64,000 nucleotides of DNA from Sediminibacterium goheungense (GTDB taxonomy: Bacteria; Bacteroidota; Bacteroidia; Chitinophagales; Chitinophagaceae): positions 62,001-126,000 of the forward strand of contig NZ_SNWP01000011.1 in assembly GCF_004361915.1 (NCBI RefSeq), written 5' to 3'. Shown here one piece after another: positions 1 through 64,000 of this stretch. Position numbers and translations under genes: made by a program. Under the pieces are notes generated by a model. That model did no database searches. It had not been told where the DNA came from and saw only the letters and a program-made list of their open reading frames with translations. Position 1 is the first letter of the stretch; every line of letters starts with the position of its first letter.

Positions 1-57
1 CGAATATTACACGTAACCATACAAAAACAACTAGCTATAAATAAAAATTATTCAAGC

Positions 58-387
58 ATGAAAGAAATCGAAGAGATAATTCAAGAACTTTTGAAATTCA
101 GAAATGAAAGAGACTGGGAACAGTTTCATAATCCGAAAGACTTAGCCCTTGCGATCAATGTTGAAGCAGGAGAATTGCTAGAACTGTTTTTATGGAAGAA
201 TTATGATGGGGTAAGCAAAGAGAAAATTAAAGAAGAATTGGCAGATGTATTCGCCTATGCTTTTTTATTAGCTGAAAAATACAATCTTAATGTCAAAGAT
301 ATTGTACTCGAAAAGATAAAAAAAAATGGAGAAAAATATCCTGTTGACAAGTCAAAAGGGAATGCAAAAAAGTATAATGAATTATGA
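58..387 (+). CDS. MazG-like nucleotide pyrophosphohydrolase
   Basis: A 109-residue all-alpha protein of the MazG / dCTP pyrophosphatase type, which hydrolyses (d)NTPs to the monophosphate and pyrophosphate. The metal-binding pattern is visible: EAGELLE near residues 36-42 and EELADVFAY near 59-67, giving the E-x2-E ... E-x2-D arrangement. The length fits a single-domain MazG-like enzyme, not full MazG. Its stop overlaps the start of the next gene by 4 bases (ATGA), so the two are very probably translated together. The gene is AT-rich like its partner and unlike the rest of the window. As partner of a nuclease/ATPase it may deplete or sanitise nucleotides in a defence response; that role is inference. 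The 57 bases upstream are AT-rich with no clear promoter box. Confidence 0.85.
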   Translation: MKEIEEIIQELLKFRNERDWEQFHNPKDLALAINVEAGELLELFLWKNYDGVSKEKIKEELADVFAYAFLLAEKYNLNVKDIVLEKIKKNGEKYPVDKSKGNAKKYNEL

Positions 388-2594
388 GTATGTCTTTTGA
401 ATTAGCAATAGAAGTTTCAGAACAATATCCTTTTCATAAAGATTCTCTCAATAGGATAGAACAGAATCCTTGGGTAAAAAATCAATGGCCACTTGTTTAT
501 TTTATACGAAACGACAATATAAAAGTTGCTTATGTTGGTGAATCAACAAATGCACTTAGTAGAATAAAAAATCATTTAGGAAATCCTCAACGTTGCAAGC
601 TTGACACAATTTCGATAATCGGTTCTGATAAATTCAATAAATCTGCAACTCTTGATATTGAATCAAAGCTTATTCAGTATATAATAGCCGAAGGGGCTTA
701 CAAACTTCAAAATGGTAATTATGGGTTGATAAACCATAACTATTACCAACAAGATCTTTATAAAAATCTTTTTAAAGAAGTATGGAATAAGCTAATAGAA
801 CGAAGAATCGTAACTAAATCATTAGCAGAAATTGAAAACTCTGAATTATTTAAATACTCGCCCTATAAAGCCCTAAATCAGGATCAATATGATTCTGTTT
901 TAGAAATTTTAGAGGGTTTAACTTCAAAGAAATATAGCAGGATATTTATTAGCGGAAGTGCTGGGACTGGAAAAACTATTCTTGCAACTTATTTAATCAA
1001 ACTATTAAATACAAATAGCGATGAGTTACAAACAGATGACTTCAATGAAGATGAATTAAAAGAAATAGAGTTTGTAAAAAATTTTAGAGCCAAGTACCCA
1101 AATGCAAAAATAGGATTAGTAGTGGCGATGACATCTCTGAGGGAATCTCTTGAGCATGTTTTTAGAATGATTCCAGGATTAAAACCGTCAATGGTGATAA
1201 ATCCCTCAGATACATTCAAGCTTCGTGAAAAGTATGATTTATTGGTTGTTGACGAGGCTCATAGACTGAGAAAATATAAAAATATCAGTTGGATGGGAGC
1301 CTTCAAAAAAAATAATGAAAAACTGGGGTTAGATGACACGGGAACTGAGTTAGATTGGATAATCGCAAATAGTAAAAATCAGATATTCTTTTACGACTCA
1401 GCTCAATCGGTAAAGCCATCTGATGTTGATTCAGAACGTTTTAATTTGCTTTTAAACGATGATAATTCAGTGTGTCTTGAATTAAAATCTCAAATGCGTG
1501 TAAAAGGAGGTAATAATTACATTCAATTTGTTGATGATTTACTTCAAGTTAACAGAGTTGAAAAAGATAGATATCAAGATGATAAATACGAGTTATTATT
1601 TTTCGATGATTTTAATGTCTTGCGCAGAGAATTAATAAAAAAAGAAAATGAGTTCGGACTTTGCAGAATGATTGCTGGTTATTCTTGGCCATGGGTCTCT
1701 AACCCAAAATTAAACCCAACTCCACATTCTGGCACAACTGATATTGATTTAGATGGTTTAAGTTTTAAATGGAATTCAACTGATAAAGATTGGATAAATT
1801 CAGCAAACGCGTTTAATGAAGTTGGATGTATTCATACTACACAAGGCTATGATTTAAACTATGCGGCAGTAATATTTGGTAAGGAAATCGATTATGATAA
1901 AAAAAGTAATACAATTCTGATTTATCCAGAGAAATACTTCGACTTGAATGGTAAAAAAGGGGTGCCTGATATAAATGTACTTAAGTCGTACATAATAAAT
2001 ATTTACAAGACTATTATGTACAGGGGCATAAAAGGGACGTATGTTTATGCAAGTAACCAAGGCTTAAGAGATTATCTTAAAGATCATATTGTAACATATA
2101 AGAACGAATTTCCTTTCCGAATTTTAAGTGATCAAGATATTAAACCTTATATTAATTGTATTCCATTAATTGATATATCAGCTGCTGCTGGTAAGTTCAG
2201 TGATTTACAATCACATTCTGAGTTGACCTGGATTGAACCTCCTTTTTCTATTTCAGCTAAAAAAGGATATTTTGTTTGTAAAGTTGTTGGTGAATCAATG
2301 AATAAAATAATTCCCAATGGTTCTTATTGTTTATTTAAACAAGATGAAGGAGGTTCTAGAAATGGCAAAATAGTGTTGGTGCAGTCAACTTCAATTAAAG
2401 ACCCAGCTTTCGGATCAGGCTATACAGTTAAAGAGTATAATAGCAAAAAAGTGATTTCCGATGAAGGATGGAAACATGAATCTATCGTACTTAAGCCATT
2501 ATCGACAATGGATGAATATGAAAACATAGAGTTGTCAGAAGATGACTTGTTGAATTTTAAGGTTGTTGGGGTATTTGATAGAGTAATTGCATGA
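384..2594 (+). CDS. GIY-YIG nuclease / DUF2075 ATPase / S24 (LexA-type) peptidase fusion protein
   Basis: Three modules are visible in 736 residues. Residues about 36-115 look like a GIY-YIG nuclease: VYFI at 38-41, AYVGES at 49-54, R60 and H64, and a candidate catalytic Glu at E93. Residues about 165-590 are a DUF2075 superfamily-1-like ATPase: Walker A GSAGTGKT at 191-198, DEAH at 290-293, then LKSQMRVKGG, IHTTQGYDLNYAAVIFG and MYRGIKGTYVYA, all typical of the family. Residues about 600-736 resemble LexA/UmuD S24 peptidases: Ser638 in VVGESM, Lys683 in YTVKEY and an Ala602-Gly603 bond at the expected distance upstream. It follows the MazG-like gene with a 4-base overlap; a second in-frame ATG lies two codons in. 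Predicted to be a cytoplasmic DNA- or RNA-acting effector or helicase, possibly self-cleaving. The domain calls are fairly firm; the biological role is not. Confidence 0.82.
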   Translation: MSMSFELAIEVSEQYPFHKDSLNRIEQNPWVKNQWPLVYFIRNDNIKVAYVGESTNALSRIKNHLGNPQRCKLDTISIIGSDKFNKSATLDIESKLIQYIIAEGAYKLQNGNYGLINHNYYQQDLYKNLFKEVWNKLIERRIVTKSLAEIENSELFKYSPYKALNQDQYDSVLEILEGLTSKKYSRIFISGSAGTGKTILATYLIKLLNTNSDELQTDDFNEDELKEIEFVKNFRAKYPNAKIGLVVAMTSLRESLEHVFRMIPGLKPSMVINPSDTFKLREKYDLLVVDEAHRLRKYKNISWMGAFKKNNEKLGLDDTGTELDWIIANSKNQIFFYDSAQSVKPSDVDSERFNLLLNDDNSVCLELKSQMRVKGGNNYIQFVDDLLQVNRVEKDRYQDDKYELLFFDDFNVLRRELIKKENEFGLCRMIAGYSWPWVSNPKLNPTPHSGTTDIDLDGLSFKWNSTDKDWINSANAFNEVGCIHTTQGYDLNYAAVIFGKEIDYDKKSNTILIYPEKYFDLNGKKGVPDINVLKSYIINIYKTIMYRGIKGTYVYASNQGLRDYLKDHIVTYKNEFPFRILSDQDIKPYINCIPLIDISAAAGKFSDLQSHSELTWIEPPFSISAKKGYFVCKVVGESMNKIIPNGSYCLFKQDEGGSRNGKIVLVQSTSIKDPAFGSGYTVKEYNSKKVISDEGWKHESIVLKPLSTMDEYENIELSEDDLLNFKVVGVFDRVIA

Positions 2595-3500
2595 TAAATA
2601 AGCTAAATCACTAAAATGATAAAAATATATGTTGCATCATTTTTATTTTCTTTATAGAGTTCTGTACTTTGGAGTCTAGCATGAATAATAACTTCTAAAC
2701 AGTCGGATGAATTTAATAATGTCAGTCAATATTTTTTATAACAAATAGACTAAGCTCGCGTACGACGGATTATTACCTTGAATATATAGGGGAATCTGTC
2801 TTTTTGGATTTTAACTAATTAGATGATGGTTGTATTTATTTATAACGAATCTCAGTTGATGGTTACGGGTGTTGCAGACTAGCATCAAATATTGCTGTCT
2901 TTAAAAAAAATTGAATTGGATTAGGTTAAAATACAGGAAAATGACATTCTCGACCAATCTGGATTAACTAAGATTGTAAAAACGGTAGTGCTAAATTAAA
3001 GTTTGATTTTGAAGGAAGCCTTTAATGTGTGTCAGCTTTTGTAGACTAATGCTAAATGCTCAAAAGCTCTGATAAGGAAACTTACAACGCGAAGTAGTCC
3101 CGGGTAGATCGTGTCTTAGCTTTATTATCAGCCAAGCTGTGAGATCACACTATCAAAATCTCGCAAAGCCTTTAACTTGCGCCCAATATATGTAATGAAC
3201 ATGAAGAATACCAGAACTACTTTCACCAAACTAATCCAAATGCATTGTATAAACTAAAAGAAATTTCAGAACAATAAAAGGCAAACAGAAAGCTGGTAAT
3301 CAATCCTCCGCATGATTTTCAGCTGGGACAAGAAAACTAAAAACCACTTTATTAATTGTATTTTTTACAATTAATTTTAGTATTTTGGTCAATACTAATC
3401 AAGGTCTATTAACGATTGAAACTTGCCACCCTTCTTCGCATAGTCCTCTTCATTAGTGCAAAAAAGACTGACCTTCTTTTAATCATAAAACAACACTAAC
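2595..3500. other. 906-base AT-rich non-coding stretch, probably decayed accessory DNA
   Basis: No frame longer than about 60 codons is open here and no RNA gene, repeat or terminator is obvious. One plus-strand frame at about 3086-3340 reads like protein between four stop codons (for example residues LYKLKEISEQ and VINPPHDFQLG), suggesting a dead gene, but I could not assign a family. The promoter of the following esterase must lie near the right end; no perfect TAnnTTTG box was found there. Base composition matches the MazG/DUF2075 pair more than the genes to the right, so the whole 1-3500 stretch may be one acquired segment. Confidence 0.5.
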
Positions 3501-4445
3501 ATGACTTGCAATCTTAAAACCTTTGCTAAAACCTCTTTTTTAGCAACTGCCTTACTGATCTTTTCAGTTTCTGCGAAGGCGCAGGATGGAACCATCTATC
3601 CCTTAAAAGCACCTCCCGAACCCAATGCCATATTACTGGGTACCGGTGGTGTAAAGGATCAGCCGGCATCTGAATCATGGTTTCGTCAGTGGGGCGATCC
3701 CATGGCAAGAAATATTACCACCGCAACACTCACACCTTTTCTACCGAAACCGGGTACAGCCAATGGTGCAGCCGTGATTGTAGCACCAGGTGGTGGTTTC
3801 CGCTGGCTCTCACTGGGTAACGAAGGTTGGGAAGTGGCCCAGGCACTGGCCGATAAAGGAATAGCTGCTTTTGTATTGAAGTACCGTCTGCATCCTACTC
3901 CGGATAAACTGGAAGACTTCTCCGCCTGGATGAACCGCCCACGCACCCCGGCACCAGCTCCTGCAGACACATCCAAAACAAATACACCCGCACCTCCACA
4001 GCAGATGGATCTTTCTAACCAATTGGCAGACGCGGAAGCTGCTTATGCACTGATTGTGAAACGTGCCAATGAATGGGGTGTTGACATCAACCGGATAGGC
4101 ATGATTGGCTTTTCAGCCGGCGCAGGTTTAACCATGCACTCCACACTCAATTCAAAAACCATGAAACTGGCTTTTATTGGTCCGATCTACGGTGGCATGG
4201 GTCCGGTTACTGTACCCAAAAATGCACCACCCATGTTTAATGTAATTGCTTCTGATGATTTTCTTTTCAGGGGACAGTTTGGTGTCATTGATTCCTGGTT
4301 TAAAGCCGGTATACCGGTTGAATTTCATCTTTACCAGAATGGTGGTCATGGTTTCGGACTGGGTAATCCCGACAGAACCAGTAATCGATGGTTTGATGCA
4401 TTTATTCACTGGCTCGATGTAAATAAGTTTTTGAAAGCAAAATAA
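3501..4445 (+). CDS. Secreted alpha/beta hydrolase (acetyl esterase / BD-FAE-like)
   Basis: A 314-residue protein with a signal peptide (residues 1 to about 27, ending AKA before Q). After it comes the esterase/lipase core with the oxyanion segment VIVAPGGGF, nucleophile elbow GFSAG with Ser205, a likely acid Asp252 in IASDD and His283 in GGHGFG. This layout matches the acetyl-xylan or feruloyl esterase-like group of Bacteroidota. A Pro/Ala/Thr-rich insert around residues 148-172 probably forms a flexible loop. Expected to deacylate sugar esters or other small esters in the periplasm or outside the cell; the substrate cannot be told. It stands alone and is closed by a strong terminator. Confidence 0.8.
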   Translation: MTCNLKTFAKTSFLATALLIFSVSAKAQDGTIYPLKAPPEPNAILLGTGGVKDQPASESWFRQWGDPMARNITTATLTPFLPKPGTANGAAVIVAPGGGFRWLSLGNEGWEVAQALADKGIAAFVLKYRLHPTPDKLEDFSAWMNRPRTPAPAPADTSKTNTPAPPQQMDLSNQLADAEAAYALIVKRANEWGVDINRIGMIGFSAGAGLTMHSTLNSKTMKLAFIGPIYGGMGPVTVPKNAPPMFNVIASDDFLFRGQFGVIDSWFKAGIPVEFHLYQNGGHGFGLGNPDRTSNRWFDAFIHWLDVNKFLKAK

Positions 4446-4484
4446 AGCTCAGGTATAAGTAAATACCGCATGCTATTTTACCAT

Positions 4485-4511
4485 CCAACAGCCCCTCACA
4501 GGGGCTGTTGG
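4485..4511 (+). terminator. Intrinsic hairpin after the esterase gene
   Basis: A perfect 12-bp stem (CCAACAGCCCCT pairing with AGGGGCTGTTGG) with a 3-base loop, 40 bases after the esterase stop. The following T-run is weak, so termination may be only partial. Confidence 0.75.
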
Positions 4512-4682
4512 TATTTAAGACCAATATGTAACATTCGTTCCCGGAACGCTCATCTAAATATTATATTCACATTGTATCTTCAGAAAACCTGTTTATTTTA
4601 TGGTAAGAACAGAGATTGGTTGTAGGGTTTCTTCTTTAGATTGCTTTATTCCATTTCGGAAAGTAAATAATAGCTATTCAAT

Positions 4683-5216
4683 ATGCTGATCGAAAAATAC
4701 AATCCTGATTGGATTCAACAATTTGAAAATATCAAACAGGCAATCAGCAATGCATTAGATGGTGCCACCCATACCATTGAACATGTAGGCAGCACAGCAG
4801 TTCCTGAGCTGGATGCCAAACCCATTATAGACCTCGATATTATCTATACAAATGAAGAAGAATTTCTAAGCATTAAAACAGCACTCGAAAAAATAGGCTA
4901 TTTCCACAATGGCAACCAGGGTATTGAAGAGAGGGAAGCATTTAAAAGAAACGGAAAACTGTTACACCCAATACTGGATACCATACCACACCATTTGTAT
5001 GTTTGTCCCGCACACAGCAAAGCACTGGAACGCCATTTGTTATCACGTAATTATTTACGCAAACACGAATGGGCCAGAATACAATATCAGCAAATGAAAT
5101 ACGAAATAGCAGAACGGGCGGGTCAGGATAGAAAAAAATACGCAGCTTTGAAAGAACTTACTGTGAACGATTTTATTGATACCATCATAGCCGAAGAAAA
5201 AAATAAAACGACATGA
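4683..5216 (+). CDS. GrpB family protein (UPF0157, nucleotidyltransferase fold)
   Basis: A 177-residue protein with the GrpB signature: an N-terminal PDW, then HVGSTAVPELDAKPIIDLDI at residues 34-53, containing the GST motif and Asp50/Asp52 typical of polymerase-beta-like nucleotidyltransferases. Members are sometimes fused to dephospho-CoA kinase; their own substrate is not established. The usual length is about 170-180 residues, so it is complete. Its stop overlaps the next start by 4 bases, so the next gene is probably co-translated. No perfect -7 box is visible upstream. Confidence 0.85.
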   Translation: MLIEKYNPDWIQQFENIKQAISNALDGATHTIEHVGSTAVPELDAKPIIDLDIIYTNEEEFLSIKTALEKIGYFHNGNQGIEEREAFKRNGKLLHPILDTIPHHLYVCPAHSKALERHLLSRNYLRKHEWARIQYQQMKYEIAERAGQDRKKYAALKELTVNDFIDTIIAEEKNKTT

Positions 5217-5683
5217 AACGAATCGTACTATATATGTTGTTGATGAGTTGTATAAGTACTGTTGCACATGCACAGGGCTATATCGACCAAACCAAAGAAA
5301 AAGCACGTAAAAAATTAGAAAAATCAAGGGCGCACAATGCAGGCGTCAATATCCTTATCGAAGAAACTGATTCAACACTCAGCTATCTGGTGCGTGATAA
5401 AGCGGTTCAAAACCTGGACATTCTTCTTTTCTTCGACAACAAAAACCGCTGTTATAAGGAAAGAAAAGTATTAACCTGTGATAGCTGTTACCAAAAGTTT
5501 TTAAATAATATGCTAGCTGATAAATATTACCGTTGGACAAAAATTAACGACAGTACCTACTATGCCCGTTTTCCCTATCGTATTATTCTCGATACGAGAC
5601 TGGCAGGCGAGTACACCCTTGAACTCAAACGAAGCGATATGCCCGGAAATGAGTACCGTAAAACAGTGCGTCAGGGTTTATAA
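5213..5683 (+). CDS. Hypothetical secreted protein, 156 residues
   Basis: No family was recognised. A signal peptide is clear (about residues 1-20, ending AHA before Q). The mature part starts with a charged, Lys-rich helical stretch and continues with probable beta-strands; two Cys lie close together in CDSC. It overlaps the GrpB gene by 4 bases (ATGA). Location is predicted to be periplasmic. Nothing indicates a catalytic function. Confidence 0.65.
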   Translation: MKRIVLYMLLMSCISTVAHAQGYIDQTKEKARKKLEKSRAHNAGVNILIEETDSTLSYLVRDKAVQNLDILLFFDNKNRCYKERKVLTCDSCYQKFLNNMLADKYYRWTKINDSTYYARFPYRIILDTRLAGEYTLELKRSDMPGNEYRKTVRQGL

Positions 5684-5718
5684 TAATTTTTATTTTTCAA
5701 GGCAAGAAGAGTAAGTGT

Positions 5719-5798
5719 CAAGAAATCAAGAAATCAAGAAATCAAGAAATCAAGGAATCAAGCATTCAAGGAATCAAGAAATCAAGAAATCAAGAAAT
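5719..5798. repeat. Ten-copy 8-bp tandem repeat (CAAGAAAT)
   Basis: Ten consecutive 8-base units, seven identical to CAAGAAAT and three with one to three changes (CAAGGAAT, CAAGCATT, CAAGGAAT). The array ends about 50 bases before the start codon of the membrane-bound XRE regulator and so sits where its upstream promoter elements would be. Copy number could vary by slippage. An open frame read through it (5715-5948) is an artefact. Confidence 0.9.
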
Positions 5799-5850
5799 CA
5801 AAAATCCCCCCATACTTATCTATTTTGCAGGCGTAAAAGCAGCGATCAAA

Positions 5851-6390
5851 ATGTCGAAATTAAAAGCAGCCCGAGAGAAAGTAAATCTAACCCAGGAAGA
5901 GCTGGCCGAACAATCGGGTGTATCGGTAAGAACCATACAACGCATTGAAGCCGGTACCGATCCCAAAGGGTATACCCTCAAAGTATTGGCCAAAACCCTG
6001 GGTGTAGAACAGGACGAACTGCTAAAAGCAGTTGCAAAGCAGGAACCGCTGCCGCTGGGTTTTCTGAAACTGGTCAACCTGTCATCCCTCCCCGTAGCTT
6101 TTTTACCACCCCTGAATATTATCATACCATGGGTTATCATGCTCCTGAAGAAAGAGCTTGTTCCCATGGCGAAGCAATTGGTCTCCGTTCAGATACTTTG
6201 GACGGTAGCAGCTTTTGTACTTTTTATGCTATCGGCGTTTCTGAGAAACTGGCTGTCGATGAGTAACGGATTTACCCTGGTGGTGATGATACTACTGGCA
6301 TTGAGTAATATTGCCCTCATTCTCTGGAATGCCATTACCCTCGATAAAAAGAAAGCACCTGCCATCAGGCTGAAATTTAGCCTGGTATAA
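5851..6390 (+). CDS. XRE-type HTH regulator with C-terminal membrane domain (DUF4870-like)
   Basis: Residues 1-60 form a Cro/C1 helix-turn-helix (LTQEELAEQSGVSVRTIQRIE), followed by a short linker. Residues about 78-160 carry three hydrophobic segments, the first with the PLNIIIPWVIMLL pattern seen in DUF4870 membrane domains. It is therefore a DNA-binding protein predicted to sit in the inner membrane with the HTH in the cytoplasm. It follows the 8-bp tandem repeat and ends at a basic tail. Target genes are unknown; it may respond to membrane state or simply regulate neighbours. Confidence 0.8.
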   Translation: MSKLKAAREKVNLTQEELAEQSGVSVRTIQRIEAGTDPKGYTLKVLAKTLGVEQDELLKAVAKQEPLPLGFLKLVNLSSLPVAFLPPLNIIIPWVIMLLKKELVPMAKQLVSVQILWTVAAFVLFMLSAFLRNWLSMSNGFTLVVMILLALSNIALILWNAITLDKKKAPAIRLKFSLV

Positions 6391-6418
6391 GCCTGACAGG
6401 CTTTTGACGGCTTATTGG

Positions 6419-6442
6419 CGGCCTATTGGCGGGCCGTTTTTT
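6419..6442 (+). terminator. Weak hairpin with T-run after the XRE gene
   Basis: CGGCC pairs with GGCCG across an 8-base loop and is followed by six T. The flanking sequence is itself a short direct repeat (TATTGGCGG twice). Short stem, so uncertain. Confidence 0.45.
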
Positions 6443-6487
6443 GGGAAAACAGCTGTTCGGTTCCCAATCTTTGCCGTAAAATAATTC

Positions 6488-7960
6488 ATGATGTACAGGC
6501 AGCTTCTAACCCTGATTTTTACCATTTTCGGCACTTGCCTCGGCTATACACAGGTAGCCAAAACCTCAGAACTGTTTTTGCAGCTGAAAAAGCAGGACAG
6601 TGTTTTTTTTGAACGAAGCTTCAATCTTTGCGATCTGGACTATCTGTCTACAGCTACCCATCAGAACCTGATCTTTTTCCACGATAAGGGAGGCATACAG
6701 AACCGGCAGGCTTTTCTGGAATCTGTGCGAAACAATATCTGTGGTAATCCCAACCAGAAACCCATCCGTAAACGAACCGAAAACAGCCTCGAAGTATTTC
6801 CCCTGTACAAGGATGGTACACTCTATGGGGCCATTCAAAACGGGGTACACGATTTTTATATACGGGAACCCAATAAAGCAGATCGCCATACCAACAGGGC
6901 CAGGTTTACCCATGTTTGGTTATTGGAAAACGGAACATGGCTATTGAAAGAAGTGTTAAGCTACGACCATCAGGAACCCAATGCATCAACAGCAGTCATT
7001 CCGGTAGAAAAGGAAATCGAGTCATGGCTCAAAGCAGAAAATGTACCTGCTTTAGGAATGGGTATCATTGAAAATGGTCAATTACAGAAAATAAATGTGT
7101 TCGGAACCCTCGATAAGAAAAACCCTGCACCTTACAATGCCATTTTCAAAGTGGCTTCTCTTACCAAACCCGTTACTGCCATAGTGGCTTTGAAATTGGT
7201 GAGTGAGGGAAAATTAGGTCTCGATGAACCCCTGGATGCTTATTGGAAAGACCCCGATCTGGGAAATAACCCCTGGATGCATAAGCTCAGTCCCAGAATT
7301 ATTCTTTCGCACCAAACCGGTTTTCCTAACTGGCGATACCTGAACGAATCGAAAAAACTAAGTTTCGCATTTGAACCGGGAACCAGGTTCCAATATTCCG
7401 GAGAAGGGTTCGAATACCTGCGCAAAGCCATGGAAGCGAAATTTGGGAGAAGTCTTGAGCAATTGGCAGACAGCCTCGTTTTTACACCAGCCAAAATGAA
7501 AGACACCCGTTTCTGGTGGGATAACGCTATGGATACAACCCGTTATGTGCAGAATTTCGATAAGTACGGGAATGCACATGAAACGGTAAGGTATTACAAA
7601 GCCAATGCATCAGCCAACCTGCTCACCACTGTTGAAGACTATGGAAATTTTCTCGTCTATGTTCTACAAGGCGCCGGTTTATCGCAAGCGGTACAGGATG
7701 AAATGCATAAAAATCAGGTGAAGCTTAAAGAGCAGGATTATTTTGGTCTGGGCTGGGAAAAAATAACCGGGTTCAGTAATGATGAATATATATTACTGCA
7801 CAGCGGCAAAGATCCCGGTGTGAGTACACTGGCTGTTATATTTCCGAAAAGCAAAAATGGCTGGCTTATTTTTCTGAATGGTGATAATGATATGAAACTG
7901 ATTGAAAAACTGCTGACAGAAAAACTCTACCTGGGAGCAGAACTATGGAATAAAAAATAA
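6488..7960 (+). CDS. Secreted serine hydrolase (beta-lactamase class C family) with NTF2-like N-terminal domain
   Basis: 490 residues. A signal peptide (about 1-21) is followed by residues about 25-160 that look like a DUF4440/NTF2-type alpha+beta domain (FTHVWLLENGTWLLKEV near its end). Residues about 175-485 are a class C beta-lactamase/DD-peptidase-like domain: nucleophile Ser224 and Lys227 in ASLTKP, YSGEGFEYL as the Tyr motif, and HSGKDPG as the third motif. The two-domain layout is frequent in Bacteroidota. Likely a periplasmic esterase or peptidase; true beta-lactamase activity should not be assumed. Two consecutive ATG codons start the gene; the first is used here. Confidence 0.82.
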   Translation: MMYRQLLTLIFTIFGTCLGYTQVAKTSELFLQLKKQDSVFFERSFNLCDLDYLSTATHQNLIFFHDKGGIQNRQAFLESVRNNICGNPNQKPIRKRTENSLEVFPLYKDGTLYGAIQNGVHDFYIREPNKADRHTNRARFTHVWLLENGTWLLKEVLSYDHQEPNASTAVIPVEKEIESWLKAENVPALGMGIIENGQLQKINVFGTLDKKNPAPYNAIFKVASLTKPVTAIVALKLVSEGKLGLDEPLDAYWKDPDLGNNPWMHKLSPRIILSHQTGFPNWRYLNESKKLSFAFEPGTRFQYSGEGFEYLRKAMEAKFGRSLEQLADSLVFTPAKMKDTRFWWDNAMDTTRYVQNFDKYGNAHETVRYYKANASANLLTTVEDYGNFLVYVLQGAGLSQAVQDEMHKNQVKLKEQDYFGLGWEKITGFSNDEYILLHSGKDPGVSTLAVIFPKSKNGWLIFLNGDNDMKLIEKLLTEKLYLGAELWNKK

Positions 7961-7980
7961 GCTTCCTCTTTCTGTGTTCT

Positions 7981-8031
7981 TCTGTGCCTTCAGTGGCATT
8001 TATTTTCGCCACAGAAAGCACAGATTTTTTT
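7981..8031 (+). terminator. Long imperfect hairpin with T-run after the serine hydrolase gene
   Basis: TCTGTGCC..GTGGC pairs with GCCAC..GCACAGA over about 17 bases with two mismatches, followed by seven T. It is built from the TCTGTG-type intergenic repeat also seen elsewhere in the window. Confidence 0.7.
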
Positions 8032-8109
8032 GCTGATCTTCATATTCCGCAATTTTCGGGTTGTGCAAGGGTTGGCCAACCCAGAACTTCGCTTTATATA
8101 ATAATAGGT

Positions 8110-8964
8110 ATGAAGGAACAAGAACAGCTCAATTATAATCGTATCGCAAAAGCGATAGAATATATTAATGCTAATTTTAAACAACAACCCCGTCTGGAAG
8201 AGCTGGCAGAACAGGTGCACCTGAGTCCTTTTCATTTCCAGCGCCTCTTTAGTGAATGGGCGGGAACTACCCCCAAAAAATTTCTCCAATACATCAGTAC
8301 AGAACATGCCAAGAAATTACTGAAAGAACAACAGGCTACTCTTTTTGATACAGCCATGGAATTGGGTTTGTCAGGAACAGGAAGACTACACGATCTTTTT
8401 ATCAATATCGAAGGCATGACCCCCGCTGAATATAAAAACGGTGGGCAAGCGCTCCATATAAATTTCTCATTTGCAGAAAGCCCATTCGGCAGCCTGATGA
8501 TTGCATCTACATCCAAGGGTATTTGTCATATGGCTTTTGAAGAAGATGAAACAAAAGCCTTGAACAACCTGAAAACAAAATTTCCCCATGCCAGTTATCA
8601 GCAAAAACTGGATCTGTTGCAACAAAATGCCCTCTTCATTTTTCAAAACGACTGGTCTGGATTATCGGATATCAAGCTGCATTTGAAGGGAACGGAATTT
8701 CAATTGAAGGTCTGGGAGGCTCTTTTAAAAATTCCGATGGGAAAACTTGCTACCTATGGAAGCATTGCCGAACATATTGGAAACACCGGCGCTTCCCGCG
8801 CAGTAGGTACTGCTATCGGTAGTAACCCTGTTGCTTATCTGATACCCTGTCATCGTGTGATACAATCCACCGGACACATAGGCAGCTACATGTGGGGCCC
8901 AACAAGAAAAACCGCCATCATAGGCTGGGAAGGCGCAAGAATGGAGGATGGGAATATTGAATAA
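8110..8964 (+). CDS. Ada-like AraC regulator / O6-methylguanine-DNA methyltransferase
   Basis: A bifunctional alkylation-repair protein of 284 residues. Residues about 10-110 hold an AraC-type double helix-turn-helix (LEELAEQVHLSPFHFQRLFSEW). Residues about 115-280 are the methyltransferase, with acceptor Cys247 in IPCHRV and the preceding MGKLATYGSIAEHIG helix. It lacks the N-terminal zinc-binding methylphosphotriester domain of E. coli Ada, so it resembles the shorter AraC-MGMT proteins. The frame is open further upstream to 7984, but that part runs through the preceding terminator, so the ATG at 8110 is chosen. Repairs O6-alkylguanine and probably controls its own or related genes. Confidence 0.88.
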   Translation: MKEQEQLNYNRIAKAIEYINANFKQQPRLEELAEQVHLSPFHFQRLFSEWAGTTPKKFLQYISTEHAKKLLKEQQATLFDTAMELGLSGTGRLHDLFINIEGMTPAEYKNGGQALHINFSFAESPFGSLMIASTSKGICHMAFEEDETKALNNLKTKFPHASYQQKLDLLQQNALFIFQNDWSGLSDIKLHLKGTEFQLKVWEALLKIPMGKLATYGSIAEHIGNTGASRAVGTAIGSNPVAYLIPCHRVIQSTGHIGSYMWGPTRKTAIIGWEGARMEDGNIE

Positions 8965-9116
8965 TGAATATCCAATTTTGAAGGTTTCAAAATCAATAAA
9001 GATCTTTCCTGTCTCATAGTCTGATACCCAATCTGGTTAGTTAATAAGATAGCAATTTTCGGGTTGCCATACAGGATGCAGAAATTCATCTTCGCACAGA
9101 AAATAACCTGACAATC

Positions 9117-9839
9117 ATGAAAACATTCATTCTCGTTCACGGTTCCTGGCACAGTGCCTGGAACTGGCATAAACTAATCCCTATGCTCGAAGCACAGGGT
9201 CATAAGGCCATAGCCATCGATTTGCCAGGTATGGGAAGAGATAAAACACCCATACAGGAAGTAACATTAACTATGTCGGTTGATAAATTATGTAAACTGA
9301 TCGATGAGGCTGAAGAGAAGGTGATTCTTGTCGGACATAGCAAAAACGGTATTGTTATTTCGCATGCAGCAGAAAATCGCCCGCATAAAATAGAAAAACT
9401 GGTTTACCTGGCTGCCTACCTCATTCCCAATGGAAAAACGCAGGCCGAATATTCGGCGCAGGATATACACGGCGTATTGAAACCTTATGTTACGCGTTAT
9501 CCAGAAACGGGGTCACATACTTTGCAAGCGGAAATTTATAAAGAAGGTCTCTACCACGATTGTGAAGACTATATTACAGAACTGGCTAAACTTTTACTGA
9601 GTCATGAAAGTGTGGCAACAGGGATTACACCCATGGTATTGAGTGATGAGCATTTTGGATCCGTTCCCCGTTATTATATTGAATGCACAGAAGATCGTGC
9701 GGTGACGCCATTTATTCAACAGAAAATGTATACAGAAACGGTTTGTAAAAAAGTATACCGCATGGCAAGCAGTCATTCTCCTTTTTTCAGTAAGCCGGAA
9801 GAACTCTGTAATATTTTAGAAGAGATAGCTGCTGATTAG
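9117..9839 (+). CDS. Alpha/beta hydrolase, EstC / methylesterase-like
   Basis: 240 residues without a signal peptide, so cytoplasmic. Starts with FILVHGSWHSAWNW (oxyanion region), then nucleophile motif GHSKNG, acid in ECTEDRAV and a catalytic His in SSHSPFFS near residue 222. This is the pattern of the plant methylesterase / hydroxynitrile lyase group and of bacterial EstC-like esterases. Substrate unknown. A box close to the promoter consensus (CATCTTCG) lies about 25 bases upstream of the ATG. Standalone gene. Confidence 0.8.
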   Translation: MKTFILVHGSWHSAWNWHKLIPMLEAQGHKAIAIDLPGMGRDKTPIQEVTLTMSVDKLCKLIDEAEEKVILVGHSKNGIVISHAAENRPHKIEKLVYLAAYLIPNGKTQAEYSAQDIHGVLKPYVTRYPETGSHTLQAEIYKEGLYHDCEDYITELAKLLLSHESVATGITPMVLSDEHFGSVPRYYIECTEDRAVTPFIQQKMYTETVCKKVYRMASSHSPFFSKPEELCNILEEIAAD

Positions 9840-9862
9840 TTACGTAAGTTTTGGGAATTATT

Positions 9863-9870
9863 TATCTTCG
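9863..9870 (+). promoter_or_regulatory. Promoter -7-like box TATCTTCG
   Basis: TATCTTCG fits TAnnTTTG with one change (T to C) and lies 20 bases before the ATG of the LuxR-type gene. Confidence 0.5.
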
Positions 9871-9890
9871 GATCGAACCGTTGATCGATC

Positions 9891-10379
9891 ATGAAAACAA
9901 TCGTATTTATCAGGCAAAAGCTGAAATCAGCGAAATCTGTTTTTCTATATGCTGTACTGATGGCATTATTGGTATTTGCTTTGAAATGGATGCAGTGGAA
10001 ATACCTGATTGTAGATCATTCCGTTGATATATATGTAGGTCTGATAGCGGTATTCTTCACACTATTGGGTATCTGGGTAGCGTCGCAGTTAACCAAACCC
10101 AAAATAGAAACGGTGGTGGTAGAGAAACAGGTGTATGTGGTTTCACCGGAGTCATTTGTGCTGAATGAGGTGGAACTTGCAAAACTCAACCTTACTACCC
10201 GTGAGTATGAAGTGTTGCAACAGCTGTCGAAAGGATTGAGTAATGCAGAAATAGGTGAGCAATTATTTCTATCGCTGAGTACGGTAAAAACCCATGTTTC
10301 AAACCTGCTCTTCAAAATGGACGTAAAAAACCGCACCCAGGCCATCGAAAAAGCCAAACGCCTTAGATTAACCCCTTAA
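9891..10379 (+). CDS. Membrane-anchored LuxR-type (GerE) HTH regulator
   Basis: 162 residues. Two hydrophobic helices at about 16-34 and 46-65 are followed by a short linker and a C-terminal GerE/LuxR helix-turn-helix ([40 protein letters not shown] pattern, about residues 98-160). No receiver or autoinducer domain is present. Predicted as a small inner-membrane transcription factor. The next gene downstream has two 13-base direct repeats in its promoter region that could be its target; this link is inference. Confidence 0.8.
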
Positions 10380-10390
10380 TATATAAAGAA

Positions 10391-10440
10391 AGACCCTGCG
10401 CAACCCCTGCGCGTTCCGGTTCTCTGCGGTGAATAGCAAA
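10391..10440. repeat. Intergenic CTGCG/CTCTGCGGTGA element
   Basis: A degenerate short repeat ending TTCTCTGCGGTGA. A related element ends TTTCTGCGGTGA at 30622-30660, and TCTGTG-rich relatives lie at 7974-8024 and 11511-11563. Related sequences are common between genes in Bacteroidota. Confidence 0.55.
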
Positions 10441-10483
10441 TACTGTTCATTCTTTAGAACAGAGCCTGCATAGTAATACATCC

Positions 10484-10535
10484 TACTTAAGTATGAAATT
10501 CACCCCCTTTAATGCAATTTGGTACTTTAGTATGA
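10484..10535 (+). promoter_or_regulatory. Two 13-base direct repeats upstream of the DUF4199 promoter
   Basis: TACTTAAGTATGA at 10484-10496 and TACTTTAGTATGA at 10523-10535, 39 bases apart, in front of the -7 box at 10558. The second copy falls close to the -33 region. Candidate regulator sites. Confidence 0.45.
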
Positions 10536-10557
10536 GATGGGAGTTTGCAGGTGCGGA

Positions 10558-10565
10558 TAGATTTG
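10558..10565 (+). promoter_or_regulatory. Promoter -7 box TAGATTTG
   Basis: Perfect TAnnTTTG match 16 bases upstream of the DUF4199 start codon. Confidence 0.7.
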
Positions 10566-10581
10566 CGTAAAATTATACACG

Positions 10582-11118
10582 ATGAAAAAGAATGTTTTCA
10601 TTTTCGGACTCATTTTAGGCGCCCTTCTCCTTGGCCATATGTTCTATATGGTACACCTGCTTTACACAAAACCCGATCTGCAAACCAATGATATTGTAGG
10701 TTATGCCGCCATGATTGTGGTATTCTCTCTTACCTTTTTTGGCATCAGGAACTACCGTAACAAAGAACTGGACGGAATTATAAGTCTGGGAAAAGCATTT
10801 AAAACAGGCGCATTCATTGCCCTACTCGGTTCAACCATGTATGTGCTGGTATGGTTGTTTTATTATTATCTGTTTGTGCCAGATTTTATAGATGTGTATT
10901 CAGCACATGTAATCAATACCTGTACACGCAATGGAGATACCGCAACAATCATTGCTGATAAAACAGCTCAAATGAAACAGTTGAAGGAGATGTATAAAAG
11001 TCCGTTTTTTATCATACTCATGACTTATGCTGAAGTGCTTCCCATTGGTTTGGTAGTGGCATTTGTGAGTGCATTGGTATTACGGCGAAAAGAAAAATCA
11101 GTTGAAAACAAATTATAA
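10582..11118 (+). CDS. DUF4199 family membrane protein
   Basis: 178 residues with four hydrophobic segments (about 5-25, 39-60, 75-100, 140-165). The GIRNYRN..DGIISLGKAFKTG stretch between the second and third segments and the long extracytoplasmic loop before the last one match DUF4199, a Bacteroidota inner-membrane family of unknown function. A perfect -7 box lies just upstream. The next gene starts 2 bases after its stop, so the two probably form an operon. Confidence 0.85.
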   Translation: MKKNVFIFGLILGALLLGHMFYMVHLLYTKPDLQTNDIVGYAAMIVVFSLTFFGIRNYRNKELDGIISLGKAFKTGAFIALLGSTMYVLVWLFYYYLFVPDFIDVYSAHVINTCTRNGDTATIIADKTAQMKQLKEMYKSPFFIILMTYAEVLPIGLVVAFVSALVLRRKEKSVENKL

Positions 11119-11120
11119 CC

Positions 11121-11510
11121 ATGCAAAAAGACATTCAAAACTACCACCGGGCATTGGCTGCAGATGATAAAGCTATTTGTGATACTTTGTTTGAGGTTAT
11201 CAGCGAACAACTACCCGATGCCGAAAATAAAATCTGGCACGCGCATCCTGTATGGTTTCTGGAGGCTAATCCAATCGTAGGGTACGACAAATTAAAAAAC
11301 TGTGTTCGTTTATTGTTCTGGAGTGGTGGAAGTTTTGAGGAAGAGGGCCTTACAAAAGAAGGAAAATTTAAGGCGGCAGAAAAAAGGTATACAGCCTTAG
11401 ACCAGATCAATAAAAAAGATTTAAAACGCTGGCTCAAAAAGTCGCGTGATATTCAGTGGGATTATAAAAATATTGTAAAACGTAAAGGGGTATTGGAGCG
11501 GTTGAAATAA
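11121..11510 (+). CDS. DUF1801 domain protein
   Basis: 129 residues of the DUF1801 / YdhG-type fold: KIWHAHPVWFLEANPIVGY, LLFWSGGSF and a basic C-terminal helix (KDLKRWLKKSRDIQWDY). Small cytoplasmic proteins of this family have an iron-chaperone-like fold but no established reaction. It sits 2 bases behind the DUF4199 gene and is followed by a large terminator hairpin. Complete. Confidence 0.8.
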   Translation: MQKDIQNYHRALAADDKAICDTLFEVISEQLPDAENKIWHAHPVWFLEANPIVGYDKLKNCVRLLFWSGGSFEEEGLTKEGKFKAAEKRYTALDQINKKDLKRWLKKSRDIQWDYKNIVKRKGVLERLK

Positions 11511-11563
11511 TTTTTAGCCACAGATACACAGATTTTAATAATCTGTGTATCTGTGGCTAAAAA
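11511..11563. terminator. Perfect 24-bp inverted repeat, bidirectional-type terminator
   Basis: A 24-base arm (starting TTTTTAGCCACAG) pairs without mismatch with the second arm around the 5-base loop TTAAT. A-run before and T-run after on either strand. It starts directly at the DUF1801 stop codon. The arms consist of the TCTGTG-type repeat. Confidence 0.85.
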
Positions 11564-11597
11564 ATCCTGCTGATTATGTTTTACTTTTATACAGGAA

Positions 11598-12842
11598 ATG
11601 AAATCAGCCACCCATATCGTTCGTGTTTTTTTCAGGTGGGCGCTTATATGCTGTATCATTGGATTAGCTGCGGGTACCGCTTCAGCCTTCTTTCTGCAAA
11701 CCCTTGATTGGGTAACCAACTTCCGTGAAACACATCTTTGGATCATCGCTCTGCTACCGATAGGTGGTTTGGGTATTGGTTTGCTATACCATTATTACGG
11801 AAAAGAAGTAACAGCAGGTAATAATCTGTTGATTGATACCATTCATAAGCCGGCGAAAAAGATACCCTTTCGTATGGCACCCTTTGTATACATCGGTACT
11901 ATGGTAACGCATCTGTTAGGTGGTTCTGCCGGTAGGGAGGGTACCGCTTTGCAGATGTCGGGTGCTATGGCAGACCAACTGAGTACTCCATTTCGCTTAT
12001 CGGAAGATGAAAGAAGAATACTGATCATTGCTGCTATCGCCGCAGGTTTCGGTTCTGTATTCGGCACACCGCTGGCAGGTTTGGTATTCAGTCTTGAATT
12101 ATTGCGGATAGGGAAACTCAGATACACAGCTTTCATCCCTGCCTCGGTATCTGCATTACTGGCAGATCAGGTTACCCGCTTATGGCAAACACCCCATACA
12201 CACTATACCATTTCTACTGTGCCGGATATTACAGGCATGAATCTTGTATATGCGGTAATAGCCGGTGTTACTTTTGGACTTTGCGCTATGATTTTTTGCA
12301 AGGGTATGCATTTCAGTAGTCAGCTTTTTAAGAAAATAATTCCTTATGCACCGCTAAGACCACTAACAGGAGGTTTGCTTATTGCAGTTGCAATATGTTT
12401 TATGGGTACTACAAAATATATCGGGTTAGGTATTCCCACCATTGTTCAGTCATTTGAAACAGCATTGCCCTCTTACGATTTCGCACTTAAAATAGTGTTT
12501 ACCATTGTAACATTAGCAGCAGGGTTTAAAGGCGGAGAAGTAACACCCTTATTTTTTATCGGTGCTTTGTTGGGTAATGCCTTATCTGTTATGATACCAC
12601 TTCCTTTATCTCTTCTTACCGGAATGGGTTTTGTAGCTGTATTTGCCGGTGCCACCAATACGCCGATTGCCTGTACGGTAATGGCCATTGAATTATTTGG
12701 TTTTGATAGTACCGTATATGTGCTCATTGCCTGTGTAATGGCATACCTGGTTTCAGGTAACCATAGTATATATGAAGGGCAACTCAAAACAGGATCAAAA
12801 TACGAACGTTGGAAAGTAAATTTTAACTGGGATAAGCTATAA
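11598..12842 (+). CDS. ClC-family voltage-gated chloride channel / transporter
   Basis: 414 residues with about ten hydrophobic helices. Family landmarks are present: GGSAGREGTALQ with Glu114 at the position of the gating glutamate, FGTPLAGLVFSLE, and GGEVTPLFFIGALLGN for the second half. The GSGIP chloride-binding motif of E. coli ClcA is not evident, so this belongs to the shorter branch found in Bacteroidota. Predicted to move chloride or another halide across the inner membrane; whether it exchanges protons cannot be told. No CBS domains. TACTTTTA about 20 bases upstream is a near-consensus -7 box. Confidence 0.88.
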   Translation: MKSATHIVRVFFRWALICCIIGLAAGTASAFFLQTLDWVTNFRETHLWIIALLPIGGLGIGLLYHYYGKEVTAGNNLLIDTIHKPAKKIPFRMAPFVYIGTMVTHLLGGSAGREGTALQMSGAMADQLSTPFRLSEDERRILIIAAIAAGFGSVFGTPLAGLVFSLELLRIGKLRYTAFIPASVSALLADQVTRLWQTPHTHYTISTVPDITGMNLVYAVIAGVTFGLCAMIFCKGMHFSSQLFKKIIPYAPLRPLTGGLLIAVAICFMGTTKYIGLGIPTIVQSFETALPSYDFALKIVFTIVTLAAGFKGGEVTPLFFIGALLGNALSVMIPLPLSLLTGMGFVAVFAGATNTPIACTVMAIELFGFDSTVYVLIACVMAYLVSGNHSIYEGQLKTGSKYERWKVNFNWDKL

Positions 12843-12886
12843 CAAAATATAATAATGAGTAAATTGCTTACTCATCTATTTTGTTA
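12840..12886. terminator. Palindrome between the ClC and amidohydrolase genes
   Basis: TAACAAAATA at 12840-12849 pairs with TATTTTGTTA at 12877-12886; an inner GAGTAA/TTACTC stem gives a nested hairpin. The last base of the outer arm is the A of the next ATG. Likely terminator of the ClC gene that may also mask the next start. Confidence 0.6.
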
Positions 12887-14181
12887 TGACAGGCTTACCA
12901 TTCAAGAGAATCCTAACAATTGTAGTTCTTCTGTTTTTTACTGCCATCGATGCCAAAGCGCAGCCGGTAAAAAAATACCTGATAAAAGCGGGTAAACTCT
13001 ATGATGCGGTTAATAAAAAATTCCTGCTCAACCAGTATGTTTTTGTGGAAGGTGATAAAATCCTGAACCATCAGCCGGCAGATACAAAAAATTATCCGGG
13101 TTATGAACTGATCGATCTCTCTGGTTCTACCGTAATGCCAGGTTTAATAGATGCCCATACCCATTTTTTGTTTATGCAGAAAAGTGGAGCACCCATGGAG
13201 TCAGATATTATTGAACATAGTGATGCAGATCGTTTATTAAGAGGTGGTAATATTGCCGAATCATTTTTAATGGCTGGCATCACCACAGTGCGTGATTTGG
13301 GTAATTCAGGACAATATCTCGATGTTACCTTGCGGAATGCGATTCAGAAAGGATGGGTGAAAGGTTCTCGGATGCTGGTGTCGGGTCCGATTATTAGTCC
13401 ACCCGGCGGACAGTTCGGTAAATTAGCCGAAGAAAATAAGCACTTGCCGGAGAAGGAATACAGCATTGTACGATCGGAAGAAGAAGCCAGGCAGGAAGTG
13501 AAGAGACATAAGGAAAAAACGGTGGATCTCATTAAAATCTGCGCTACCAATGACAACGGTCTGAACTTCTCGATAGATGAGATGAAAGCCATCGTAGAAA
13601 CAGCACATTCATTCGGTATAAAAGTAACGGCTCATGCCACTTACGATCAGGTAGTGAGAGATGCGGTATTAGCCGGCGTAGATGGTATAGAACATGGATA
13701 TGGTATTTCGGATAGTACACTTGAGCTGATGGCTAAAAAAGCTGTATACCTGGTGCCAACCGACGGCACTTTTGAAGGGTATAAAGAAATTGTAGACTAT
13801 GCGAAAAGTAATATCTCTGATGAAGATATCCGTGGTTTTGTAGCATCTACTAAAGAGAGAATAATACGAGCTTATAAAATGGGCGTAAAAATTGTTTTTG
13901 GCTCAGATCTATATCTGTATATACCTCGTCCGATAGGTGTGGCAGCAAAAAATGCATTGGTTTCTTATGTCGAAGCAGGTATACCGCTGAATGAAGCATT
14001 ACAGTATGGGACTCTTAACGCAGCTGAGGCATTGGGCAAAAAAGAAAAGCTGGGGGTTATAAAAAAAGGAGCATATGCAGATATCATTGCTTTTAAAGGG
14101 GATCTCGAAAAGAACTTTAAACAGTTGATTTATGAGAAACTCTCATTTATTATGAAAGAAGGTGTTATTTATAAAAAATAA
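12886..14181 (+). CDS. Secreted amidohydrolase family protein
   Basis: 431 residues with a signal peptide (about 1-25, ending AKA). The metal-dependent hydrolase fold is shown by PGLIDAHTHF with His91 and His93, Lys in LIKICATND (likely the bridging lysine), His in VTAHATYDQ, His in GIEHGYG and Asp in FGSDLYLY. C-terminal GVIKKGAYADIIAFKGD forms the composite beta-sandwich end. This is the imidazolonepropionase-like / prolidase-like group, which often acts on dipeptides or cyclic amides; the substrate is unknown. The start codon overlaps a hairpin. Confidence 0.87.
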   Translation: MTGLPFKRILTIVVLLFFTAIDAKAQPVKKYLIKAGKLYDAVNKKFLLNQYVFVEGDKILNHQPADTKNYPGYELIDLSGSTVMPGLIDAHTHFLFMQKSGAPMESDIIEHSDADRLLRGGNIAESFLMAGITTVRDLGNSGQYLDVTLRNAIQKGWVKGSRMLVSGPIISPPGGQFGKLAEENKHLPEKEYSIVRSEEEARQEVKRHKEKTVDLIKICATNDNGLNFSIDEMKAIVETAHSFGIKVTAHATYDQVVRDAVLAGVDGIEHGYGISDSTLELMAKKAVYLVPTDGTFEGYKEIVDYAKSNISDEDIRGFVASTKERIIRAYKMGVKIVFGSDLYLYIPRPIGVAAKNALVSYVEAGIPLNEALQYGTLNAAEALGKKEKLGVIKKGAYADIIAFKGDLEKNFKQLIYEKLSFIMKEGVIYKK

Positions 14182-14267
14182 CGATCAAATAGTTTTACGA
14201 CCGATCAGCAAATCCTGGCAGCTATTCTTCTGTTATTGCGATACTTTGATATACATAAAAGTAACCA

Positions 14268-15146
14268 ATGCTGAAAACAAGTATTTTTTTATTCGCAATG
14301 CTGGTTGTTATGAACTGCTATTGTCAGCAAGTACCACAACTATTTGAACCCGGATTCATTTCAAATGGTGGTGTATTCGGGCTCGCCATTTCTCCCGATG
14401 GTAATACAGCTTTGTGGGTAAGATCGAATGGAAAACGGGATACACTGGTAATATTGCAATCCAGTAAAATGAATGGTAGCTGGACAAAACCGGTAATAGC
14501 TTCTTTTTCAACCACCGATGCCCAATGGAAAGATATTGACCCGATATTCAGTCCGGATGGTAAAACGGTTTTGTTTCAATCCACACGTCCGGTTCCCGAT
14601 CGGCCGAACAGAACAGGTTTTGATATCTGGGCGGTTGGTAAAACCGCGACTGGTTGGACGGCTCCCTATCATTTAGGTAATGTGATTAATACAGATGCTT
14701 CCGAGTCATATGCTTCTGTTACAAGAAAAGGAGATATCTATTTTATGAAAGAAAATCCGACAAAGGCGGGTAATTCAGATATTTATGTTTCCAGAAAAGT
14801 GAATGGTGTTTATCAGGAGCCGGAAAATATAGGACTGCCGGTTAATACAGAAAAATTCAGGGAATCGAATCCGTTTATTTCACCCGATGAAGATTATATA
14901 CTTTATTTTTCTTCTGATTCAACCGGTTATGGGGAAGTTGATATCTACATTAGTTTTAGAAAAAATGATAAGTGGTCGTCACCCAAAAATCTCGGTGCAA
15001 AAATAAATTCAGCATTGGCGGAGTTTTGTCCCTTTTATCATGAAAAAGAAAAACGGTTGTATTTTTCAAGACAGAAAAAAGGAGAGGGCAGGATGTATGA
15101 GGATCTGTATTTTATAGATTTTGATCTCAAAAAATACAATGATTAA
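14268..15146 (+). CDS. Secreted PD40 (TolB-like beta-propeller) protein
   Basis: 292 residues with an N-terminal signal peptide. Repeated WD40-like PD40 motifs are visible: AISPDGNTALW, PIFSPDGKTVLFQS, NPFISPDEDYILYFSS and a weaker C-terminal repeat with RLYFSRQKKGEG. This gives most of a six-bladed propeller of the TolB type. Predicted periplasmic or outer-membrane-associated sensor or binding protein. It lies in the same direction as the amidohydrolase 86 bases upstream and the LytTR gene 47 bases downstream and may share a transcript. Confidence 0.83.
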   Translation: MLKTSIFLFAMLVVMNCYCQQVPQLFEPGFISNGGVFGLAISPDGNTALWVRSNGKRDTLVILQSSKMNGSWTKPVIASFSTTDAQWKDIDPIFSPDGKTVLFQSTRPVPDRPNRTGFDIWAVGKTATGWTAPYHLGNVINTDASESYASVTRKGDIYFMKENPTKAGNSDIYVSRKVNGVYQEPENIGLPVNTEKFRESNPFISPDEDYILYFSSDSTGYGEVDIYISFRKNDKWSSPKNLGAKINSALAEFCPFYHEKEKRLYFSRQKKGEGRMYEDLYFIDFDLKKYND

Positions 15147-15193
15147 TATCATCATAAGGTTACCCGTTAGGTTTTTAGAGAAAATTAAAATAT

Positions 15194-16015
15194 ATGCAAA
15201 CTCCGGTTTTTTATAATGATAATATCCTGCCAGGGAAAAAACTTAGTGTCCTTTTTCTGCTACTCGTGATCGTAACAATGTTGCAGGATTTATTATCGAC
15301 AGTTAGAAATAATAGCAGTTATTACTGGACAGAATCACTTCTATTCAATAGCTACTGGCTCTGGTTTATTCCCGTAATCTTTTTTATAAGGAGAAAGCCG
15401 TTCTTACAAATGGTGGCAAAACAGAACAGTATTGTTCTTCGATTTACCACAATCATTATTACAGGGCTGTTGTTGCATATAAGCTTATATGCCATTATGG
15501 TAACAACCCTTTCGTTTTTTCTTTTTGATCATACTTATACCCTGTCTAAAGTATTTACGTATACACTCTCGAACGATTTATATAAATATCTCATGGCTTA
15601 TGGATTGCTGGCATGGATCATTTATAAACAAAAAGCCACGGAAAAAAATATCCCGGCAACACCAAAATACGCAGCACTAAAAGAGCTGATGCTGCAACAG
15701 GGTAATGAACATATACTGGTTTCAACTGAAGAAATCATTCTTATTTCTTCAGCCAGTCCATACATAGCAATTCATACTGAGAAGAAAAAATACCTGCACA
15801 CAGCTACGCTACGGAATATTTCCTTACAGCTCGATCCCAAGGTATTTGTGAGGGTACATAAAACCACCATTATCAATAGCCATTTTGTGCTTTCTTACCG
15901 ATCAAGGTTAAACGGTGATTATGATATATTACTCAAAAACCAACAGGAAATCAGATTGAGCAGGAACTATGTACAGGCTTTCAGGCAAATCATGAGCAGC
16001 AGGTCATCGGCTTAG
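15194..16015 (+). CDS. LytTR-type DNA-binding protein with N-terminal membrane domain
   Basis: 273 residues. Four hydrophobic segments lie in residues about 18-150 and a LytTR DNA-binding domain in about 170-270 (EEIILISSASPYIAIHTEKK, FVRVHKTTIINSHFV, LLKNQQEIRLSRNYV). There is no receiver domain. It is the third membrane-tethered transcription factor within 10 kb. In Bacteroidota such proteins often respond to envelope cues or pair with a histidine kinase, but no kinase gene is nearby. Confidence 0.85.
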   Translation: MQTPVFYNDNILPGKKLSVLFLLLVIVTMLQDLLSTVRNNSSYYWTESLLFNSYWLWFIPVIFFIRRKPFLQMVAKQNSIVLRFTTIIITGLLLHISLYAIMVTTLSFFLFDHTYTLSKVFTYTLSNDLYKYLMAYGLLAWIIYKQKATEKNIPATPKYAALKELMLQQGNEHILVSTEEIILISSASPYIAIHTEKKKYLHTATLRNISLQLDPKVFVRVHKTTIINSHFVLSYRSRLNGDYDILLKNQQEIRLSRNYVQAFRQIMSSRSSA

Positions 16016-16092
16016 ACCATTTTTTCATCAGGACAGCCTATTTGATTTCATGATCCTTTGCGTTAACAGGAATTTTGCCCTAAAAATCTGTT

Positions 16093-17304
16093 ATGCGCTT
16101 AATGGTTAATCGTTTCTTACTGAGTTGTTTTCTTTTTTCATTTTTTGTTTCCTGTGCAGGCCAGCAAAATGACAAAGCCGAGCGGAAACATTCTCCTGCC
16201 GGGAAAGTTGGTGGTAACTGTGAGGGCTGCGATATTATGTATGTTGATATGCCGGCTCAGATAAACCATACTGATACCAGCGCAGGTTGGTTTGAAAAAG
16301 GCCAAAAGCTGGTGTTAACCGGTATTGTTTTTAAGAAAGATGGTAAAACACCTGCCGCCAATGTATTACTCTATTATTGGCAAACGAATGCGCAGGGGTA
16401 TTATGTAGCATCAGAAGGGCTCAGCACCAAAGCTAAAAAACATGGACATATCCGTGGCTGGGTAAAAACCAATGAAAAAGGGGAGTACAGCATATATACG
16501 ATTCGACCCGCTCCTTATCCAAATGACATTTTTCCTGCACATATCCATATGCTGGTGAAAGAGCCGGATTTAGCGAATGAATATTATGTTGATGATTTGG
16601 TTTTTGATGAAGATCCATTGCTCATTCCTTTTCAGAAAAAATACCCTATGGAAAACAGGGGCGGAAGTGGCGTATTACGTGTACTGCTGCAGGGCGATAT
16701 TCAGATAGCAGAACATGATATCATACTCGGATTGAATATTCCTGATTATCCTGATAATACAAAGGGTGTGAATAGTTCCGGCTTACCTATTGGATATGAT
16801 CAGCCATCTTTCATGCCATATCATGCTTACGGGCCCGATAAGGGTTCAAGGGCCTGTCCGGTTTGTAAATATGGTCGTTTCCATGGCCTGCTTTATTTTG
16901 TAGGGAACCAACCAGACTGGATAGATATCAAACGCTGGTTATTCTTTCTGGAAAAAGAAAGTAGGTTACGAAAAACATACCTGAAAGTCTATTTTGTGTA
17001 TGGCAATGAAAAAGGGTATAATCATGACAAGCGTCGTATGGAGTTGGAAAAACTAGGTAAGGAACTGGGGATAGAACAGCTGGCTTTGTGTTTTGTGCCT
17101 TCATTCAGTGATACAGCATCGGAGGCAAACCTGAACAGGATTGATCCTTTTGTGAAGAATACTTTTATTCTTTATAAGAACAGAAGGATCATTGATAAAC
17201 GAATCAATCTCTCAGCTTCAGAAAAAAATTTTGAAGCAATCGTTAATATGCTTAATTCAGGTAATCAAGCTTTATTTAAACTGAAAAGCCTGCCTCATGA
17301 TTAA
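16093..17304 (+). CDS. Lipoprotein: intradiol dioxygenase-like domain fused to a thioredoxin-like domain
   Basis: 403 residues. A lipoprotein signal ends at FFVSC-AGQ. Residues about 65-210 match the beta-sandwich of intradiol ring-cleavage dioxygenases (protocatechuate 3,4-dioxygenase type): Tyr142 in RPAPYPN and His150/His152 in PAHIH are candidate iron ligands. Residues about 235-395 form a thioredoxin-like domain with Cys255-Pro-Val-Cys258 after the segment YHAYGPDKGSRA. The first half may be an oxygenase or a non-catalytic beta-sandwich; an extracytoplasmic catechol dioxygenase would be unusual. An alternative start lies at the fourth codon. Opposite-strand KAS III gene ends 15 bases downstream. 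Confidence 0.78.
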   Translation: MRLMVNRFLLSCFLFSFFVSCAGQQNDKAERKHSPAGKVGGNCEGCDIMYVDMPAQINHTDTSAGWFEKGQKLVLTGIVFKKDGKTPAANVLLYYWQTNAQGYYVASEGLSTKAKKHGHIRGWVKTNEKGEYSIYTIRPAPYPNDIFPAHIHMLVKEPDLANEYYVDDLVFDEDPLLIPFQKKYPMENRGGSGVLRVLLQGDIQIAEHDIILGLNIPDYPDNTKGVNSSGLPIGYDQPSFMPYHAYGPDKGSRACPVCKYGRFHGLLYFVGNQPDWIDIKRWLFFLEKESRLRKTYLKVYFVYGNEKGYNHDKRRMELEKLGKELGIEQLALCFVPSFSDTASEANLNRIDPFVKNTFILYKNRRIIDKRINLSASEKNFEAIVNMLNSGNQALFKLKSLPHD

Positions 17305-17319
17305 AAGTATGTAGTATGC

Positions 17320-18390
17320 TTATACCCTGTAACAAACGGCATTAATATTCATCCCGGCTCCAACGGAAGCAAACATAACAATATCACCTGTTTGTAAGGA
17401 ATGATCATCGAGAACGCCTCTTTTCACCAGGTCATACAAAGTAGGTATGGTAGCTACCGAACTGTTGCCCAGCTTATGTATACTCATCGGCATAATATGC
17501 TGGGGTACTTCTTTTAAACCATAGAGTTTATACAGCACTTTGATAAAGCCTTCATCCATTTTTTCATTGGCCTGGTGAAGAAAGAATTTTTTTACTTCCG
17601 TTACATGCACTCCACATTTGTCTAAGCAGTCTTTCATAGCTGCAGGTACATTTTTAATGGCATACTCATATACTTTCCGACCCTTCATTTTTATGTAACG
17701 GATTCTTGGATCAGATTCCGGGAAGTTGGATTTACCCATATAGAGATAATAGGCTTCATCTATACAATGACTTTGTACGCTGGCAGCAAGTATACCACTA
17801 TCACCTTCTTTTTCTTCAATAATACAGGCTCCGGCGCCATCACTGAAAATCATACTGTCGCGATCGTAATGGTCAATTACACGACTTAATGTTTCAGTTC
17901 CGATAACCAGACATTTTTTTGCAATACCGGCTTTTATATATGCATCGGCCTGGATTACACCCTGTATCCAGCCCGGACATCCGAAAAGAATATCGTAAGC
18001 AACACAGGAGGGATTACGGATCTGCAATGCCTGCTTTACCCTGGATGCGAGTGCGGGTAGTACATCGGTTTGAATGGTATGTTTTACCACATTGCCGAAA
18101 TTGTGTGCTACTATAATCTGGTCAAGCGTTTCCGGATCAATACCCGCATCTTCAATAGCATGCTTGGCCGCAATAACAGCCATATCTGAGGCATTGAATT
18201 CAGTGCCTACATATCTTCTCTCTTCAATACCGGTAATATCGCGAAACTTTTCAATGATATCATTGGGGGCAGCTACAATGCGCTGATGATCTTCAGTATA
18301 AAAATCCTGAACAGTAAAATCGCGGTTGGTCTTAATGTGCGGTGGAATATAACTTCCGGTTCCCGTAATAACTGTTTTCTTTTCTGGCAT
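17320..18390 (-). CDS. Beta-ketoacyl-ACP synthase III family protein
   Basis: 356 residues of the FabH / KAS III thiolase fold. The catalytic triad is present: Cys138 in LFGCPGW, His272 in FFLHQAN and Asn309 in HKLGNSS. The sequence is longer and more divergent than E. coli FabH, so it may prime a special lipid or polyketide rather than general fatty-acid synthesis. The frame could begin at a TTG at 18417, but that codon overlaps the -7 box, so the ATG at 18390 is used. No acyl-carrier protein or KAS II gene is nearby. Confidence 0.86.
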   Translation of the reverse strand: MPEKKTVITGTGSYIPPHIKTNRDFTVQDFYTEDHQRIVAAPNDIIEKFRDITGIEERRYVGTEFNASDMAVIAAKHAIEDAGIDPETLDQIIVAHNFGNVVKHTIQTDVLPALASRVKQALQIRNPSCVAYDILFGCPGWIQGVIQADAYIKAGIAKKCLVIGTETLSRVIDHYDRDSMIFSDGAGACIIEEKEGDSGILAASVQSHCIDEAYYLYMGKSNFPESDPRIRYIKMKGRKVYEYAIKNVPAAMKDCLDKCGVHVTEVKKFFLHQANEKMDEGFIKVLYKLYGLKEVPQHIMPMSIHKLGNSSVATIPTLYDLVKRGVLDDHSLQTGDIVMFASVGAGMNINAVCYRV

Positions 18391-18414
18391 TGCTATTAGA
18401 ATGAGGGGTAATGC

Positions 18415-18422
18415 CAAATCTA
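18415..18422 (-). promoter_or_regulatory. Promoter -7 box TAGATTTG (minus strand)
   Basis: Perfect TAnnTTTG match 24 bases upstream of the KAS III ATG; it decides the start codon. Confidence 0.7.
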
Positions 18423-18520
18423 CTGATTCTCAGGGAACTTCAGTGAAATTGTATGGAGAAAATTAAACTACTGAAGAATAGATTTTAAACCAGCAATCTT
18501 GTTACTTGTAGCTCTATTCC

Positions 18521-19603
18521 TTATAAATATTTATCGCCTTTATTTCTCTTTACTTCAGCTACATATTCTTTAATGGATTGCTCTTTCTCTTTTTTGCAGA
18601 TAAGCAATACATCTTTGGAATCCACTACAATAAAATCGTCCAGTCCCTGCAGTACCAGTAACTTTTCCTTGGGTGCCGATACCATGCATTTGGTGGCATC
18701 AATCACAATTACATTATCGCTGGCAACAGCGTTACCGAGATAATCTTTTTCCAGGTTATCATAAGCACTGTTCCAGGTACCAAGATCACTCCAGCCAAAA
18801 GAGGAAGGAATTACATATACATTATCTGCCTTTTCCATAATGGCCACATCAATAGAAATATTGGTACATAATGGATAAATGCGGTCGATAGCTGCTTTCT
18901 CTTCAGTAGTATTATAGCTGTCTTTGATACCTGCAAAAAGTTCAAACATCTCCGGTTGGTGCTGTTCAAAAGCTTTAATTACATTTTTTACCTGCCACAC
19001 AAAAATGCCTGCATTCCATAGAAAATCACCACTGCTGATGAAAGTTTTGGCCAGTTCCAGATTGGGTTTTTCTGTGAAGGTTTTTACTTTATAAATACCT
19101 TCAGCTACAGTCATACTATCGTGCTGTATATAACCATATCCGGTGTTGGGATGAGTAGGTGTGATACCCAGCGTTACCAATGATTTGATATGGCTAACAA
19201 AATCAAGCGCCTTTACCGTAACAACCCTGAATGCTTCATTATCCAGGATCATGTGATCGCTGGGTGCTACAATCAGCGAGGCTTCGGGATCTTTCTGTAT
19301 TAATTTAAAAGAAATATAGGCAATACAGGCGGCTGTATTTTTTCGGCTGGGTTCAGCTACAATATTTTCAACCGGCAAACTTTTTAATTGCTTTTCAACA
19401 ATGGGTACATATTCTTCAGAAGTAACGATAAAAATATTTTCATTCGGTATAAAACTGGCATACCGCTCATAGGTCCATTGCAATAAGGATTTACCTGTAT
19501 GTAAAATATCAAGAAACTGTTTCGGATAGGCTGTTCTGCTCATTGGCCAAAAACGACTTCCAATTCCACCGGCCATAATGGCAACATAATGATGTTTGTT
19601 CAT
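18521..19603 (-). CDS. manC: Mannose-1-phosphate guanylyltransferase
   Basis: 360 residues making GDP-mannose from mannose-1-phosphate and GTP. N-terminal signature AIMAGGIGSRFWPMSR...YPKQF at about residues 9-30, then SLIVAPSDHMI, GYGYIQ, FTEKPNLELA and FLWNAGIFVW. It is the short type without a C-terminal phosphomannose isomerase domain. GDP-mannose feeds exopolysaccharide, O-antigen or glycoprotein synthesis. It lies between KAS III and arabinose-5-phosphate isomerase genes on the same strand, with gaps of over 100 bases on both sides, so separate promoters are likely. Confidence 0.92.
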   Translation of the reverse strand: MNKHHYVAIMAGGIGSRFWPMSRTAYPKQFLDILHTGKSLLQWTYERYASFIPNENIFIVTSEEYVPIVEKQLKSLPVENIVAEPSRKNTAACIAYISFKLIQKDPEASLIVAPSDHMILDNEAFRVVTVKALDFVSHIKSLVTLGITPTHPNTGYGYIQHDSMTVAEGIYKVKTFTEKPNLELAKTFISSGDFLWNAGIFVWQVKNVIKAFEQHQPEMFELFAGIKDSYNTTEEKAAIDRIYPLCTNISIDVAIMEKADNVYVIPSSFGWSDLGTWNSAYDNLEKDYLGNAVASDNVIVIDATKCMVSAPKEKLLVLQGLDDFIVVDSKDVLLICKKEKEQSIKEYVAEVKRNKGDKYL

Positions 19604-19725
19604 TCCTGATAAATTTGATCCCCATTAAACCTGCAATATTACAGGCTAATTCTACAGTACCATAAAATAGTTTTAAGCTTCTTCCCGCTTTTACTTTCTT
19701 ATTATCTCGCTCACCCTGATCTCAT

Positions 19726-20688
19726 TTATATAATCCCTTCTCTCACAAGATCATGTATATGTAAGATGCCGGCATAACGACCATCTTCCACTACAATGAG
19801 TTGACTAATATCATTTTTTCTCAAGAGTTCCAGTGCTTCCACCGCAAGCATCGATGGTTCAATGGTTTTGGGCGATGGTGAAAAAATATCTTTTGCTGTT
19901 ATATTACTCAGGTCGTTCGTTTTTTCCAGCATTCTGCGCAGGTCGCCATCGGTAATAATACCGGTTACTTCATTGTCGTTATTTACCACAGCCGTAACAC
20001 CCAGTCTTTTTTCTGTGATTTCAACAATTACCTGTTTGAGTCCGGTATCGGGGAATACTTTGGGACTTTCATTGTTTTTATATAGATCGGCCACTCGCAG
20101 GTATAAGCGTTTACCGAGATTACCACCCGGATGGTAGCGTGCAAAATCATGATCAGAAAAACCATTGATTTGCATCAAACATACTGCCAGTACATCTCCC
20201 ATTACCATTTGTGCAGTAGTGCTGCTGGTAGGTGCGAGGTTATTCGGGCAGGCTTCCTGACTTACAGTTGTATTTAAGATAATATCAGAAGATCTGGCCA
20301 GATAACTATCTGTATTACCAACCATTCCAATCAGTGTATTACCAAAGTTTTTGATAAGGGGAACCAACACTTTTATTTCAGGGCTCTCGCCACTTTTGCT
20401 GATTAACAGCACTATATCATCCTGTTGAACCATACCCAGATCGCCATGAATGGCATCTGCAGCATGCATGAATAGAGCAGGAGTACCTGTAGAGTTGAGG
20501 GTGGCTACTATTTTTTGTGCAACGATGGCACTTTTACCTACACCACTGATCACAATCCTGCCTTTACAATCAGCAATCTCCTGGATAACAGCATCGAAAC
20601 CTTCATTGATAAAAGAAGAAAGCCCCGAAATAGAAGCAGCTTCTAATTGAATGGTTTCTAATGCCGTCTGTACAATCGTTTTTTTCAT
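19726..20688 (-). CDS. kdsD: D-arabinose-5-phosphate isomerase (KpsF/GutQ family)
   Basis: 320 residues. An SIS domain (about 30-170) with GRIVISGVGKSAIVAQKI, HAADAIHGDLGM and LLISKSGES is followed by two CBS domains (about 200-320). Converts ribulose-5-phosphate to arabinose-5-phosphate, the first step of Kdo synthesis for lipopolysaccharide. The frame can be extended to a GTG at 20715; the ATG at 20688 starts with MKKTIVQTA as usual for the family. The only good promoter box lies about 110 bases upstream, implying a long leader. Confidence 0.92.
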   Translation of the reverse strand: MKKTIVQTALETIQLEAASISGLSSFINEGFDAVIQEIADCKGRIVISGVGKSAIVAQKIVATLNSTGTPALFMHAADAIHGDLGMVQQDDIVLLISKSGESPEIKVLVPLIKNFGNTLIGMVGNTDSYLARSSDIILNTTVSQEACPNNLAPTSSTTAQMVMGDVLAVCLMQINGFSDHDFARYHPGGNLGKRLYLRVADLYKNNESPKVFPDTGLKQVIVEITEKRLGVTAVVNNDNEVTGIITDGDLRRMLEKTNDLSNITAKDIFSPSPKTIEPSMLAVEALELLRKNDISQLIVVEDGRYAGILHIHDLVREGII

Positions 20689-21028
20689 GTGTTCAGTTCT
20701 ATTGTCTCGGGTCACCTGGAACCTGCCTGGCGGCAGACAGGTTCGCTAATAAATATTTCTGTTGGTATCAAACTTTGATATGGCATATTTCATGCGGCAC
20801 AAAGGTAAACTTTAACAGCAAACTCTATGTAATCAGCCCATTCTTCGTTAACTTCGCCATCCTTTCGAAAAAAGCAGGTAGCTTCCTTAGAAGGGGCACC
20901 ATGAACCGGTTCCGCCGGAAACACTTCCTCGTAGGCCGATTGGCAAATATTAAGTGAAAATTCCGGTAAAATGATTAACTTATATGGTTATAAGGGTTCC
21001 GCAGGTGCGGTAAACTGATTGTATATAC
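20689..21028. other. 340-base divergent intergenic region kdsD / recQ
   Basis: Holds the kdsD -7 box at 20800-20807, a 65-codon open frame on the minus strand without ATG (20790-20987), and a short GC hairpin CCGCAggTGCGG at about 21003-21014 just before the recQ start. No clear recQ promoter was recognised. Confidence 0.6.
20800..20807 (-). promoter_or_regulatory. Promoter -7 box TACCTTTG (minus strand)
   Basis: Perfect TAnnTTTG match facing kdsD, about 112 bases upstream of its ATG. Confidence 0.65.
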
Positions 21029-23320
21029 ATGGCAACAAGCACAAAGAAAGCTCCCGCAAAGAAGGGCGCAACATCAAAACCAGCTACGGTTGGCAAAAAA
21101 ACAGACATCAAAAAGCTGGCAGAAGCCGGTTACGATATTCATGGGGCATTGGAAACCTATTTTGGTTTCAGGGAATTCAAAGGTACACAGGAACAGTCGA
21201 TCCGCAGCTTATTAAGCGGCAAGGATACATTTGTTATCATGCCCACAGGTGGTGGTAAAAGTTTATGTTACCAATTACCGGCCATGATACTGGATGGCTG
21301 TGCCATCATTGTATCGCCATTGATTGCCCTGATGAAAAACCAGGTTGATCTGGTTCGCGGATACAGCGAAAAAGATGATGTAGCGCATTTTCTGAACTCA
21401 TCACTCAATAAGGGGCAGATTAAAGCGGTGAAAGAAGACCTGGATAGTGGTAAAACCAAATTGCTCTATGTGGCTCCGGAAACCTTAACCAAGCAGGAAA
21501 ACCTTGAATATTTTGCCGATCTGAAAATATCTTTTTTTGCAGTCGATGAGGCCCACTGTATTTCTGAATGGGGACACGATTTCAGACCTGAGTACCGCCG
21601 TTTACGGGAAATGATGGATATCATTAATCCAGATGTGCCGGTAATTGCGTTAACCGCAACCGCTACGCCAAAAGTGCAGAGTGATATTGTGAAAAACCTT
21701 GGATTAAGAGAGCCCAATATTTTTATCTCCTCTTTTAACCGTACCAACCTGTATTATGAAATACAGCCCAAGATTAAAAAAGACCAGACGGTAAAACATA
21801 TCGTAAAGTTTATCAGCCAGCATAAAGGCAAAAGCGGTATCATTTATACGCTGAACCGTAAAACAACGGAAGAACTGGCTGAACTACTGGTAGCCAATAA
21901 TATTAAAGCAGTTGCCTATCATGCAGGACTGGATCAAAAACTGAGGGCCGAAAGACAGGATCAGTTTCTGAATGAAGATGTACAGGTAATTGTAGCCACC
22001 ATTGCATTTGGAATGGGTATTGATAAACCCGATATCCGTTTTGTGATACATTTCAATATACCTAAGTCGATTGAAAATTATTACCAGGAAACAGGCCGTG
22101 CAGGCCGTGATGGACTGGAAGGTATCTGTGTACTGTATTATTCACATAAGGATGTTGCCAAACTCGAACACCTGATGCGCGATAAGCCTTTGAGTGAAAG
22201 AGAAGTAGGCGGACAACTGATTGATGAAACAGTGGCTTATGCTGAAAGTTCTGTGTGCAGAAGAAAAATTCTACTTCATTATTTTGGGGAAGACTGGGGT
22301 GAAAGAAATTGTGGTAACTGCGACAACTGCCGCAATCCGAAAGAAAAAATAGAAGTGAAGGAAGAAGTGGTACAGGTACTGAAAACCATTAAGGCACTTG
22401 ATGAAAGATTTGTGACAGATTATGTGATCAGTGTACTGATGGGAAGACTTACCCCACAAATCAATATGTTCCGGCACGATCAGCTGGAAGTATTTGGTAT
22501 TGGAAAAGATAAGGAAATTCATTTATGGAATAGTCTGGTTCGCCAGATGATGCTGGAGAACCTGATCAGAAAAGATATTGAAGAGTATGGTTTGCTGAAA
22601 CTCACTGAAAAAGGTGAGAAGTTTCTGAAAAAGCCGGTATCTTTTAAAATTGTATTGAATAATCTTTTTGAAGATGCCAATGCCGATGATGAAGAAGGTG
22701 ATGGTGGATCGCAAACCGGTGCTGCTGCTGATGACAAGCTTTTTGAAATGCTGAAAGAGTTGCGTCAGAAAGAAGCCAAGCGTAAGAACCTGCCGCCTTT
22801 TGTTATTTTTCTCGAAACCTCTTTGCAGGATATGGCTACCCTGTATCCAACTACGCTTGCCGAACTGGAAAAATGTCAGGGTGTAAGTAAGGGAAAGGCA
22901 TTGAAATATGGTAAGCCCTTTGTGGAAATGGTGGCCAAATATGTAGAAGAAAATGAGATAGAAAAGCCGGATGATTTTGTGATGAAAAGTGTGGCCAATA
23001 AAGCCAACAATAAAATCTATATCATCCAGAATGTCGATAAGAAGATTCCCCTGGAAACCATTGCACGTAATAAGAACCTGCGTCTTGATGAGTTACTGGA
23101 AGAAATGGAAACCATTGCTGCCAGTGGTACCAAACTCAATCTTGATTATGCTATTGATGAATGGCTGGATGAATATGACCAGGAAGAAATTATTGAGTAT
23201 TTCAAAAACTGTGAAACATCTTCATTGCAGATTGCCCAGCAGGAATTAAGCGAGAACGATTATACCTGGGAGCAACTGAAAATTATGCGGATTAAGTTTT
23301 TGAGTGTGTATGGTAATTAG
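21029..23320 (+). CDS. recQ: ATP-dependent DNA helicase RecQ
   Basis: 763 residues. A Lys/Ala-rich N-terminal tail (about 1-28) precedes the helicase core: Walker A PTGGGKS with Lys77, DEAH at 173-176 followed by [18 protein letters not shown], and [10 protein letters not shown]. Zinc-binding cysteines follow ([10 protein letters not shown], then CGNCDNC), then winged-helix and HRDC domains (about 590-665) and a further C-terminal extension to 763 typical of Bacteroidota RecQ. A 3'-5' helicase for recombination and fork repair. Terminates in a strong hairpin. Confidence 0.95.
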
Positions 23321-23321
23321 C

Positions 23322-23368
23322 GGGTCTGAAAGATCGAGAGACCGAAAGTCCGGAAGACCGAAAGAAAT
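23322..23368. repeat. Short GACCGAAAG-type direct repeats
   Basis: Immediately after the recQ stop the motif GACCGAAAG occurs twice with two degenerate relatives (TCTGAAAGATCGAGA, GTCCGGAA). Low-complexity intergenic tract. Confidence 0.6.
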
Positions 23369-23381
23369 ATAATTATAAAAT

Positions 23382-23433
23382 TGCTGTGTTATTTTTATGG
23401 CTGTTATGCATAGAAAAACACAGCATTTTTTTT
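23382..23433 (+). terminator. Intrinsic terminator of recQ
   Basis: TGCTGTGTT at 23382-23390 pairs with AACACAGCA at 23417-23425, followed by eight T. Confidence 0.75.
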
Positions 23434-23452
23434 GATTGAAAATCTATAAGCG

Positions 23453-24181
23453 ATGAACAGGTTTTTATTGGGATTGCTTTTTGTTGTTTTTACATCCTTT
23501 TTCCCCGATGAGCCGTTACGTTTGCTCAGCTATAATATCCGCAATGCGAAGGGTATGGATAATATTACCGACTATCAACGAATTGCTAATATTATAACGC
23601 AATCAAAAGCCGCTGTCATTGCTTTACAGGAGCTGGATAGTGTTACACAGAGAAGCAAAGGCAAAGATGTGTTGAAAGAATTAGCTGAAGCCACCGGACT
23701 CCATGCCAGTTATGGCGCTGCTATTTCTTTTCAGGGAGGTAAGTATGGCGTTGGCGTATTATCAAAAGGAAAACCATTGTCGCAGAAAACCATCCCTTTG
23801 CCGGGATCGGAAGAAGCAAGGGTGTTACTGGTTGTTGAGTTTACAGATTACCTTGTTTTTTGTACCCACTTTTCACTTACTGAAAAAGACAGACTCAGTT
23901 CCATTAAAATAATCGAAGAGGAATTAGCGGCCAGTAAAAAACCTGTGTTATTATTAGGTGATCTGAATGACAGGCCCGGCAGTGAAACCATGCAAAGACT
24001 TCAGCAATCTTTTCAATTATTAAGCGCTAACGAATTCAGCTTTCCTGCTGACAAGCCTGATCGTTGCATTGACTATATCCTGGCTCATAACCGAATAAAA
24101 GTAAAAGTTATTACAACTGCAGTACTGGATGAGCCGCTGGCATCAGACCACCTTCCGCTATTCGTTGAGATGAAGTTTTAG
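23453..24181 (+). CDS. Secreted endonuclease/exonuclease/phosphatase (EEP) family protein
   Basis: 242 residues with an N-terminal signal peptide. The EEP fold is marked by LLSYNIRNAKG, IALQELDSV (metal-binding Glu), LLGDLNDRPGS and the final SDHLPLFVEM. Members act on nucleic acids, inositol phosphates or phospholipids; export suggests an extracytoplasmic phosphodiesterase. Substrate not determinable. The following ExbD gene starts within 40 bases, so co-transcription is possible. Confidence 0.85.
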   Translation: MNRFLLGLLFVVFTSFFPDEPLRLLSYNIRNAKGMDNITDYQRIANIITQSKAAVIALQELDSVTQRSKGKDVLKELAEATGLHASYGAAISFQGGKYGVGVLSKGKPLSQKTIPLPGSEEARVLLVVEFTDYLVFCTHFSLTEKDRLSSIKIIEEELAASKKPVLLLGDLNDRPGSETMQRLQQSFQLLSANEFSFPADKPDRCIDYILAHNRIKVKVITTAVLDEPLASDHLPLFVEMKF

Positions 24182-24219
24182 TGTATGGAATTTTATGTTA
24201 TCATCATCTTATTAAAAAG

Positions 24220-24714
24220 ATGGTTATGGCAGAGATACAAACAACGGAGAGCAGAAGCCGAAAGTCGCTGCACCGAAATAAAAAACTATCAACCCGTGTT
24301 GATCTTACACCGATGGTTGACCTGGGTTTTCTCCTGATTACTTTTTTCATATTTACCACTACTATGCATGAGCCTTCAAGTATAGTTATGCCATTACCTG
24401 ATGAGCGGGATACAGAAAATCCATCGCTGGCAGGGGAACGGAAAACCATTTCCTTACTGCTTGATGGCAATAATAGTATTCTGTATTATGAAGGAAGCAA
24501 TGAAAGAATTCGGCAGCAAACTGATTATAGCAGTAAGGGATTAAGAGCTGTGTTACTGGCCAAGATAAAACAGGTGAAAACTGAATTTGGTAATGACGCA
24601 GAGCCCATTGTACTTATCAGACCCCTGGCTTCATCCAACTATGGCAACCTGATAGATGTGCTGGATGAGATGATGATTAATGGAGTGAAGAAGTATATGT
24701 TGTTGGAAGAGTAG
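24220..24714 (+). CDS. ExbD/TolR family biopolymer transport protein
   Basis: 164 residues. After a basic N-terminal stretch, one transmembrane helix carries the functional Asp (DLTPMVDLGFLLITFFIF), followed by a periplasmic domain ending in the family pattern YGNLIDVLDEMMINGVKKYMLL. ExbD uses the proton gradient with ExbB to energise TonB-dependent transporters. No exbB, tonB or second exbD lies nearby, so its partners are elsewhere. The frame extends to a GTG at 24181; the ATG at 24220 is chosen, with another at 24226. Confidence 0.85.
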   Translation: MVMAEIQTTESRSRKSLHRNKKLSTRVDLTPMVDLGFLLITFFIFTTTMHEPSSIVMPLPDERDTENPSLAGERKTISLLLDGNNSILYYEGSNERIRQQTDYSSKGLRAVLLAKIKQVKTEFGNDAEPIVLIRPLASSNYGNLIDVLDEMMINGVKKYMLLEE

Positions 24715-24855
24715 AAGCCTTATTAATAAAAATAGTATTAAAAGGCAGATGCAATAGGCATAAATACATTGTTTTCAGATGAATTAATACGCTATTTATG
24801 GTCATATGGCCTTTCTATGGATTTGTATATCGAATTTTGATTTACAAACCTGAAA

Positions 24856-25176
24856 TTGAGTACCGATAACGCGGCCATACGAATTCAGAATCGAAAAGTT
24901 GAGCTAAAGCTCACATTTGAATACGCTGATCATATGATGCATAACTTCATGCACTATAATCCACCACATGATGTTTGCTTTCTTGATATACAACGTATTG
25001 CAAAGATGGCGGTATTTCAAAAGGAACACGGTAGAATTTGGACCGGAGCGGCCCAGTTTAAGGGCAAAATTTACAGGGTTGTAATTATTTTAATAAGTAA
25101 GTTTGCTGTAGTAAAGACATGCTATTATTATAAATATGCGGAAGGAAAAGAAAACGATATCAGAGCAGCAAAATGA
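24856..25176 (+). CDS. Small basic protein, DUF4258/toxin-like
   Basis: 106 residues from a TTG start; no ATG is available before residue 27. The layout (a helix with ADHMMHNF, then strands with GRIWTGAAQFKGKIYRVVIILI and a final VVKTCYYY strand) resembles DUF4258 / RelE-like small toxins, but the match is by shape, not by a firm motif. It overlaps the next small gene by 41 bases in another frame, the arrangement of a reversed-order toxin-antitoxin pair. Function is inference. Confidence 0.45.
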   Translation: MSTDNAAIRIQNRKVELKLTFEYADHMMHNFMHYNPPHDVCFLDIQRIAKMAVFQKEHGRIWTGAAQFKGKIYRVVIILISKFAVVKTCYYYKYAEGKENDIRAAK

Positions 25177-25342
25177 TTTTGTGATAGGATTATTTGGCAT
25201 TAAATATCCTAAGAACTATCGCTATCGAATATCCTCTGAATGGGAGCTTGCAGAAGTGAAATGGCTGATTAGTGAGGGGGATTTTAAAAGTATTGAAGAG
25301 TATGAGATATCGACAACCAGATTGTTACTTAGTCAGGCATAA
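25136..25342 (+). CDS. Small acidic-tailed protein, possible antitoxin partner
   Basis: 68 residues, unrecognised. Begins with a Lys-rich segment and ends with an acidic helical stretch (EWELAEVKWLISEGDFKSIEEYE). It overlaps the preceding gene by 41 bases, implying translational coupling. If the pair is a toxin-antitoxin module this would be the antitoxin, but no DNA-binding motif is evident. Confidence 0.45.
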   Translation: MRKEKKTISEQQNDFVIGLFGIKYPKNYRYRISSEWELAEVKWLISEGDFKSIEEYEISTTRLLLSQA

Positions 25343-25482
25343 AGCTATATATCCTTTACCCTTTATTTTAGCCTAAAATTCGATTCAGTTTTAATTATTT
25401 ATGCAGCACTGGCACCATATTTGGTGTCATTATTATACATCCCCCTGGGTCATTATTCCGTAACTGTTAAAAAAGGAGGGTT

Positions 25483-25737
25483 ATGTATATCCAGCACTTA
25501 CAACCAAATATCATCCGCGAAGACAGCTACCTCACGGTTATATCTGAACGTGCAGGTAACCTGATACTCAAAGTATTGGATGTGGATGGACATATGGCCA
25601 AAACCATGGTGGAAGATGTAACCGAGGGGTTGCAACAGTTGGTGATTAACCTTGGCGACTTAGCCAGTGGTAATTATATACTCAATGCATTTAATGGCGA
25701 TACTTTTATCAAGGCCATTCGTTTCAGCAAACAATAA
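25483..25737 (+). CDS. Orphan small protein resembling a type IX secretion C-terminal sorting domain
   Basis: 84 residues that read as one beta-sandwich domain: LQPNIIREDSYLTVIS, LILKVLDVDGHMAKTM, LVINLGDLASGNYILNAFNG and a final FIKAIRFSKQ. This order is that of type A sorting domains at the C-terminus of type IX secretion cargo (NP..., D..G, L..G.Y, terminal K-F-K). Here there is no cargo and no signal peptide. Unusually for this genome the ATG is preceded by a good Shine-Dalgarno sequence (AAGGAGGG, spacing 4). Confidence 0.65.
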   Translation: MYIQHLQPNIIREDSYLTVISERAGNLILKVLDVDGHMAKTMVEDVTEGLQQLVINLGDLASGNYILNAFNGDTFIKAIRFSKQ

Positions 25738-25753
25738 TATTGGCAATTTTATG

Positions 25754-26087
25754 TGTCGCCGGACAGAAGTCCGGCGCTGGGATTCTCAATAGCGAATGTA
25801 TCAGTGTTGTTTTTCAATCAAAGCATCAAACATTGCACCGGACTTCAGTCCGCTGAATCCGATAAAGTGTCGCCGGACAGAAGTCGGGCGCTAGTAAAAG
25901 AAATAGTGACAGGTTTGTATCGTGGTTCAATGGAAGCACCAAACCTTGCACCGGACTTCAGTCCAGTGAAGCTTTTAAAATGTCGCGAGATTGAAGTCGG
26001 GTGCTAGTAAAGCTAATTGCGAATGGATCGGTGTTGTCTTTGAATCAAAGCACCAAACCTTGCACCGGACTTCAGTCCGGTGAACCA
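25754..26087. repeat. Three tandem units of about 113 bp with GCCGGAC/GTCCGGC palindromes
   Basis: Units begin at 25754, 25868 and 25981. Each starts with TGTCGC(CGGACAG)AAGTC and ends with CACCGGACTTCAGTCCG, giving two hairpins per unit of alternating type (CGCCGGAC..GTCCGGCG and CCGGACTTCAGTCCGG). The third unit is the most diverged at its left end. The last 16 bases are read as the C-terminus of the DUF3089 gene on the other strand. Frames read through it are not genes. Confidence 0.9.
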
Positions 26088-27109
26088 TTTTTATAGGCTT
26101 TGATTCTTTCTTTCACATTTTCCCGCACACTCAGGTAGTATAGATTATAATCACCAATATGGTAATTCTTTGTGGTGAAGAAAATATTACCAAAAAAGCG
26201 CGGCTTAGGGGTCCAGATAACACCACCGGCATTATTGGCTTCGGCTACTTTTTTTACCAGACTATTGAAACCGGTAACCACACTTCCCATATTTATTTTT
26301 CGGGGTGCTATCGTATCTGTGCGGCTCCAGGTGAGCGGATTGGTAACAATGGCAGGTACTTTTTCATGTAGTACATAATCCGGTTTATAGCCTTCTTTAA
26401 AGGTTCGCCAGCTTAATATACATCCGGTTTCGTTAGCTGTTTCGCAGGCTTTAAGTTGTGTAAACCAGTTTTTTTCTACTGGTATACCCACCAGATAAGC
26501 GGCTACCAGTTTTTTTTGCAAAGCGGTACCATCAAAAAATTCTTTTACCAGTCTTTTACCATGTGTGGTACCCTGGCTATGCGTTGCAATAATGATGGGG
26601 CGACCATTATTATAATGACTGAGATAATAGGAGAAAGCAGCTTTTACATCTGCATAAGCGATTTCAAATGCCTGTAATGCTGCAACCGTATCTGCTGCTG
26701 TAACCGGGAAATAGGCCCCAAGGTTAGCCTGCCTGTAGCGGGGGGCAAATATGCGTCCGGATGCATTGAAAATACTCGCCTGATACAGAATGGTACTATA
26801 ATCTGTTTTTGCCGCCAGTGCAGCATTTTCAATGGGTGCATTCCATCCGAACGGACGGGCGTTATCGGTATAGGTAGTTGGATGAATAAAAAAAATATCG
26901 ATCGAAGAGTCTGCCAGGTACATTTTGCGTAAGGGTCTGGGAATACTGTCTGAGGGATCTTTTTTATAGGGATGCGCCGCCCAATACTCCAGATTACCAT
27001 AATCCGGCACAGATGAGGGTAAAGCATACTGTGATTCGAACTTATGGTAGCCATTACTGCAGCCATACAGTAAAATCAGAATAAGACTTGCAAAACGGGT
27101 GTATTTCAT
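26072..27109 (-). CDS. DUF3089 lipoprotein, alpha/beta hydrolase fold
   Basis: 345 residues. A lipoprotein signal ends at LLYGC. DUF3089 features follow: DIFFIHPTTYT, ASIFNASGRIFAPRYRQA and nucleophile motif ATHSQGT, then GCILSWRTF. Likely an extracytoplasmic esterase or lipase-like enzyme; the substrate is unknown. The final residues (NGSPD and stop) are encoded by the tandem-repeat element that lies downstream, so the natural C-terminus may have been replaced by repeat sequence. Confidence 0.83.
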   Translation of the reverse strand: MKYTRFASLILILLYGCSNGYHKFESQYALPSSVPDYGNLEYWAAHPYKKDPSDSIPRPLRKMYLADSSIDIFFIHPTTYTDNARPFGWNAPIENAALAAKTDYSTILYQASIFNASGRIFAPRYRQANLGAYFPVTAADTVAALQAFEIAYADVKAAFSYYLSHYNNGRPIIIATHSQGTTHGKRLVKEFFDGTALQKKLVAAYLVGIPVEKNWFTQLKACETANETGCILSWRTFKEGYKPDYVLHEKVPAIVTNPLTWSRTDTIAPRKINMGSVVTGFNSLVKKVAEANNAGGVIWTPKPRFFGNIFFTTKNYHIGDYNLYYLSVRENVKERIKAYKNGSPD

Positions 27110-27172
27110 CCTTTAAAGTTGATAAAAATACCTGAAACATCTGCGTTGTCTACATACTACCATAAATCAGAC

Positions 27173-27180
27173 TAGTTTTG
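27173..27180 (+). promoter_or_regulatory. Promoter -7 box TAGTTTTG
   Basis: Perfect TAnnTTTG match 46 bases upstream of the 2-oxoglutarate oxygenase ATG. Confidence 0.65.
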
Positions 27181-27191
27181 TAATTTTCCAG

Positions 27192-27212
27192 ACGGTTCAG
27201 TAACCGTTTTTT
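27192..27212 (+). terminator. Small terminator-like hairpin in the leader of the oxygenase gene
   Basis: ACGGTT pairs with AACCGT across CAGT and is followed by a T-run to 27212. It lies between the -7 box and the ATG, so it could act as an attenuator. Confidence 0.5.
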
Positions 27213-27226
27213 ATTATTCATTTAAA

Positions 27227-28180
27227 ATGCACGTTATGGCCATACCCGTAGTAGATCTGGCAGAATTTTTAAGCGGCGACCCTGCACGCAAATCTGCTTT
27301 TGTACAGGAGCTTGGTAAAGCTTATGAAGAAGTAGGTTTTGTAGCCGTTAAAAACCATGGTATTCCCGATGAACTGATTGCTCATCAGTATGAATATGTA
27401 CAACAGTTTTTTGCTTTACCACTGGAGAAAAAATTACAGTACGAAATACCCGGTCTTGCCGGACAACGTGGTTATACCAGCTTTGGCCGTGAACATGCCA
27501 AGGGTAGTGAAGCACCGGATTTGAAGGAGTTTTTCCAGTATGGTCAAACCGTGGAAAATGATGATCCGATTAAAAGTGAATACCCGGACAATGTTGCCGT
27601 AAAAGAAGTAGAACCACTGAATAAAACACTTTTTAACGCTTACCGCAATTTTGAGAAAAGCGGTCGTGCATTATTACAAGCCATTGCCCTTTATCTCGGA
27701 CTGCATGAAAATTATTTTGATGCGCATATTGCGAATGGTAATTCTATCCTCCGTTGTATTCATTACCCTCCTATTACACAGGAACCCAAAAGTGCCATTC
27801 GCGCTGAGCAGCATGAAGATATCAACCTGATTACCTTATTGGTAGGGGCGTCGGCAGATGGCTTACAGATACTCACCAAACAGGGTGATTGGGTAAATGT
27901 AACCTCTTTACCCGAGCAGATTGTAGTGAATGTGGGTGATATGTTACAGCGTTTAACCAATAATAAACTCCGCAGTACCACGCATCGTGTGGTAAACCCA
28001 CCAAGAGAACACTGGCACACAAGTCGTTTCTCTATGCCTTTCTTCCTGCATCCACGAAGTGAAATGAGTCTGGCCTGTCTGGAAAGCTGTATAGATGAAG
28101 CACATCCCAAAGCTTATCCGGATGCCACGGCAGGCGAATACCTGGATGAAAGACTGAGAGAAATCGGACTGAAGAAATAA
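27227..28180 (+). CDS. 2-oxoglutarate/Fe(II) oxygenase, isopenicillin N synthase family
   Basis: 317 residues, cytoplasmic. N-terminal DIOX_N domain (IPVVDLAEFL, VGFVAVKNHGIP) and C-terminal jelly roll with iron ligands His196-Glu-Asp198 and His253 (THRVVNPP) and 2-oxoglutarate-binding Arg267-x-Ser269. All active-site residues are retained. The family hydroxylates or desaturates small molecules; the substrate is unknown. An alternative ATG lies three codons in. A leader hairpin suggests possible attenuation. Confidence 0.9.
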   Translation: MHVMAIPVVDLAEFLSGDPARKSAFVQELGKAYEEVGFVAVKNHGIPDELIAHQYEYVQQFFALPLEKKLQYEIPGLAGQRGYTSFGREHAKGSEAPDLKEFFQYGQTVENDDPIKSEYPDNVAVKEVEPLNKTLFNAYRNFEKSGRALLQAIALYLGLHENYFDAHIANGNSILRCIHYPPITQEPKSAIRAEQHEDINLITLLVGASADGLQILTKQGDWVNVTSLPEQIVVNVGDMLQRLTNNKLRSTTHRVVNPPREHWHTSRFSMPFFLHPRSEMSLACLESCIDEAHPKAYPDATAGEYLDERLREIGLKK

Positions 28181-28215
28181 GAAATACGAAATAAGGAATA
28201 AGGAATAAGAAAGTA
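28181..28215. repeat. AAGAAATACGAAATAAGGAA-type low-complexity tract
   Basis: Short A-rich repeats (AATAAGGAATAAG) beginning at the oxygenase stop codon. Confidence 0.55.
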
Positions 28216-28229
28216 ATACTACAATAGCC

Positions 28230-28274
28230 AAAACGCAGGTTGTTATGAAATACATGATAATCTGCGTTTTTATT
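28230..28274 (+). terminator. Terminator of the oxygenase gene
   Basis: AAAACGCAG at 28230-28238 pairs with CTGCGTTTT at 28262-28270 and the stem continues inward with A-T and G-T pairs to about 17 bp; T-run follows. Confidence 0.7.
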
Positions 28275-28286
28275 TGGTACGAAATG

Positions 28287-28325
28287 ATACTCACTGCTCA
28301 CTACTGACTACTCACTATTCACGAC
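28287..28325. repeat. ACTCACT/ACTGACT low-complexity tract
   Basis: Repeats of CTCACTACTGACTACTCACT type; the same motif forms the inverted tract at 42272-42343. Confidence 0.7.
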
Positions 28326-28396
28326 TCTCTAAAACAGTCTTGTTGACTTTTAAGGGATTTTATTAATTTTCAGGTTCAACAATCCATCTGTTATCC

Positions 28397-29656
28397 TTGA
28401 TACTCTTACGCCATATACCTTTTCTGCGTGCAGTGTTGTGGCATAGCATAACGGCATTTGGCGGGCCACAGGGGCATATGGGTATGATGATGAAAACCTT
28501 TGTGCACCAGCGGAGAGATGTAACAGAATCGGAATTGATGGAGTATAATGCATTCTGCCAGCTTTTACCCGGTGCTTCATCTACCCAGACACTAACATTG
28601 ATCGGGTACAAACGAGGGGGAATTCCCCTGGCCATTCTTACCTTACTCATATGGATTACACCGGCCTGTACTTTAATGGGTGGTCTGTCTTTTTTGATGG
28701 GTTATTTTGATGAGCGATCTATTCGCCCTGATTTCTTTTCTTTTATCCAGCCAATGGCCATCGGCTTTATTGCCTATTCCACCTACCGGATATTCGGACT
28801 CGCAGTACATAATACGATTACTAGGGTTATTATGGCATTGGCTTCACTCGCTACTTTTATACTGTTTAAAACACCCTGGATCTTTCCTGCCCTGATTATA
28901 GCTGCAGGTATTGCCACTAATTTCAGTGATAAACGAATTCCGGATAAGAATCAGCCCAGAAAGAAAATCAAATGGGGTAATATCCTCATATTTTTTGTGC
29001 TATTTGGTACTGCCGGATATATTTCAGAAACCGCTACCAGACAAAACTGGGAGAACAGAAAAGCCATTAACCTTTTTGAGAATGCTTATCGTTTCGGCAG
29101 CCTCGTTTTTGGTGGTGGAGATGTAATGATGCCCCTGATGTATGAGCAATATGTAACCCGTCCCGAATCGAAGAGGATAAAAGAAACAGGCCGTGATGTA
29201 TTGAAGATGAGTAAAGAGGATTTTCTTACGGGTTCAGGAATGGTAAGAGCCATCCCCGGACCTGTTTTTTCGATTGGTGCTTTTACCGGCGGGATGGTGT
29301 TAAAAGAAGAAGGTGCCTGGGGGCAGCTGATGGGCTGTATCATTGGTGCCATTGCTATTTTTCTGCCCAGTGCCTTGCTGGTGCTCTTTTTTTTCCCGGT
29401 ATGGCATAACCTGAAACGTTATGTAGTGATATTCAGATCACTGGAAGGTATTAATGCCGCAGTAGTGGGTATTATGGCCGGCGCTACTTTCTATCTGATG
29501 AAAGACACTTTCCTGATTGCCCTTTTTGAGGGTCGCTATGTTGCCATTTTGGATGTTCTCATCATCGCTCTCACTTTTTTCCTCCTCCAGTTAAAACGCA
29601 TACCTGCTCCTCTGATTGTACTGGGATGTTTGTTGTTAGGGTATCTGTTGCATTGA
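28397..29656 (+). CDS. chrA: Chromate transporter family protein (ChrA-like)
   Basis: 419 residues with ten or more hydrophobic segments and two CHR halves. The first half shows [25 protein letters not shown] and [10 protein letters not shown]; the second shows [29 protein letters not shown] and IFLPSALLV. Exports chromate or related oxyanions. No ATG exists between the in-frame stop upstream and the conserved FGGP region, and residues just after the TTG at 28397 already match the family start, so TTG is used. A chromate regulator is not seen nearby. Confidence 0.87.
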
Positions 29657-29658
29657 GG

Positions 29659-29834
29659 CTTGAGGTACTAGCTACTAGCTATTAGCTACTAGCCATTAGC
29701 CATTAGCCATTAGCCATTAGCAAACAAAAAGACTTTAAGATAGATTATAATTGGGTGATAAAATCAATATACTTGATTACTAATAGCTGGAAGCTTACAG
29801 CTAGCAGCTCATAGCTCATAACTCGCAGCTCAAA
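29659..29834. repeat. AGCTATTAGCCATTAGC-type repeats around an AT-rich core
   Basis: At 29669-29722 the tract consists of TAGCTACTAGCTATTAGC followed by four CATTAGC units; at 29783-29834 a complementary-looking tract (CAGCTAGCAGCTCATAGC) follows, so the two can pair imperfectly. No gene; probably terminates chrA transcripts. Confidence 0.8.
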
Positions 29835-29869
29835 ACCACAGGCTTTCCAAAAAAAACGTATATTAGAGC

Positions 29870-30613
29870 ATGGTCACATTAGCAATCTACAACCTCAAGG
29901 GTGGAGTGGGCAAAACAGCTGCATCCATCAATCTGGCATATTTGTTTGCCAAAGAAGGATATAAGACACTGGTATGGGATCTTGATCCGCAGGGTTCATC
30001 CTCTTTCTACCTGGGTGCCAGCGCAACGGTGAAAAATGAATCCCGCAAACTACTCAATAGCGAAATGGAACTGGCCGATGCCATTCAGTCAACACCGTAT
30101 GAAAACCTCGACATTATCCCGGCTGATATATCTGCAAGACATGCAGATATATTACTGAATGAAATGAAACAGTCACGCCGTAAACTGCTTACGCTCCTGG
30201 CGCCACTGAAAAAAGAGTACGATATCGTAATACTGGATAGTCCACCTGGCATATCTGTTTTACATGATGCCGTATTTATTGCTGCCGACTGGGTACTGAT
30301 GCCGAATATACCAACTACCTTATCTATCCGTTCATATGAAACAGTAGATGGCTATTTTAAGGAGAATGATCTCGATCGTGGTAAGATCAAGTGTTTTTTC
30401 AGTATGGTTGATCACAGGAAAAACCTGCACCATGAAGTGATGAATGCGTTTTATAAAGACAAATTTTTCCTGAAAAGCTATATACCCTATCTGAGTGATG
30501 TAGAGAAGATGGGTGTACATGGGGCGCCATTGGAAACCTATGCTGCCAGTAGCTATGCAGCAGAATGCTATCGTGGCCTTTGGAAAGAAATCAGAAAAAC
30601 CTGTATTGAATAA
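29870..30613 (+). CDS. ParA-family ATPase
   Basis: 247 residues. Deviant Walker A KGGVGKT with Lys10 and Lys15, DLDPQGSSS, and LDSPPGISVLHDAV mark the MinD/ParA class that dimerises on ATP and positions DNA or protein cargo. It is short and lacks an N-terminal HTH, so a chromosomal or orphan ParA. No parB, parS-like inverted repeat or replication gene is adjacent, so its cargo is unknown. Upstream is only repeat DNA and no -7 box was recognised. Confidence 0.88.
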   Translation: MVTLAIYNLKGGVGKTAASINLAYLFAKEGYKTLVWDLDPQGSSSFYLGASATVKNESRKLLNSEMELADAIQSTPYENLDIIPADISARHADILLNEMKQSRRKLLTLLAPLKKEYDIVILDSPPGISVLHDAVFIAADWVLMPNIPTTLSIRSYETVDGYFKENDLDRGKIKCFFSMVDHRKNLHHEVMNAFYKDKFFLKSYIPYLSDVEKMGVHGAPLETYAASSYAAECYRGLWKEIRKTCIE

Positions 30614-30621
30614 AATCGCTC

Positions 30622-30660
30622 CGAAACCTCTGTGAGCCCTCTGTTTCTGCGGTGATATTT
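30622..30660. repeat. CTCTGTGAGCC..TCTGCGGTGA intergenic element
   Basis: Second member of the family ending TCTGCGGTGA; compare 10391-10440. Confidence 0.55.
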
Positions 30661-30725
30661 CTGATGAAAGAAGTAGCCCAAGTGATTGTAAAGGTCACTC
30701 AGCGTTTTAAGTTAACCTATAGAAT

Positions 30726-31457
30726 ATGGAAAGACATTTGTCATCTTGGTATAGCCCTGCACTGGGTAAAGAAATGCCGATTGCATCTTATGGTCATTAT
30801 GGTTTTGCCCTTTTATTAATACCTACGGCTGCGGCAGACTACCTTGAATATGAGAGATTTCAGCTGATAGATGCATTGGCACCTTATATTAACAGCGGTA
30901 AGCTTCGTGTATTCAGTATCGATAGCATGAACAAGGAAAGCTGGATGAACAATGAGATGGAACCATCACATAAAGCTATTCGTCATAATCAGTTCAATGA
31001 ATATGTATTCAATGAAGTGGTTCCTTTTATACGAACCCATACCAGTAATGAAACCATGGTTTATACCTGTGGAGCTTCTTTCGGAGCACTGCATGCCATG
31101 AATCTTTTTCTGAAACGTCCGGATATTATCAATGGTGCCATCAGTATGAGTGGCGTTTATAATTTAACTGAATATACCAAGGGTTTCTGGGATGAGCAGG
31201 TATTCTATAATAGCCCGGAACATTATATACCTACATTAAATGATCCCTGGTATCTCGATAAAATAAAATCTAGTCACCATATACATATTTATACCGGCAG
31301 TGGTTCTTATGAAGATCCCGAAGCATCCAAACGTTTTGCGGGTATACTGTATAATAAAGGCATCTGGTATGATCTGGATGTATGGGGTGCCGATATCAAT
31401 CACGACTGGCCCACCTGGCGCACAATGTTACCCTATATTATTGATGTGAAGTTTTAG
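30726..31457 (+). CDS. Esterase family protein (esterase D-like fold)
   Basis: 243 residues, no signal peptide. Nucleophile motif CGASFGALHAMN near residue 118, then DINHDWPTWRTMLPY near the C-terminus supplies the catalytic His. These are the marks of the putative-esterase (PF00756-like) family related to S-formylglutathione hydrolase and antigen 85. Substrate unknown; could be a cytoplasmic thioesterase. Standalone. Confidence 0.83.
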   Translation: MERHLSSWYSPALGKEMPIASYGHYGFALLLIPTAAADYLEYERFQLIDALAPYINSGKLRVFSIDSMNKESWMNNEMEPSHKAIRHNQFNEYVFNEVVPFIRTHTSNETMVYTCGASFGALHAMNLFLKRPDIINGAISMSGVYNLTEYTKGFWDEQVFYNSPEHYIPTLNDPWYLDKIKSSHHIHIYTGSGSYEDPEASKRFAGILYNKGIWYDLDVWGADINHDWPTWRTMLPYIIDVKF

Positions 31458-31459
31458 TG

Positions 31460-31524
31460 GATGGCTTATGGCTGATAGCCTATGGTAAAATATTTTCTAT
31501 AAGCTATTCACCATAAGCTATTTG
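31460..31524. repeat. ATGGCTTATGGCTGATAGCC-type inverted tract
   Basis: Starts just after the esterase stop; TATGGT..ACCATA and GGCTTATGG..CCATAAGC arms can pair. Member of the AGC-TTAT-GGC tract family; likely terminator. Confidence 0.7.
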
Positions 31525-31616
31525 CAATCACCTATCTACCCACTGCAAAAACCTCGTTAATTCCCGGCAAATTTGAGGCAGTATGCTGTTCCTGTTTTAA
31601 TATTACAGTTCAATTG

Positions 31617-32402
31617 ATGGATTTGACTAAAAAGCTACTGTTTTTTCTTTGTTGTTTTACCGCTTGCATTTTTTGGAGTAGCAGGGATTTGTGCGCGCAG
31701 TTTGTTACCATTTCGGGTAATGTGTATGATATAAGTGCCAGAAGACCACTGGAAGCAGTGGCTGTATTGAGTACATCTGGCAGAGGCACGGTTACAGATT
31801 CATTGGGTCGTTACCTGATCATTGTTCCGAGAACTGACTCTATCTGGTTTTCAATGATCGGTAAATCAACCATGAAATATCCGGTAGACACAATTATCAA
31901 TGTAGATAACTTCAATGTGATGATTCATGTACGGGCTGCTGATTTACCCGAAGTGAAAGTTCGGAATAATTACTACAAACTCGATTCAATTCAGAACAGA
32001 AAAGATTATGCCAAAGCTTTTGATTTTAAAAAACCCACACTCAGGTTAAGCAATAACCCCAATTATAATCCCGGAGGCCTAACGGTAGGTTTCGATCTGG
32101 TGGAATTGATCAATATGTTCAGAACCCGTCGTAACCGAAATATGGAATTCCTGCAAAACAGGTTATTGGAGCAGGAGCAGGATAAATACATTGACCGGCG
32201 TTTCAGCAAAAAATTCGTTCGGGAAATAACTTTACTGAACCCACCCGAGATCGACACATTCATGAAAAGATATCGACCCGAGTATGCATTACTTACGCAG
32301 ATGAATGATCTTGAACTGGGCTACTATATCGGTAAATGTTATGAACAGTTTAAGTCGCTCAGGTATAACTGGCGCGGTGGTTTACGCAGGCGTGATGATT
32401 AA
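31617..32402 (+). CDS. Secreted carboxypeptidase-like regulatory domain protein
   Basis: 261 residues. A signal peptide (about 1-27) precedes a CarboxypepD_reg-like beta-sandwich at about 30-105 (ISGNVYDISARRPLEAVAVLSTSGRGTVTDSLGRYLI), the domain often found at the start of SusC-like transporters. The remaining part is helical and charged (LLEQEQDKYIDRRFSKKFVREI), with no transporter barrel. Probably periplasmic or outer-membrane-associated with unknown role. A TTG one codon earlier is possible; ATG at 31617 is preferred. Confidence 0.8.
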   Translation: MDLTKKLLFFLCCFTACIFWSSRDLCAQFVTISGNVYDISARRPLEAVAVLSTSGRGTVTDSLGRYLIIVPRTDSIWFSMIGKSTMKYPVDTIINVDNFNVMIHVRAADLPEVKVRNNYYKLDSIQNRKDYAKAFDFKKPTLRLSNNPNYNPGGLTVGFDLVELINMFRTRRNRNMEFLQNRLLEQEQDKYIDRRFSKKFVREITLLNPPEIDTFMKRYRPEYALLTQMNDLELGYYIGKCYEQFKSLRYNWRGGLRRRDD

Positions 32403-32508
32403 ATCAGCCGGGCTTATCTGAGGTACCAGTTAAACAGAAAAGCTTAGGAGGGTTTATAGAAATTTAGTATATTTATAATATATATGTTTCCTCATTTATA
32501 TCCTTCAA

Positions 32509-33477
32509 ATGCGGATTAGCCTATTTTTCATTTGCACAATATGGCTTCTAACACAATCGGTGTCAGCGCAACAAAAAACGGGTGTGTGGAGAGGTGTAGT
32601 GGTATTTGGTTTGTCGCAACCTTATTTTAATAGCAATTCATTACCCAGTATTCAAAATGAAACAAGGTTTGGGCGTTTAAATCTGAATAATGCTTCTTCG
32701 GCTCTATACCTCAATGGAAGTCCTGAACGTGCTACAAAAGCCCGGCTTGATATAGTTGAAGCAGATGAGCGAATGCTGGCACAGCTTACTTCTTACAGTG
32801 ATGATTATAAGCTGGCAACCATGTATCAGTTTTATGTAAGACCTACTCCCAAAGAATTTTATAAATATCACTTACAGGCCAAGTCAGTGCTCGTAAATGA
32901 AACCATACGGAAAGCTGATTTATTTGATTTAAGAGGTAGTTTTATTCATACAGATTCAGGTACAGTTTTTCGGGGTATATGGGAAGATCCATTTGGGAGA
33001 AAAAAGTTTGGCAATTTTGTTTTTGTTGTATCAGATGAACCTGTTGCTATTAATCCGGAGTTATGGTATGGCTTCCTGAAGAAAAATCATATTGAAGAAA
33101 CATCACTGTTACCGCAACGGCAGTTTAAACCAGAACCAATTTTTGATACTATTCTCACAGAAGCGCCAGCTATATACGGTAATCTGGTAGATAATGGTCT
33201 CATAGATCAGGACACACTAAGCATATGGTTGAATGGTCGGCTGATTGAGGATAATATTGTGCCTGGTAAAAAGCCGTTTCATTTCCGGGTAAACCTGGGT
33301 GAACAGGAATGGAATTATTTATCTATCCGCTGCAAAAATGAAGGGAAAGAAAAGGGAACAGGTGTTCATCTCAATCTACAACTGCAGGATCTGCAAATGA
33401 AATACAACCTCGCACTCTACCAGTATGAGCAGGCAGAATGGGTCATACTACGTAAAAATTCGGTGAAAAGCAAATAG
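32509..33477 (+). CDS. Hypothetical secreted protein, 322 residues
   Basis: No family was recognised. A signal peptide (about 1-20, ending VSA before Q) precedes a beta-rich sequence: a first part with GVWRGVVVFGLSQ and GSFIHTDSGTVFRGIWED, reminiscent of small lipid- or ligand-binding beta domains, and a C-terminal part (ISIWLNGRLIEDNIVPGKKPFHFRVNLG-like, about 235-300) that looks like a beta-sandwich. Follows the carboxypeptidase-like regulatory gene in the same direction, 106 bases apart. Confidence 0.65.
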   Translation: MRISLFFICTIWLLTQSVSAQQKTGVWRGVVVFGLSQPYFNSNSLPSIQNETRFGRLNLNNASSALYLNGSPERATKARLDIVEADERMLAQLTSYSDDYKLATMYQFYVRPTPKEFYKYHLQAKSVLVNETIRKADLFDLRGSFIHTDSGTVFRGIWEDPFGRKKFGNFVFVVSDEPVAINPELWYGFLKKNHIEETSLLPQRQFKPEPIFDTILTEAPAIYGNLVDNGLIDQDTLSIWLNGRLIEDNIVPGKKPFHFRVNLGEQEWNYLSIRCKNEGKEKGTGVHLNLQLQDLQMKYNLALYQYEQAEWVILRKNSVKSK

Positions 33478-33498
33478 TTCCCGGCGTAGAAGGGAGGC

Positions 33499-33605
33499 TA
33501 TGAGCTATGAGCCATGAGCTGCGAGCGATTAGATCTGGATTTTTCAGAAATTTTTCTATGATGATATGGTATTCGCTCACAGCCCATAGCTCGTGGCTCA
33601 AAGCT
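33499..33605. repeat. GAGCTATGAGCCATGAGC-type inverted repeat
   Basis: A left arm of GAGCTATGAGCCATGAGCTGCGAGCG type and a right arm of CGCTCACAGCCCATAGCTCGTGGCTCA type pair imperfectly around an AT-rich loop. Same family as 29659-29834. Confidence 0.7.
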
Positions 33606-33701
33606 TAAAATACCGACAGAAAACATACCCCGGCCATTCATCCTTCGATGCACCAACAGAGGCTATTTAGTTTTATCTTTAACCGCTATAAATTTTACGC
33701 T

Positions 33702-34760
33702 TTGAAAAGAATGTATCCATTGCTGATTGCCGGGTTGTTTGTCATTTCCTGCAAAAGCAAAAAAGAAGAACCACGCCAACAGAACAGCGGTCCCCAGTCA
33801 GTCATTGTAGATGTTATCATAGCCGGTAAAAGCAGTATTTCCAATATTGTGGAAGTAAACGGATCAGTGGTAGCCAACGAAGCTGCCAATCTCCAACCAG
33901 AAGTGAGTGGTCGGTTGGTGTATCTGAATTTACCGGAAGGCACAAAAGTGTCGCAGGGTACTGTGCTGGCGCGCATCAATGACGCAGACCTGCAGGCGAA
34001 TACACAGAAGATAAAAGTGCAGCTCGATCTGGCAGAAAAAAATGAGCAGCGTTTACGTAAACTATTATCCATTGGTGGGATTAACCAGGCCGATTATGAT
34101 GCGGTACTGAATCAGGTAAATACTTTAAAAGCGGATCTGGATATTTTTAAAGCCCAGATTGATAAAACCGTTTTAAAAGCGCCGTTTACCGGCGTATTGG
34201 GTTTGCGGATGATTAGTCCGGGAGCCTATGTTACACCGGCTACTGTACTGGCAACTTTGCAGGAAACAGACAGGGTTAAAATAGATTTTACCATTCCGGA
34301 AGCCTATACCGGGTTGATTGCAAAAGGTAAAACCGTTACCATTAAAACAACCGGAAAAGAAGGCACACAAAAAGCGGTCATCATCGCCACCGAACCACAG
34401 ATAGATGCAACCACCCGAAACCTGAAAGTAAGGGCTCAGTTAAACGGATCAAATATTAACCCCGGAAGGTTTGTAAAGGTGTTGATTGAAACAGGTGGAG
34501 AAAGCACCAGTATCCTGGTACCTACCAATGCTATTATTCCGGATGCAAAGGCGAAAAAAGTAGTAGTGGTAAAAGATGGGAAAGGTAAACTCACAGATAT
34601 TGAAACCGGGCTGCGTGTGAATGGAATGGCTGAAGTATTGAAAGGCCTTGAAGTAGGAGACAGCGTTGCTGTATCAGGTGTATTATTTGTTCGTCCGAAT
34701 TCACAATTAAAAGTAAGAAGTGTAAAAAAGATTGAAGACTTCGCAGGTGCTCAGCAGTAA
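33702..34760 (+). CDS. RND efflux periplasmic adaptor subunit (membrane fusion protein)
   Basis: 352 residues of the AcrA/MexH type. Lipoprotein signal ending LFVISC; biotinyl-lipoyl half-motifs around VVANEAANLQPEVSGRLVYL and LKAPFTGVLGLRMISPGAYV; a short helical hairpin between them; beta-barrel and C-terminal membrane-proximal domain (VVVVKDGKGKLTDIETGLRV). Links an inner-membrane RND pump to an outer-membrane channel. The frame opens earlier at 33648, but a TTG at 33702 gives (M)KRMYPLLIAG, the best signal peptide; ATG at 33711 is the alternative. The pump gene follows after 51 bases. Confidence 0.9.
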   Translation: MKRMYPLLIAGLFVISCKSKKEEPRQQNSGPQSVIVDVIIAGKSSISNIVEVNGSVVANEAANLQPEVSGRLVYLNLPEGTKVSQGTVLARINDADLQANTQKIKVQLDLAEKNEQRLRKLLSIGGINQADYDAVLNQVNTLKADLDIFKAQIDKTVLKAPFTGVLGLRMISPGAYVTPATVLATLQETDRVKIDFTIPEAYTGLIAKGKTVTIKTTGKEGTQKAVIIATEPQIDATTRNLKVRAQLNGSNINPGRFVKVLIETGGESTSILVPTNAIIPDAKAKKVVVVKDGKGKLTDIETGLRVNGMAEVLKGLEVGDSVAVSGVLFVRPNSQLKVRSVKKIEDFAGAQQ

Positions 34761-34811
34761 AAGTTGGCAGTACCTCTATTCATCTTTTCACTTTTTTAAC
34801 GTGGCTATACC

Positions 34812-37800
34812 ATGAATATTTCAGAACTATCATTAAAACGACCCATCCTGGCAACGGTGATGAATATTCTCATCGTACTGTTTGGTGTGGTTGGATATAC
34901 ATTTTTATCTGTACGCGAATACCCCGCTATTGATCCGCCGATTGTAAACGTGCGTACGGCCTATGCAGGTGCTAACTCCGATATTGTGGAGAGCCAGATT
35001 ACAGAACCGCTTGAAAAATCAATTAACGGTATTCCCGGTATCAGAACCATTACCTCATCAAGCTCAAACGGATCCAGTAATATCACCGTAGAGTTTAATA
35101 TCAATGAAGACCTTGAAGCAGCCGCCAATGATGTGCGCGATAAAGTGAGTCAGGCAGCCAGGAATTTACCACAGGATATTGATGCACCACCTGTAGTAAG
35201 TAAGGCAGATGCCAACAGTGATTTCATTGTAATGATGGCTGTGCAAAGCCGTACCAAAGGGTTACTGGAACTGAGCGATTATGCAGAGAATGTACTCGTG
35301 GAAAGATTACAAACCATTCCTGAAGTAAGTGCCATAAATATATTCGGACAAAAACGTCCGGCCATGCGAATCTGGATTGATCCGGATAAGTTGAATGCAT
35401 ATAATATTTCATTTGCAGATATTCGTAATGCACTCAATAGAGAGAACGTAGAAATTCCTTCAGGAAAAATCTATGGTGAGAATACAGAAATGACCATCCG
35501 TGCATTGGGACGCTTACAAACAGAAAAAGATTTCCGTGATCTGATCATTTTTGAAGATACAAGAGGTATTATCCGATTGAGTGATCTGGCAAAAGTAGAA
35601 ATAGGTCCGGAGTCGGAAGAGTTTAGCTGGCGTTTGAATGGGGTGAATGCGGTAGGACTTGCCATCATTCCCCAACCCGGTGCCAACTATATTAAAATTG
35701 CGGATGAGTTTTATAAGAGAATTGAAGAAATCAAAAAAAGTCAGAAAGGTGATTTCGAAATGACTACTTTGATTGATCAGACGAAAAATGTTCGTCGATC
35801 GATTAAAGAGGTAGAAGAAACATTACTGATTTCTTTTAGTCTGGTTGTATTGGTGATCTTTTTCTTTTTCCGTAACTGGCTCATTGCAATACGTCCGCTG
35901 ATTGATATCCCTATTTCACTGGTAGCTACTTTCTTTATCATGTATATCGCCGGGTTCTCCGTGAATGTATTAACCCTGTTGGGTATTGTACTGGCAACAG
36001 GCTTGGTAGTGGATGATGGTATTGTGGTAACAGAAAATATATTCCGTAAGCTGGAAGGCGGTTTGCCGATTCGAAAAGCAGCATTGGAAGGGAGTAAGGA
36101 AATTTTCTTTGCAGTTATCTCAACATCTATTACCCTGGCAGTAGTTTTCTTACCGGTAATTTTTCTGGAAGGATTTGTAGGAAGCCTGTTCCGTGAATTT
36201 GGTATTACGGTTGCAGCTGCGGTACTGGTATCGGCATTTGTATCCTTAACCATTACGCCGGTATTGAATGTGTACCTGAATAAAAAAGATGCCGGTCATG
36301 GTAAGTTTTATGAAATGACAGAACCCTTCTTCCGTGGCATGGAGAATGGCTACAAAAGAATGCTCACTGCTTTTCTGCGTGTTCGATGGATGGCCTGGGT
36401 AATTGTAGCTGCCTGTTTAGGTGGTATTTACCTTGTAGGCAGTAATCTCCAGAGCGAACTGGCACCGCTGGAAGACAGAAGTAGTGTGCGTTTCCAGATG
36501 TCGGGTCCTGAAGGTGCGAGTTATAGTTATATGGTGGATGTTGGGAATAAACTGATCGACTATCTGTCAGATTCCATACCAGAAAAAGACTTTGTATTTG
36601 CTGCTGTTCCCGGTTTTGGTGGCGGTGGCGGTATAAATAGCGGTACGGCAAGGATTGCCTTTGTTGACCCTGATAAAAGAAAAAGAAGTCAGAGTGAAAT
36701 AGCGAGGGCCATCAGCAAAAAATTACCGCAATTTAACAATGCAAGAATATTCCCTGTGGAAGAACAGACCATTTCGGTAGGCCTGGGCTCAAGAGGTTCA
36801 TTGCCGGTACAGTTTATTTTACAGAACCTGGACTTTGAAAAAATAAAAGAAGTCATTCCAAAGTTCCTGGACGAAGCCAGAAAAGATAAAACTTTTGCCA
36901 ATGTTGATGTAAACCTAAAATTTAATAAACCAGAATTACAGCTTACAATCGACCGTATCAAGGCCAAAGACCTGGGGCTTTCTATTTCAGATGTGGCCGA
37001 TGTGGTATCCAGTGCATTCAGTGGAAGAAGACTGGCTTATTTTATCATGAATGGTAAGCAATATCAGGTGATTTCGCAGGTTGAACTGAAAGACAGGCAG
37101 GAGCCGGGTGATATATCAAATCTCTATGTAAGAAATAATAGAGGTGAGAATATACCGCTCACTTCTGTGGTGAAGCTGGAAGAGAATTCAAATCCACCAA
37201 CCTTATATCACTATAATCGTTTCAAAGCAGCTACCATATCTGCTTCACTGGCTGAAGGTAAAACCATCGGTGACGGTGTAAAAGCCATGCAGGCGATTGG
37301 CGATAAATTATTAGACGAAACGTTCCAGACAGCATTAAGTGGAGCTTCACGCGATTATGCAGAGAGTTCATCCAATACAAGCTTCGCATTTGGACTTGCG
37401 CTTGTGCTTATTTACCTGGTACTGGCAGCACAGTTCGAAAGCTTCAAAGATCCGTTTACTATTATGTTAACCGTACCGCTGGCATTGGCAGGGGCATTAC
37501 TGAGTTTATGGATTTTTGATCAGACGCTAAATATCTTCTCGCAGATTGGTATGATTATGCTGATTGGTCTGGTAACCAAAAACGGTATCCTGATTGTTGA
37601 GTTTGCCAATCAGAAAAGAGAATTCGGTCTCAAGAAAAGGGATGCTGTAATAGAAGCATCGGCACAAAGGTTACGTCCGATCCTCATGACCAGTCTGGCA
37701 ACTGCACTGGGTGCTTTACCCATTGCTTTAAGTATCGGTGCTGCTGCCACCAGCCGTATGCCACTGGGTATTGTTATTGTGGGGGGTATTATGTTCTCAT

Positions 37801-37886
37801 TGATACTTACTTTATTTGTTATCCCGGCTGTATATACTTTTATCTCAGGAAAACATGAGGCTAAAAAGATTGATATCGCAGATTAA
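34812..37886 (+). CDS. RND efflux permease (HAE1 / AcrB-type)
   Basis: 1024 residues, full length for the family. Starts NISELSLKRPILATVMNILIVLFG; contains GIPGIRTITSSSSNGSS, the two membrane halves, the proton-relay pair in LATGLVVDDGIVVTENIF, and GLVTKNGILIVEFANQ with LRPILMTSLATALGALPIAL in the second half. Proton-driven export of drugs, dyes, lipids or metabolites. Paired with the upstream adaptor; the TolC-like outer-membrane partner is not in this region. Strong terminator follows. Confidence 0.95.
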   Translation: MNISELSLKRPILATVMNILIVLFGVVGYTFLSVREYPAIDPPIVNVRTAYAGANSDIVESQITEPLEKSINGIPGIRTITSSSSNGSSNITVEFNINEDLEAAANDVRDKVSQAARNLPQDIDAPPVVSKADANSDFIVMMAVQSRTKGLLELSDYAENVLVERLQTIPEVSAINIFGQKRPAMRIWIDPDKLNAYNISFADIRNALNRENVEIPSGKIYGENTEMTIRALGRLQTEKDFRDLIIFEDTRGIIRLSDLAKVEIGPESEEFSWRLNGVNAVGLAIIPQPGANYIKIADEFYKRIEEIKKSQKGDFEMTTLIDQTKNVRRSIKEVEETLLISFSLVVLVIFFFFRNWLIAIRPLIDIPISLVATFFIMYIAGFSVNVLTLLGIVLATGLVVDDGIVVTENIFRKLEGGLPIRKAALEGSKEIFFAVISTSITLAVVFLPVIFLEGFVGSLFREFGITVAAAVLVSAFVSLTITPVLNVYLNKKDAGHGKFYEMTEPFFRGMENGYKRMLTAFLRVRWMAWVIVAACLGGIYLVGSNLQSELAPLEDRSSVRFQMSGPEGASYSYMVDVGNKLIDYLSDSIPEKDFVFAAVPGFGGGGGINSGTARIAFVDPDKRKRSQSEIARAISKKLPQFNNARIFPVEEQTISVGLGSRGSLPVQFILQNLDFEKIKEVIPKFLDEARKDKTFANVDVNLKFNKPELQLTIDRIKAKDLGLSISDVADVVSSAFSGRRLAYFIMNGKQYQVISQVELKDRQEPGDISNLYVRNNRGENIPLTSVVKLEENSNPPTLYHYNRFKAATISASLAEGKTIGDGVKAMQAIGDKLLDETFQTALSGASRDYAESSSNTSFAFGLALVLIYLVLAAQFESFKDPFTIMLTVPLALAGALLSLWIFDQTLNIFSQIGMIMLIGLVTKNGILIVEFANQKREFGLKKRDAVIEASAQRLRPILMTSLATALGALPIALSIGAAATSRMPLGIVIVGGIMFSLILTLFVIPAVYTFISGKHEAKKIDIAD

Positions 37887-37904
37887 TAGCTAAATAATCA
37901 ACAG

Positions 37905-37938
37905 AAAAGGATGGAGGTGAAAATCTTCATCCTTTTTT
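37905..37938 (+). terminator. Terminator of the RND operon
   Basis: AAAAGGATGGAG pairs with CTTCATCCTTTT (12 bp, one G-T pair) across an 8-base loop, then a T-run. Confidence 0.85.
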
Positions 37939-37965
37939 ATTGATGGGTATGCACGCCGACTATTG

Positions 37966-37973
37966 TATTTTTG
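37966..37973 (+). promoter_or_regulatory. Promoter -7 box TATTTTTG
   Basis: Perfect TAnnTTTG match 17 bases before the pdxH ATG at 37991; excludes the in-frame starts upstream at 37940-37949. Confidence 0.75.
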
Positions 37974-37990
37974 CAATAGAATTATACACC

Positions 37991-38632
37991 ATGAAACAGT
38001 TGATAGCAGATATCAGGAAAGATTACCGGCAACACTCACTTGATGAGGCAGATATAGCAGCAGACCCTTTTGCTCAATTTGAACGTTGGTGGAATGAGGC
38101 ACTGGCTTCTGAAATTGATGAAGTAAATGCTATGACACTCGCTACCGCCAGCAAAGAAGGTATACCATCTGCAAGGATTGTTTTGTTAAAAGGGTATGAT
38201 GAAAGAGGGTTTGTATTCTTTACCAACTATGAAAGCACCAAAGGAAAAGAGCTGCAGCAGAACCCACATGCAGCACTCGTGTTTTTCTGGAAAGAGTTGG
38301 AAAGGCAGGTAAGGATTGAAGGAAAGGTAGAGAAAGTGAGTGACGCAGAAAGTGATGAATACTTTCATTCACGTCCGGAAGGAAGCAGGATCGGTGCCTG
38401 GTCATCTCCGCAAAGTGCCATCATTGCCAACAGAAAAATTATAGAAACCAATGTAACCCAATACACAAAACGTTTCGAAAACCAGGATATTCCCCGGCCT
38501 GCTCATTGGGGTGGCTACAGAGTAATGCCTGCTTCATTTGAATTCTGGCAGGGAAGGAGCAGCCGTTTACACGACAGATTCAGATATACACTTGGGAATG
38601 GAAACTGGAAAGCGGAAAGGCTGGCACCCTGA
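37991..38632 (+). CDS. pdxH: Pyridoxamine 5'-phosphate oxidase
   Basis: 213 residues. FMN- and PLP-binding landmarks are all present: [65 protein letters not shown] and C-terminal [15 protein letters not shown]. Oxidises pyridoxine or pyridoxamine 5'-phosphate to pyridoxal 5'-phosphate in the last step of vitamin B6 salvage. The frame is open 51 bases further upstream, but the promoter box lies inside that stretch. The convergent neighbour ends 2 bases away. Confidence 0.95.
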
Positions 38633-38634
38633 TT

Positions 38635-39198
38635 TTATTTTTCTATTGATACCAGTTTAATACGTTTTGTATTCGGATCGAAAATGAGCTCGATCAATAA
38701 GTCTTTTTTTGCATAGAGCAGATATGGAGCTAAGGTTTTGAAAAATGGCTTTTCTCCATTTTTAATCAGCTTGTCTTTACTTATCATTGCCAGTGCCTGA
38801 CTATGCGTGGTGGAACTGTCAATTAGAATATCTCCATCTGCAAAGCTGTTGGGGTAAACGACTTTATTATTTTTAGAAGGCTTTTGATGGCTAGATCTGA
38901 ACTCCAGGAAAATACTGTAGATGCCTGGCTCTTTTGCATAATACTGAAAGCTGATACCAGATTGTTTAAAGCGGTACGATCTTCTTTTAATACTGCTCTC
39001 TTCCTTTGTCGAAGGATTATAGGAACCAACAATGTAACCATAACTACTTTTTGTACCAATCAGCCCTTCCAATTCAGCTCTCGCAGGCTCTTTAGAAACT
39101 GAGGACCCATTTACCAGGATATCTTTTTCTTTCAACGAAACTGAAACCTGCCCGGATACAACCGTATGTATAGACAGTAGGATAAGTATAACTTTCAT
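38635..39198 (-). CDS. Hypothetical secreted protein, 187 residues
   Basis: No family recognised with confidence. Signal peptide about 1-16 (ending VVSG before Q), then a beta-rich domain with VSVSLKEKDILVNGSSVS, YRFKQSGISFQYY and a C-terminal LLIELIFDPNTKRIKLVSIEK strand pair. A second ATG four codons upstream (39210) is possible. Convergent with pdxH, 2 bases between stop codons and no terminator between. Confidence 0.65.
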   Translation of the reverse strand: MKVILILLSIHTVVSGQVSVSLKEKDILVNGSSVSKEPARAELEGLIGTKSSYGYIVGSYNPSTKEESSIKRRSYRFKQSGISFQYYAKEPGIYSIFLEFRSSHQKPSKNNKVVYPNSFADGDILIDSSTTHSQALAMISKDKLIKNGEKPFFKTLAPYLLYAKKDLLIELIFDPNTKRIKLVSIEK

Positions 39199-39380
39199 GT
39201 AAATAAACATAAATAAAAGTAATTGTTTTTTATAATATGTTAAACAGAAACTTATTGATAATCCTTGCTTTTATACAGAAGAAATAGGTGTATGGGTAAG
39301 AAGAATAAAATTTTGGGCTAGCCAAATTATAAAGAAGGGGGTATCTGTGATGTGTATTTTAGTAATCAGTAATTTTAGCT

Positions 39381-39980
39381 ATGCCCGATTTATTACTTAA
39401 TCATCTAAAAAAGCATATCCAACTTACAGAAACGGAAGAGCATTTGATTTTATCATCTATTCAGATGCGGAGATTTAAGCGGGGAGATTTTTTAACCAAA
39501 GAAGGAGAAGTGAATCGTTACACCAACTTTATTGTAACCGGCTCTGCAAAAGTATATTATATAGATCAGCAAGGTCAGGAGCATATTATACAGCTTGGGA
39601 TCAAAGAGTGGTGGATAGGAGATTTTAGTAGTTTTATTACACAAACAAAAGGTATTCTTTATACAGAAGCGCTCACAGTTACTGAGACAGCGTCTTTTTC
39701 TTACGACATATTACAGGAACTGTATAATAAAGTACCGGCACTTGAACGCTTTTTTCGCCTGCTTACTCAAAAAGCTTATGCAGCTTTTCACAGAAGAGTG
39801 CTTGAATCCTTAAGTATGGATGCGGAACAGCGGTATATTGCTTTCCGAACATCATATCCTGAAATGGATCAACAGCTATCACAAAAAGATATTGCGGCTT
39901 ATCTGGGAATTTCAGCAGAATTTCTGAGTAAAATCAAAAAACGAATTGTTGAGAAACAAAAAACAGAATATAATCGTTAA
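39381..39980 (+). CDS. Crp/Fnr family transcriptional regulator
   Basis: 199 residues. N-terminal cyclic-nucleotide-binding-type beta barrel (FKRGDFLTKEGEVNRYTNFIVTGSAKVYYID) without the Cys cluster of Fnr and without an obvious phosphate-binding Arg motif of Crp, a dimer helix, and a C-terminal HTH (LSQKDIAAYLGISAEFLSKIKKRI). Bacteroidota have many such Crp-like proteins with unknown ligands. It may act on the divergent DoxX/hypothetical region about 700 bases away, where paired palindromes are found; unproven. Overlaps the convergent gene by 4 bases. Confidence 0.87.
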   Translation: MPDLLLNHLKKHIQLTETEEHLILSSIQMRRFKRGDFLTKEGEVNRYTNFIVTGSAKVYYIDQQGQEHIIQLGIKEWWIGDFSSFITQTKGILYTEALTVTETASFSYDILQELYNKVPALERFFRLLTQKAYAAFHRRVLESLSMDAEQRYIAFRTSYPEMDQQLSQKDIAAYLGISAEFLSKIKKRIVEKQKTEYNR

Positions 39981-40609
39981 AGTATTTTTCTGATGAATAT
40001 ACCCGTATTGCTTGTGCTTGTAAGAGCCAGGCCATACTGGTCGAGAGTGGTTCCCAAACCCAGCTGAACCTTTTTAGTTTCCAATCCTAATCTGAGTTGC
40101 TGATAACTTCTGTTATGACCGTTTGTAGAATGGTTTGTCATAAACTGAAACCTGCTATACAGATGTAAATCGTTGGTAATGGCTGGACGAATTTCAGCTA
40201 AACCAAATAATTCGTATGTAAATTTTTCACCCATATCAAACCGGGGGTTAACAATTAGTAATAACTTTTTTGTTCGATATAAATATTGTCCGGCGAAAGA
40301 AATTTTCATGTCTGTTGCCGGTGTGAAGAATAAGCCGCCCAATAGCATAAATTTATTACTCAGTTGCGTTGTAAGGTAAACCTGGTTCATGATTTCGTTG
40401 GGTCTTCCTCCCTTTTCAGGTTTTATTAAATATTGTCTCATTATAGTGGCAATATGTGTCCATCCAAATTTGCTGGTTGTATTGAACTTTCGATGAAAGC
40501 TATGTTGATAATGTAAATACTTATCTCCTATCATCATTTCTACTGGGGTAAACTGTGCTTTTGTACTTGTGTATATGAGCATGTAAATGAGCACGGTATA
40601 TTTTTTCAT
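39977..40609 (-). CDS. Hypothetical secreted, probably beta-barrel protein
   Basis: 210 residues. Signal peptide about 1-18 (ending TKA before Q). The mature part has alternating hydrophobic strands (LLLIVNPRFDMGEKFTYELFGLAEIRP, YSRFQFMTN, LRLGLETKKVQLGLGTTLDQYG) as in small outer-membrane barrels, with an Ile-Leu terminal end. No family recognised. Divergent from the DoxX gene, with the paired palindrome between them. Its stop overlaps that of the Crp-family gene by 4 bases. Confidence 0.65.
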   Translation of the reverse strand: MKKYTVLIYMLIYTSTKAQFTPVEMMIGDKYLHYQHSFHRKFNTTSKFGWTHIATIMRQYLIKPEKGGRPNEIMNQVYLTTQLSNKFMLLGGLFFTPATDMKISFAGQYLYRTKKLLLIVNPRFDMGEKFTYELFGLAEIRPAITNDLHLYSRFQFMTNHSTNGHNRSYQQLRLGLETKKVQLGLGTTLDQYGLALTSTSNTGIFIRKIL

Positions 40610-40649
40610 ACAGAATTATTTAAAACAAAATTCAGTATGTACAAGTCTG

Positions 40650-40707
40650 TGAAAAATGAACTGGTTCAAGAAAACAGAGATAAAATCTTGAACCAGTTCA
40701 TTTTTCA
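40650..40707. promoter_or_regulatory. Perfect 22-bp inverted repeat containing two TGAACnnGTTCA palindromes
   Basis: The 22-base arm at 40650-40671 is exactly complementary to 40686-40707 around a 14-base loop. Each arm holds its own palindrome, TGAACTGGTTCA at 40657-40668 and TGAACCAGTTCA at 40689-40700, centres 32 bases apart (about three helix turns). It lies between divergent start codons and just upstream of the probable DoxX promoter, so operator pair is more likely than terminator. Confidence 0.65.
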
Positions 40708-40748
40708 GGAATTCCCTGTATTGAATTTTTGCATCCTAAAAAAACAAT

Positions 40749-41210
40749 ATGAAAAATTTGCTCTTTTTATTTGATAGCCCGCAACAGTATACCGGGTTCG
40801 TACTCAGATTAACACTCGCAATGGTTATTTTACCTCATGGGTGTCAGTTGTTATTGGGTTGGTTTGGTGGTTTTGGTTTTTCAAATACCATGAAATTTCT
40901 TACCGAAACCGAGCGCCTGCCATGGATAGTTAGCTTTATGGTTATTATGTTGCAATCATTTGGTGCATTACTCATTCTGATCGGTTTTGGCAGCAGAATA
41001 CTCGCTTTCGGAACAATGATAATGTTTGTAGGAATGATAATTACCTCTCACCTGAAATTTGGATTTTTTATGAACTGGTTTGGCACACAAAAAGGAGAAG
41101 GGTATGAATATCATCTTCTGGTAATTGGGCTTTGTATTGCAATGATATTTTCAGGATCTGGTAAATTTTCTCTTGATCGCTTATTCGTTTTGCGGTATAG
41201 TAAAGCATAA
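40749..41210 (+). CDS. DoxX family membrane protein
   Basis: 153 residues with four transmembrane helices. Family features: FVLRLTLAMVILPHGCQLLLGWFGGFGF in helix one, LLILIGFGSRILAFG, and GYEYHLLVIGLCIAMIFSGSGKFSLDRL at the end. DoxX-like proteins are small inner-membrane proteins linked to redox or thiol stress; the precise role is unclear. A near-consensus -7 box (AATTTTTG at about 40723-40730) lies in front. Likely controlled through the paired palindrome just upstream. Confidence 0.88.
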   Translation: MKNLLFLFDSPQQYTGFVLRLTLAMVILPHGCQLLLGWFGGFGFSNTMKFLTETERLPWIVSFMVIMLQSFGALLILIGFGSRILAFGTMIMFVGMIITSHLKFGFFMNWFGTQKGEGYEYHLLVIGLCIAMIFSGSGKFSLDRLFVLRYSKA

Positions 41211-41241
41211 AAAAGGGCGCATTTTATTGCGCCCCTTTTTT
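41209..41241. terminator. Bidirectional terminator between DoxX and transketolase genes
   Basis: AAAAAAGGGCGC pairs with GCGCCC(C)TTTTTT, one bulged C, 8-base loop; A- and T-runs on both sides serve the two convergent genes. Confidence 0.85.
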
Positions 41242-41266
41242 ATCTTATGTTTCAGATAGTTCTGTT

Positions 41267-42229
41267 TTATTTTCTGCTCATTGCTTTTTCGGCAGCAGCA
41301 ACTATAAACGGTGTGTCCAATCCGTATTTTGCCAGCAGTTCGTTTGGTTTGCCACTTTCACCAAAAGTGTCGTTGGTGCCAATGTACTCAATAGGTACAG
41401 GACAATTTTTAGCAGCTACCTGTGCAATGGCATCACCCAAACCGCCTATGATATTATGCTCTTCAACGGTAACAGCACATTTTGTTTTGCTGATAGAAGC
41501 AATAATAGCTGCTTCATCAAGAGGCTTAATGGTATGAATATTGATCAGTTCAACGCTAATACCTTTTTCTTCGAGTATTCTTCCGGCTTCAATAGCTTTC
41601 CATACCATATGGCCGCAGGCAAAAATGGAAACATCTGTTCCTTCGCTCATTTTCTGTGCCTTACCGATTACAAAATCACTGCCATCTTCTTTGGTAAAGT
41701 TGGGCCATTTAGGGCGTCCAAAGCGTAGGTAAACCGGTCCATGCAGGTTTGCAATAGCTTTGGTAGCAGCTTTAGTCTGGTTAAAGTCGCAGGGCACAAT
41801 AACCGTCATGCCAGGTAACATTTTCATCAGTCCGATATCTTCCAGTATCTGGTGGGTAGCGCCATCTTCACCCAAAGTTAAACCGGCATGTGAAGCACAG
41901 ATTTTTACATTCTTATCGCTGTATGCCACACTTTGGCGAATCTGGTCATAAACACGGCCGGTGCTGAAGTTGGCAAAAGTAGTGGTATAAGGAGTTTTAC
42001 CACCGATGGTTAAACCGGCAGCAATACCAATCATATTGGCTTCCGCAATTCCACATTGTATAAAACGGTTAGGGAAATCTTTGATATAAGGTCCGAGTTT
42101 GAAAGAGCCTGCAAGGTCGGCTGTGAGTACCACTACATTCTCATTTTCTTTTCCTAATTCATGGATGCCTTCACCAAAACCGGCGCGGGTTTCTTTTTCG
42201 TTAAGCACCTGGATGTCTTTCAGTTTCAT
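41267..42229 (-). CDS. Transketolase, C-terminal half (split subunit)
   Basis: 320 residues. Contains only the pyrimidine-binding and C-terminal domains: TRAGFGEGIHELGKENENVVVLTADL, RFIQCGIAEANMIGIAAGL, CASHAGLTLGEDGATHQ, and the C-terminal SIFACGHMVWKAIEAG. The thiamine-diphosphate-binding N-terminal domain is absent, so the enzyme must pair with a separate N-terminal subunit, as in the split transketolases of many bacteria. That gene is not adjacent here. Start set at the ATG at 42229 (MKLKDIQVLNEKETR); a TTG further up at 42256 is less likely. Confidence 0.88.
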   Translation of the reverse strand: MKLKDIQVLNEKETRAGFGEGIHELGKENENVVVLTADLAGSFKLGPYIKDFPNRFIQCGIAEANMIGIAAGLTIGGKTPYTTTFANFSTGRVYDQIRQSVAYSDKNVKICASHAGLTLGEDGATHQILEDIGLMKMLPGMTVIVPCDFNQTKAATKAIANLHGPVYLRFGRPKWPNFTKEDGSDFVIGKAQKMSEGTDVSIFACGHMVWKAIEAGRILEEKGISVELINIHTIKPLDEAAIIASISKTKCAVTVEEHNIIGGLGDAIAQVAAKNCPVPIEYIGTNDTFGESGKPNELLAKYGLDTPFIVAAAEKAMSRK

Positions 42230-42271
42230 ACTAGTGTCTTGTTTTTGGTATCGCAAAGAAAAGGTATAAAA

Positions 42272-42343
42272 GTGAGTAGTGAGTAGTCAGTAGTGAGTAA
42301 GGGTATAATTTTAACTCACTACTGACTACTGACTTCTCACTAT
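42272..42343. repeat. Inverted low-complexity tract TGAGTAGTCAGTAGTGAGTA
   Basis: A left arm of AGTGAGTAGTCAGTAGTGAGTA type and a right arm of ACTCACTACTGACTACTGAC type form a long hairpin directly after the carB stop on the minus strand. It separates the two split-enzyme genes and probably terminates transcription. Confidence 0.8.
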
Positions 42344-43989
42344 CATCCTTCAAACGTACTATAGAAATAAGGTGTTTTTGCTTCAAACTCGGCACTACAG
42401 GTGTCTACCATTTTGTATACACGGGTAATGCCAAGTGCTTTTCTCTTCTCATATACCTCTTCATCTGTACAATCGCCATGCAGAATATTGGCAATCTGCG
42501 CATCACTGAAACCGTTTTTCTTGGCTTCTTTCAGTAAATCGTTGGGTATAGTATCGATACTGTATTTGGCAATTTCTTTTTCCATTACACAGATCTGCTG
42601 AATCTGGTAAATGAACCAGCGGTCGATTCCCGTTGCCTGCGAAATAGATTTTACGGTAGAGCCCTGCATGAGCGCATCTTTAATTCGGAAAATGCGATCC
42701 CATTTCGGTGTTTTAATATATTCAACCAGTTCTTCGCTCTTCATCAGGCTTTTGCCATAATAACCCAGTCCAACCGCTTCATTTTCGAGGCTTTGGCAGG
42801 CTTTCTGAATAGCTTCCGTAAAGCTGCGGCCGATGGCCATTACTTCACCTACGCTTTTCATCTGCAGACCGAGTGTATCATTGGCACCTTTGAATTTATC
42901 GAAGTTCCAGCGGGGTACTTTTACAATTACATAATCCAATGCAGGCTCAAAATAAGCTGAAGTGGTTTTGGTGATTTGGTTTTCCAGTTCATCAAGTGAG
43001 TAGCCAATAGCCAGTTTAGCAGCAATTTTCGCAATCGGGTAACCAGTTGCTTTAGAGGCTAAAGCAGATGAACGGCTTACACGTGGATTGATTTCTACGG
43101 CAATCAGTTCTTCGGTTGCAGGGTTCAGTGCAAACTGAACATTACATCCACCGGCGAAATTGCCCAGTGAACGCATCATCAGCATGGCTTTGTTGCGCAT
43201 TTCCTGAAAAGCAGTATCGCTGAGTGTCATCGCAGGAGCCACGGTAATGGAGTCACCGGTATGAACACCCATTGGGTCGAGGTTTTCAACGGTACAGATG
43301 ATCACCACATTATCATTCATATCGCGTAACAATTCCAGCTCATATTCTTTCCAGCCCAATACTGCTTTTTCAACCAATACCTCGTGAATAGGAGAAGCTT
43401 TCAGGCCACGTTCCAGTGCTGCATCAAGATCATCCTTACTGTGTACAAAGCCTCCTCCGGTACCACCAAGGGTAAAAGAAGGACGTATTACCAGCGGGAA
43501 ACCGATTTCCTGTGCAAATTCTTTTCCTTCGAGAAAACTGTTAGCTACACGGCTGGGGGCAACGGCCATTCCGATTTTCACCATCAGCTGACGGAATTTC
43601 TCACGGTCCTCTGCCGTATCAATGGCAGCAACATCCACACCAATCATACGAACGCCGTATTTTTCCCAGATACCCAGTTCATCAGCCTCCTTACAAAGGT
43701 TTAAAGCCGTTTGCCCACCCATGGTTGGCAAAACAGCATCGATCTGCGTTTCCTGTAGTATCTGTTCAATACTCTCCACAGTTAGGGGAAGCAGGTAAAC
43801 CTTATCCGCCATCATCGGATCGGTCATGATGGTAGCCGGATTACTGTTGATAAGGATCACTTTAATGCCTTCTTCACGTAAGCTACGGGCAGCCTGAGAG
43901 CCAGAATAATCGAATTCACAAGCCTGTCCGATAATGATGGGGCCTGAACCTACAATGAGAACGGATTTGATGGATTGATCTTTGGGCAT
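42343..43989 (-). CDS. carB: Carbamoyl-phosphate synthase large subunit, N-terminal half only
   Basis: 548 residues. Matches the first half of CarB: ATP-grasp carboxyphosphate domain (SVLIVGSGPIIIGQACEFDYSG, INSNPATIMTDP, LPTMGGQTALNL, IRPSFTLGGTGGG, AVEINPRVSRSSALASKATGYPIA) plus the oligomerisation domain, ending EAKTPYFYSTFEG where full-length proteins (about 1,070 residues) continue. The carbamoyl-phosphate ATP-grasp and allosteric domains are missing and are not encoded next to it. With its partner it would make carbamoyl phosphate for arginine and pyrimidines. A perfect -7 box precedes it. Confidence 0.92.
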   Translation of the reverse strand: MPKDQSIKSVLIVGSGPIIIGQACEFDYSGSQAARSLREEGIKVILINSNPATIMTDPMMADKVYLLPLTVESIEQILQETQIDAVLPTMGGQTALNLCKEADELGIWEKYGVRMIGVDVAAIDTAEDREKFRQLMVKIGMAVAPSRVANSFLEGKEFAQEIGFPLVIRPSFTLGGTGGGFVHSKDDLDAALERGLKASPIHEVLVEKAVLGWKEYELELLRDMNDNVVIICTVENLDPMGVHTGDSITVAPAMTLSDTAFQEMRNKAMLMMRSLGNFAGGCNVQFALNPATEELIAVEINPRVSRSSALASKATGYPIAKIAAKLAIGYSLDELENQITKTTSAYFEPALDYVIVKVPRWNFDKFKGANDTLGLQMKSVGEVMAIGRSFTEAIQKACQSLENEAVGLGYYGKSLMKSEELVEYIKTPKWDRIFRIKDALMQGSTVKSISQATGIDRWFIYQIQQICVMEKEIAKYSIDTIPNDLLKEAKKNGFSDAQIANILHGDCTDEEVYEKRKALGITRVYKMVDTCSAEFEAKTPYFYSTFEG

Positions 43990-44011
43990 AGGGACAAAAA
44001 AATAAATTGTG

Positions 44012-44019
44012 CAAATGTA
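44012..44019 (-). promoter_or_regulatory. Promoter -7 box TACATTTG (minus strand)
   Basis: Perfect TAnnTTTG match 22 bases upstream of the carB ATG. Confidence 0.7.
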
Positions 44020-44136
44020 AGGAAGGAAGGGTTATGGGGGCATTATTTTTTGAAGATGCTAATGGGTGTTAGTGCGGAATAGCGCAATACTGGCTTTTAA
44101 TAGCATTCATTGAACAATATTCTTTCTATACCGTTT

Positions 44137-44144
44137 TACCTTTG
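44137..44144 (+). promoter_or_regulatory. Promoter -7 box TACCTTTG
   Basis: Perfect TAnnTTTG match 15 bases upstream of the peroxiredoxin ATG. Confidence 0.72.
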
Positions 44145-44159
44145 CACAAAAATTAGACC

Positions 44160-44624
44160 ATGGCATTACCACAGGAAGGCAAAAAGGCACCGGTTTTCAA
44201 AGGTGTTGATCAGAATGGTGAAAAGATAGCACTGACAGATTTCAAAGGACAAAAAGTAGTATTGTATTTCTATCCACATGATAATACCCCTACCTGTACC
44301 GATCAGGCCTGTAACCTGAGAGACAATTATGCTTTGCTGAAAAAGAAGGGTTTTCAGGTTGTGGGTGTGAGTAGTGATGATATTAAATCACATAAAAAAT
44401 TTGAAGCCAAATACAAACTCCCCTTTCCTTTAATAGCCGATGAAGACCTGAAGATTCATGAGCAGTATGGTGTATGGCAGCTGAAAAAGTTCATGGGAAG
44501 AGAATTTATGGGAACCATCCGTACTACTTTTCTGATTGATGAAAACGGAAAGATTAAGAAAATCATACAAAAGCCTGTTTCCAAAAAGCATGCAGAAGAG
44601 GTGTTGGCGGCATGGGGTGAATAA
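44160..44624 (+). CDS. bcp: Thioredoxin-dependent thiol peroxidase (PrxQ/Bcp)
   Basis: 154 residues, full length. Peroxidatic Cys46 and resolving Cys51 sit in TPTCTDQACNLRD, the five-residue spacing of atypical two-Cys PrxQ enzymes; VVGVSSDDIKSHKKFEAKYKLPFPLIAD follows. Reduces hydrogen and organic peroxides in the cytoplasm at the expense of thioredoxin. Own promoter; monocistronic. Confidence 0.94.
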   Translation: MALPQEGKKAPVFKGVDQNGEKIALTDFKGQKVVLYFYPHDNTPTCTDQACNLRDNYALLKKKGFQVVGVSSDDIKSHKKFEAKYKLPFPLIADEDLKIHEQYGVWQLKKFMGREFMGTIRTTFLIDENGKIKKIIQKPVSKKHAEEVLAAWGE

Positions 44625-44791
44625 TCATTATACATACCGAATTTTTCTGCATTACCTCTTTTTCTTTCGTTCTTTGCGATTTATTTCTGCATCAGGATTA
44701 GGTTAAGGGTCCTGCTCCGGAATAAGAGAAAACAGAGATTGGACAGAGGAGTATGCTTTTAATTTCTATCTTGTTGCATCAATATCCCGCT

Positions 44792-45652
44792 ATGCAACGT
44801 ATTCTCATTATTTGTCTGTTGATTTGTTGTGCGCAGTTGAATGCCCAGAAGACTGATAAAAAACTACAGCAAAAAATCTCCCGGCTCATCCAGGGTTTTA
44901 ATGGTGATATAGGGGTGTATGTTCATGACCTGAAGAAGAATAAAATAGCAGTCATCAATGCAGACAGTATTTTTCCCACGGCCAGTATGGTGAAAGTACC
45001 GATACTGGTAGGTATCATGGATAAAATAGGTAAAAAGGAACTGGACTATCACCAGACACTTACTTATAAAGATTCCCTGCTCTATGAAGGAGTTGATATA
45101 CTAGGCTCATTTAAAAATAATGAAAAGATAGAGCTGAGTAAAGTAATAATGCTAATGCTCAACACAAGTGATAATACAGCCAGTTTATGGTTACAGAGTT
45201 TGGCTGGCACAGGTACGCGTATTAATCAGATTATGGATAGTCTCGGATTTAAAGATACCCGTGTAAATAGTAGAACACCCGGACGTGAAGCCAACAGAAC
45301 CCAGTATGGATGGGGGCAGACAACCCCCAGAGAAATGGCCGCATTATTTGAAAGAATCGCCGGTAAACAGTTGCTCAATGATTCGGCAAGTGAAAAAATG
45401 CTGAAACTGCTGGGCAGAAACTATTGGGATGAAGAGGGTTTGTCAGCGATACCTGCCGGTATTTTTGTGGCCAGTAAAAATGGTGCTGTAAATGCAAGCA
45501 GGAGTGAAGTTATATATGTAAATGGTGGAGGGGCCCGTTATGTATTCTGCATCTGTACCAAAAATAATAAAGACCAAAGCTGGGGCGTAACCAATGAAGC
45601 CTGGGTTTTGACGAGAAAATTATCTGGTTTATTATGGGATCGTTATAAGTAA
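44792..45652 (+). CDS. Secreted class A beta-lactamase-related serine hydrolase
   Basis: 286 residues from the ATG at 44792, which gives a clear signal peptide (about 1-18, ending LNA before Q); the longer frame from 44753 adds a second hydrophobic stretch and is less likely. Motifs: Ser65-Met-Val-Lys68, Ser126-Asp-Asn128 and Lys229-Asn-Gly231 in place of K-T-G. No clear omega-loop Glu motif, so it may be a penicillin-binding or esterase-type relative and not a true lactamase. Resistance cannot be inferred. Confidence 0.82.
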   Translation: MQRILIICLLICCAQLNAQKTDKKLQQKISRLIQGFNGDIGVYVHDLKKNKIAVINADSIFPTASMVKVPILVGIMDKIGKKELDYHQTLTYKDSLLYEGVDILGSFKNNEKIELSKVIMLMLNTSDNTASLWLQSLAGTGTRINQIMDSLGFKDTRVNSRTPGREANRTQYGWGQTTPREMAALFERIAGKQLLNDSASEKMLKLLGRNYWDEEGLSAIPAGIFVASKNGAVNASRSEVIYVNGGGARYVFCICTKNNKDQSWGVTNEAWVLTRKLSGLLWDRYK

Positions 45653-45694
45653 AACGGTTCACCTGAGAGAAAAGAACTTACAGGGAGAGCAACG

Positions 45695-47809
45695 TTAACT
45701 GAAAATAATATAGGTGATCCAGCTCATGGTATAAGCCAGAACGGTCATATACACCAGTTGGAATATGGGCCATTTCCAGCTTTTCGTTTCTCTTTTTACA
45801 ACGGCAAGGGTACTCATACACTGCATCGCCAGCACATAAAATACCATTAGTGAAAGCGCGGCTGCAAGCGTATATACTTTAGAACCATCTGCGTGTTTGG
45901 CTGACTGAAGCTTTTCCCTTAAAGAACTGTCGTCACTTTCTTCAACACTGTACAGGGTGGCCATGGTACCCACAAATACTTCTCTGGCCGCAAAAGAGGT
46001 AATTAAGGCGATACCAATCTTCCAGTCGTAACCGAGAGGCTTAATCGCAGGCTCAATCCACTGTCCTAAAATACCCGCATAAGAGTTTTGTAATTTTTCA
46101 GTAGAAGCGAGTCTTTCGAGTGAATCTTTTTTCTCAGGATATTGCTGTATGAAGTTTGCATACTTAGCTTCTGTTTGCTCAATACGGTCACCTGGCCCAT
46201 AACTGCTCATAAACCAGAGTAGAAGGCTGATCACCATAATTACCTTACCTGCATCGGTTACAAAGATTCTTGCTTTTTCTACCATGGTAATACCCACATT
46301 TTTCCAGCGGGGCGCACGATAAATCGGCAGTTCGAGAATAAAGAAACTTTTCTCACTGATTTTGATAAACCATTTCATTACATAACTTACTATCAATGCC
46401 ATAACGGTACCCAGTAAGTAAAGTGCCATCATCACCAGACCCTGTAAGCTTAGAAAGCCAAAATAATAGGTATCATCAATCACAAGTGAAATGAGGATGG
46501 TAAATACCGGTAAGCGAGCGCTGCAACTCATCAAAGGTGTTACCAATATGGTGAGTAATCTTTCTTTTCTGTTTTCTATGTTCCTGGCACTCATAATGGC
46601 TGGCACAGCACATGCAAATCCACTAACCATGGGCATTACACTTTTTCCGTTAAGCCCCACTTTACGCATGAGCCTGTCACTAAGAAAACTGATACGGGCC
46701 ATATAGCCGGTGTCTTCCAGAATCGTAATCAATCCGAAAAGAATCATGATCTGTGGTACAAATACAAGTATGCCACTAAGACCGGCAACCAGTCCATTGA
46801 TAATCAGATCACTCCACCATACTGTGGGTAAATGAGCCCCCAGCCAGCTACTTATTTCAGTAAAGGCCCACTCAATGCCATCCATTGGAAAAACAGCAAG
46901 CCAGAAAATACTCTGAAAAAGCAGGAATAGAACAGATATTAAAATTACATAACCCCATACATGATGCAGCAGTAGGTTGTCGAGCTTATCGGTAAATATT
47001 TTTTTCTCGAGTGGTCCGGGTTCCAGCACATTCTGTTTCATCAGTTGCCTGATGCGTGTGTACCGCTGCATGATTTCTTCTGCCTGGGTTTTGGTAGGAT
47101 TGAAGTTGAAATCCTTTTCAATTTTTTCAATTTTCTCCTGTTGGGTATTTCCGATCGGAAAATGTTCATGGTTAATGAGAAAATGAACAGCAGCGTAATC
47201 ACTTAACTGGCTATTTAGTTCCTGAACAGCAGGTATAGCCTGTGGTGCGAGCTTTTTGTTCTCGATAAAATCGCGTGGGCTGGTATTATTGCCTAACCTA
47301 ACTACCTGTGCCAGTACTCTTTTTAGTTCAGACAGCCCTTTGTTCTTGCGTGGATTAACAGCTACTACCGGAATGCCCAGATCGGCTTCAAGTCCGCTGA
47401 TATCAATTTTAATATCTTTTTTGGCCGCAATATCATTCATGGTCAGGGCCATTACTACCGGTACTTTCAGATCGATGATCTGACTGCAGAAAAGAAGGTT
47501 TCTTTTGAGGTTACTGGCATCAGCAACCAGCAGTACAACATCGGGTTTTACCTCGGTATCAGCACCCATCAATACTTTGTAAGCCACCCATTCATCTGCA
47601 CGACGTGGGTATAAGCTGTAAGTACCGGGTAAATCAATCAATTCAGCCCGAGTGCGATCGTCAAGAGTAACAGTACCTGTTTTTTTGTCGACAGTAACAC
47701 CCGGAAAATTTCCCACTTTCTGGTTCAGTCCTGTTAGACTGTTAAAAAGGGAACTTTTTCCGCTGTTGGGGTTACCTACAAGGGCGATATGTATGGCTTG
47801 TTGACTCAA
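45695..47809 (-). CDS. feoB: Ferrous iron transport protein B
   Basis: 704 residues. N-terminal G domain with GNPNSGKSS at 12-20, TVDKKTG (G2 region), DLPGTYSL (G3) and a TMND-type G4; then the helical GDI-like domain and membrane domain with two Gate regions (FVPQIMILFGLI, MSGFACAVPAIMSARNIENRKERLLTILVTPLMSCSARLPVF pattern). Imports Fe(II) across the inner membrane. FeoA is neither fused nor adjacent, whereas many Bacteroidota carry FeoA fused or next to it. Perfect -7 box directly upstream. Confidence 0.94.
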   Translation of the reverse strand: MSQQAIHIALVGNPNSGKSSLFNSLTGLNQKVGNFPGVTVDKKTGTVTLDDRTRAELIDLPGTYSLYPRRADEWVAYKVLMGADTEVKPDVVLLVADASNLKRNLLFCSQIIDLKVPVVMALTMNDIAAKKDIKIDISGLEADLGIPVVAVNPRKNKGLSELKRVLAQVVRLGNNTSPRDFIENKKLAPQAIPAVQELNSQLSDYAAVHFLINHEHFPIGNTQQEKIEKIEKDFNFNPTKTQAEEIMQRYTRIRQLMKQNVLEPGPLEKKIFTDKLDNLLLHHVWGYVILISVLFLLFQSIFWLAVFPMDGIEWAFTEISSWLGAHLPTVWWSDLIINGLVAGLSGILVFVPQIMILFGLITILEDTGYMARISFLSDRLMRKVGLNGKSVMPMVSGFACAVPAIMSARNIENRKERLLTILVTPLMSCSARLPVFTILISLVIDDTYYFGFLSLQGLVMMALYLLGTVMALIVSYVMKWFIKISEKSFFILELPIYRAPRWKNVGITMVEKARIFVTDAGKVIMVISLLLWFMSSYGPGDRIEQTEAKYANFIQQYPEKKDSLERLASTEKLQNSYAGILGQWIEPAIKPLGYDWKIGIALITSFAAREVFVGTMATLYSVEESDDSSLREKLQSAKHADGSKVYTLAAALSLMVFYVLAMQCMSTLAVVKRETKSWKWPIFQLVYMTVLAYTMSWITYIIFS

Positions 47810-47820
47810 AAGATTAGCTG

Positions 47821-47828
47821 CAAAAGTA
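47821..47828 (-). promoter_or_regulatory. Promoter -7 box TACTTTTG (minus strand)
   Basis: Perfect TAnnTTTG match about 12 bases before the feoB ATG. Confidence 0.7.
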
Positions 47829-47948
47829 ATAGCAAAGGATAGCCGGTTGTTACGAGATCGGGAAGAGAATGGGTATCTGTGTATTTAGCTCCAACAGAAA
47901 ATTAAACATTATTTATGAAACAGCTTGTTATACTGCTGTTGCACAACG

Positions 47949-47956
47949 TACTTTTG
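47949..47956 (+). promoter_or_regulatory. Promoter -7 box TACTTTTG with upstream TTG
   Basis: Perfect TAnnTTTG match 19 bases before the M28 peptidase ATG; a TTG at 47925-47927 is at the right distance (21 bases) for the -33 element. Confidence 0.75.
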
Positions 47957-47975
47957 TCCCAGCTAAGCTGATATT

Positions 47976-49619
47976 ATGAAGAAACTATTGATTTTGTTGT
48001 TATTGGTACCTGTACTTTCCTGGTCGCAGAGTAAACGCAAAAAGAGAATTGCGGAAGAAAAGGCTAATGCAACTTTATTGGCTAACCTGAAAACTCATGT
48101 AGCTTATCTGGCTGATGATAAACTGGAAGGGCGCTTAACAGGCAGTAGAGGGGAAGAACTTGCAGCACAATACATCATTCAACAGTATGAACAGCTGGGT
48201 ATCGGAGCAAAAGGTACAAAAGGTTATGAGCAGGTATTTGATATCAATGAAGGTAAACAAATAGATGCCACAACAAAGCTGATTATAGATGAGAAAATAT
48301 TAGCAGTAGGTAAAGACTATTTCCCGCTTGCATTTAGCCCCAATAAAACAGTGAAAGGCAAACCTGCCATGATATTGAGCGAAAAAAACCAACCCTGGTT
48401 TTATGATGTTAAAGAAATACTGGAAGAACAAAAGAACAATCCGCATTTCGATATTGAAGCAGCTATCAAAAAACAGGTTGAAACAGTAATCGCTAAGGGG
48501 GCTACGGCTTTATTTGTATATAATAGCGGTACTGTAACAGATAATATTCAGTTTAATAAGAATGATCGGTCTTCCTTATTGCCTATACCTGTCGTTTATC
48601 TTACGAAAGAAGGCGTAAAAAAATATTTTGCTGATGAGGAAGCCAGTCTGGATATTTCATTAACAGTATCCCTGTCTGACAAAAAAAGAAAAGGTAGAAA
48701 TATCATTGCCTTTATTGATAACCAGGCTGCCAATACAGTAATTATTGGCGCGCATTATGATCACCTCGGTTATGGAGAAGATAAGACCGCATTGGATACT
48801 TTTCATGCCATACACAATGGAGCCGATGATAATGCAAGTGGAACGGCAGCATTGCTGGAACTGGCCCGCCTGCTGAAAGAAAAATCGCCCGTTAATAACA
48901 ATTACCTCTTTATTCATTTTTCAGGAGAAGAACTTGGGTTATTGGGCAGTAAATACTGGCTTGAAAACCCAACCATAAAAGTGGCGCCTAATTACATGAT
49001 TAATATGGATATGGTAGGCCGTTACGATACTGCGCACAAATTAACCGTTGGTGGTTATGGCACATCACCTGCATGGGCCGAGGTCTGGAAAAACCTGAAG
49101 ACCACACTGATAACCAAATTTGATAGTACAGGTAGCGGCCCCAGCGATCATGCAAGTTTTTATCGCGCCAATATACCAGTACAGTTTTTCTTTACAGGAA
49201 GTCATCCAGATTACCATAAAGTGAGCGATGATGCCGATAAAATAAATTACACGGCACAAGGTGATATTGTAAAGCTGATTTATGATTTGATTACACAGAC
49301 GGATACCAGGGGCAAATTAAACTTTGCAAAAACAACAGAACCGCAAATGGGACAAACACGTCGGTTTACGGTATCGCTGGGTGTGATACCCGATTATGGA
49401 TTTACAGGTACAGGTATGCGTATTGATGGTGTAAGCCCTGGAAAACTGGGTGAAAAAATCGGTCTGCAGGCGGGTGATGTACTTATTCAACTGGGCGAGT
49501 TTAAATTTGTAGATGTAATGAGCTATATGCAGGCACTGAATGGCTTCAAAGCAGGCGATAAAACCAAACTGCGGATTAAAAGAGGAACAGAAGAGAAAGA
49601 ATATGATATTCAATTCTAA
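47976..49619 (+). CDS. Secreted M28 family zinc aminopeptidase with C-terminal PDZ domain
   Basis: 547 residues with a signal peptide. Zinc-binding residues are visible in IIGAHYDHLG (His), GADDNASG (bridging Asp), FSGEELGL (general-base Glu pair), MDMVGR (Asp) and HPDYHKVSDD (His). A protease-associated-type insertion lies at about 120-230. A PDZ domain occupies about 450-545 (GFTGTGMRIDGVSPGKLGEKIGLQAGDVLIQLG). Likely a periplasmic or cell-surface aminopeptidase degrading peptides for nutrition. Confidence 0.92.
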   Translation: MKKLLILLLLVPVLSWSQSKRKKRIAEEKANATLLANLKTHVAYLADDKLEGRLTGSRGEELAAQYIIQQYEQLGIGAKGTKGYEQVFDINEGKQIDATTKLIIDEKILAVGKDYFPLAFSPNKTVKGKPAMILSEKNQPWFYDVKEILEEQKNNPHFDIEAAIKKQVETVIAKGATALFVYNSGTVTDNIQFNKNDRSSLLPIPVVYLTKEGVKKYFADEEASLDISLTVSLSDKKRKGRNIIAFIDNQAANTVIIGAHYDHLGYGEDKTALDTFHAIHNGADDNASGTAALLELARLLKEKSPVNNNYLFIHFSGEELGLLGSKYWLENPTIKVAPNYMINMDMVGRYDTAHKLTVGGYGTSPAWAEVWKNLKTTLITKFDSTGSGPSDHASFYRANIPVQFFFTGSHPDYHKVSDDADKINYTAQGDIVKLIYDLITQTDTRGKLNFAKTTEPQMGQTRRFTVSLGVIPDYGFTGTGMRIDGVSPGKLGEKIGLQAGDVLIQLGEFKFVDVMSYMQALNGFKAGDKTKLRIKRGTEEKEYDIQF

Positions 49620-49624
49620 CAGAA

Positions 49625-49668
49625 ATAGTTCATAGCACATCAATTATGGCCCATAAGCCATGAACTAT
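49625..49668. repeat. Nested inverted repeat ATAGTTCAT...ATGAACTAT
   Basis: 9-bp arms at 49625-49633 and 49660-49668 enclose a second palindrome TTATGGcCCATAA at 49644-49656. Member of the TTATGGC tract family; likely terminates the M28 gene. Confidence 0.7.
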
Positions 49669-49686
49669 GTACCATCGACTACCACC

Positions 49687-50130
49687 ATGGCAACAACGAA
49701 ACTCAGACTGAACATTGAAGAACTCAACGAAGATTTCTTTGATGATACCCGCTTACTGGGCATAACCGCACCGGTAAAAAATTACCAGTTCTGTTTGCAG
49801 TTGAATAATTTGCTGGGCTACCAGTTCAGGTTGAATCCAGGATTGGAAATACATCTACGCAGAAAAGAAAGAAGCTACTATTTCAGTATTTATGAGTCAA
49901 AAGAACCGAATAGCTTTTTGGTTCATTATTTATACCATAACCAGTTTGATGGAGAATATCTTTTGCCTGAGTTTAAGCATATGGATTTTTTGTGGCTGAT
50001 GAAAGGCGATTTGGTAGATGATGCCAGATGTAGCTGGATCAAACAATCTGTCAGAAACCTGTCGGGTGTTCAGTTGGTAGCCGAACTTACCAATGAGCAG
50101 ATAAAAAATAAAGGGAATATGGTTTTTTAA
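49687..50130 (+). CDS. IPExxxVDY family protein
   Basis: 147 residues, matching a small Bacteroidota family named for its conserved motif; here it reads LLPEFKHMDFLWLM around residues 91-104. Other features: an N-terminal KLRLNIEELNEDFFDDTRLLGI and a central SYYFSIYE strand. Function unknown; cytoplasmic. The frame runs back to 49660 through the preceding repeat, so the ATG at 49687 is used. Confidence 0.85.
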   Translation: MATTKLRLNIEELNEDFFDDTRLLGITAPVKNYQFCLQLNNLLGYQFRLNPGLEIHLRRKERSYYFSIYESKEPNSFLVHYLYHNQFDGEYLLPEFKHMDFLWLMKGDLVDDARCSWIKQSVRNLSGVQLVAELTNEQIKNKGNMVF

Positions 50131-50138
50131 AAACAGCA

Positions 50139-50182
50139 GAACAGAGAAATATTCAACTTCAAAGTTGGACATTCCTCTGTTC
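50139..50182. terminator. Imperfect hairpin between the IPExxxVDY and pterin dehydratase genes
   Basis: GAACAGAG pairs with CTCTGTTC and CAACTT with AAGTTG inside it; no long T-run, so a terminator or a leader structure of the next gene. Confidence 0.5.
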
Positions 50183-50208
50183 ATTATTCATCATTAAAAC
50201 AGTGTTGT

Positions 50209-50439
50209 ATGTGGACAGAAGAGAACAATAAGCTTTACCGGAAATTTCAGTTTAGTAATTTTTCAGAAGCTTTTGCTTTTATGACAAGGGTAGCGATTGA
50301 AGCGGAGAAAATGAACCATCATCCTTACTGGAGTAATGTGTGGAACACTGTTGAAATATGGTTAAGTACACATGATGCCGGAGATCTGGTAACAGAACTG
50401 GATCATACCCTTGCCAAACGAATTGATAAATTGCTGTAG
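50209..50439 (+). CDS. phhB: 4a-hydroxytetrahydrobiopterin dehydratase
   Basis: 76 residues. The active-site motif [20 protein letters not shown] with the paired histidines and the final [21 protein letters not shown] are diagnostic of pterin-4a-carbinolamine dehydratase. Recycles the pterin cofactor of aromatic amino acid hydroxylases or acts in related cofactor metabolism. Slightly shorter than average (about 95) at the N-terminus but complete in the core. The next gene starts 1 base after its stop. Confidence 0.9.
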
Positions 50440-50440
50440 T

Positions 50441-51292
50441 ATGGCAACTTTGCCCACCACCGTTATGCTGATGAAACCCCATGCAAAAATGGGGAAACCG
50501 GTAGCCAAAGCATTTCAATCTTTGTATCAGGTATTACTGGAACAGGGAGTAGATAATATTCTTGTGAATCAATCTGCTGAAAGTACCATTGGCGCCTTGT
50601 ATCCTGCCTGTTGGTTAACTACTTTACCGGAAGGTATTGTACTGATATTACCTATACACAGGAGAGAAAGGAGACAGGAAAAGAGAGATGATATTCTCGA
50701 AACACTTGAAAAGAAATACCTGTTAAAAGATGTGGAAGACTGGAGTGAGTTCGAAGTGGAAGGGTTTTTTCTGGAAGGTACCGCGAGTATGGTCATAGAC
50801 CACCAGCATAAGTTGATTTACGCCTCTCATTCCCCGCGTACACATACTGCCATACTTGAAAAACTATCTTCTGCACACAAATACAAAGCCATTACTTTCA
50901 ATGCCAGAGATGGTGCCGGAAAAATACCCTTACATACGAATATGCTCATGCATTTCGGTGAAGATTTTGTGCTTTTATGTGAAGAAGCATTTACCGATGA
51001 TATGGATCTGATGGCTGTTAAGCAACTGCTTTTATCTACCGGTTACCGGATTATACCTTTTACCCTCGATCAGCTGGCATTGTATATGGGGAACAGCTTT
51101 TCCTGCAAAAGTAAAGATGGAAAGTCCCTGTTACTAATGGGTGAGCCGGCGGTAGCTTCATTAACGCAAGAACAACGCAAACAGCTGGGTAAACAGGTGA
51201 AGATTTTTCCCATTTCAGTGGAAGCGATCGAAACAATAGGAGATGCAGGATTAAATGCAATGCTGGTGCCGATATGGTTGCAGACAAAATAA
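50441..51292 (+). CDS. Amidinotransferase-fold protein (CtlX-like) lacking the catalytic cysteine
   Basis: 283 residues. Follows the pattern of the CtlX / arginine-deiminase-related family: TVMLMKPHAKMG at the start, FFLEGTASMVID, IPLHTNMLMHFGEDFVLL, MGNSFSCKSKDGKSLLLMG and a C-terminal IETIGDAGLNAMLVPIWL. In active members the last motif reads GGGSxRC; by ungapped alignment the Cys falls on Ala273 here, and the glycines and Arg are also changed. The His motif and EGT motif remain. It is therefore probably inactive as a hydrolase, or works differently. Starts 1 base behind phhB; convergent with selD. Confidence 0.75.
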   Translation: MATLPTTVMLMKPHAKMGKPVAKAFQSLYQVLLEQGVDNILVNQSAESTIGALYPACWLTTLPEGIVLILPIHRRERRQEKRDDILETLEKKYLLKDVEDWSEFEVEGFFLEGTASMVIDHQHKLIYASHSPRTHTAILEKLSSAHKYKAITFNARDGAGKIPLHTNMLMHFGEDFVLLCEEAFTDDMDLMAVKQLLLSTGYRIIPFTLDQLALYMGNSFSCKSKDGKSLLLMGEPAVASLTQEQRKQLGKQVKIFPISVEAIETIGDAGLNAMLVPIWLQTK

Positions 51293-51293
51293 C

Positions 51294-52346
51294 TCAGGCA
51301 TTTACCAGTACTGTTTTCTCTGCTTTTGCTATCATTTTTCCGATAGGCGTAAGGAAATGATTCAGTTCATTTTCCATGAGAATATGCTGAATTTCTTGCA
51401 GAGCCTCGGGATCAGCAGCAATCAGTAACCCACCATTGGTTTGCGGATCGGGTAATACATTAAATGCTTCCATTACATTTACGCCCTGCCCGAAGCCTGT
51501 TTTTGTGCTATAACTGTTCCAGTTGCGATAAGTGGCATCAGGTATAATTCTTTGTGCGAGATATTTTTTAGCAGCTTCGAGAATAGGCACAGCTGTATAA
51601 CTGATTTCAGCAGATAAGCCACTCCCTTCCGCCATTTCGATCAGGTGACCCAATAAACCAAAACCGGTTACATCTGTCATGGCATGAACAGCATCTGTTT
51701 TTCCGAGAACAGTACCCACTTTGTTCAATAACATCAGTTGATTCAATAATACAGACTGGTCCTCTTCTTCCAGTACATTTCTTTTTTGTGCGGTAGATAA
51801 AATACCCACACCCAAAGGTTTGGTTAAAAACAGCAAATCACCTTCTTTGGCAGTATTATTTTGTTTTAGCTGGGTTTTGTTGATGAGACCATTTACCGAT
51901 AAACCAAAAATGGGTTCCGGCGAATCAATGCTATGCCCTCCCGCTAATGGAATACCCGCTTCATGGCAAATGGCCCTGGCTCCTTCAATTACCTGTTGTG
52001 CCAGTTCAGGGGGTAATTTGTCGATGGGCCATCCTAAAATAGCAATGGCCATAATGGGTGTTCCCCCCATAGCATATACATCACTGATGGCATTGGCACC
52101 AGCTATTTTTCCAAATGAAAAAGCATCATCCACAATCGGCATAAAAAAATCGGTTGTACTGATGAGAGCTTGTCCATTTCCCAGATCGTAAGCAGCAGCA
52201 TCGTCTTTACTGGCATTGCCTACGAGTAGTTGCGGAAATATTTTTTGTGATACATCTGTTTTCAGAATGGTGTCCAATACAGCCGGGGCAATTTTGCAAC
52301 CACAGCCGGCGCCATGCGAAAATTGGGTGAGTTTTACAGTTTCCAT
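51294..52346 (-). CDS. selD: Selenide, water dikinase (selenophosphate synthetase)
   Basis: 350 residues. Catalytic loop SHGAGCGCKIAP has Cys15 and Lys18 (the C17/K20 pair of E. coli SelD), so this is the Cys form and not a selenoprotein. Further AIRS-type motifs: DDAAAYDLGNGQALISTTDFF, GGTPIMAIAILGWP, AGGHSIDSPEPIFGLSVNG and DVTGFGLLGHLIEMA. Makes selenophosphate from selenide and ATP for selenocysteine or 2-selenouridine synthesis; no selA, selB or selU gene is in view. ATG at 52370 would overlap birA by 8 bases; the ATG at 52346 matches family length. Confidence 0.92.
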   Translation of the reverse strand: METVKLTQFSHGAGCGCKIAPAVLDTILKTDVSQKIFPQLLVGNASKDDAAAYDLGNGQALISTTDFFMPIVDDAFSFGKIAGANAISDVYAMGGTPIMAIAILGWPIDKLPPELAQQVIEGARAICHEAGIPLAGGHSIDSPEPIFGLSVNGLINKTQLKQNNTAKEGDLLFLTKPLGVGILSTAQKRNVLEEEDQSVLLNQLMLLNKVGTVLGKTDAVHAMTDVTGFGLLGHLIEMAEGSGLSAEISYTAVPILEAAKKYLAQRIIPDATYRNWNSYSTKTGFGQGVNVMEAFNVLPDPQTNGGLLIAADPEALQEIQHILMENELNHFLTPIGKMIAKAEKTVLVNA

Positions 52347-52362
52347 ACAATTGCAAGATAAG

Positions 52363-53124
52363 TTACTCAATCATCCAACTGACTTCGCCAAACTGAAAAC
52401 GATCGGTTGGGCCATTTTCTACCAGCAGTTCCCCCGATTCATTAACAGCTTTTAATACACAGGAAAAGCGGGTATTGGCTTTTTTCAGGTGAATAAGTTC
52501 TCCTTTTTTGAATAAATGATTATTATATGCATCCAGTAATACACTGAAAGGAACCCGGTTTACTTGCAAAAGCCGATTATTTATGTAACTGCATAGTTCT
52601 TTAGCCAATTGAACAGGGTCAAAGCTTTTGCCCGTGATCTGTTTCAATGAAACAGGATTCAATAAGGCAGGATCAAATACAACCTGATTAATGTTAATGC
52701 CTATTCCTGCAACAGACCACTGCCATTTATGACCTCGTAACTGATTTTCAATAAGAATGCCACCTGCCTTTCTGTCACGCCAATAAATATCATTGGGCCA
52801 TTTAATGGAGGTTTCTTCTCCGGCATAATGGCTAAAAAAATCGTGGCAGGCCAGTGCGATAATTACGCTTAAATGGAATTGCTGACCATGAACGAGGGGG
52901 TTAGGATCGATTACAGCCGACATAATCAGGTTCTGACCCGCTTCTGTTACCCATTGTTTTCCATGCTGCCCCTTACCAGCCCATTGCCGGTGCGCAAAAA
53001 AAACCGAACCATGTGTTGCCATATTGTGTTGAATATGGGTCATGGCATAGATGTTGGTGCTATCCGTTTCAGATAATTCCACAAACGGTTGCCCAATTGG
53101 TGCTTTAACGTTCTCTGATGGCAA
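52363..53124 (-). CDS. birA: Biotin-[acetyl-CoA-carboxylase] ligase
   Basis: About 253 residues. Catalytic-core motifs: ELSETDSTN, HRQWAGKGQHGKQW (ATP/biotin loop, GRGRxGR variant), IKWPNDIYWRDRKAGGILIEN and AGIGININQ; small C-terminal domain with RFSCVLKAVNESGELLVENG. No N-terminal HTH, so a ligase only, not a repressor. No ATG exists before the conserved core; the start is a TTG, at 53124 or at 53169. A box TAACTTCG at about 53142-53149 favours the shorter form. selD follows on the same strand, nearly overlapping. Confidence 0.88.
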   Translation of the reverse strand: MPSENVKAPIGQPFVELSETDSTNIYAMTHIQHNMATHGSVFFAHRQWAGKGQHGKQWVTEAGQNLIMSAVIDPNPLVHGQQFHLSVIIALACHDFFSHYAGEETSIKWPNDIYWRDRKAGGILIENQLRGHKWQWSVAGIGININQVVFDPALLNPVSLKQITGKSFDPVQLAKELCSYINNRLLQVNRVPFSVLLDAYNNHLFKKGELIHLKKANTRFSCVLKAVNESGELLVENGPTDRFQFGEVSWMIE

Positions 53125-53231
53125 AGAATTACTATTTTTGACGAAGTTACCGTTAGGACCAATAAGCAAGCGTGTTTATTGTGGAAAAGCATACTATGGG
53201 TCATTGTTAAATTTTTAAATCATATCTATTA

Positions 53232-53633
53232 TTGGAACCACTTTCTGTTTTACAAGGCCGTACTAAAAGCCCGGTAACGAGGCTTACACGCAACTCGAAA
53301 ATTTTCAAGGCCATTATTAAGGCTGTTCAGGATAAAAAAGCAGAACATATTATTAGTCTTGACCTGCGGAAAATACCAGAAGCCGCTGCTGATTTTTTTG
53401 TGGTTTGCCAGGCTTCCAGTACCACACAGATAAGAGCTATTTGTGATTCGGTGGAAGATGAAGTGAAGAAGGTATGCGGTGAGGCACCCTATAAGCATGA
53501 GGGCCGTCAGGCACTTCAGTGGGTGTTGATCGACTATGTGAATATCGTGGTACATGTAATGCATCCCGATGCAAGGAAATTTTATAAGCTGGAAGAAATG
53601 TGGAGCGACGCAGCCTCACAAATACATGAATAA
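53232..53633 (+). CDS. rsfS: Ribosome silencing factor
   Basis: 133 residues of the RsfS/Iojap family: FKAIIKAVQDKKAEHIISLDLRKIPEAAADFFVVCQASS, RAICDSVEDEVKK, GEAPYKHEGRQALQWVLIDYVNIVVHVM, and RKFYKLEEMW. Binds uL14 and blocks subunit joining under starvation. No in-frame ATG occurs between the upstream stop and the core, so TTG at 53232 is the start. The ftsH gene follows after 59 bases. Confidence 0.92.
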   Translation: MEPLSVLQGRTKSPVTRLTRNSKIFKAIIKAVQDKKAEHIISLDLRKIPEAAADFFVVCQASSTTQIRAICDSVEDEVKKVCGEAPYKHEGRQALQWVLIDYVNIVVHVMHPDARKFYKLEEMWSDAASQIHE

Positions 53634-53692
53634 AGAAAAAAACAGGATTACTGAATATTCAGCAACCTGAATCGTCATTATAAGAGAGGAAT

Positions 53693-55753
53693 ATGTCACA
53701 GGAAAACAAGCAATCGAAATCAAACATGGAAAAAACTGATGGACCACGTAAGGGTCCCAAATTCAATATTTACTGGATATACGGTATTATCATTGTTGCA
53801 TTGATATCTGCACAGATATTCAATGTTAGCCCGGAGTTAAAATCCATTACCGAAAAACAGTTCCGGGATAATATCCTGATTCAGGGCGATGTACAAAAGC
53901 TCGATCTGGTAAAGAACAAGGAACAGGTATATGTATATGTGAAGAAAGACAGGTTGGAAAAAGACTTTTATGTAAAGCAGTTCAAAGGAAAACTGGATGC
54001 ACGAAAAGTGGGCAATGACCCGATTTTTTCTTTTGAGGTGGTTGACTGGAAAGCTTTTGAAGAAAGACTGGATACTTTCTGTAAGGCCAATAACCTTCCT
54101 GAAGTAGATATGCGTGTGATAAAAGCACCAGAATGGTTTGGTCCACTCCTGAATACTGTATTTACACTACTTATTATTATTGTGGCCTGGGTATTACTGA
54201 TGCGTAAAATGGGTGGTCCTTCAAGCGGAGGCGGTCCGGGTGGCATCTTCAATATTGGCAAATCAAAAGCCACTTTATTTGATAAGGGTGCAAAAGTAAA
54301 TATCACTTTTGCAGATGTAGCTGGTCTGGATGAGGCGAAGGTGGAAGTGATGGAAATCGTTGATTTCCTCAAAAATCCTAAAAAATATACTTCGCTGGGT
54401 GGTAAAATACCCAAGGGAGCTTTACTGGTGGGCCCTCCGGGTACCGGTAAAACCCTGTTGGCAAAAGCTATGGCAGGTGAAGCGCAAGTGCCTTTCTTCA
54501 GCCTCAGTGGTAGCGATTTCGTAGAAATGTTTGTGGGTGTAGGTGCCAGCCGTGTACGCGACCTGTTCAAACAGGCAAGAGAAAAAGCACCCTGTATCAT
54601 TTTTATCGATGAGATTGATGCCATTGGTCGCGCACGTGGCAGAAATGCCATTATGAGTAACGACGAAAGAGAAAATACCCTGAACCAGTTACTGGTAGAA
54701 ATGGATGGCTTTGGTGGAGATACCGGAATCATTATCCTGGCTGCCACTAACAGACCAGATGTATTGGATAGTGCTTTATTGCGCCCGGGTCGTTTCGACA
54801 GACAGATTTCAATTGACCGTCCGGATGTAAAAGGTCGTGAAGCCATTTTCAAAGTACACCTGATGCCGATCAAGATATCTGAAACACTCGATCTGCACAA
54901 ACTGGCTGAACAGACACCCGGATTTGCCGGAGCCGATATTGCCAATGTTTGTAACGAAGCTGCCCTGATTGCCGCACGTAAAGGCAAAGAAGCAGTAGAC
55001 ATGAGCGATTTTCAGGATGCCATTGACCGTGTAATCGGAGGATTGGAGAAGAAAAACAAAATCATTGCACCACACGAAAAATCTGTGATTGCTTATCATG
55101 AAGCCGGACATGCGGTTTGCGGATGGTTCCTTGAACACGCTTATCCATTGCTGAAAGTTACAATAGTACCAAGGGGCACGGCAGCTCTGGGTTATGCGCA
55201 GTACACACCAACCGAACAGTACTTATACAATACAGATCAGTTGATGGATCAAATCTGTATGACATTGGGTGGCCGTGCAGCAGAGCAAATCTTCTTTGGT
55301 AAAATCTCAACAGGAGCAGCAAACGATTTGCAGCAGATTACCCGGATTGCGTATAGTATGGTAACAGCCTATGGCATGAATAAAAAAGTGGGAAATGTGA
55401 GTTTTTATGATCCGTCACAGGAAAATACATTTACCAAGCCTTTCAGTGAAGAAACAGGGAAAATCATTGACGAAGAAGTACGTGGCATTATTGACGAAGC
55501 ATACCAAAGAACCATCGCGTTGCTGACAGAAAAAAAAGAGCAGGTTGAAAAATTGGCAAAAGAGCTCCTCGATAAAGAAGTATTACATAAGAGTGATGTG
55601 GAAGAACTGATTGGCAAAAGACCTTTTGAAGAAAAGAAAATACTGGAAGTAGAAGAAGGAGAGGTTGCAGCAGAACCAGCAACAACAGCCCCTGCTGTAA
55701 TTGAAAATACAGATAATAACGAAACACAAACAGATTCAACCGTTATCGCCTGA
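53693..55753 (+). CDS. ftsH: ATP-dependent zinc metalloprotease FtsH
   Basis: 686 residues. Two transmembrane helices (about 25-45 and 150-170) flank the periplasmic domain; then AAA+ with Walker A GPPGTGKT at 247-254, [12 protein letters not shown], the second region of homology, and the protease domain with HEAGH at 469-473. A Glu/Thr-rich tail ends the protein. Degrades unfolded and short-lived membrane and cytosolic proteins. The Gly/Ser-rich linker PSSGGGPGG after helix two is typical of Bacteroidota. Stop and next start overlap as TGATG. Confidence 0.96.
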
Positions 55754-56394
55754 TGTCACAAACAGCAAGAGAAAATATTTTGAAAAAAATAAAACAGGCA
55801 CTGACTAAACCAGTGCCTGTTCCCTTTCCTGAAAGATTAAAGGAGGAAGGTTCGGTATTTCATCCGGCAACGGACGATCTGGAAATCTTATTTGCACAAA
55901 ACTTTACACAATTACAGGGTCGTTTCGCTTTTTGTGAAAGTGAAAAAGAACTGGTATCTCAGTTAAATATGCTTTTTATAAAGCGTGAGTGGAAGGCTTT
56001 ATATTGCCGGGAGGAAGAACTGAAACAGAATCTTCAACAGGCAGGATTTCAGGCTATGACAGCTACAGATATAGAAGCCTGCGATGCTTCTGTAACCGGT
56101 TGTGAATACCTGATAGCAAGAACAGGCAGCATGCTGATGTCGAGTGCACAGGAAAGTGGCAGAACGGTGAGTGTATATGCACCGATACATATTTGTGTGG
56201 CTTATACTGATCAGTTGGTATATGATGTAGAAGAAGCTTTGCTCTCGTTAAAGGAGGAATATGGAGAACAATTGCCTTCCATGATTACACTTGCTACAGG
56301 ACCCAGCCGTACTGCCGATATTGAAAAAACATTGGTGGTTGGCGTACACGGACCAAAAGAAGTATTTTGTTTTTTAGTACAACGAAACAGATGA
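55753..56394 (+). CDS. LUD domain protein (LutC/YkgG family)
   Basis: 213 residues of the LutC type: N-terminal helix (ARENILKKIKQALTKP), central ALYCREEELKQNLQQAGF, and the family core LIARTGSMLMSSAQESGRTVSVYAPIH, ending GPSRTADIEKTLVVGVHGPKEVFCFLV. In Bacillus LutC acts with LutA and LutB in lactate oxidation; lutAB are absent here, and in Bacteroidota this gene commonly sits behind ftsH, so the lactate role is uncertain. Translationally coupled to ftsH (TGATG). Confidence 0.88.
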   Translation: MSQTARENILKKIKQALTKPVPVPFPERLKEEGSVFHPATDDLEILFAQNFTQLQGRFAFCESEKELVSQLNMLFIKREWKALYCREEELKQNLQQAGFQAMTATDIEACDASVTGCEYLIARTGSMLMSSAQESGRTVSVYAPIHICVAYTDQLVYDVEEALLSLKEEYGEQLPSMITLATGPSRTADIEKTLVVGVHGPKEVFCFLVQRNR

Positions 56395-56401
56395 TAAACA
56401 C

Positions 56402-56830
56402 ATGGCCATTCAAATTTTACCTCTGTTTGTATATGGGTCACTGAGAAGTGGCTTTCAGCATCCGGCTTATGCCTATATCAGCCGTTATTTCACTTTGCTG
56501 GGCACAGCCACTGTGAGGGGTGAATTATATGATATGGGAGAATATCCTGCTGCCATACCTTCTTCTGCCGATCAATGGATTACAGGTGAACTATATGCAA
56601 TTCAGAAAAGCGAAGAGTTTTCCTGGGCAATGGGCCAGCTGGATGATTATGAAGGAATAAATGGTGAACCCGACGAACCGCAACTCTACAGAAGAGATAC
56701 CACAACCGCTTACCTGAATGGGCAGGCTATAGAAGCCTGGATTTACTGGTTTAACGGAAATACAGAGGGGAAGGCTAAAATTGATTGTGGAGACCTGCTG
56801 CTGTATATACAACAACAAAAGAAGTCTTAA
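56402..56830 (+). CDS. Gamma-glutamylcyclotransferase-like (AIG2/YtfP) protein
   Basis: 142 residues. The substrate-binding loop FVYGSLRSG at residues 9-17 and the later WAMGQLDDYEGING, which carries the likely catalytic acid, mark the family; the C-terminal AWIYWFN strand closes the barrel. May act on gamma-glutamyl amines; the substrate is unknown. Lies 7 bases behind the LUD gene and 17 before lpxH, so part of the ftsH transcript. Confidence 0.85.
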   Translation: MAIQILPLFVYGSLRSGFQHPAYAYISRYFTLLGTATVRGELYDMGEYPAAIPSSADQWITGELYAIQKSEEFSWAMGQLDDYEGINGEPDEPQLYRRDTTTAYLNGQAIEAWIYWFNGNTEGKAKIDCGDLLLYIQQQKKS

Positions 56831-56847
56831 TTGTACCTGTATCATTG

Positions 56848-57609
56848 ATGGAATTGATAACACCAAAAAAGAAAATATATTTTTTATCCGATTTCCATCT
56901 GGGTGCGCCTGATCATGCTGCAAGCCTGGTCAGGGAAAAAAAAGTAGTGGCATTTCTCGATAAAATAAAAAATGACGCTGGCATTATATTTATTGTAGGC
57001 GATATTTTTGATTTCTGGTATGAGTATAAAAAAGTAGTACCTAAAGGATATGTTCGATTGCTGGGTAAACTGGCAGAATTAACAGATAGTGGTATTGATG
57101 TGAGAGTGTTTATCGGGAATCACGATATGTGGATGAGTGGTTATTTTGAGGAAGAACTGAATATACCCGTATACCATCACCCGCAGGTATTTGAATGGAA
57201 TAAAAAACGTTTTTATATTGGTCATGGTGATGGTTTGGGCCCGGGCGATCATGGCTATAAGTTTTTAAAAAAAATATTCCGGAATCCATTTTGTCAGTGG
57301 TTGTTTGGCCAGTTACATCCAACATGGGGAATCGGTCTTGCCAATTATTTCAGTAGAAAAAGCCGTGAGAAAACCGGGTTGGCTGACGAACATTTTTTAG
57401 GGGAGGATAAGGAATGGCTGATCATTTATTGTAAAGAACTATTGCAGAAAGAGCAGTATGATTTCATGGTATTTGGTCATCGGCATTATCCGATTGATTT
57501 CAAACTGAATGAACAGAGTCGTTATGTTAATCTGGGCGACTGGATACGAAACTATACCTATGCCAGCTTTGATGGCACCAATATGCAGTTGCATATATGG
57601 GAGCAGTAA
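56848..57609 (+). CDS. lpxH: UDP-2,3-diacylglucosamine diphosphatase family
   Basis: 253 residues. The calcineurin-like metallophosphatase motifs are in order: SDFHLG, GDIFDFWYEY, GNHDMWM, GHGDGLGPGD and FGHRHYP. The extra FLKKIFRNPFCQWLFGQLHPTWG insertion is the lipid-binding cap of LpxH-type enzymes. Cleaves UDP-2,3-diacylglucosamine in lipid A synthesis. ATG at 56848 is used; the frame from 56785 lies inside the preceding gene. Confidence 0.9.
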   Translation: MELITPKKKIYFLSDFHLGAPDHAASLVREKKVVAFLDKIKNDAGIIFIVGDIFDFWYEYKKVVPKGYVRLLGKLAELTDSGIDVRVFIGNHDMWMSGYFEEELNIPVYHHPQVFEWNKKRFYIGHGDGLGPGDHGYKFLKKIFRNPFCQWLFGQLHPTWGIGLANYFSRKSREKTGLADEHFLGEDKEWLIIYCKELLQKEQYDFMVFGHRHYPIDFKLNEQSRYVNLGDWIRNYTYASFDGTNMQLHIWEQ

Positions 57610-57628
57610 CGCTTCTTAAATTGTAGTT

Positions 57629-58717
57629 ATGGATCACTTTTTAAAACAGAAAATATTTGATAATACCATCGAATCGTACCTCTATGTATTAGGTACTATA
57701 TTGGTAATGCTTTTACTGAAAAGGCTGATTTCAAAATACCTGGCTCAACAGTTGTTCAGGATGATTGCCAATAAAAAAAATCAGACAGCAAGAAAATCCT
57801 TTCTTGATCTGGTAGTGCAGCCACTGGGGCTGTTTTTACTGTTATCCATGACCATTATAGCAGTTGATAAACTCAGGTTCCCCGGCGTATTAGACTTTAA
57901 GATTTACCGTATTACTTCCAGACAACTGGTAGAGTCGGTGGCCAATGCCATTATGGTGATTGTTTTTATTCGTCTCTGTTTACGTATCATCGATTTTATA
58001 GCAACTATTCTCGAAGAGAAGGCAAATCTTACAAAAGACCAGACAGATAATCAGCTCATCATATTCTTCAAAGATTTTTTTAAAGTGATACTCGTCATTA
58101 TCGGTATCCTGCTGATGATGAAATTCTCTTTTAATAAAAGTATTGGTAACCTGCTTACAGGACTGAGTATAGTAGGTGCAGCTATTGCTTTGGCTACCAG
58201 AGAGAGTATGGAAAACCTGATTGCATCATTTATTATTTTCTTCGATAAACCATTTGCAGTAGGTGACCTTGTAAAAGTGAATGGCTTTACGGGTAATATT
58301 GAGAAAATAGGTTTACGAAGTACAAGAATCAGAACCACTGAGAAAACCTATATCTCTGTTCCTAATAAGCAGATGGTTGATAGCATTGTTGACAATATGA
58401 GCCTGCGTACACAGCGTAAAGCGGAATTACGGCTGGAAATCGATCTTTCAGCAACGGCAGCACAGCTTCAGTCATTAACAGATGCCATCAAACAAATACT
58501 TACCGTGCCGGAGATTGAAAACAAAGTGGTTTTTCTGAGTGAAACAGGGAAGAACGCACATGTTGTGCTAATAGAGTTTTTTACGAGTGCCGAGCAACCG
58601 ATAGAAGCTTTTAATCTCTTACGTCAGGAAACAAATCTTCAGATTATCAATTGGCTGGAGCAACACGGGATAGCCCTGGCTGCATCTAATACATCTGTAA
58701 CAGTAAAACAGGTCTGA
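57629..58717 (+). CDS. Mechanosensitive ion channel (MscS family)
   Basis: 362 residues. Several N-terminal transmembrane helices (about 15-170), the pore-lining helix with GNLLTGLSIVGAAIALATRES, and the beta domain with IIFFDKPFAVGDLVKVNGFTGNIEKIGLRSTRIRT and PNKQMVDSIVDNMS are typical of MscS. Opens on membrane stretch to release solutes. Follows lpxH after 19 bases; its stop codon abuts the stop of the convergent MerR gene. Confidence 0.92.
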   Translation: MDHFLKQKIFDNTIESYLYVLGTILVMLLLKRLISKYLAQQLFRMIANKKNQTARKSFLDLVVQPLGLFLLLSMTIIAVDKLRFPGVLDFKIYRITSRQLVESVANAIMVIVFIRLCLRIIDFIATILEEKANLTKDQTDNQLIIFFKDFFKVILVIIGILLMMKFSFNKSIGNLLTGLSIVGAAIALATRESMENLIASFIIFFDKPFAVGDLVKVNGFTGNIEKIGLRSTRIRTTEKTYISVPNKQMVDSIVDNMSLRTQRKAELRLEIDLSATAAQLQSLTDAIKQILTVPEIENKVVFLSETGKNAHVVLIEFFTSAEQPIEAFNLLRQETNLQIINWLEQHGIALAASNTSVTVKQV

Positions 58718-59437
58718 TTAATTACCCAACCCGGCTTTTAGTTCCAGTAAAAATGATTTGAATTTGGTAAGCGACTGTACAAGTTGAAGTTGTACATCCG
58801 CCTGTCCTTTATTTTGTTTGAGGTAATTACGCGCACCTTCAATGGAGAATTTGCGCTGGCGCAGCAGAAAATAAATGAGCTGCAGGTTTTTAATATCTTC
58901 TACCCTGAATAGTCTGTCACCTTTCCGGGTTTTACGGGGTTGTAATATATCAAACTCGTTTTCCCAGTAACGCAATAAAGAGGTATTTACTTTAAACCAA
59001 CCCGCTACTTCACTGATTGAGTAATATAATTTCTGGTTCAGGGTTTCTTCATCAGGAATATCAATCAGATCGACTTCTGTATCAATTTCCCTGAATGATT
59101 TACGTCCGCGTTTACCTGGCTGTCTGTAACTGTTCTCTATTTCCGGAACAGGCTCATGCACCTGAAGCGCTTCCACAACCGGGGTCGGGGGCGGTGTTTT
59201 TGCTTTGATCTTTACAACAATACGTTCATCTGCAAATACCACAGGGTCATTTACCGGTGCAGGTTTTTCTGCGATGGGTTCGGGTAAGGTTGGGGCAACA
59301 GGCTCAGCTATTACTTCGTTAACAACAGGTAATGCTTCAACAGCCTTTTCCTTCACAACCGGCTTCTTTTTAGCAGGTGGTGTAGCCGGTTCAACGGGCA
59401 TACCAAACAAATCGAGTTGCTGAAGAGGCTTTTGCAT
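58718..59437 (-). CDS. MerR-family regulator with Pro/Val-rich N-terminal extension
   Basis: 239 residues. Residues about 15-110 are low-complexity, rich in Pro, Val, Ala and Glu, and probably disordered. A basic patch (PGKRGRKSFREID) precedes the MerR HTH at about 135-210 (YYSISEVAGWFKVNTSLLRYWENEFDILQPRKTRKGDRLFRVEDI). No metal-binding Cys is seen at the C-terminus. This looks like a Bacteroidota MerR-like protein of unknown regulon. ATG at 59437 is preferred to one at 59455. TACTTTTA just upstream is a near-consensus -7 box. Confidence 0.87.
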   Translation of the reverse strand: MQKPLQQLDLFGMPVEPATPPAKKKPVVKEKAVEALPVVNEVIAEPVAPTLPEPIAEKPAPVNDPVVFADERIVVKIKAKTPPPTPVVEALQVHEPVPEIENSYRQPGKRGRKSFREIDTEVDLIDIPDEETLNQKLYYSISEVAGWFKVNTSLLRYWENEFDILQPRKTRKGDRLFRVEDIKNLQLIYFLLRQRKFSIEGARNYLKQNKGQADVQLQLVQSLTKFKSFLLELKAGLGN

Positions 59438-59534
59438 GGCATAAAAGTAATACATCTGTAAAGCAGTAACTTATGCAGGTTAGTTAAAGTGGAAAAGATG
59501 TAAGTATCTTGCAGTTATCTTAACTATCAGCCAT

Positions 59535-60395
59535 ATGAATCATATCAAAATCATCTGTGTTTGTGGTGCCGGAACCATGGGAAGTGGTATTGCACAGGTA
59601 GCGGCACAGGCCGGTTTCCAGACCATACAGTTTGACCTTAACCCGGATATGGTAGAAAAAAGTAAACAGTCGATAGAAACGGGCCTTACTAAAATGGTAG
59701 ACAAAGGAAGGATGACGATTGCAGATAAAGACGCCATCGTGAACCGGATATTGTTTACCAGCGACATACAGCAATGCAGGGCCGATCTGATTATTGAAGC
59801 CATCATAGAAAAAAAGGAAGCTAAAACCGGTCTTTTTCAAAGCTTATCAGTGATTAATGCTCCAGACACTATACTGGCCACCAATACTTCTTCTATTTCT
59901 GTTACGGAGATTGCAGTGACTATTCCATATCCTGAAAGAGTGATTGGCATGCATTTTTTTAATCCTGCGCCGCTGATGAAATTGGTAGAAATTATCCGTA
60001 CCGACAAAAACACAGACCTGATCATAGAGAAAACGCTTTCGGTAACAAAACAAATGCAGAAAACACCTGTACTTTGTAAAGATGCACCCGGATTTATTGT
60101 AAATCGGGTGGCCCGTCATTATTATCTGGAAGCCATGCGCTTTGTAGAGAAAGAACAGGTTTCTATAGAAAGCATTGATCAGTTGATGGAAGCCAGCGGT
60201 TTTAAAATGGGCCCCTTTAAACTGATGGATCTGATTGGTATGGACATCAATTATGGTGTGAGTAATATTGTATGGGAAGCTTTGGATAAACCTGTTCGAT
60301 TAACACCATCTCCCTTGCAACGTGCAAAAGTAGAAGCAGGTGAATTGGGCCGAAAAACGGGCAAGGGTTTTTATAATTATGGAAGTAGCCAATAG
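59535..60395 (+). CDS. 3-hydroxyacyl-CoA (3-hydroxybutyryl-CoA) dehydrogenase
   Basis: 286 residues. Rossmann motif CGAGTMGSGIAQVAAQAG at about 10-27, LIIEAIIEKKEAK, LATNTSSISVTEIA, catalytic His in GMHFFNPAP, and the C-terminal domain with KDAPGFIVNRVARHYYLEAM and GPFKLMDLIGMD. Oxidises (S)-3-hydroxyacyl-CoA with NAD in beta-oxidation, phenylacetate breakdown or butyrate metabolism. Standalone; no hydratase or thiolase neighbours. Confidence 0.92.
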   Translation: MNHIKIICVCGAGTMGSGIAQVAAQAGFQTIQFDLNPDMVEKSKQSIETGLTKMVDKGRMTIADKDAIVNRILFTSDIQQCRADLIIEAIIEKKEAKTGLFQSLSVINAPDTILATNTSSISVTEIAVTIPYPERVIGMHFFNPAPLMKLVEIIRTDKNTDLIIEKTLSVTKQMQKTPVLCKDAPGFIVNRVARHYYLEAMRFVEKEQVSIESIDQLMEASGFKMGPFKLMDLIGMDINYGVSNIVWEALDKPVRLTPSPLQRAKVEAGELGRKTGKGFYNYGSSQ

Positions 60396-60406
60396 TTAAT
60401 AGTGTT

Positions 60407-60432
60407 TGGCTAATAGCATCTGCTATTAGCCA
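60407..60432. repeat. Perfect 12-bp inverted repeat TGGCTAATAGCA
   Basis: TGGCTAATAGCA and TGCTATTAGCCA separated by TC, 12 bases after the dehydrogenase stop; flanked by further TAGCC/TTATAGC-like bases to about 60442. Member of the tract family; no T-run. Confidence 0.75.
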
Positions 60433-60482
60433 TACCTCATAAGCTAAACGCAATTACCCCAAAAAAGAATAAATCAACTTGT

Positions 60483-62258
60483 ATGAAATACTTATTATCC
60501 AGTCTCTGTTTATGTATACTGCTTTCGTCCTGTCAGTTAAGTAACCGGAATGTTACCGGGGAAGACAACAAAGAACTTGCGGCATTGCTGGATAATTATT
60601 ATGAGGAGCGATTGCAGTTTTATCCGATTGAAGCCACCATCAATGGAGATGAACGATACAATGATCGTTTACTGATCGATTTTACGGATGAACACCGTTC
60701 AAGACTAAGAAGTTTTTATAAAAACCAGCTTACCTATCTTACCCGATTCGACAGGGAAAATCTGAATGCCAATGATCAGTTAAGTTATGATGTGCTGAAA
60801 AGAGAGCTGGAAGTGAATATTGAGGCTTTGGGTTTTAAAGATAACTACATGCCCTTGAACCAGTTTTCAAGCACACACCTGGTTTTTATGCAAATGGGTA
60901 GCGGTCAGGTATACCAGCCATTTAAAACAGTACAGGACTATGATAACTGGTTAAAAAGAGCGAGCGTTTTTCCTGCCTATATCGATAGTGCCATTGTATA
61001 TTTTAAAAAAGGAATGGGTTCGGGATATGTATTGCCTAAAATACTGGTAGAACGCATGATTCCGCAGTTTCGTTCTGTTATAACCGATACGGCTGCTGCC
61101 AGTTTATTTTATGGTCCTGTTAACCTGATGCCTGTATCTTTTGATATAGGCGAGAAAAAAAGATTATCAGGTGCATTTAATACACTGATTGTAGAGCAGC
61201 TTACGCCTGCATTCAGAAGAATGGCCAACTTTCTGCAAAATGAATATTTACCAGTTGCCCGCAGCTCTACAGGAATTGCTGCCATTCCGGATGGAGAAAA
61301 ATATTATCGTTTTCTAGTAAAACAACAAACTACCACTGCATTTACGCCGGATGAAATCTACGAAACAGGTTTGTCAGAAGTAAAACGCATTCGTGCTGAA
61401 ATGGAGAAGACAAAAGATGCAGTAGGATTTAAGGGAGATCTCAAATCGTTTTTTGCATATATCAATACAGATAAGAAATTCACACCGTATAAAACACCTG
61501 CTGAGATAATTGAGGCTTTTCAGTCTATACAGCAACTTATACAACCTAATCTGGAAAAACTTTTTGGTAAAACGCCCAAAACGGGATTTGAAATAAGACA
61601 AACAGAAGCTTTCCGTGCAGCGAGTGCAAGTGCAGAGTATCAGCAGGGTACGGCAGATGGTAGCAGACCCGGGGTGTTTTATGTACCTATTCTCGATGCA
61701 ACCACATTCAATATTACCAGTGGTATGCAGAGTTTATTTTTACACGAAGCCATACCCGGACACCACTATCAGATTAGTTTACAACAGGAAAATACGAAGC
61801 TCCCGAAATTCAGACGTTTTGGTGGTAACAATGCTTATATAGAAGGTTGGGCCTTGTATTGTGAAAGTTTGGGTAATGAATTAGGCCTTTATAAAGATCC
61901 CTACCAGTATATAGGTGCATTGGGCGATGAAATGCATCGTGCTATCAGGCTGGTTGTAGATGTAGGTATGCATGCAAAAGGAATGACCAGGGAGGAAGCC
62001 ATTCAGTACATGATGGAAAACGAGCAGATAAGTGAAGCCGGAGCCATTGCAGAAATTGAGCGATATATGGCCATACCCGGTCAGGCACTTGGATATAAAA
62101 TCGGTGCTTTAAAAATCAGGGCCTTGCGAACAAAGTATGAGCAACAACTGGGTACTAAATTTAAAGTGAATGCCTTTCATGATGCAGTGTTGAAAGACGG
62201 CGCTTTACCATTGGAAGTACTGGAAAAGAAAATGGATTTATGGTCTACTAAACAATAA
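60483..62258 (+). CDS. DUF885 family lipoprotein (zinc-metallopeptidase-like)
   Basis: 591 residues. Lipoprotein signal ending ILLSSC. The core is helical with the conserved HEAIPGHHYQ at about 421-430 (an HExxxxHH variant of a zinc motif), followed by GGNNAYIEGWALYCESLG with the likely third-ligand Glu, and PGQALGYKIGALKIRALR near the C-terminus. These match DUF885, believed to be extracytoplasmic metallopeptidases or carboxypeptidases. Substrate unknown. Confidence 0.88.
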   Translation: MKYLLSSLCLCILLSSCQLSNRNVTGEDNKELAALLDNYYEERLQFYPIEATINGDERYNDRLLIDFTDEHRSRLRSFYKNQLTYLTRFDRENLNANDQLSYDVLKRELEVNIEALGFKDNYMPLNQFSSTHLVFMQMGSGQVYQPFKTVQDYDNWLKRASVFPAYIDSAIVYFKKGMGSGYVLPKILVERMIPQFRSVITDTAAASLFYGPVNLMPVSFDIGEKKRLSGAFNTLIVEQLTPAFRRMANFLQNEYLPVARSSTGIAAIPDGEKYYRFLVKQQTTTAFTPDEIYETGLSEVKRIRAEMEKTKDAVGFKGDLKSFFAYINTDKKFTPYKTPAEIIEAFQSIQQLIQPNLEKLFGKTPKTGFEIRQTEAFRAASASAEYQQGTADGSRPGVFYVPILDATTFNITSGMQSLFLHEAIPGHHYQISLQQENTKLPKFRRFGGNNAYIEGWALYCESLGNELGLYKDPYQYIGALGDEMHRAIRLVVDVGMHAKGMTREEAIQYMMENEQISEAGAIAEIERYMAIPGQALGYKIGALKIRALRTKYEQQLGTKFKVNAFHDAVLKDGALPLEVLEKKMDLWSTKQ

Positions 62259-62261
62259 TTA

Positions 62262-62301
62262 TTTTACCGGCTTTGGCAGTTGTTTTCCAAAGCCGGTAAA
62301 A
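62262..62301. terminator. Perfect 15-bp bidirectional terminator
   Basis: TTTTACCGGCTTTGG pairs with CCAAAGCCGGTAAAA across a 10-base loop, between the convergent DUF885 and outer-membrane genes. Confidence 0.85.
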
Positions 62302-62305
62302 GTGT

Positions 62306-63451
62306 TTAAAAGTTGAAGCTAAACTTGATCGAAGGCGATAGATTCTTAAACCATCCATTGAATACCAGTTGAGGCTCTATGGATAGGTGTTTGTTTTTTA
62401 GTACTGGAAGTCCGATTCTTAATGTGGAAGGCTCATACCAATTACCTTTTCTTGACACCAGATAGCCAATACTAAGATTACCTGCAAAATATAAATTGTT
62501 TCCTGAGCGGTTTTTTTCTGTTTGCGTAAGCTGTGCAACAGCAAAAATATTAGCATCCGTATTAAGTTTGTTCGATGCATCTCTCGAAAAAAAGTATTGT
62601 CTTTCAATATAAAACCTGAAACTATTATTGAAATAGTTATTACCTGTGTTGAAAGCAATTCCTGCCTGGATAGAAGGCGCAATAGATCCGCGTACAGCTG
62701 TCAGTGAAAAACCTAGAACCGGCGAAATTTTTTCATACCCTGTAGGAATATAGCTATCATTTATGGGTGAAAACATTTTTCCGGTCAACATATTAAAACT
62801 AGCCCTGTAGTTATATGATGGCGAGTTCAGTTTATCACGTTTGTAGAATTTCTCTACTTTTTGTTGTAAACTGGCAACACATTTTTGTAAAGCATCAGGC
62901 TCAATGGTTGCAATATCAGCAATATTATTTGTAATGATAGTTACAGAAAAAAGAGAAGGACGTAGCTGTATGCTTTTTTTCCCATTTACATCCATAACAT
63001 TCCAGGCGGCTCTGCTTTTCGAAAGGCCAATAATACGAATGGTATCCTGATTGATTTTTAATTGCATTAACTCCTGATCTTTAATGGTATACGTATTGGT
63101 GAATTCGGGGTGTGAAATGAGTCTTATTTTCGGAATAAGATCTGTTAATACAACATCCACTCTTCTTACTATACCATCTGCTTTAAGCGAGTCGCTTAAA
63201 GGATCGAGCATTGAAGCAGCAACTTTTACCAAAGAATCCAGATCAGGCAACTGTTCTAGCTGTGAAATATATTCGAATTCAAGCCCTATCCTGATATTTT
63301 TTGATAAATAGAATACAAAATGAGCGTTTGATTTACCAGGAGGTGGATTGTCGAAAATACTTTCACTTCTGTTGGGTAAATCTCTATACTGTGCGGGCAA
63401 AAGTTGGACTGTTCCTGTTAGTAACAGGAAGCATACAATGATTTTTTTCAT
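62306..63451 (-). CDS. Hypothetical outer-membrane beta-barrel-like protein
   Basis: 381 residues. Signal peptide about 1-20 (ending PAQ). The first half is alpha/beta with no recognised motif; the second half (from about 215) has alternating strands such as YNYRASFNMLTGKMF, FSLTAVRGSIAPSIQAGIAFNTG, FRFYIERQYFF and ends in SIKFSFNF, a terminal Phe typical of outer-membrane barrels. It lies 6 bases downstream of the membrane-anchored partner gene, so the two form an operon. Function unknown. Confidence 0.68.
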   Translation of the reverse strand: MKKIIVCFLLLTGTVQLLPAQYRDLPNRSESIFDNPPPGKSNAHFVFYLSKNIRIGLEFEYISQLEQLPDLDSLVKVAASMLDPLSDSLKADGIVRRVDVVLTDLIPKIRLISHPEFTNTYTIKDQELMQLKINQDTIRIIGLSKSRAAWNVMDVNGKKSIQLRPSLFSVTIITNNIADIATIEPDALQKCVASLQQKVEKFYKRDKLNSPSYNYRASFNMLTGKMFSPINDSYIPTGYEKISPVLGFSLTAVRGSIAPSIQAGIAFNTGNNYFNNSFRFYIERQYFFSRDASNKLNTDANIFAVAQLTQTEKNRSGNNLYFAGNLSIGYLVSRKGNWYEPSTLRIGLPVLKNKHLSIEPQLVFNGWFKNLSPSIKFSFNF

Positions 63452-63457
63452 GGTAAA

Positions 63458-64000
63458 TTAATTGTCTGAAATAGTAATGGTATGGTTTATGAGCGGCGTT
63501 TTCTTAAAGAATAAAAACTGTTTAGCGGGTAGTTCTACAGCATCCTGCGTTTCAGAAAGGTCTGTTTTCGGTATGATTTTTTTTAATTCATTTTTACTAA
63601 GCATTTTTGCCTCTTCTGTTGAGATGCTGAAAGGAGTTAGTTCGTTTAGATGAACGATTCTATATTTTTTAGGACTTGCTTTCTGAACAGTTAGTATTGC
63701 TGTTTGATTTGTTTCGCTTACTTGTTGTATAGTACTGGTAGTAGGATCAGTTGCCTCAATTGGGGTTGGCACCTCAACTGAAGTTATAACGATATCTTTT
63801 AAAATACTATCTGTATTTACGGGAGGCTCTTTTTTCATTTGTGAAGAATGTGTAACTACTTCCCTCAACTGTATTTTTTCAGGTATGATCGTTTTTAATT
63901 CTTCAATAGATGATTTCTTATATGGTTGCGAACTTTTAGATATACTTTGTTTTTGTTCAGACTTATGCTCTAATAAAAAGAATGTTGTAAGTATTAATAC
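63458..64000 (-). CDS. Membrane-anchored protein, N-terminus cut by the window edge
   Basis: Open from the stop at 63458 to the right edge (181 codons; start outside). Reading inward from the edge, the first residues (VLILTTFFLLE) form the end of a transmembrane helix; the rest is hydrophilic, Thr/Ser/Glu-rich and probably periplasmic. No family recognised. One helix followed by a disordered periplasmic part and an adjacent barrel gene resembles anti-sigma-like proteins coded behind ECF sigma factors in Bacteroidota, but the decisive upstream gene is not visible. Confidence 0.6.
   Translation of the reverse strand, partial: VLILTTFFLLEHKSEQKQSISKSSQPYKKSSIEELKTIIPEKIQLREVVTHSSQMKKEPPVNTDSILKDIVITSVEVPTPIEATDPTTSTIQQVSETNQTAILTVQKASPKKYRIVHLNELTPFSISTEEAKMLSKNELKKIIPKTDLSETQDAVELPAKQFLFFKKTPLINHTITISDN

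Follow-up and report, generated by a model that had tools for sequence, protein, structure and literature searches.

The window, i.e. the whole stretch of 64,000 nucleotides of Sediminibacterium goheungense DNA that was analysed, carries at 50441-51292 a gene for a CtlX-like protein whose catalytic cysteine is replaced by alanine. The gene, its motifs and its neighbours are listed below.

47976..49619, + strand: M28 peptidase, conserved neighbour (profile match)
49660..50130, + strand: IPExxxVDY family protein, conserved neighbour (profile match)
50209..50439, + strand: phhB, pterin-4a-carbinolamine dehydratase, upstream (Pterin_4a, E 3.7e-27)
50441..51292, + strand: probable CtlX-derived pseudoenzyme, 283 aa (PF19420, E 4.2e-49; NF046062, 204 bits, cut-off 334)
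50480..50485, + strand: site of the deleted N-terminal loop (~20 aa), near residues 14-15 (alignment)
50600..50614, + strand: YPACW, residues 54-58, replacing FPNNW, with Cys57 (50609-50611) at the second Asn (alignment)
50774..50782, + strand: EGT kept, Glu112-Gly113-Thr114 (alignment)
50933..50941, + strand: HTN kept, His165-Thr166-Asn167 (alignment)
51239..51259, + strand: GDAGLNA replacing GGGSxRC, with Ala273 (51257-51259) at the catalytic Cys (alignment)
51294..52370, - strand: selD, convergent downstream neighbour in 8 clade loci (profile match)

The open reading frame starts with ATG one base behind phhB and runs without interruption for 283 residues. That the gene is intact and so closely linked, that its catalytic Cys is replaced by Ala and that EGT and HTN remain had been pointed out in the initial annotation, and all of this holds: the codon of Ala273 is GCA, and both Glu112 and His165 are present. 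The alignment further shows that the changes go beyond the loss of the Cys, as the N-terminal loop and the FPNN motif are also gone. The protein is a member of PF19420 (DDAH_eukar; the pentein, or guanidino-group-modifying, superfamily), with 167.8 bits against a cut-off of 23. Its score of 204.2 bits with NF046062 (CtlX) is under the curated cut-off of 334, as are those of its relatives L011 (230 bits) and L013 (260 bits), and the intact homologues L061, L041 and L008 are over it with 356, 401 and 427 bits.

In passages of Price et al. (2022, PMC9007349), CtlX is described as a putative citrulline hydrolase only, and its FPNN and HTN motifs are given as the counterparts of FTRD and HLD of arginine deiminase, with Asn in place of the substrate-binding Asp. 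The protein encoded in the window is homologous to CtlX over residues 17-277 and retains EGT and HTN, but it lacks the nucleophilic Cys, the N-terminal loop and FPNN; of the two motifs that supply the substrate Asn, HTN is present and FPNN reads YPAC.

Seventy CtlX-like loci gave 64 distinct proteins once six duplicates were dropped. Eight of these make up what we call the dead clade; of the other 56, 30 belong to clade 2 and 26 are canonical CtlX. The catalytic Cys of GGGSxRC is present in 0/8 dead-clade members vs 56/56 of the other aligned homologues, whose C-terminal motif is GGGSxRC or close to it. A broader control comprised 40 more family matches, next in rank order; the Cys is present in all 39 that reach the motif, the fortieth (L104) ending earlier at a contig end. 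The residue at this position is Ala in group alpha (the protein of the window, L001 and L005), Ser in group beta (L002, L003, L004 and L011) and Ala in group gamma (L013). Chance and sequencing error were ruled out because the loss is common to eight genomes, whose dead-clade proteins are distinct sequences.

The lesions are not confined to the nucleophile. The 56 others are invariant to at least 95% in 71 columns; all eight dead members match them at 26 of these columns, and at least one dead member deviates at the remaining 45. The N-terminal loop, which we take to be the substrate lid, is deleted in 8/8. In intact proteins it follows the pattern FxxNxxTAxxNxFQ (FGFNxETAxNNxFQ-like), whose Asn, Thr and Gln occur in 55/56 intact rows. 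Both Asn residues of FPNN, the second of which presumably corresponds to Asn71 of ArgZ, and the Arg preceding the Cys position are gone in seven of the eight members. L013 retains the Asn pair and the Arg, and has Tyr at the catalytic His and Val at the Pro of FPNN. Glu112, Gly113, Thr114, Thr166 and Asn167 are conserved in all eight. Glu112 and His165 are both kept in 7/8, and therefore other chemistry may be possible. The seven alpha and beta members that have Cys57 also share another cysteine, Cys222 (51104-51106), which L013 and L061 lack.

The pentein fold is predicted to be retained. The AlphaFold2 model of the protein has a pLDDT of 95.1 and a pTM of 0.91; its top match was human DDAH-1 in Foldseek (E 3.0e-13) and ArgZ (6jv1) in VIA-align (Z 26.9, rmsd 2.6, 249 residues aligned), where DDAH-1 reached a Z of ~25. 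The model of the intact L061 aligned with ArgZ at Z 30.0 (rmsd 2.5, 266 aligned). The range ends of the alignment, 282 to 273, would place residue 273 on Cys264 of ArgZ if the match is gap-free. The best structural matches, the arginine dihydrolases ArgZ/AgrE and DDAH-1, are enzymes with a catalytic Cys (C264 in ArgZ, according to the titles of mutant structures) at ~12-19% identity. These relatives were identified by fold comparison only: a profile of 50 homologues found nothing among solved structures at E 0.01. Two matches from the corresponding search with the single protein (E 0.45 and 0.73) were taken as chance.

In a protein tree of the 64 rows, the eight dead proteins form one branch (support 100/97) nested among clade-2 proteins; its sister is L061 (99/88), an intact protein from the same locus. 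The dead clade, judged from this tree, probably has one origin, to which the loop deletion common to all eight also points. Its branches are long (0.37-0.79 changes per column), and between-group identity is 45.5-53%, e.g. ~53% for alpha vs beta (the protein of the window vs L002), against ~73-94% measured for the neighbours. Within the genus, the gene is found at E <= 1e-45 in 8/147 genomes, always of the dead type; the other 139 have no match at this threshold, in a set where 54 of the 147 miss the joint standard of 90% completeness and <5% contamination. The role of the protein is therefore dispensable in those 139. Weaker genus matches from the 26 loci analysed, with ~20 further weak ones left out, all fall within the canonical CtlX clade.

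The order M28-IPExxxVDY-phhB-X-selD, X being the dead gene, is found in 8/8 dead loci. The initial annotation had raised the possibility of an entire clade that lacks the Cys and keeps the linkage to phhB, and this is what the alignment of homologues reveals, in all eight members. The dead gene lies on the strand of phhB with a one-base gap in 6/8 loci, and in L003 as well if an alternative start is used. M28, IPExxxVDY and phhB are also upstream of 17 of the 30 clade-2 loci, where the motifs are intact; selD is downstream in eight of these 17, with flanks of mostly ~1.5 kb, and was not found in the flank inspected beside the sister L061. Since intact orthologues share the linkage, it does not indicate a new role related to phhB. 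Moreover, 17 genus loci without the gene still hold M28, IPExxxVDY and phhB; selD lies no more than 1.5 kb away in 13 of them, and tblastn at E 1e-3 detected no gene remnant in the 17. A locus tree puts the carriers of the dead gene on one side of a weakly supported branch (SH-aLRT 69, quick method). In three genus loci (L075, L083 and L089) there is no selD within 1.5 kb of phhB, and a birA-like gene follows phhB.

We would like to point out that phhB at 50209-50439 itself looks like an orphan, as its own genome has no PF00351 match. A search for aromatic amino-acid hydroxylase (PF00351), whose control rang in 1/14, was positive in 0/9 genomes, i.e. this one and eight others. The idea that phhB serves phenylalanine hydroxylation is thus unsupported in these nine genomes.

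All eight carriers of the dead gene have a second CtlX, and its motifs are intact. It is full-length in seven and partial in the eighth (G090), where a contig of the fragmented assembly ends within the second ctlX. Among genomes with intact clade-2 loci a second CtlX match occurs in 1/29 (G218), and among those with an intact copy at the phhB locus in 1/16. An arcA-like gene (E <= 1e-30), called arginine-deiminase-like because the queries from L048 and L041 score under the cut-offs of NF002381 and TIGR01078, is present in the genomes of seven of the eight carriers, all but G090, always adjoining the second CtlX, and in 1/16 genomes with an intact phhB-locus copy, a set that omits the genome of L006. 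Such a match flanks 24/26 canonical CtlX loci and 12/13 clade-2 copies outside the phhB locus, and was not found in the flanks of phhB-locus copies (0/17 intact, 0/8 dead). Fisher tests of the second CtlX (8/8 vs 1/29, P 2e-7) and of arcA (7/8 vs 1/16, P 2e-4) take no account of relatedness and serve as description only, because the carriers are one lineage; their co-occurrence with a second CtlX is one event, not eight. Within the genus, a canonical CtlX-type match is found in 5/5 carriers vs 41/96 non-carriers (P 0.017). Redundancy need not lead to loss, since in G218 the copy at the phhB locus and the one linked to arcA are both intact.

The dead gene evolves under purifying selection. Pairwise dN/dS is 0.071-0.084 within beta and 0.037-0.049 within alpha, the values for the two alpha pairs that include the gene of the window being rough at a dS of ~3, near saturation; for L001 vs L005, dS is 0.89 and dN/dS 0.049. 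The neighbours have within-group dN/dS of 0 to 0.13. In beta the dN/dS of the gene is close to that of birA and exceeds those of M28, IPExxxVDY, phhB, selD and rsfS; in alpha it is lower than those of selD and birA. Neutral simulations at distances of 0.44 and 0.89 left 0/500 sequences stop-free in each case, with mean identities of 0.41 and 0.21 vs 0.90 observed between L001 and L005, and the gene has no internal stops in 8/8 genomes. Neutral decay was rejected because dN/dS is low (0.04-0.08) and the simulations always broke the frame. Catalytic residues lost throughout the clade and a sequence held by purifying selection, the combination that marks a pseudoenzyme, are thus found together.

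We argue, with a probability of roughly 80%, that the gene encodes a maintained pseudoenzyme, freed by redundancy and kept for a putative non-catalytic role in binding or with a partner. The second, intact CtlX of the carriers, which adjoins arcA in 7/8, could have made catalysis at the phhB locus dispensable. The copy at this locus would then have lost catalysis, and the dead protein may have been retained in a non-catalytic capacity, most likely to bind a partner protein, which we favour, or a ligand. The likeliest partner would be the intact CtlX paralogue in a heteromer, which we rank above PhhB and a free metabolite, a suggestion that we regard as tentative and, taken by itself, doubtful.

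One could instead see a relic heading for loss, on which selection was relaxed after redundancy and which has no current function. Its long branches (0.37-0.79), the between-group identity of 45.5-53% vs ~73-94% in the neighbours, the 139/147 genus genomes without a match and the 17 gene-less loci that still hold M28, IPExxxVDY and phhB are all consistent with such a fate. The within-group dN/dS of 0.04-0.08 argues against it, as do the frames free of internal stops in eight genomes when neutral simulation always broke them, and we consider a relic unlikely. About as improbable is a narrower form of the pseudoenzyme reading, in which the protein is a regulator or subunit specific to PhhB. The shared strand and the one-base gap in 6/8 loci (and in L003 with the other start) would fit a PhhB partner, but the same linkage is found in 17 intact loci, 17 genus loci have phhB and lack the gene, and aromatic amino-acid hydroxylase was not found in any of the nine genomes searched.

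A catalytic alternative is that the nucleophile has moved, so that Cys57, together with His165 and Glu112, would act on a new substrate. Cys57 is present in 7/7 alpha and beta proteins although the two groups are only ~53% identical, and the same seven proteins keep His165 and Glu112. The pocket of alpha and beta might, from these residues, have been rebuilt around the three as a pentein enzyme or as a thiol or metal site. We give both ideas very little probability: the N-terminal loop is deleted in 8/8, which weighs against a Cys57 enzyme, and in L013, the most divergent member, Asn takes the position of Cys57 and Tyr that of the His.

A maintained pseudoenzyme would not be without parallel. 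The closest precedent is RESC5 of Trypanosoma brucei (8dpk), which, according to passages of PMC9980740, has a DDAH-like fold with Cys replaced by Ala and His by Pro, keeps Asp and Arg pocket residues and is an RNA-editing subunit; a passage of a 2026 review (PMC12936278) terms it a pseudoenzyme. Like RESC5, to which its model aligns at Z 21.4, the dead protein has a DDAH-like pentein fold, as predicted, with Ala at the catalytic Cys. RESC5 differs in being a eukaryotic RNA-editing subunit that has also lost the His, and for the dead protein, sister genera carry intact orthologues at the same locus. Pentein pseudoenzymes are thus a known kind of protein, as RESC5 exemplifies. eIF6 is not known to be catalytic. 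A passage of the NnhA paper (PMC11659421) lists eIF-6 in the superfamily. A limited literature search found no bacterial dead clade derived from CtlX with intact relatives at the same locus.

What we describe looks like a non-enzyme that arose naturally from an enzyme and is kept in an old gene cluster of a few related bacteria. Its history is legible, with the gene intact at the same locus in sister genera, dead in one sub-lineage and not found in the remainder of the genus, and the redundant intact copy that plausibly permitted the change can be named, i.e. arcA-ctlX. If true, this would provide a testable case in which redundancy came first, then the loss of catalysis and finally a new non-catalytic use. 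It also calls for caution that CtlX and DDAH-like names given by homology may not here mean citrulline hydrolysis by the known mechanism.

Two observations concern the other CtlX copies. In nine loci (L041, L047, L048, L050, L052, L054, L056, L059 and L064), a clade-2 CtlX starts within 20 bases after an arginine-deiminase-like match. The sequences of these adjacent pairs suggest an operon for the conversion of arginine to citrulline to ornithine by two pentein enzymes. Moreover, contigs C5 and C7 of the assembly that holds the window (G000) share a canonical ctlX region at the same coordinates, near 87816-90450. Over 2635 bases they differ at 42, all from base 2584 onwards and so close to where C7 ends; this looks like a duplicated contig.
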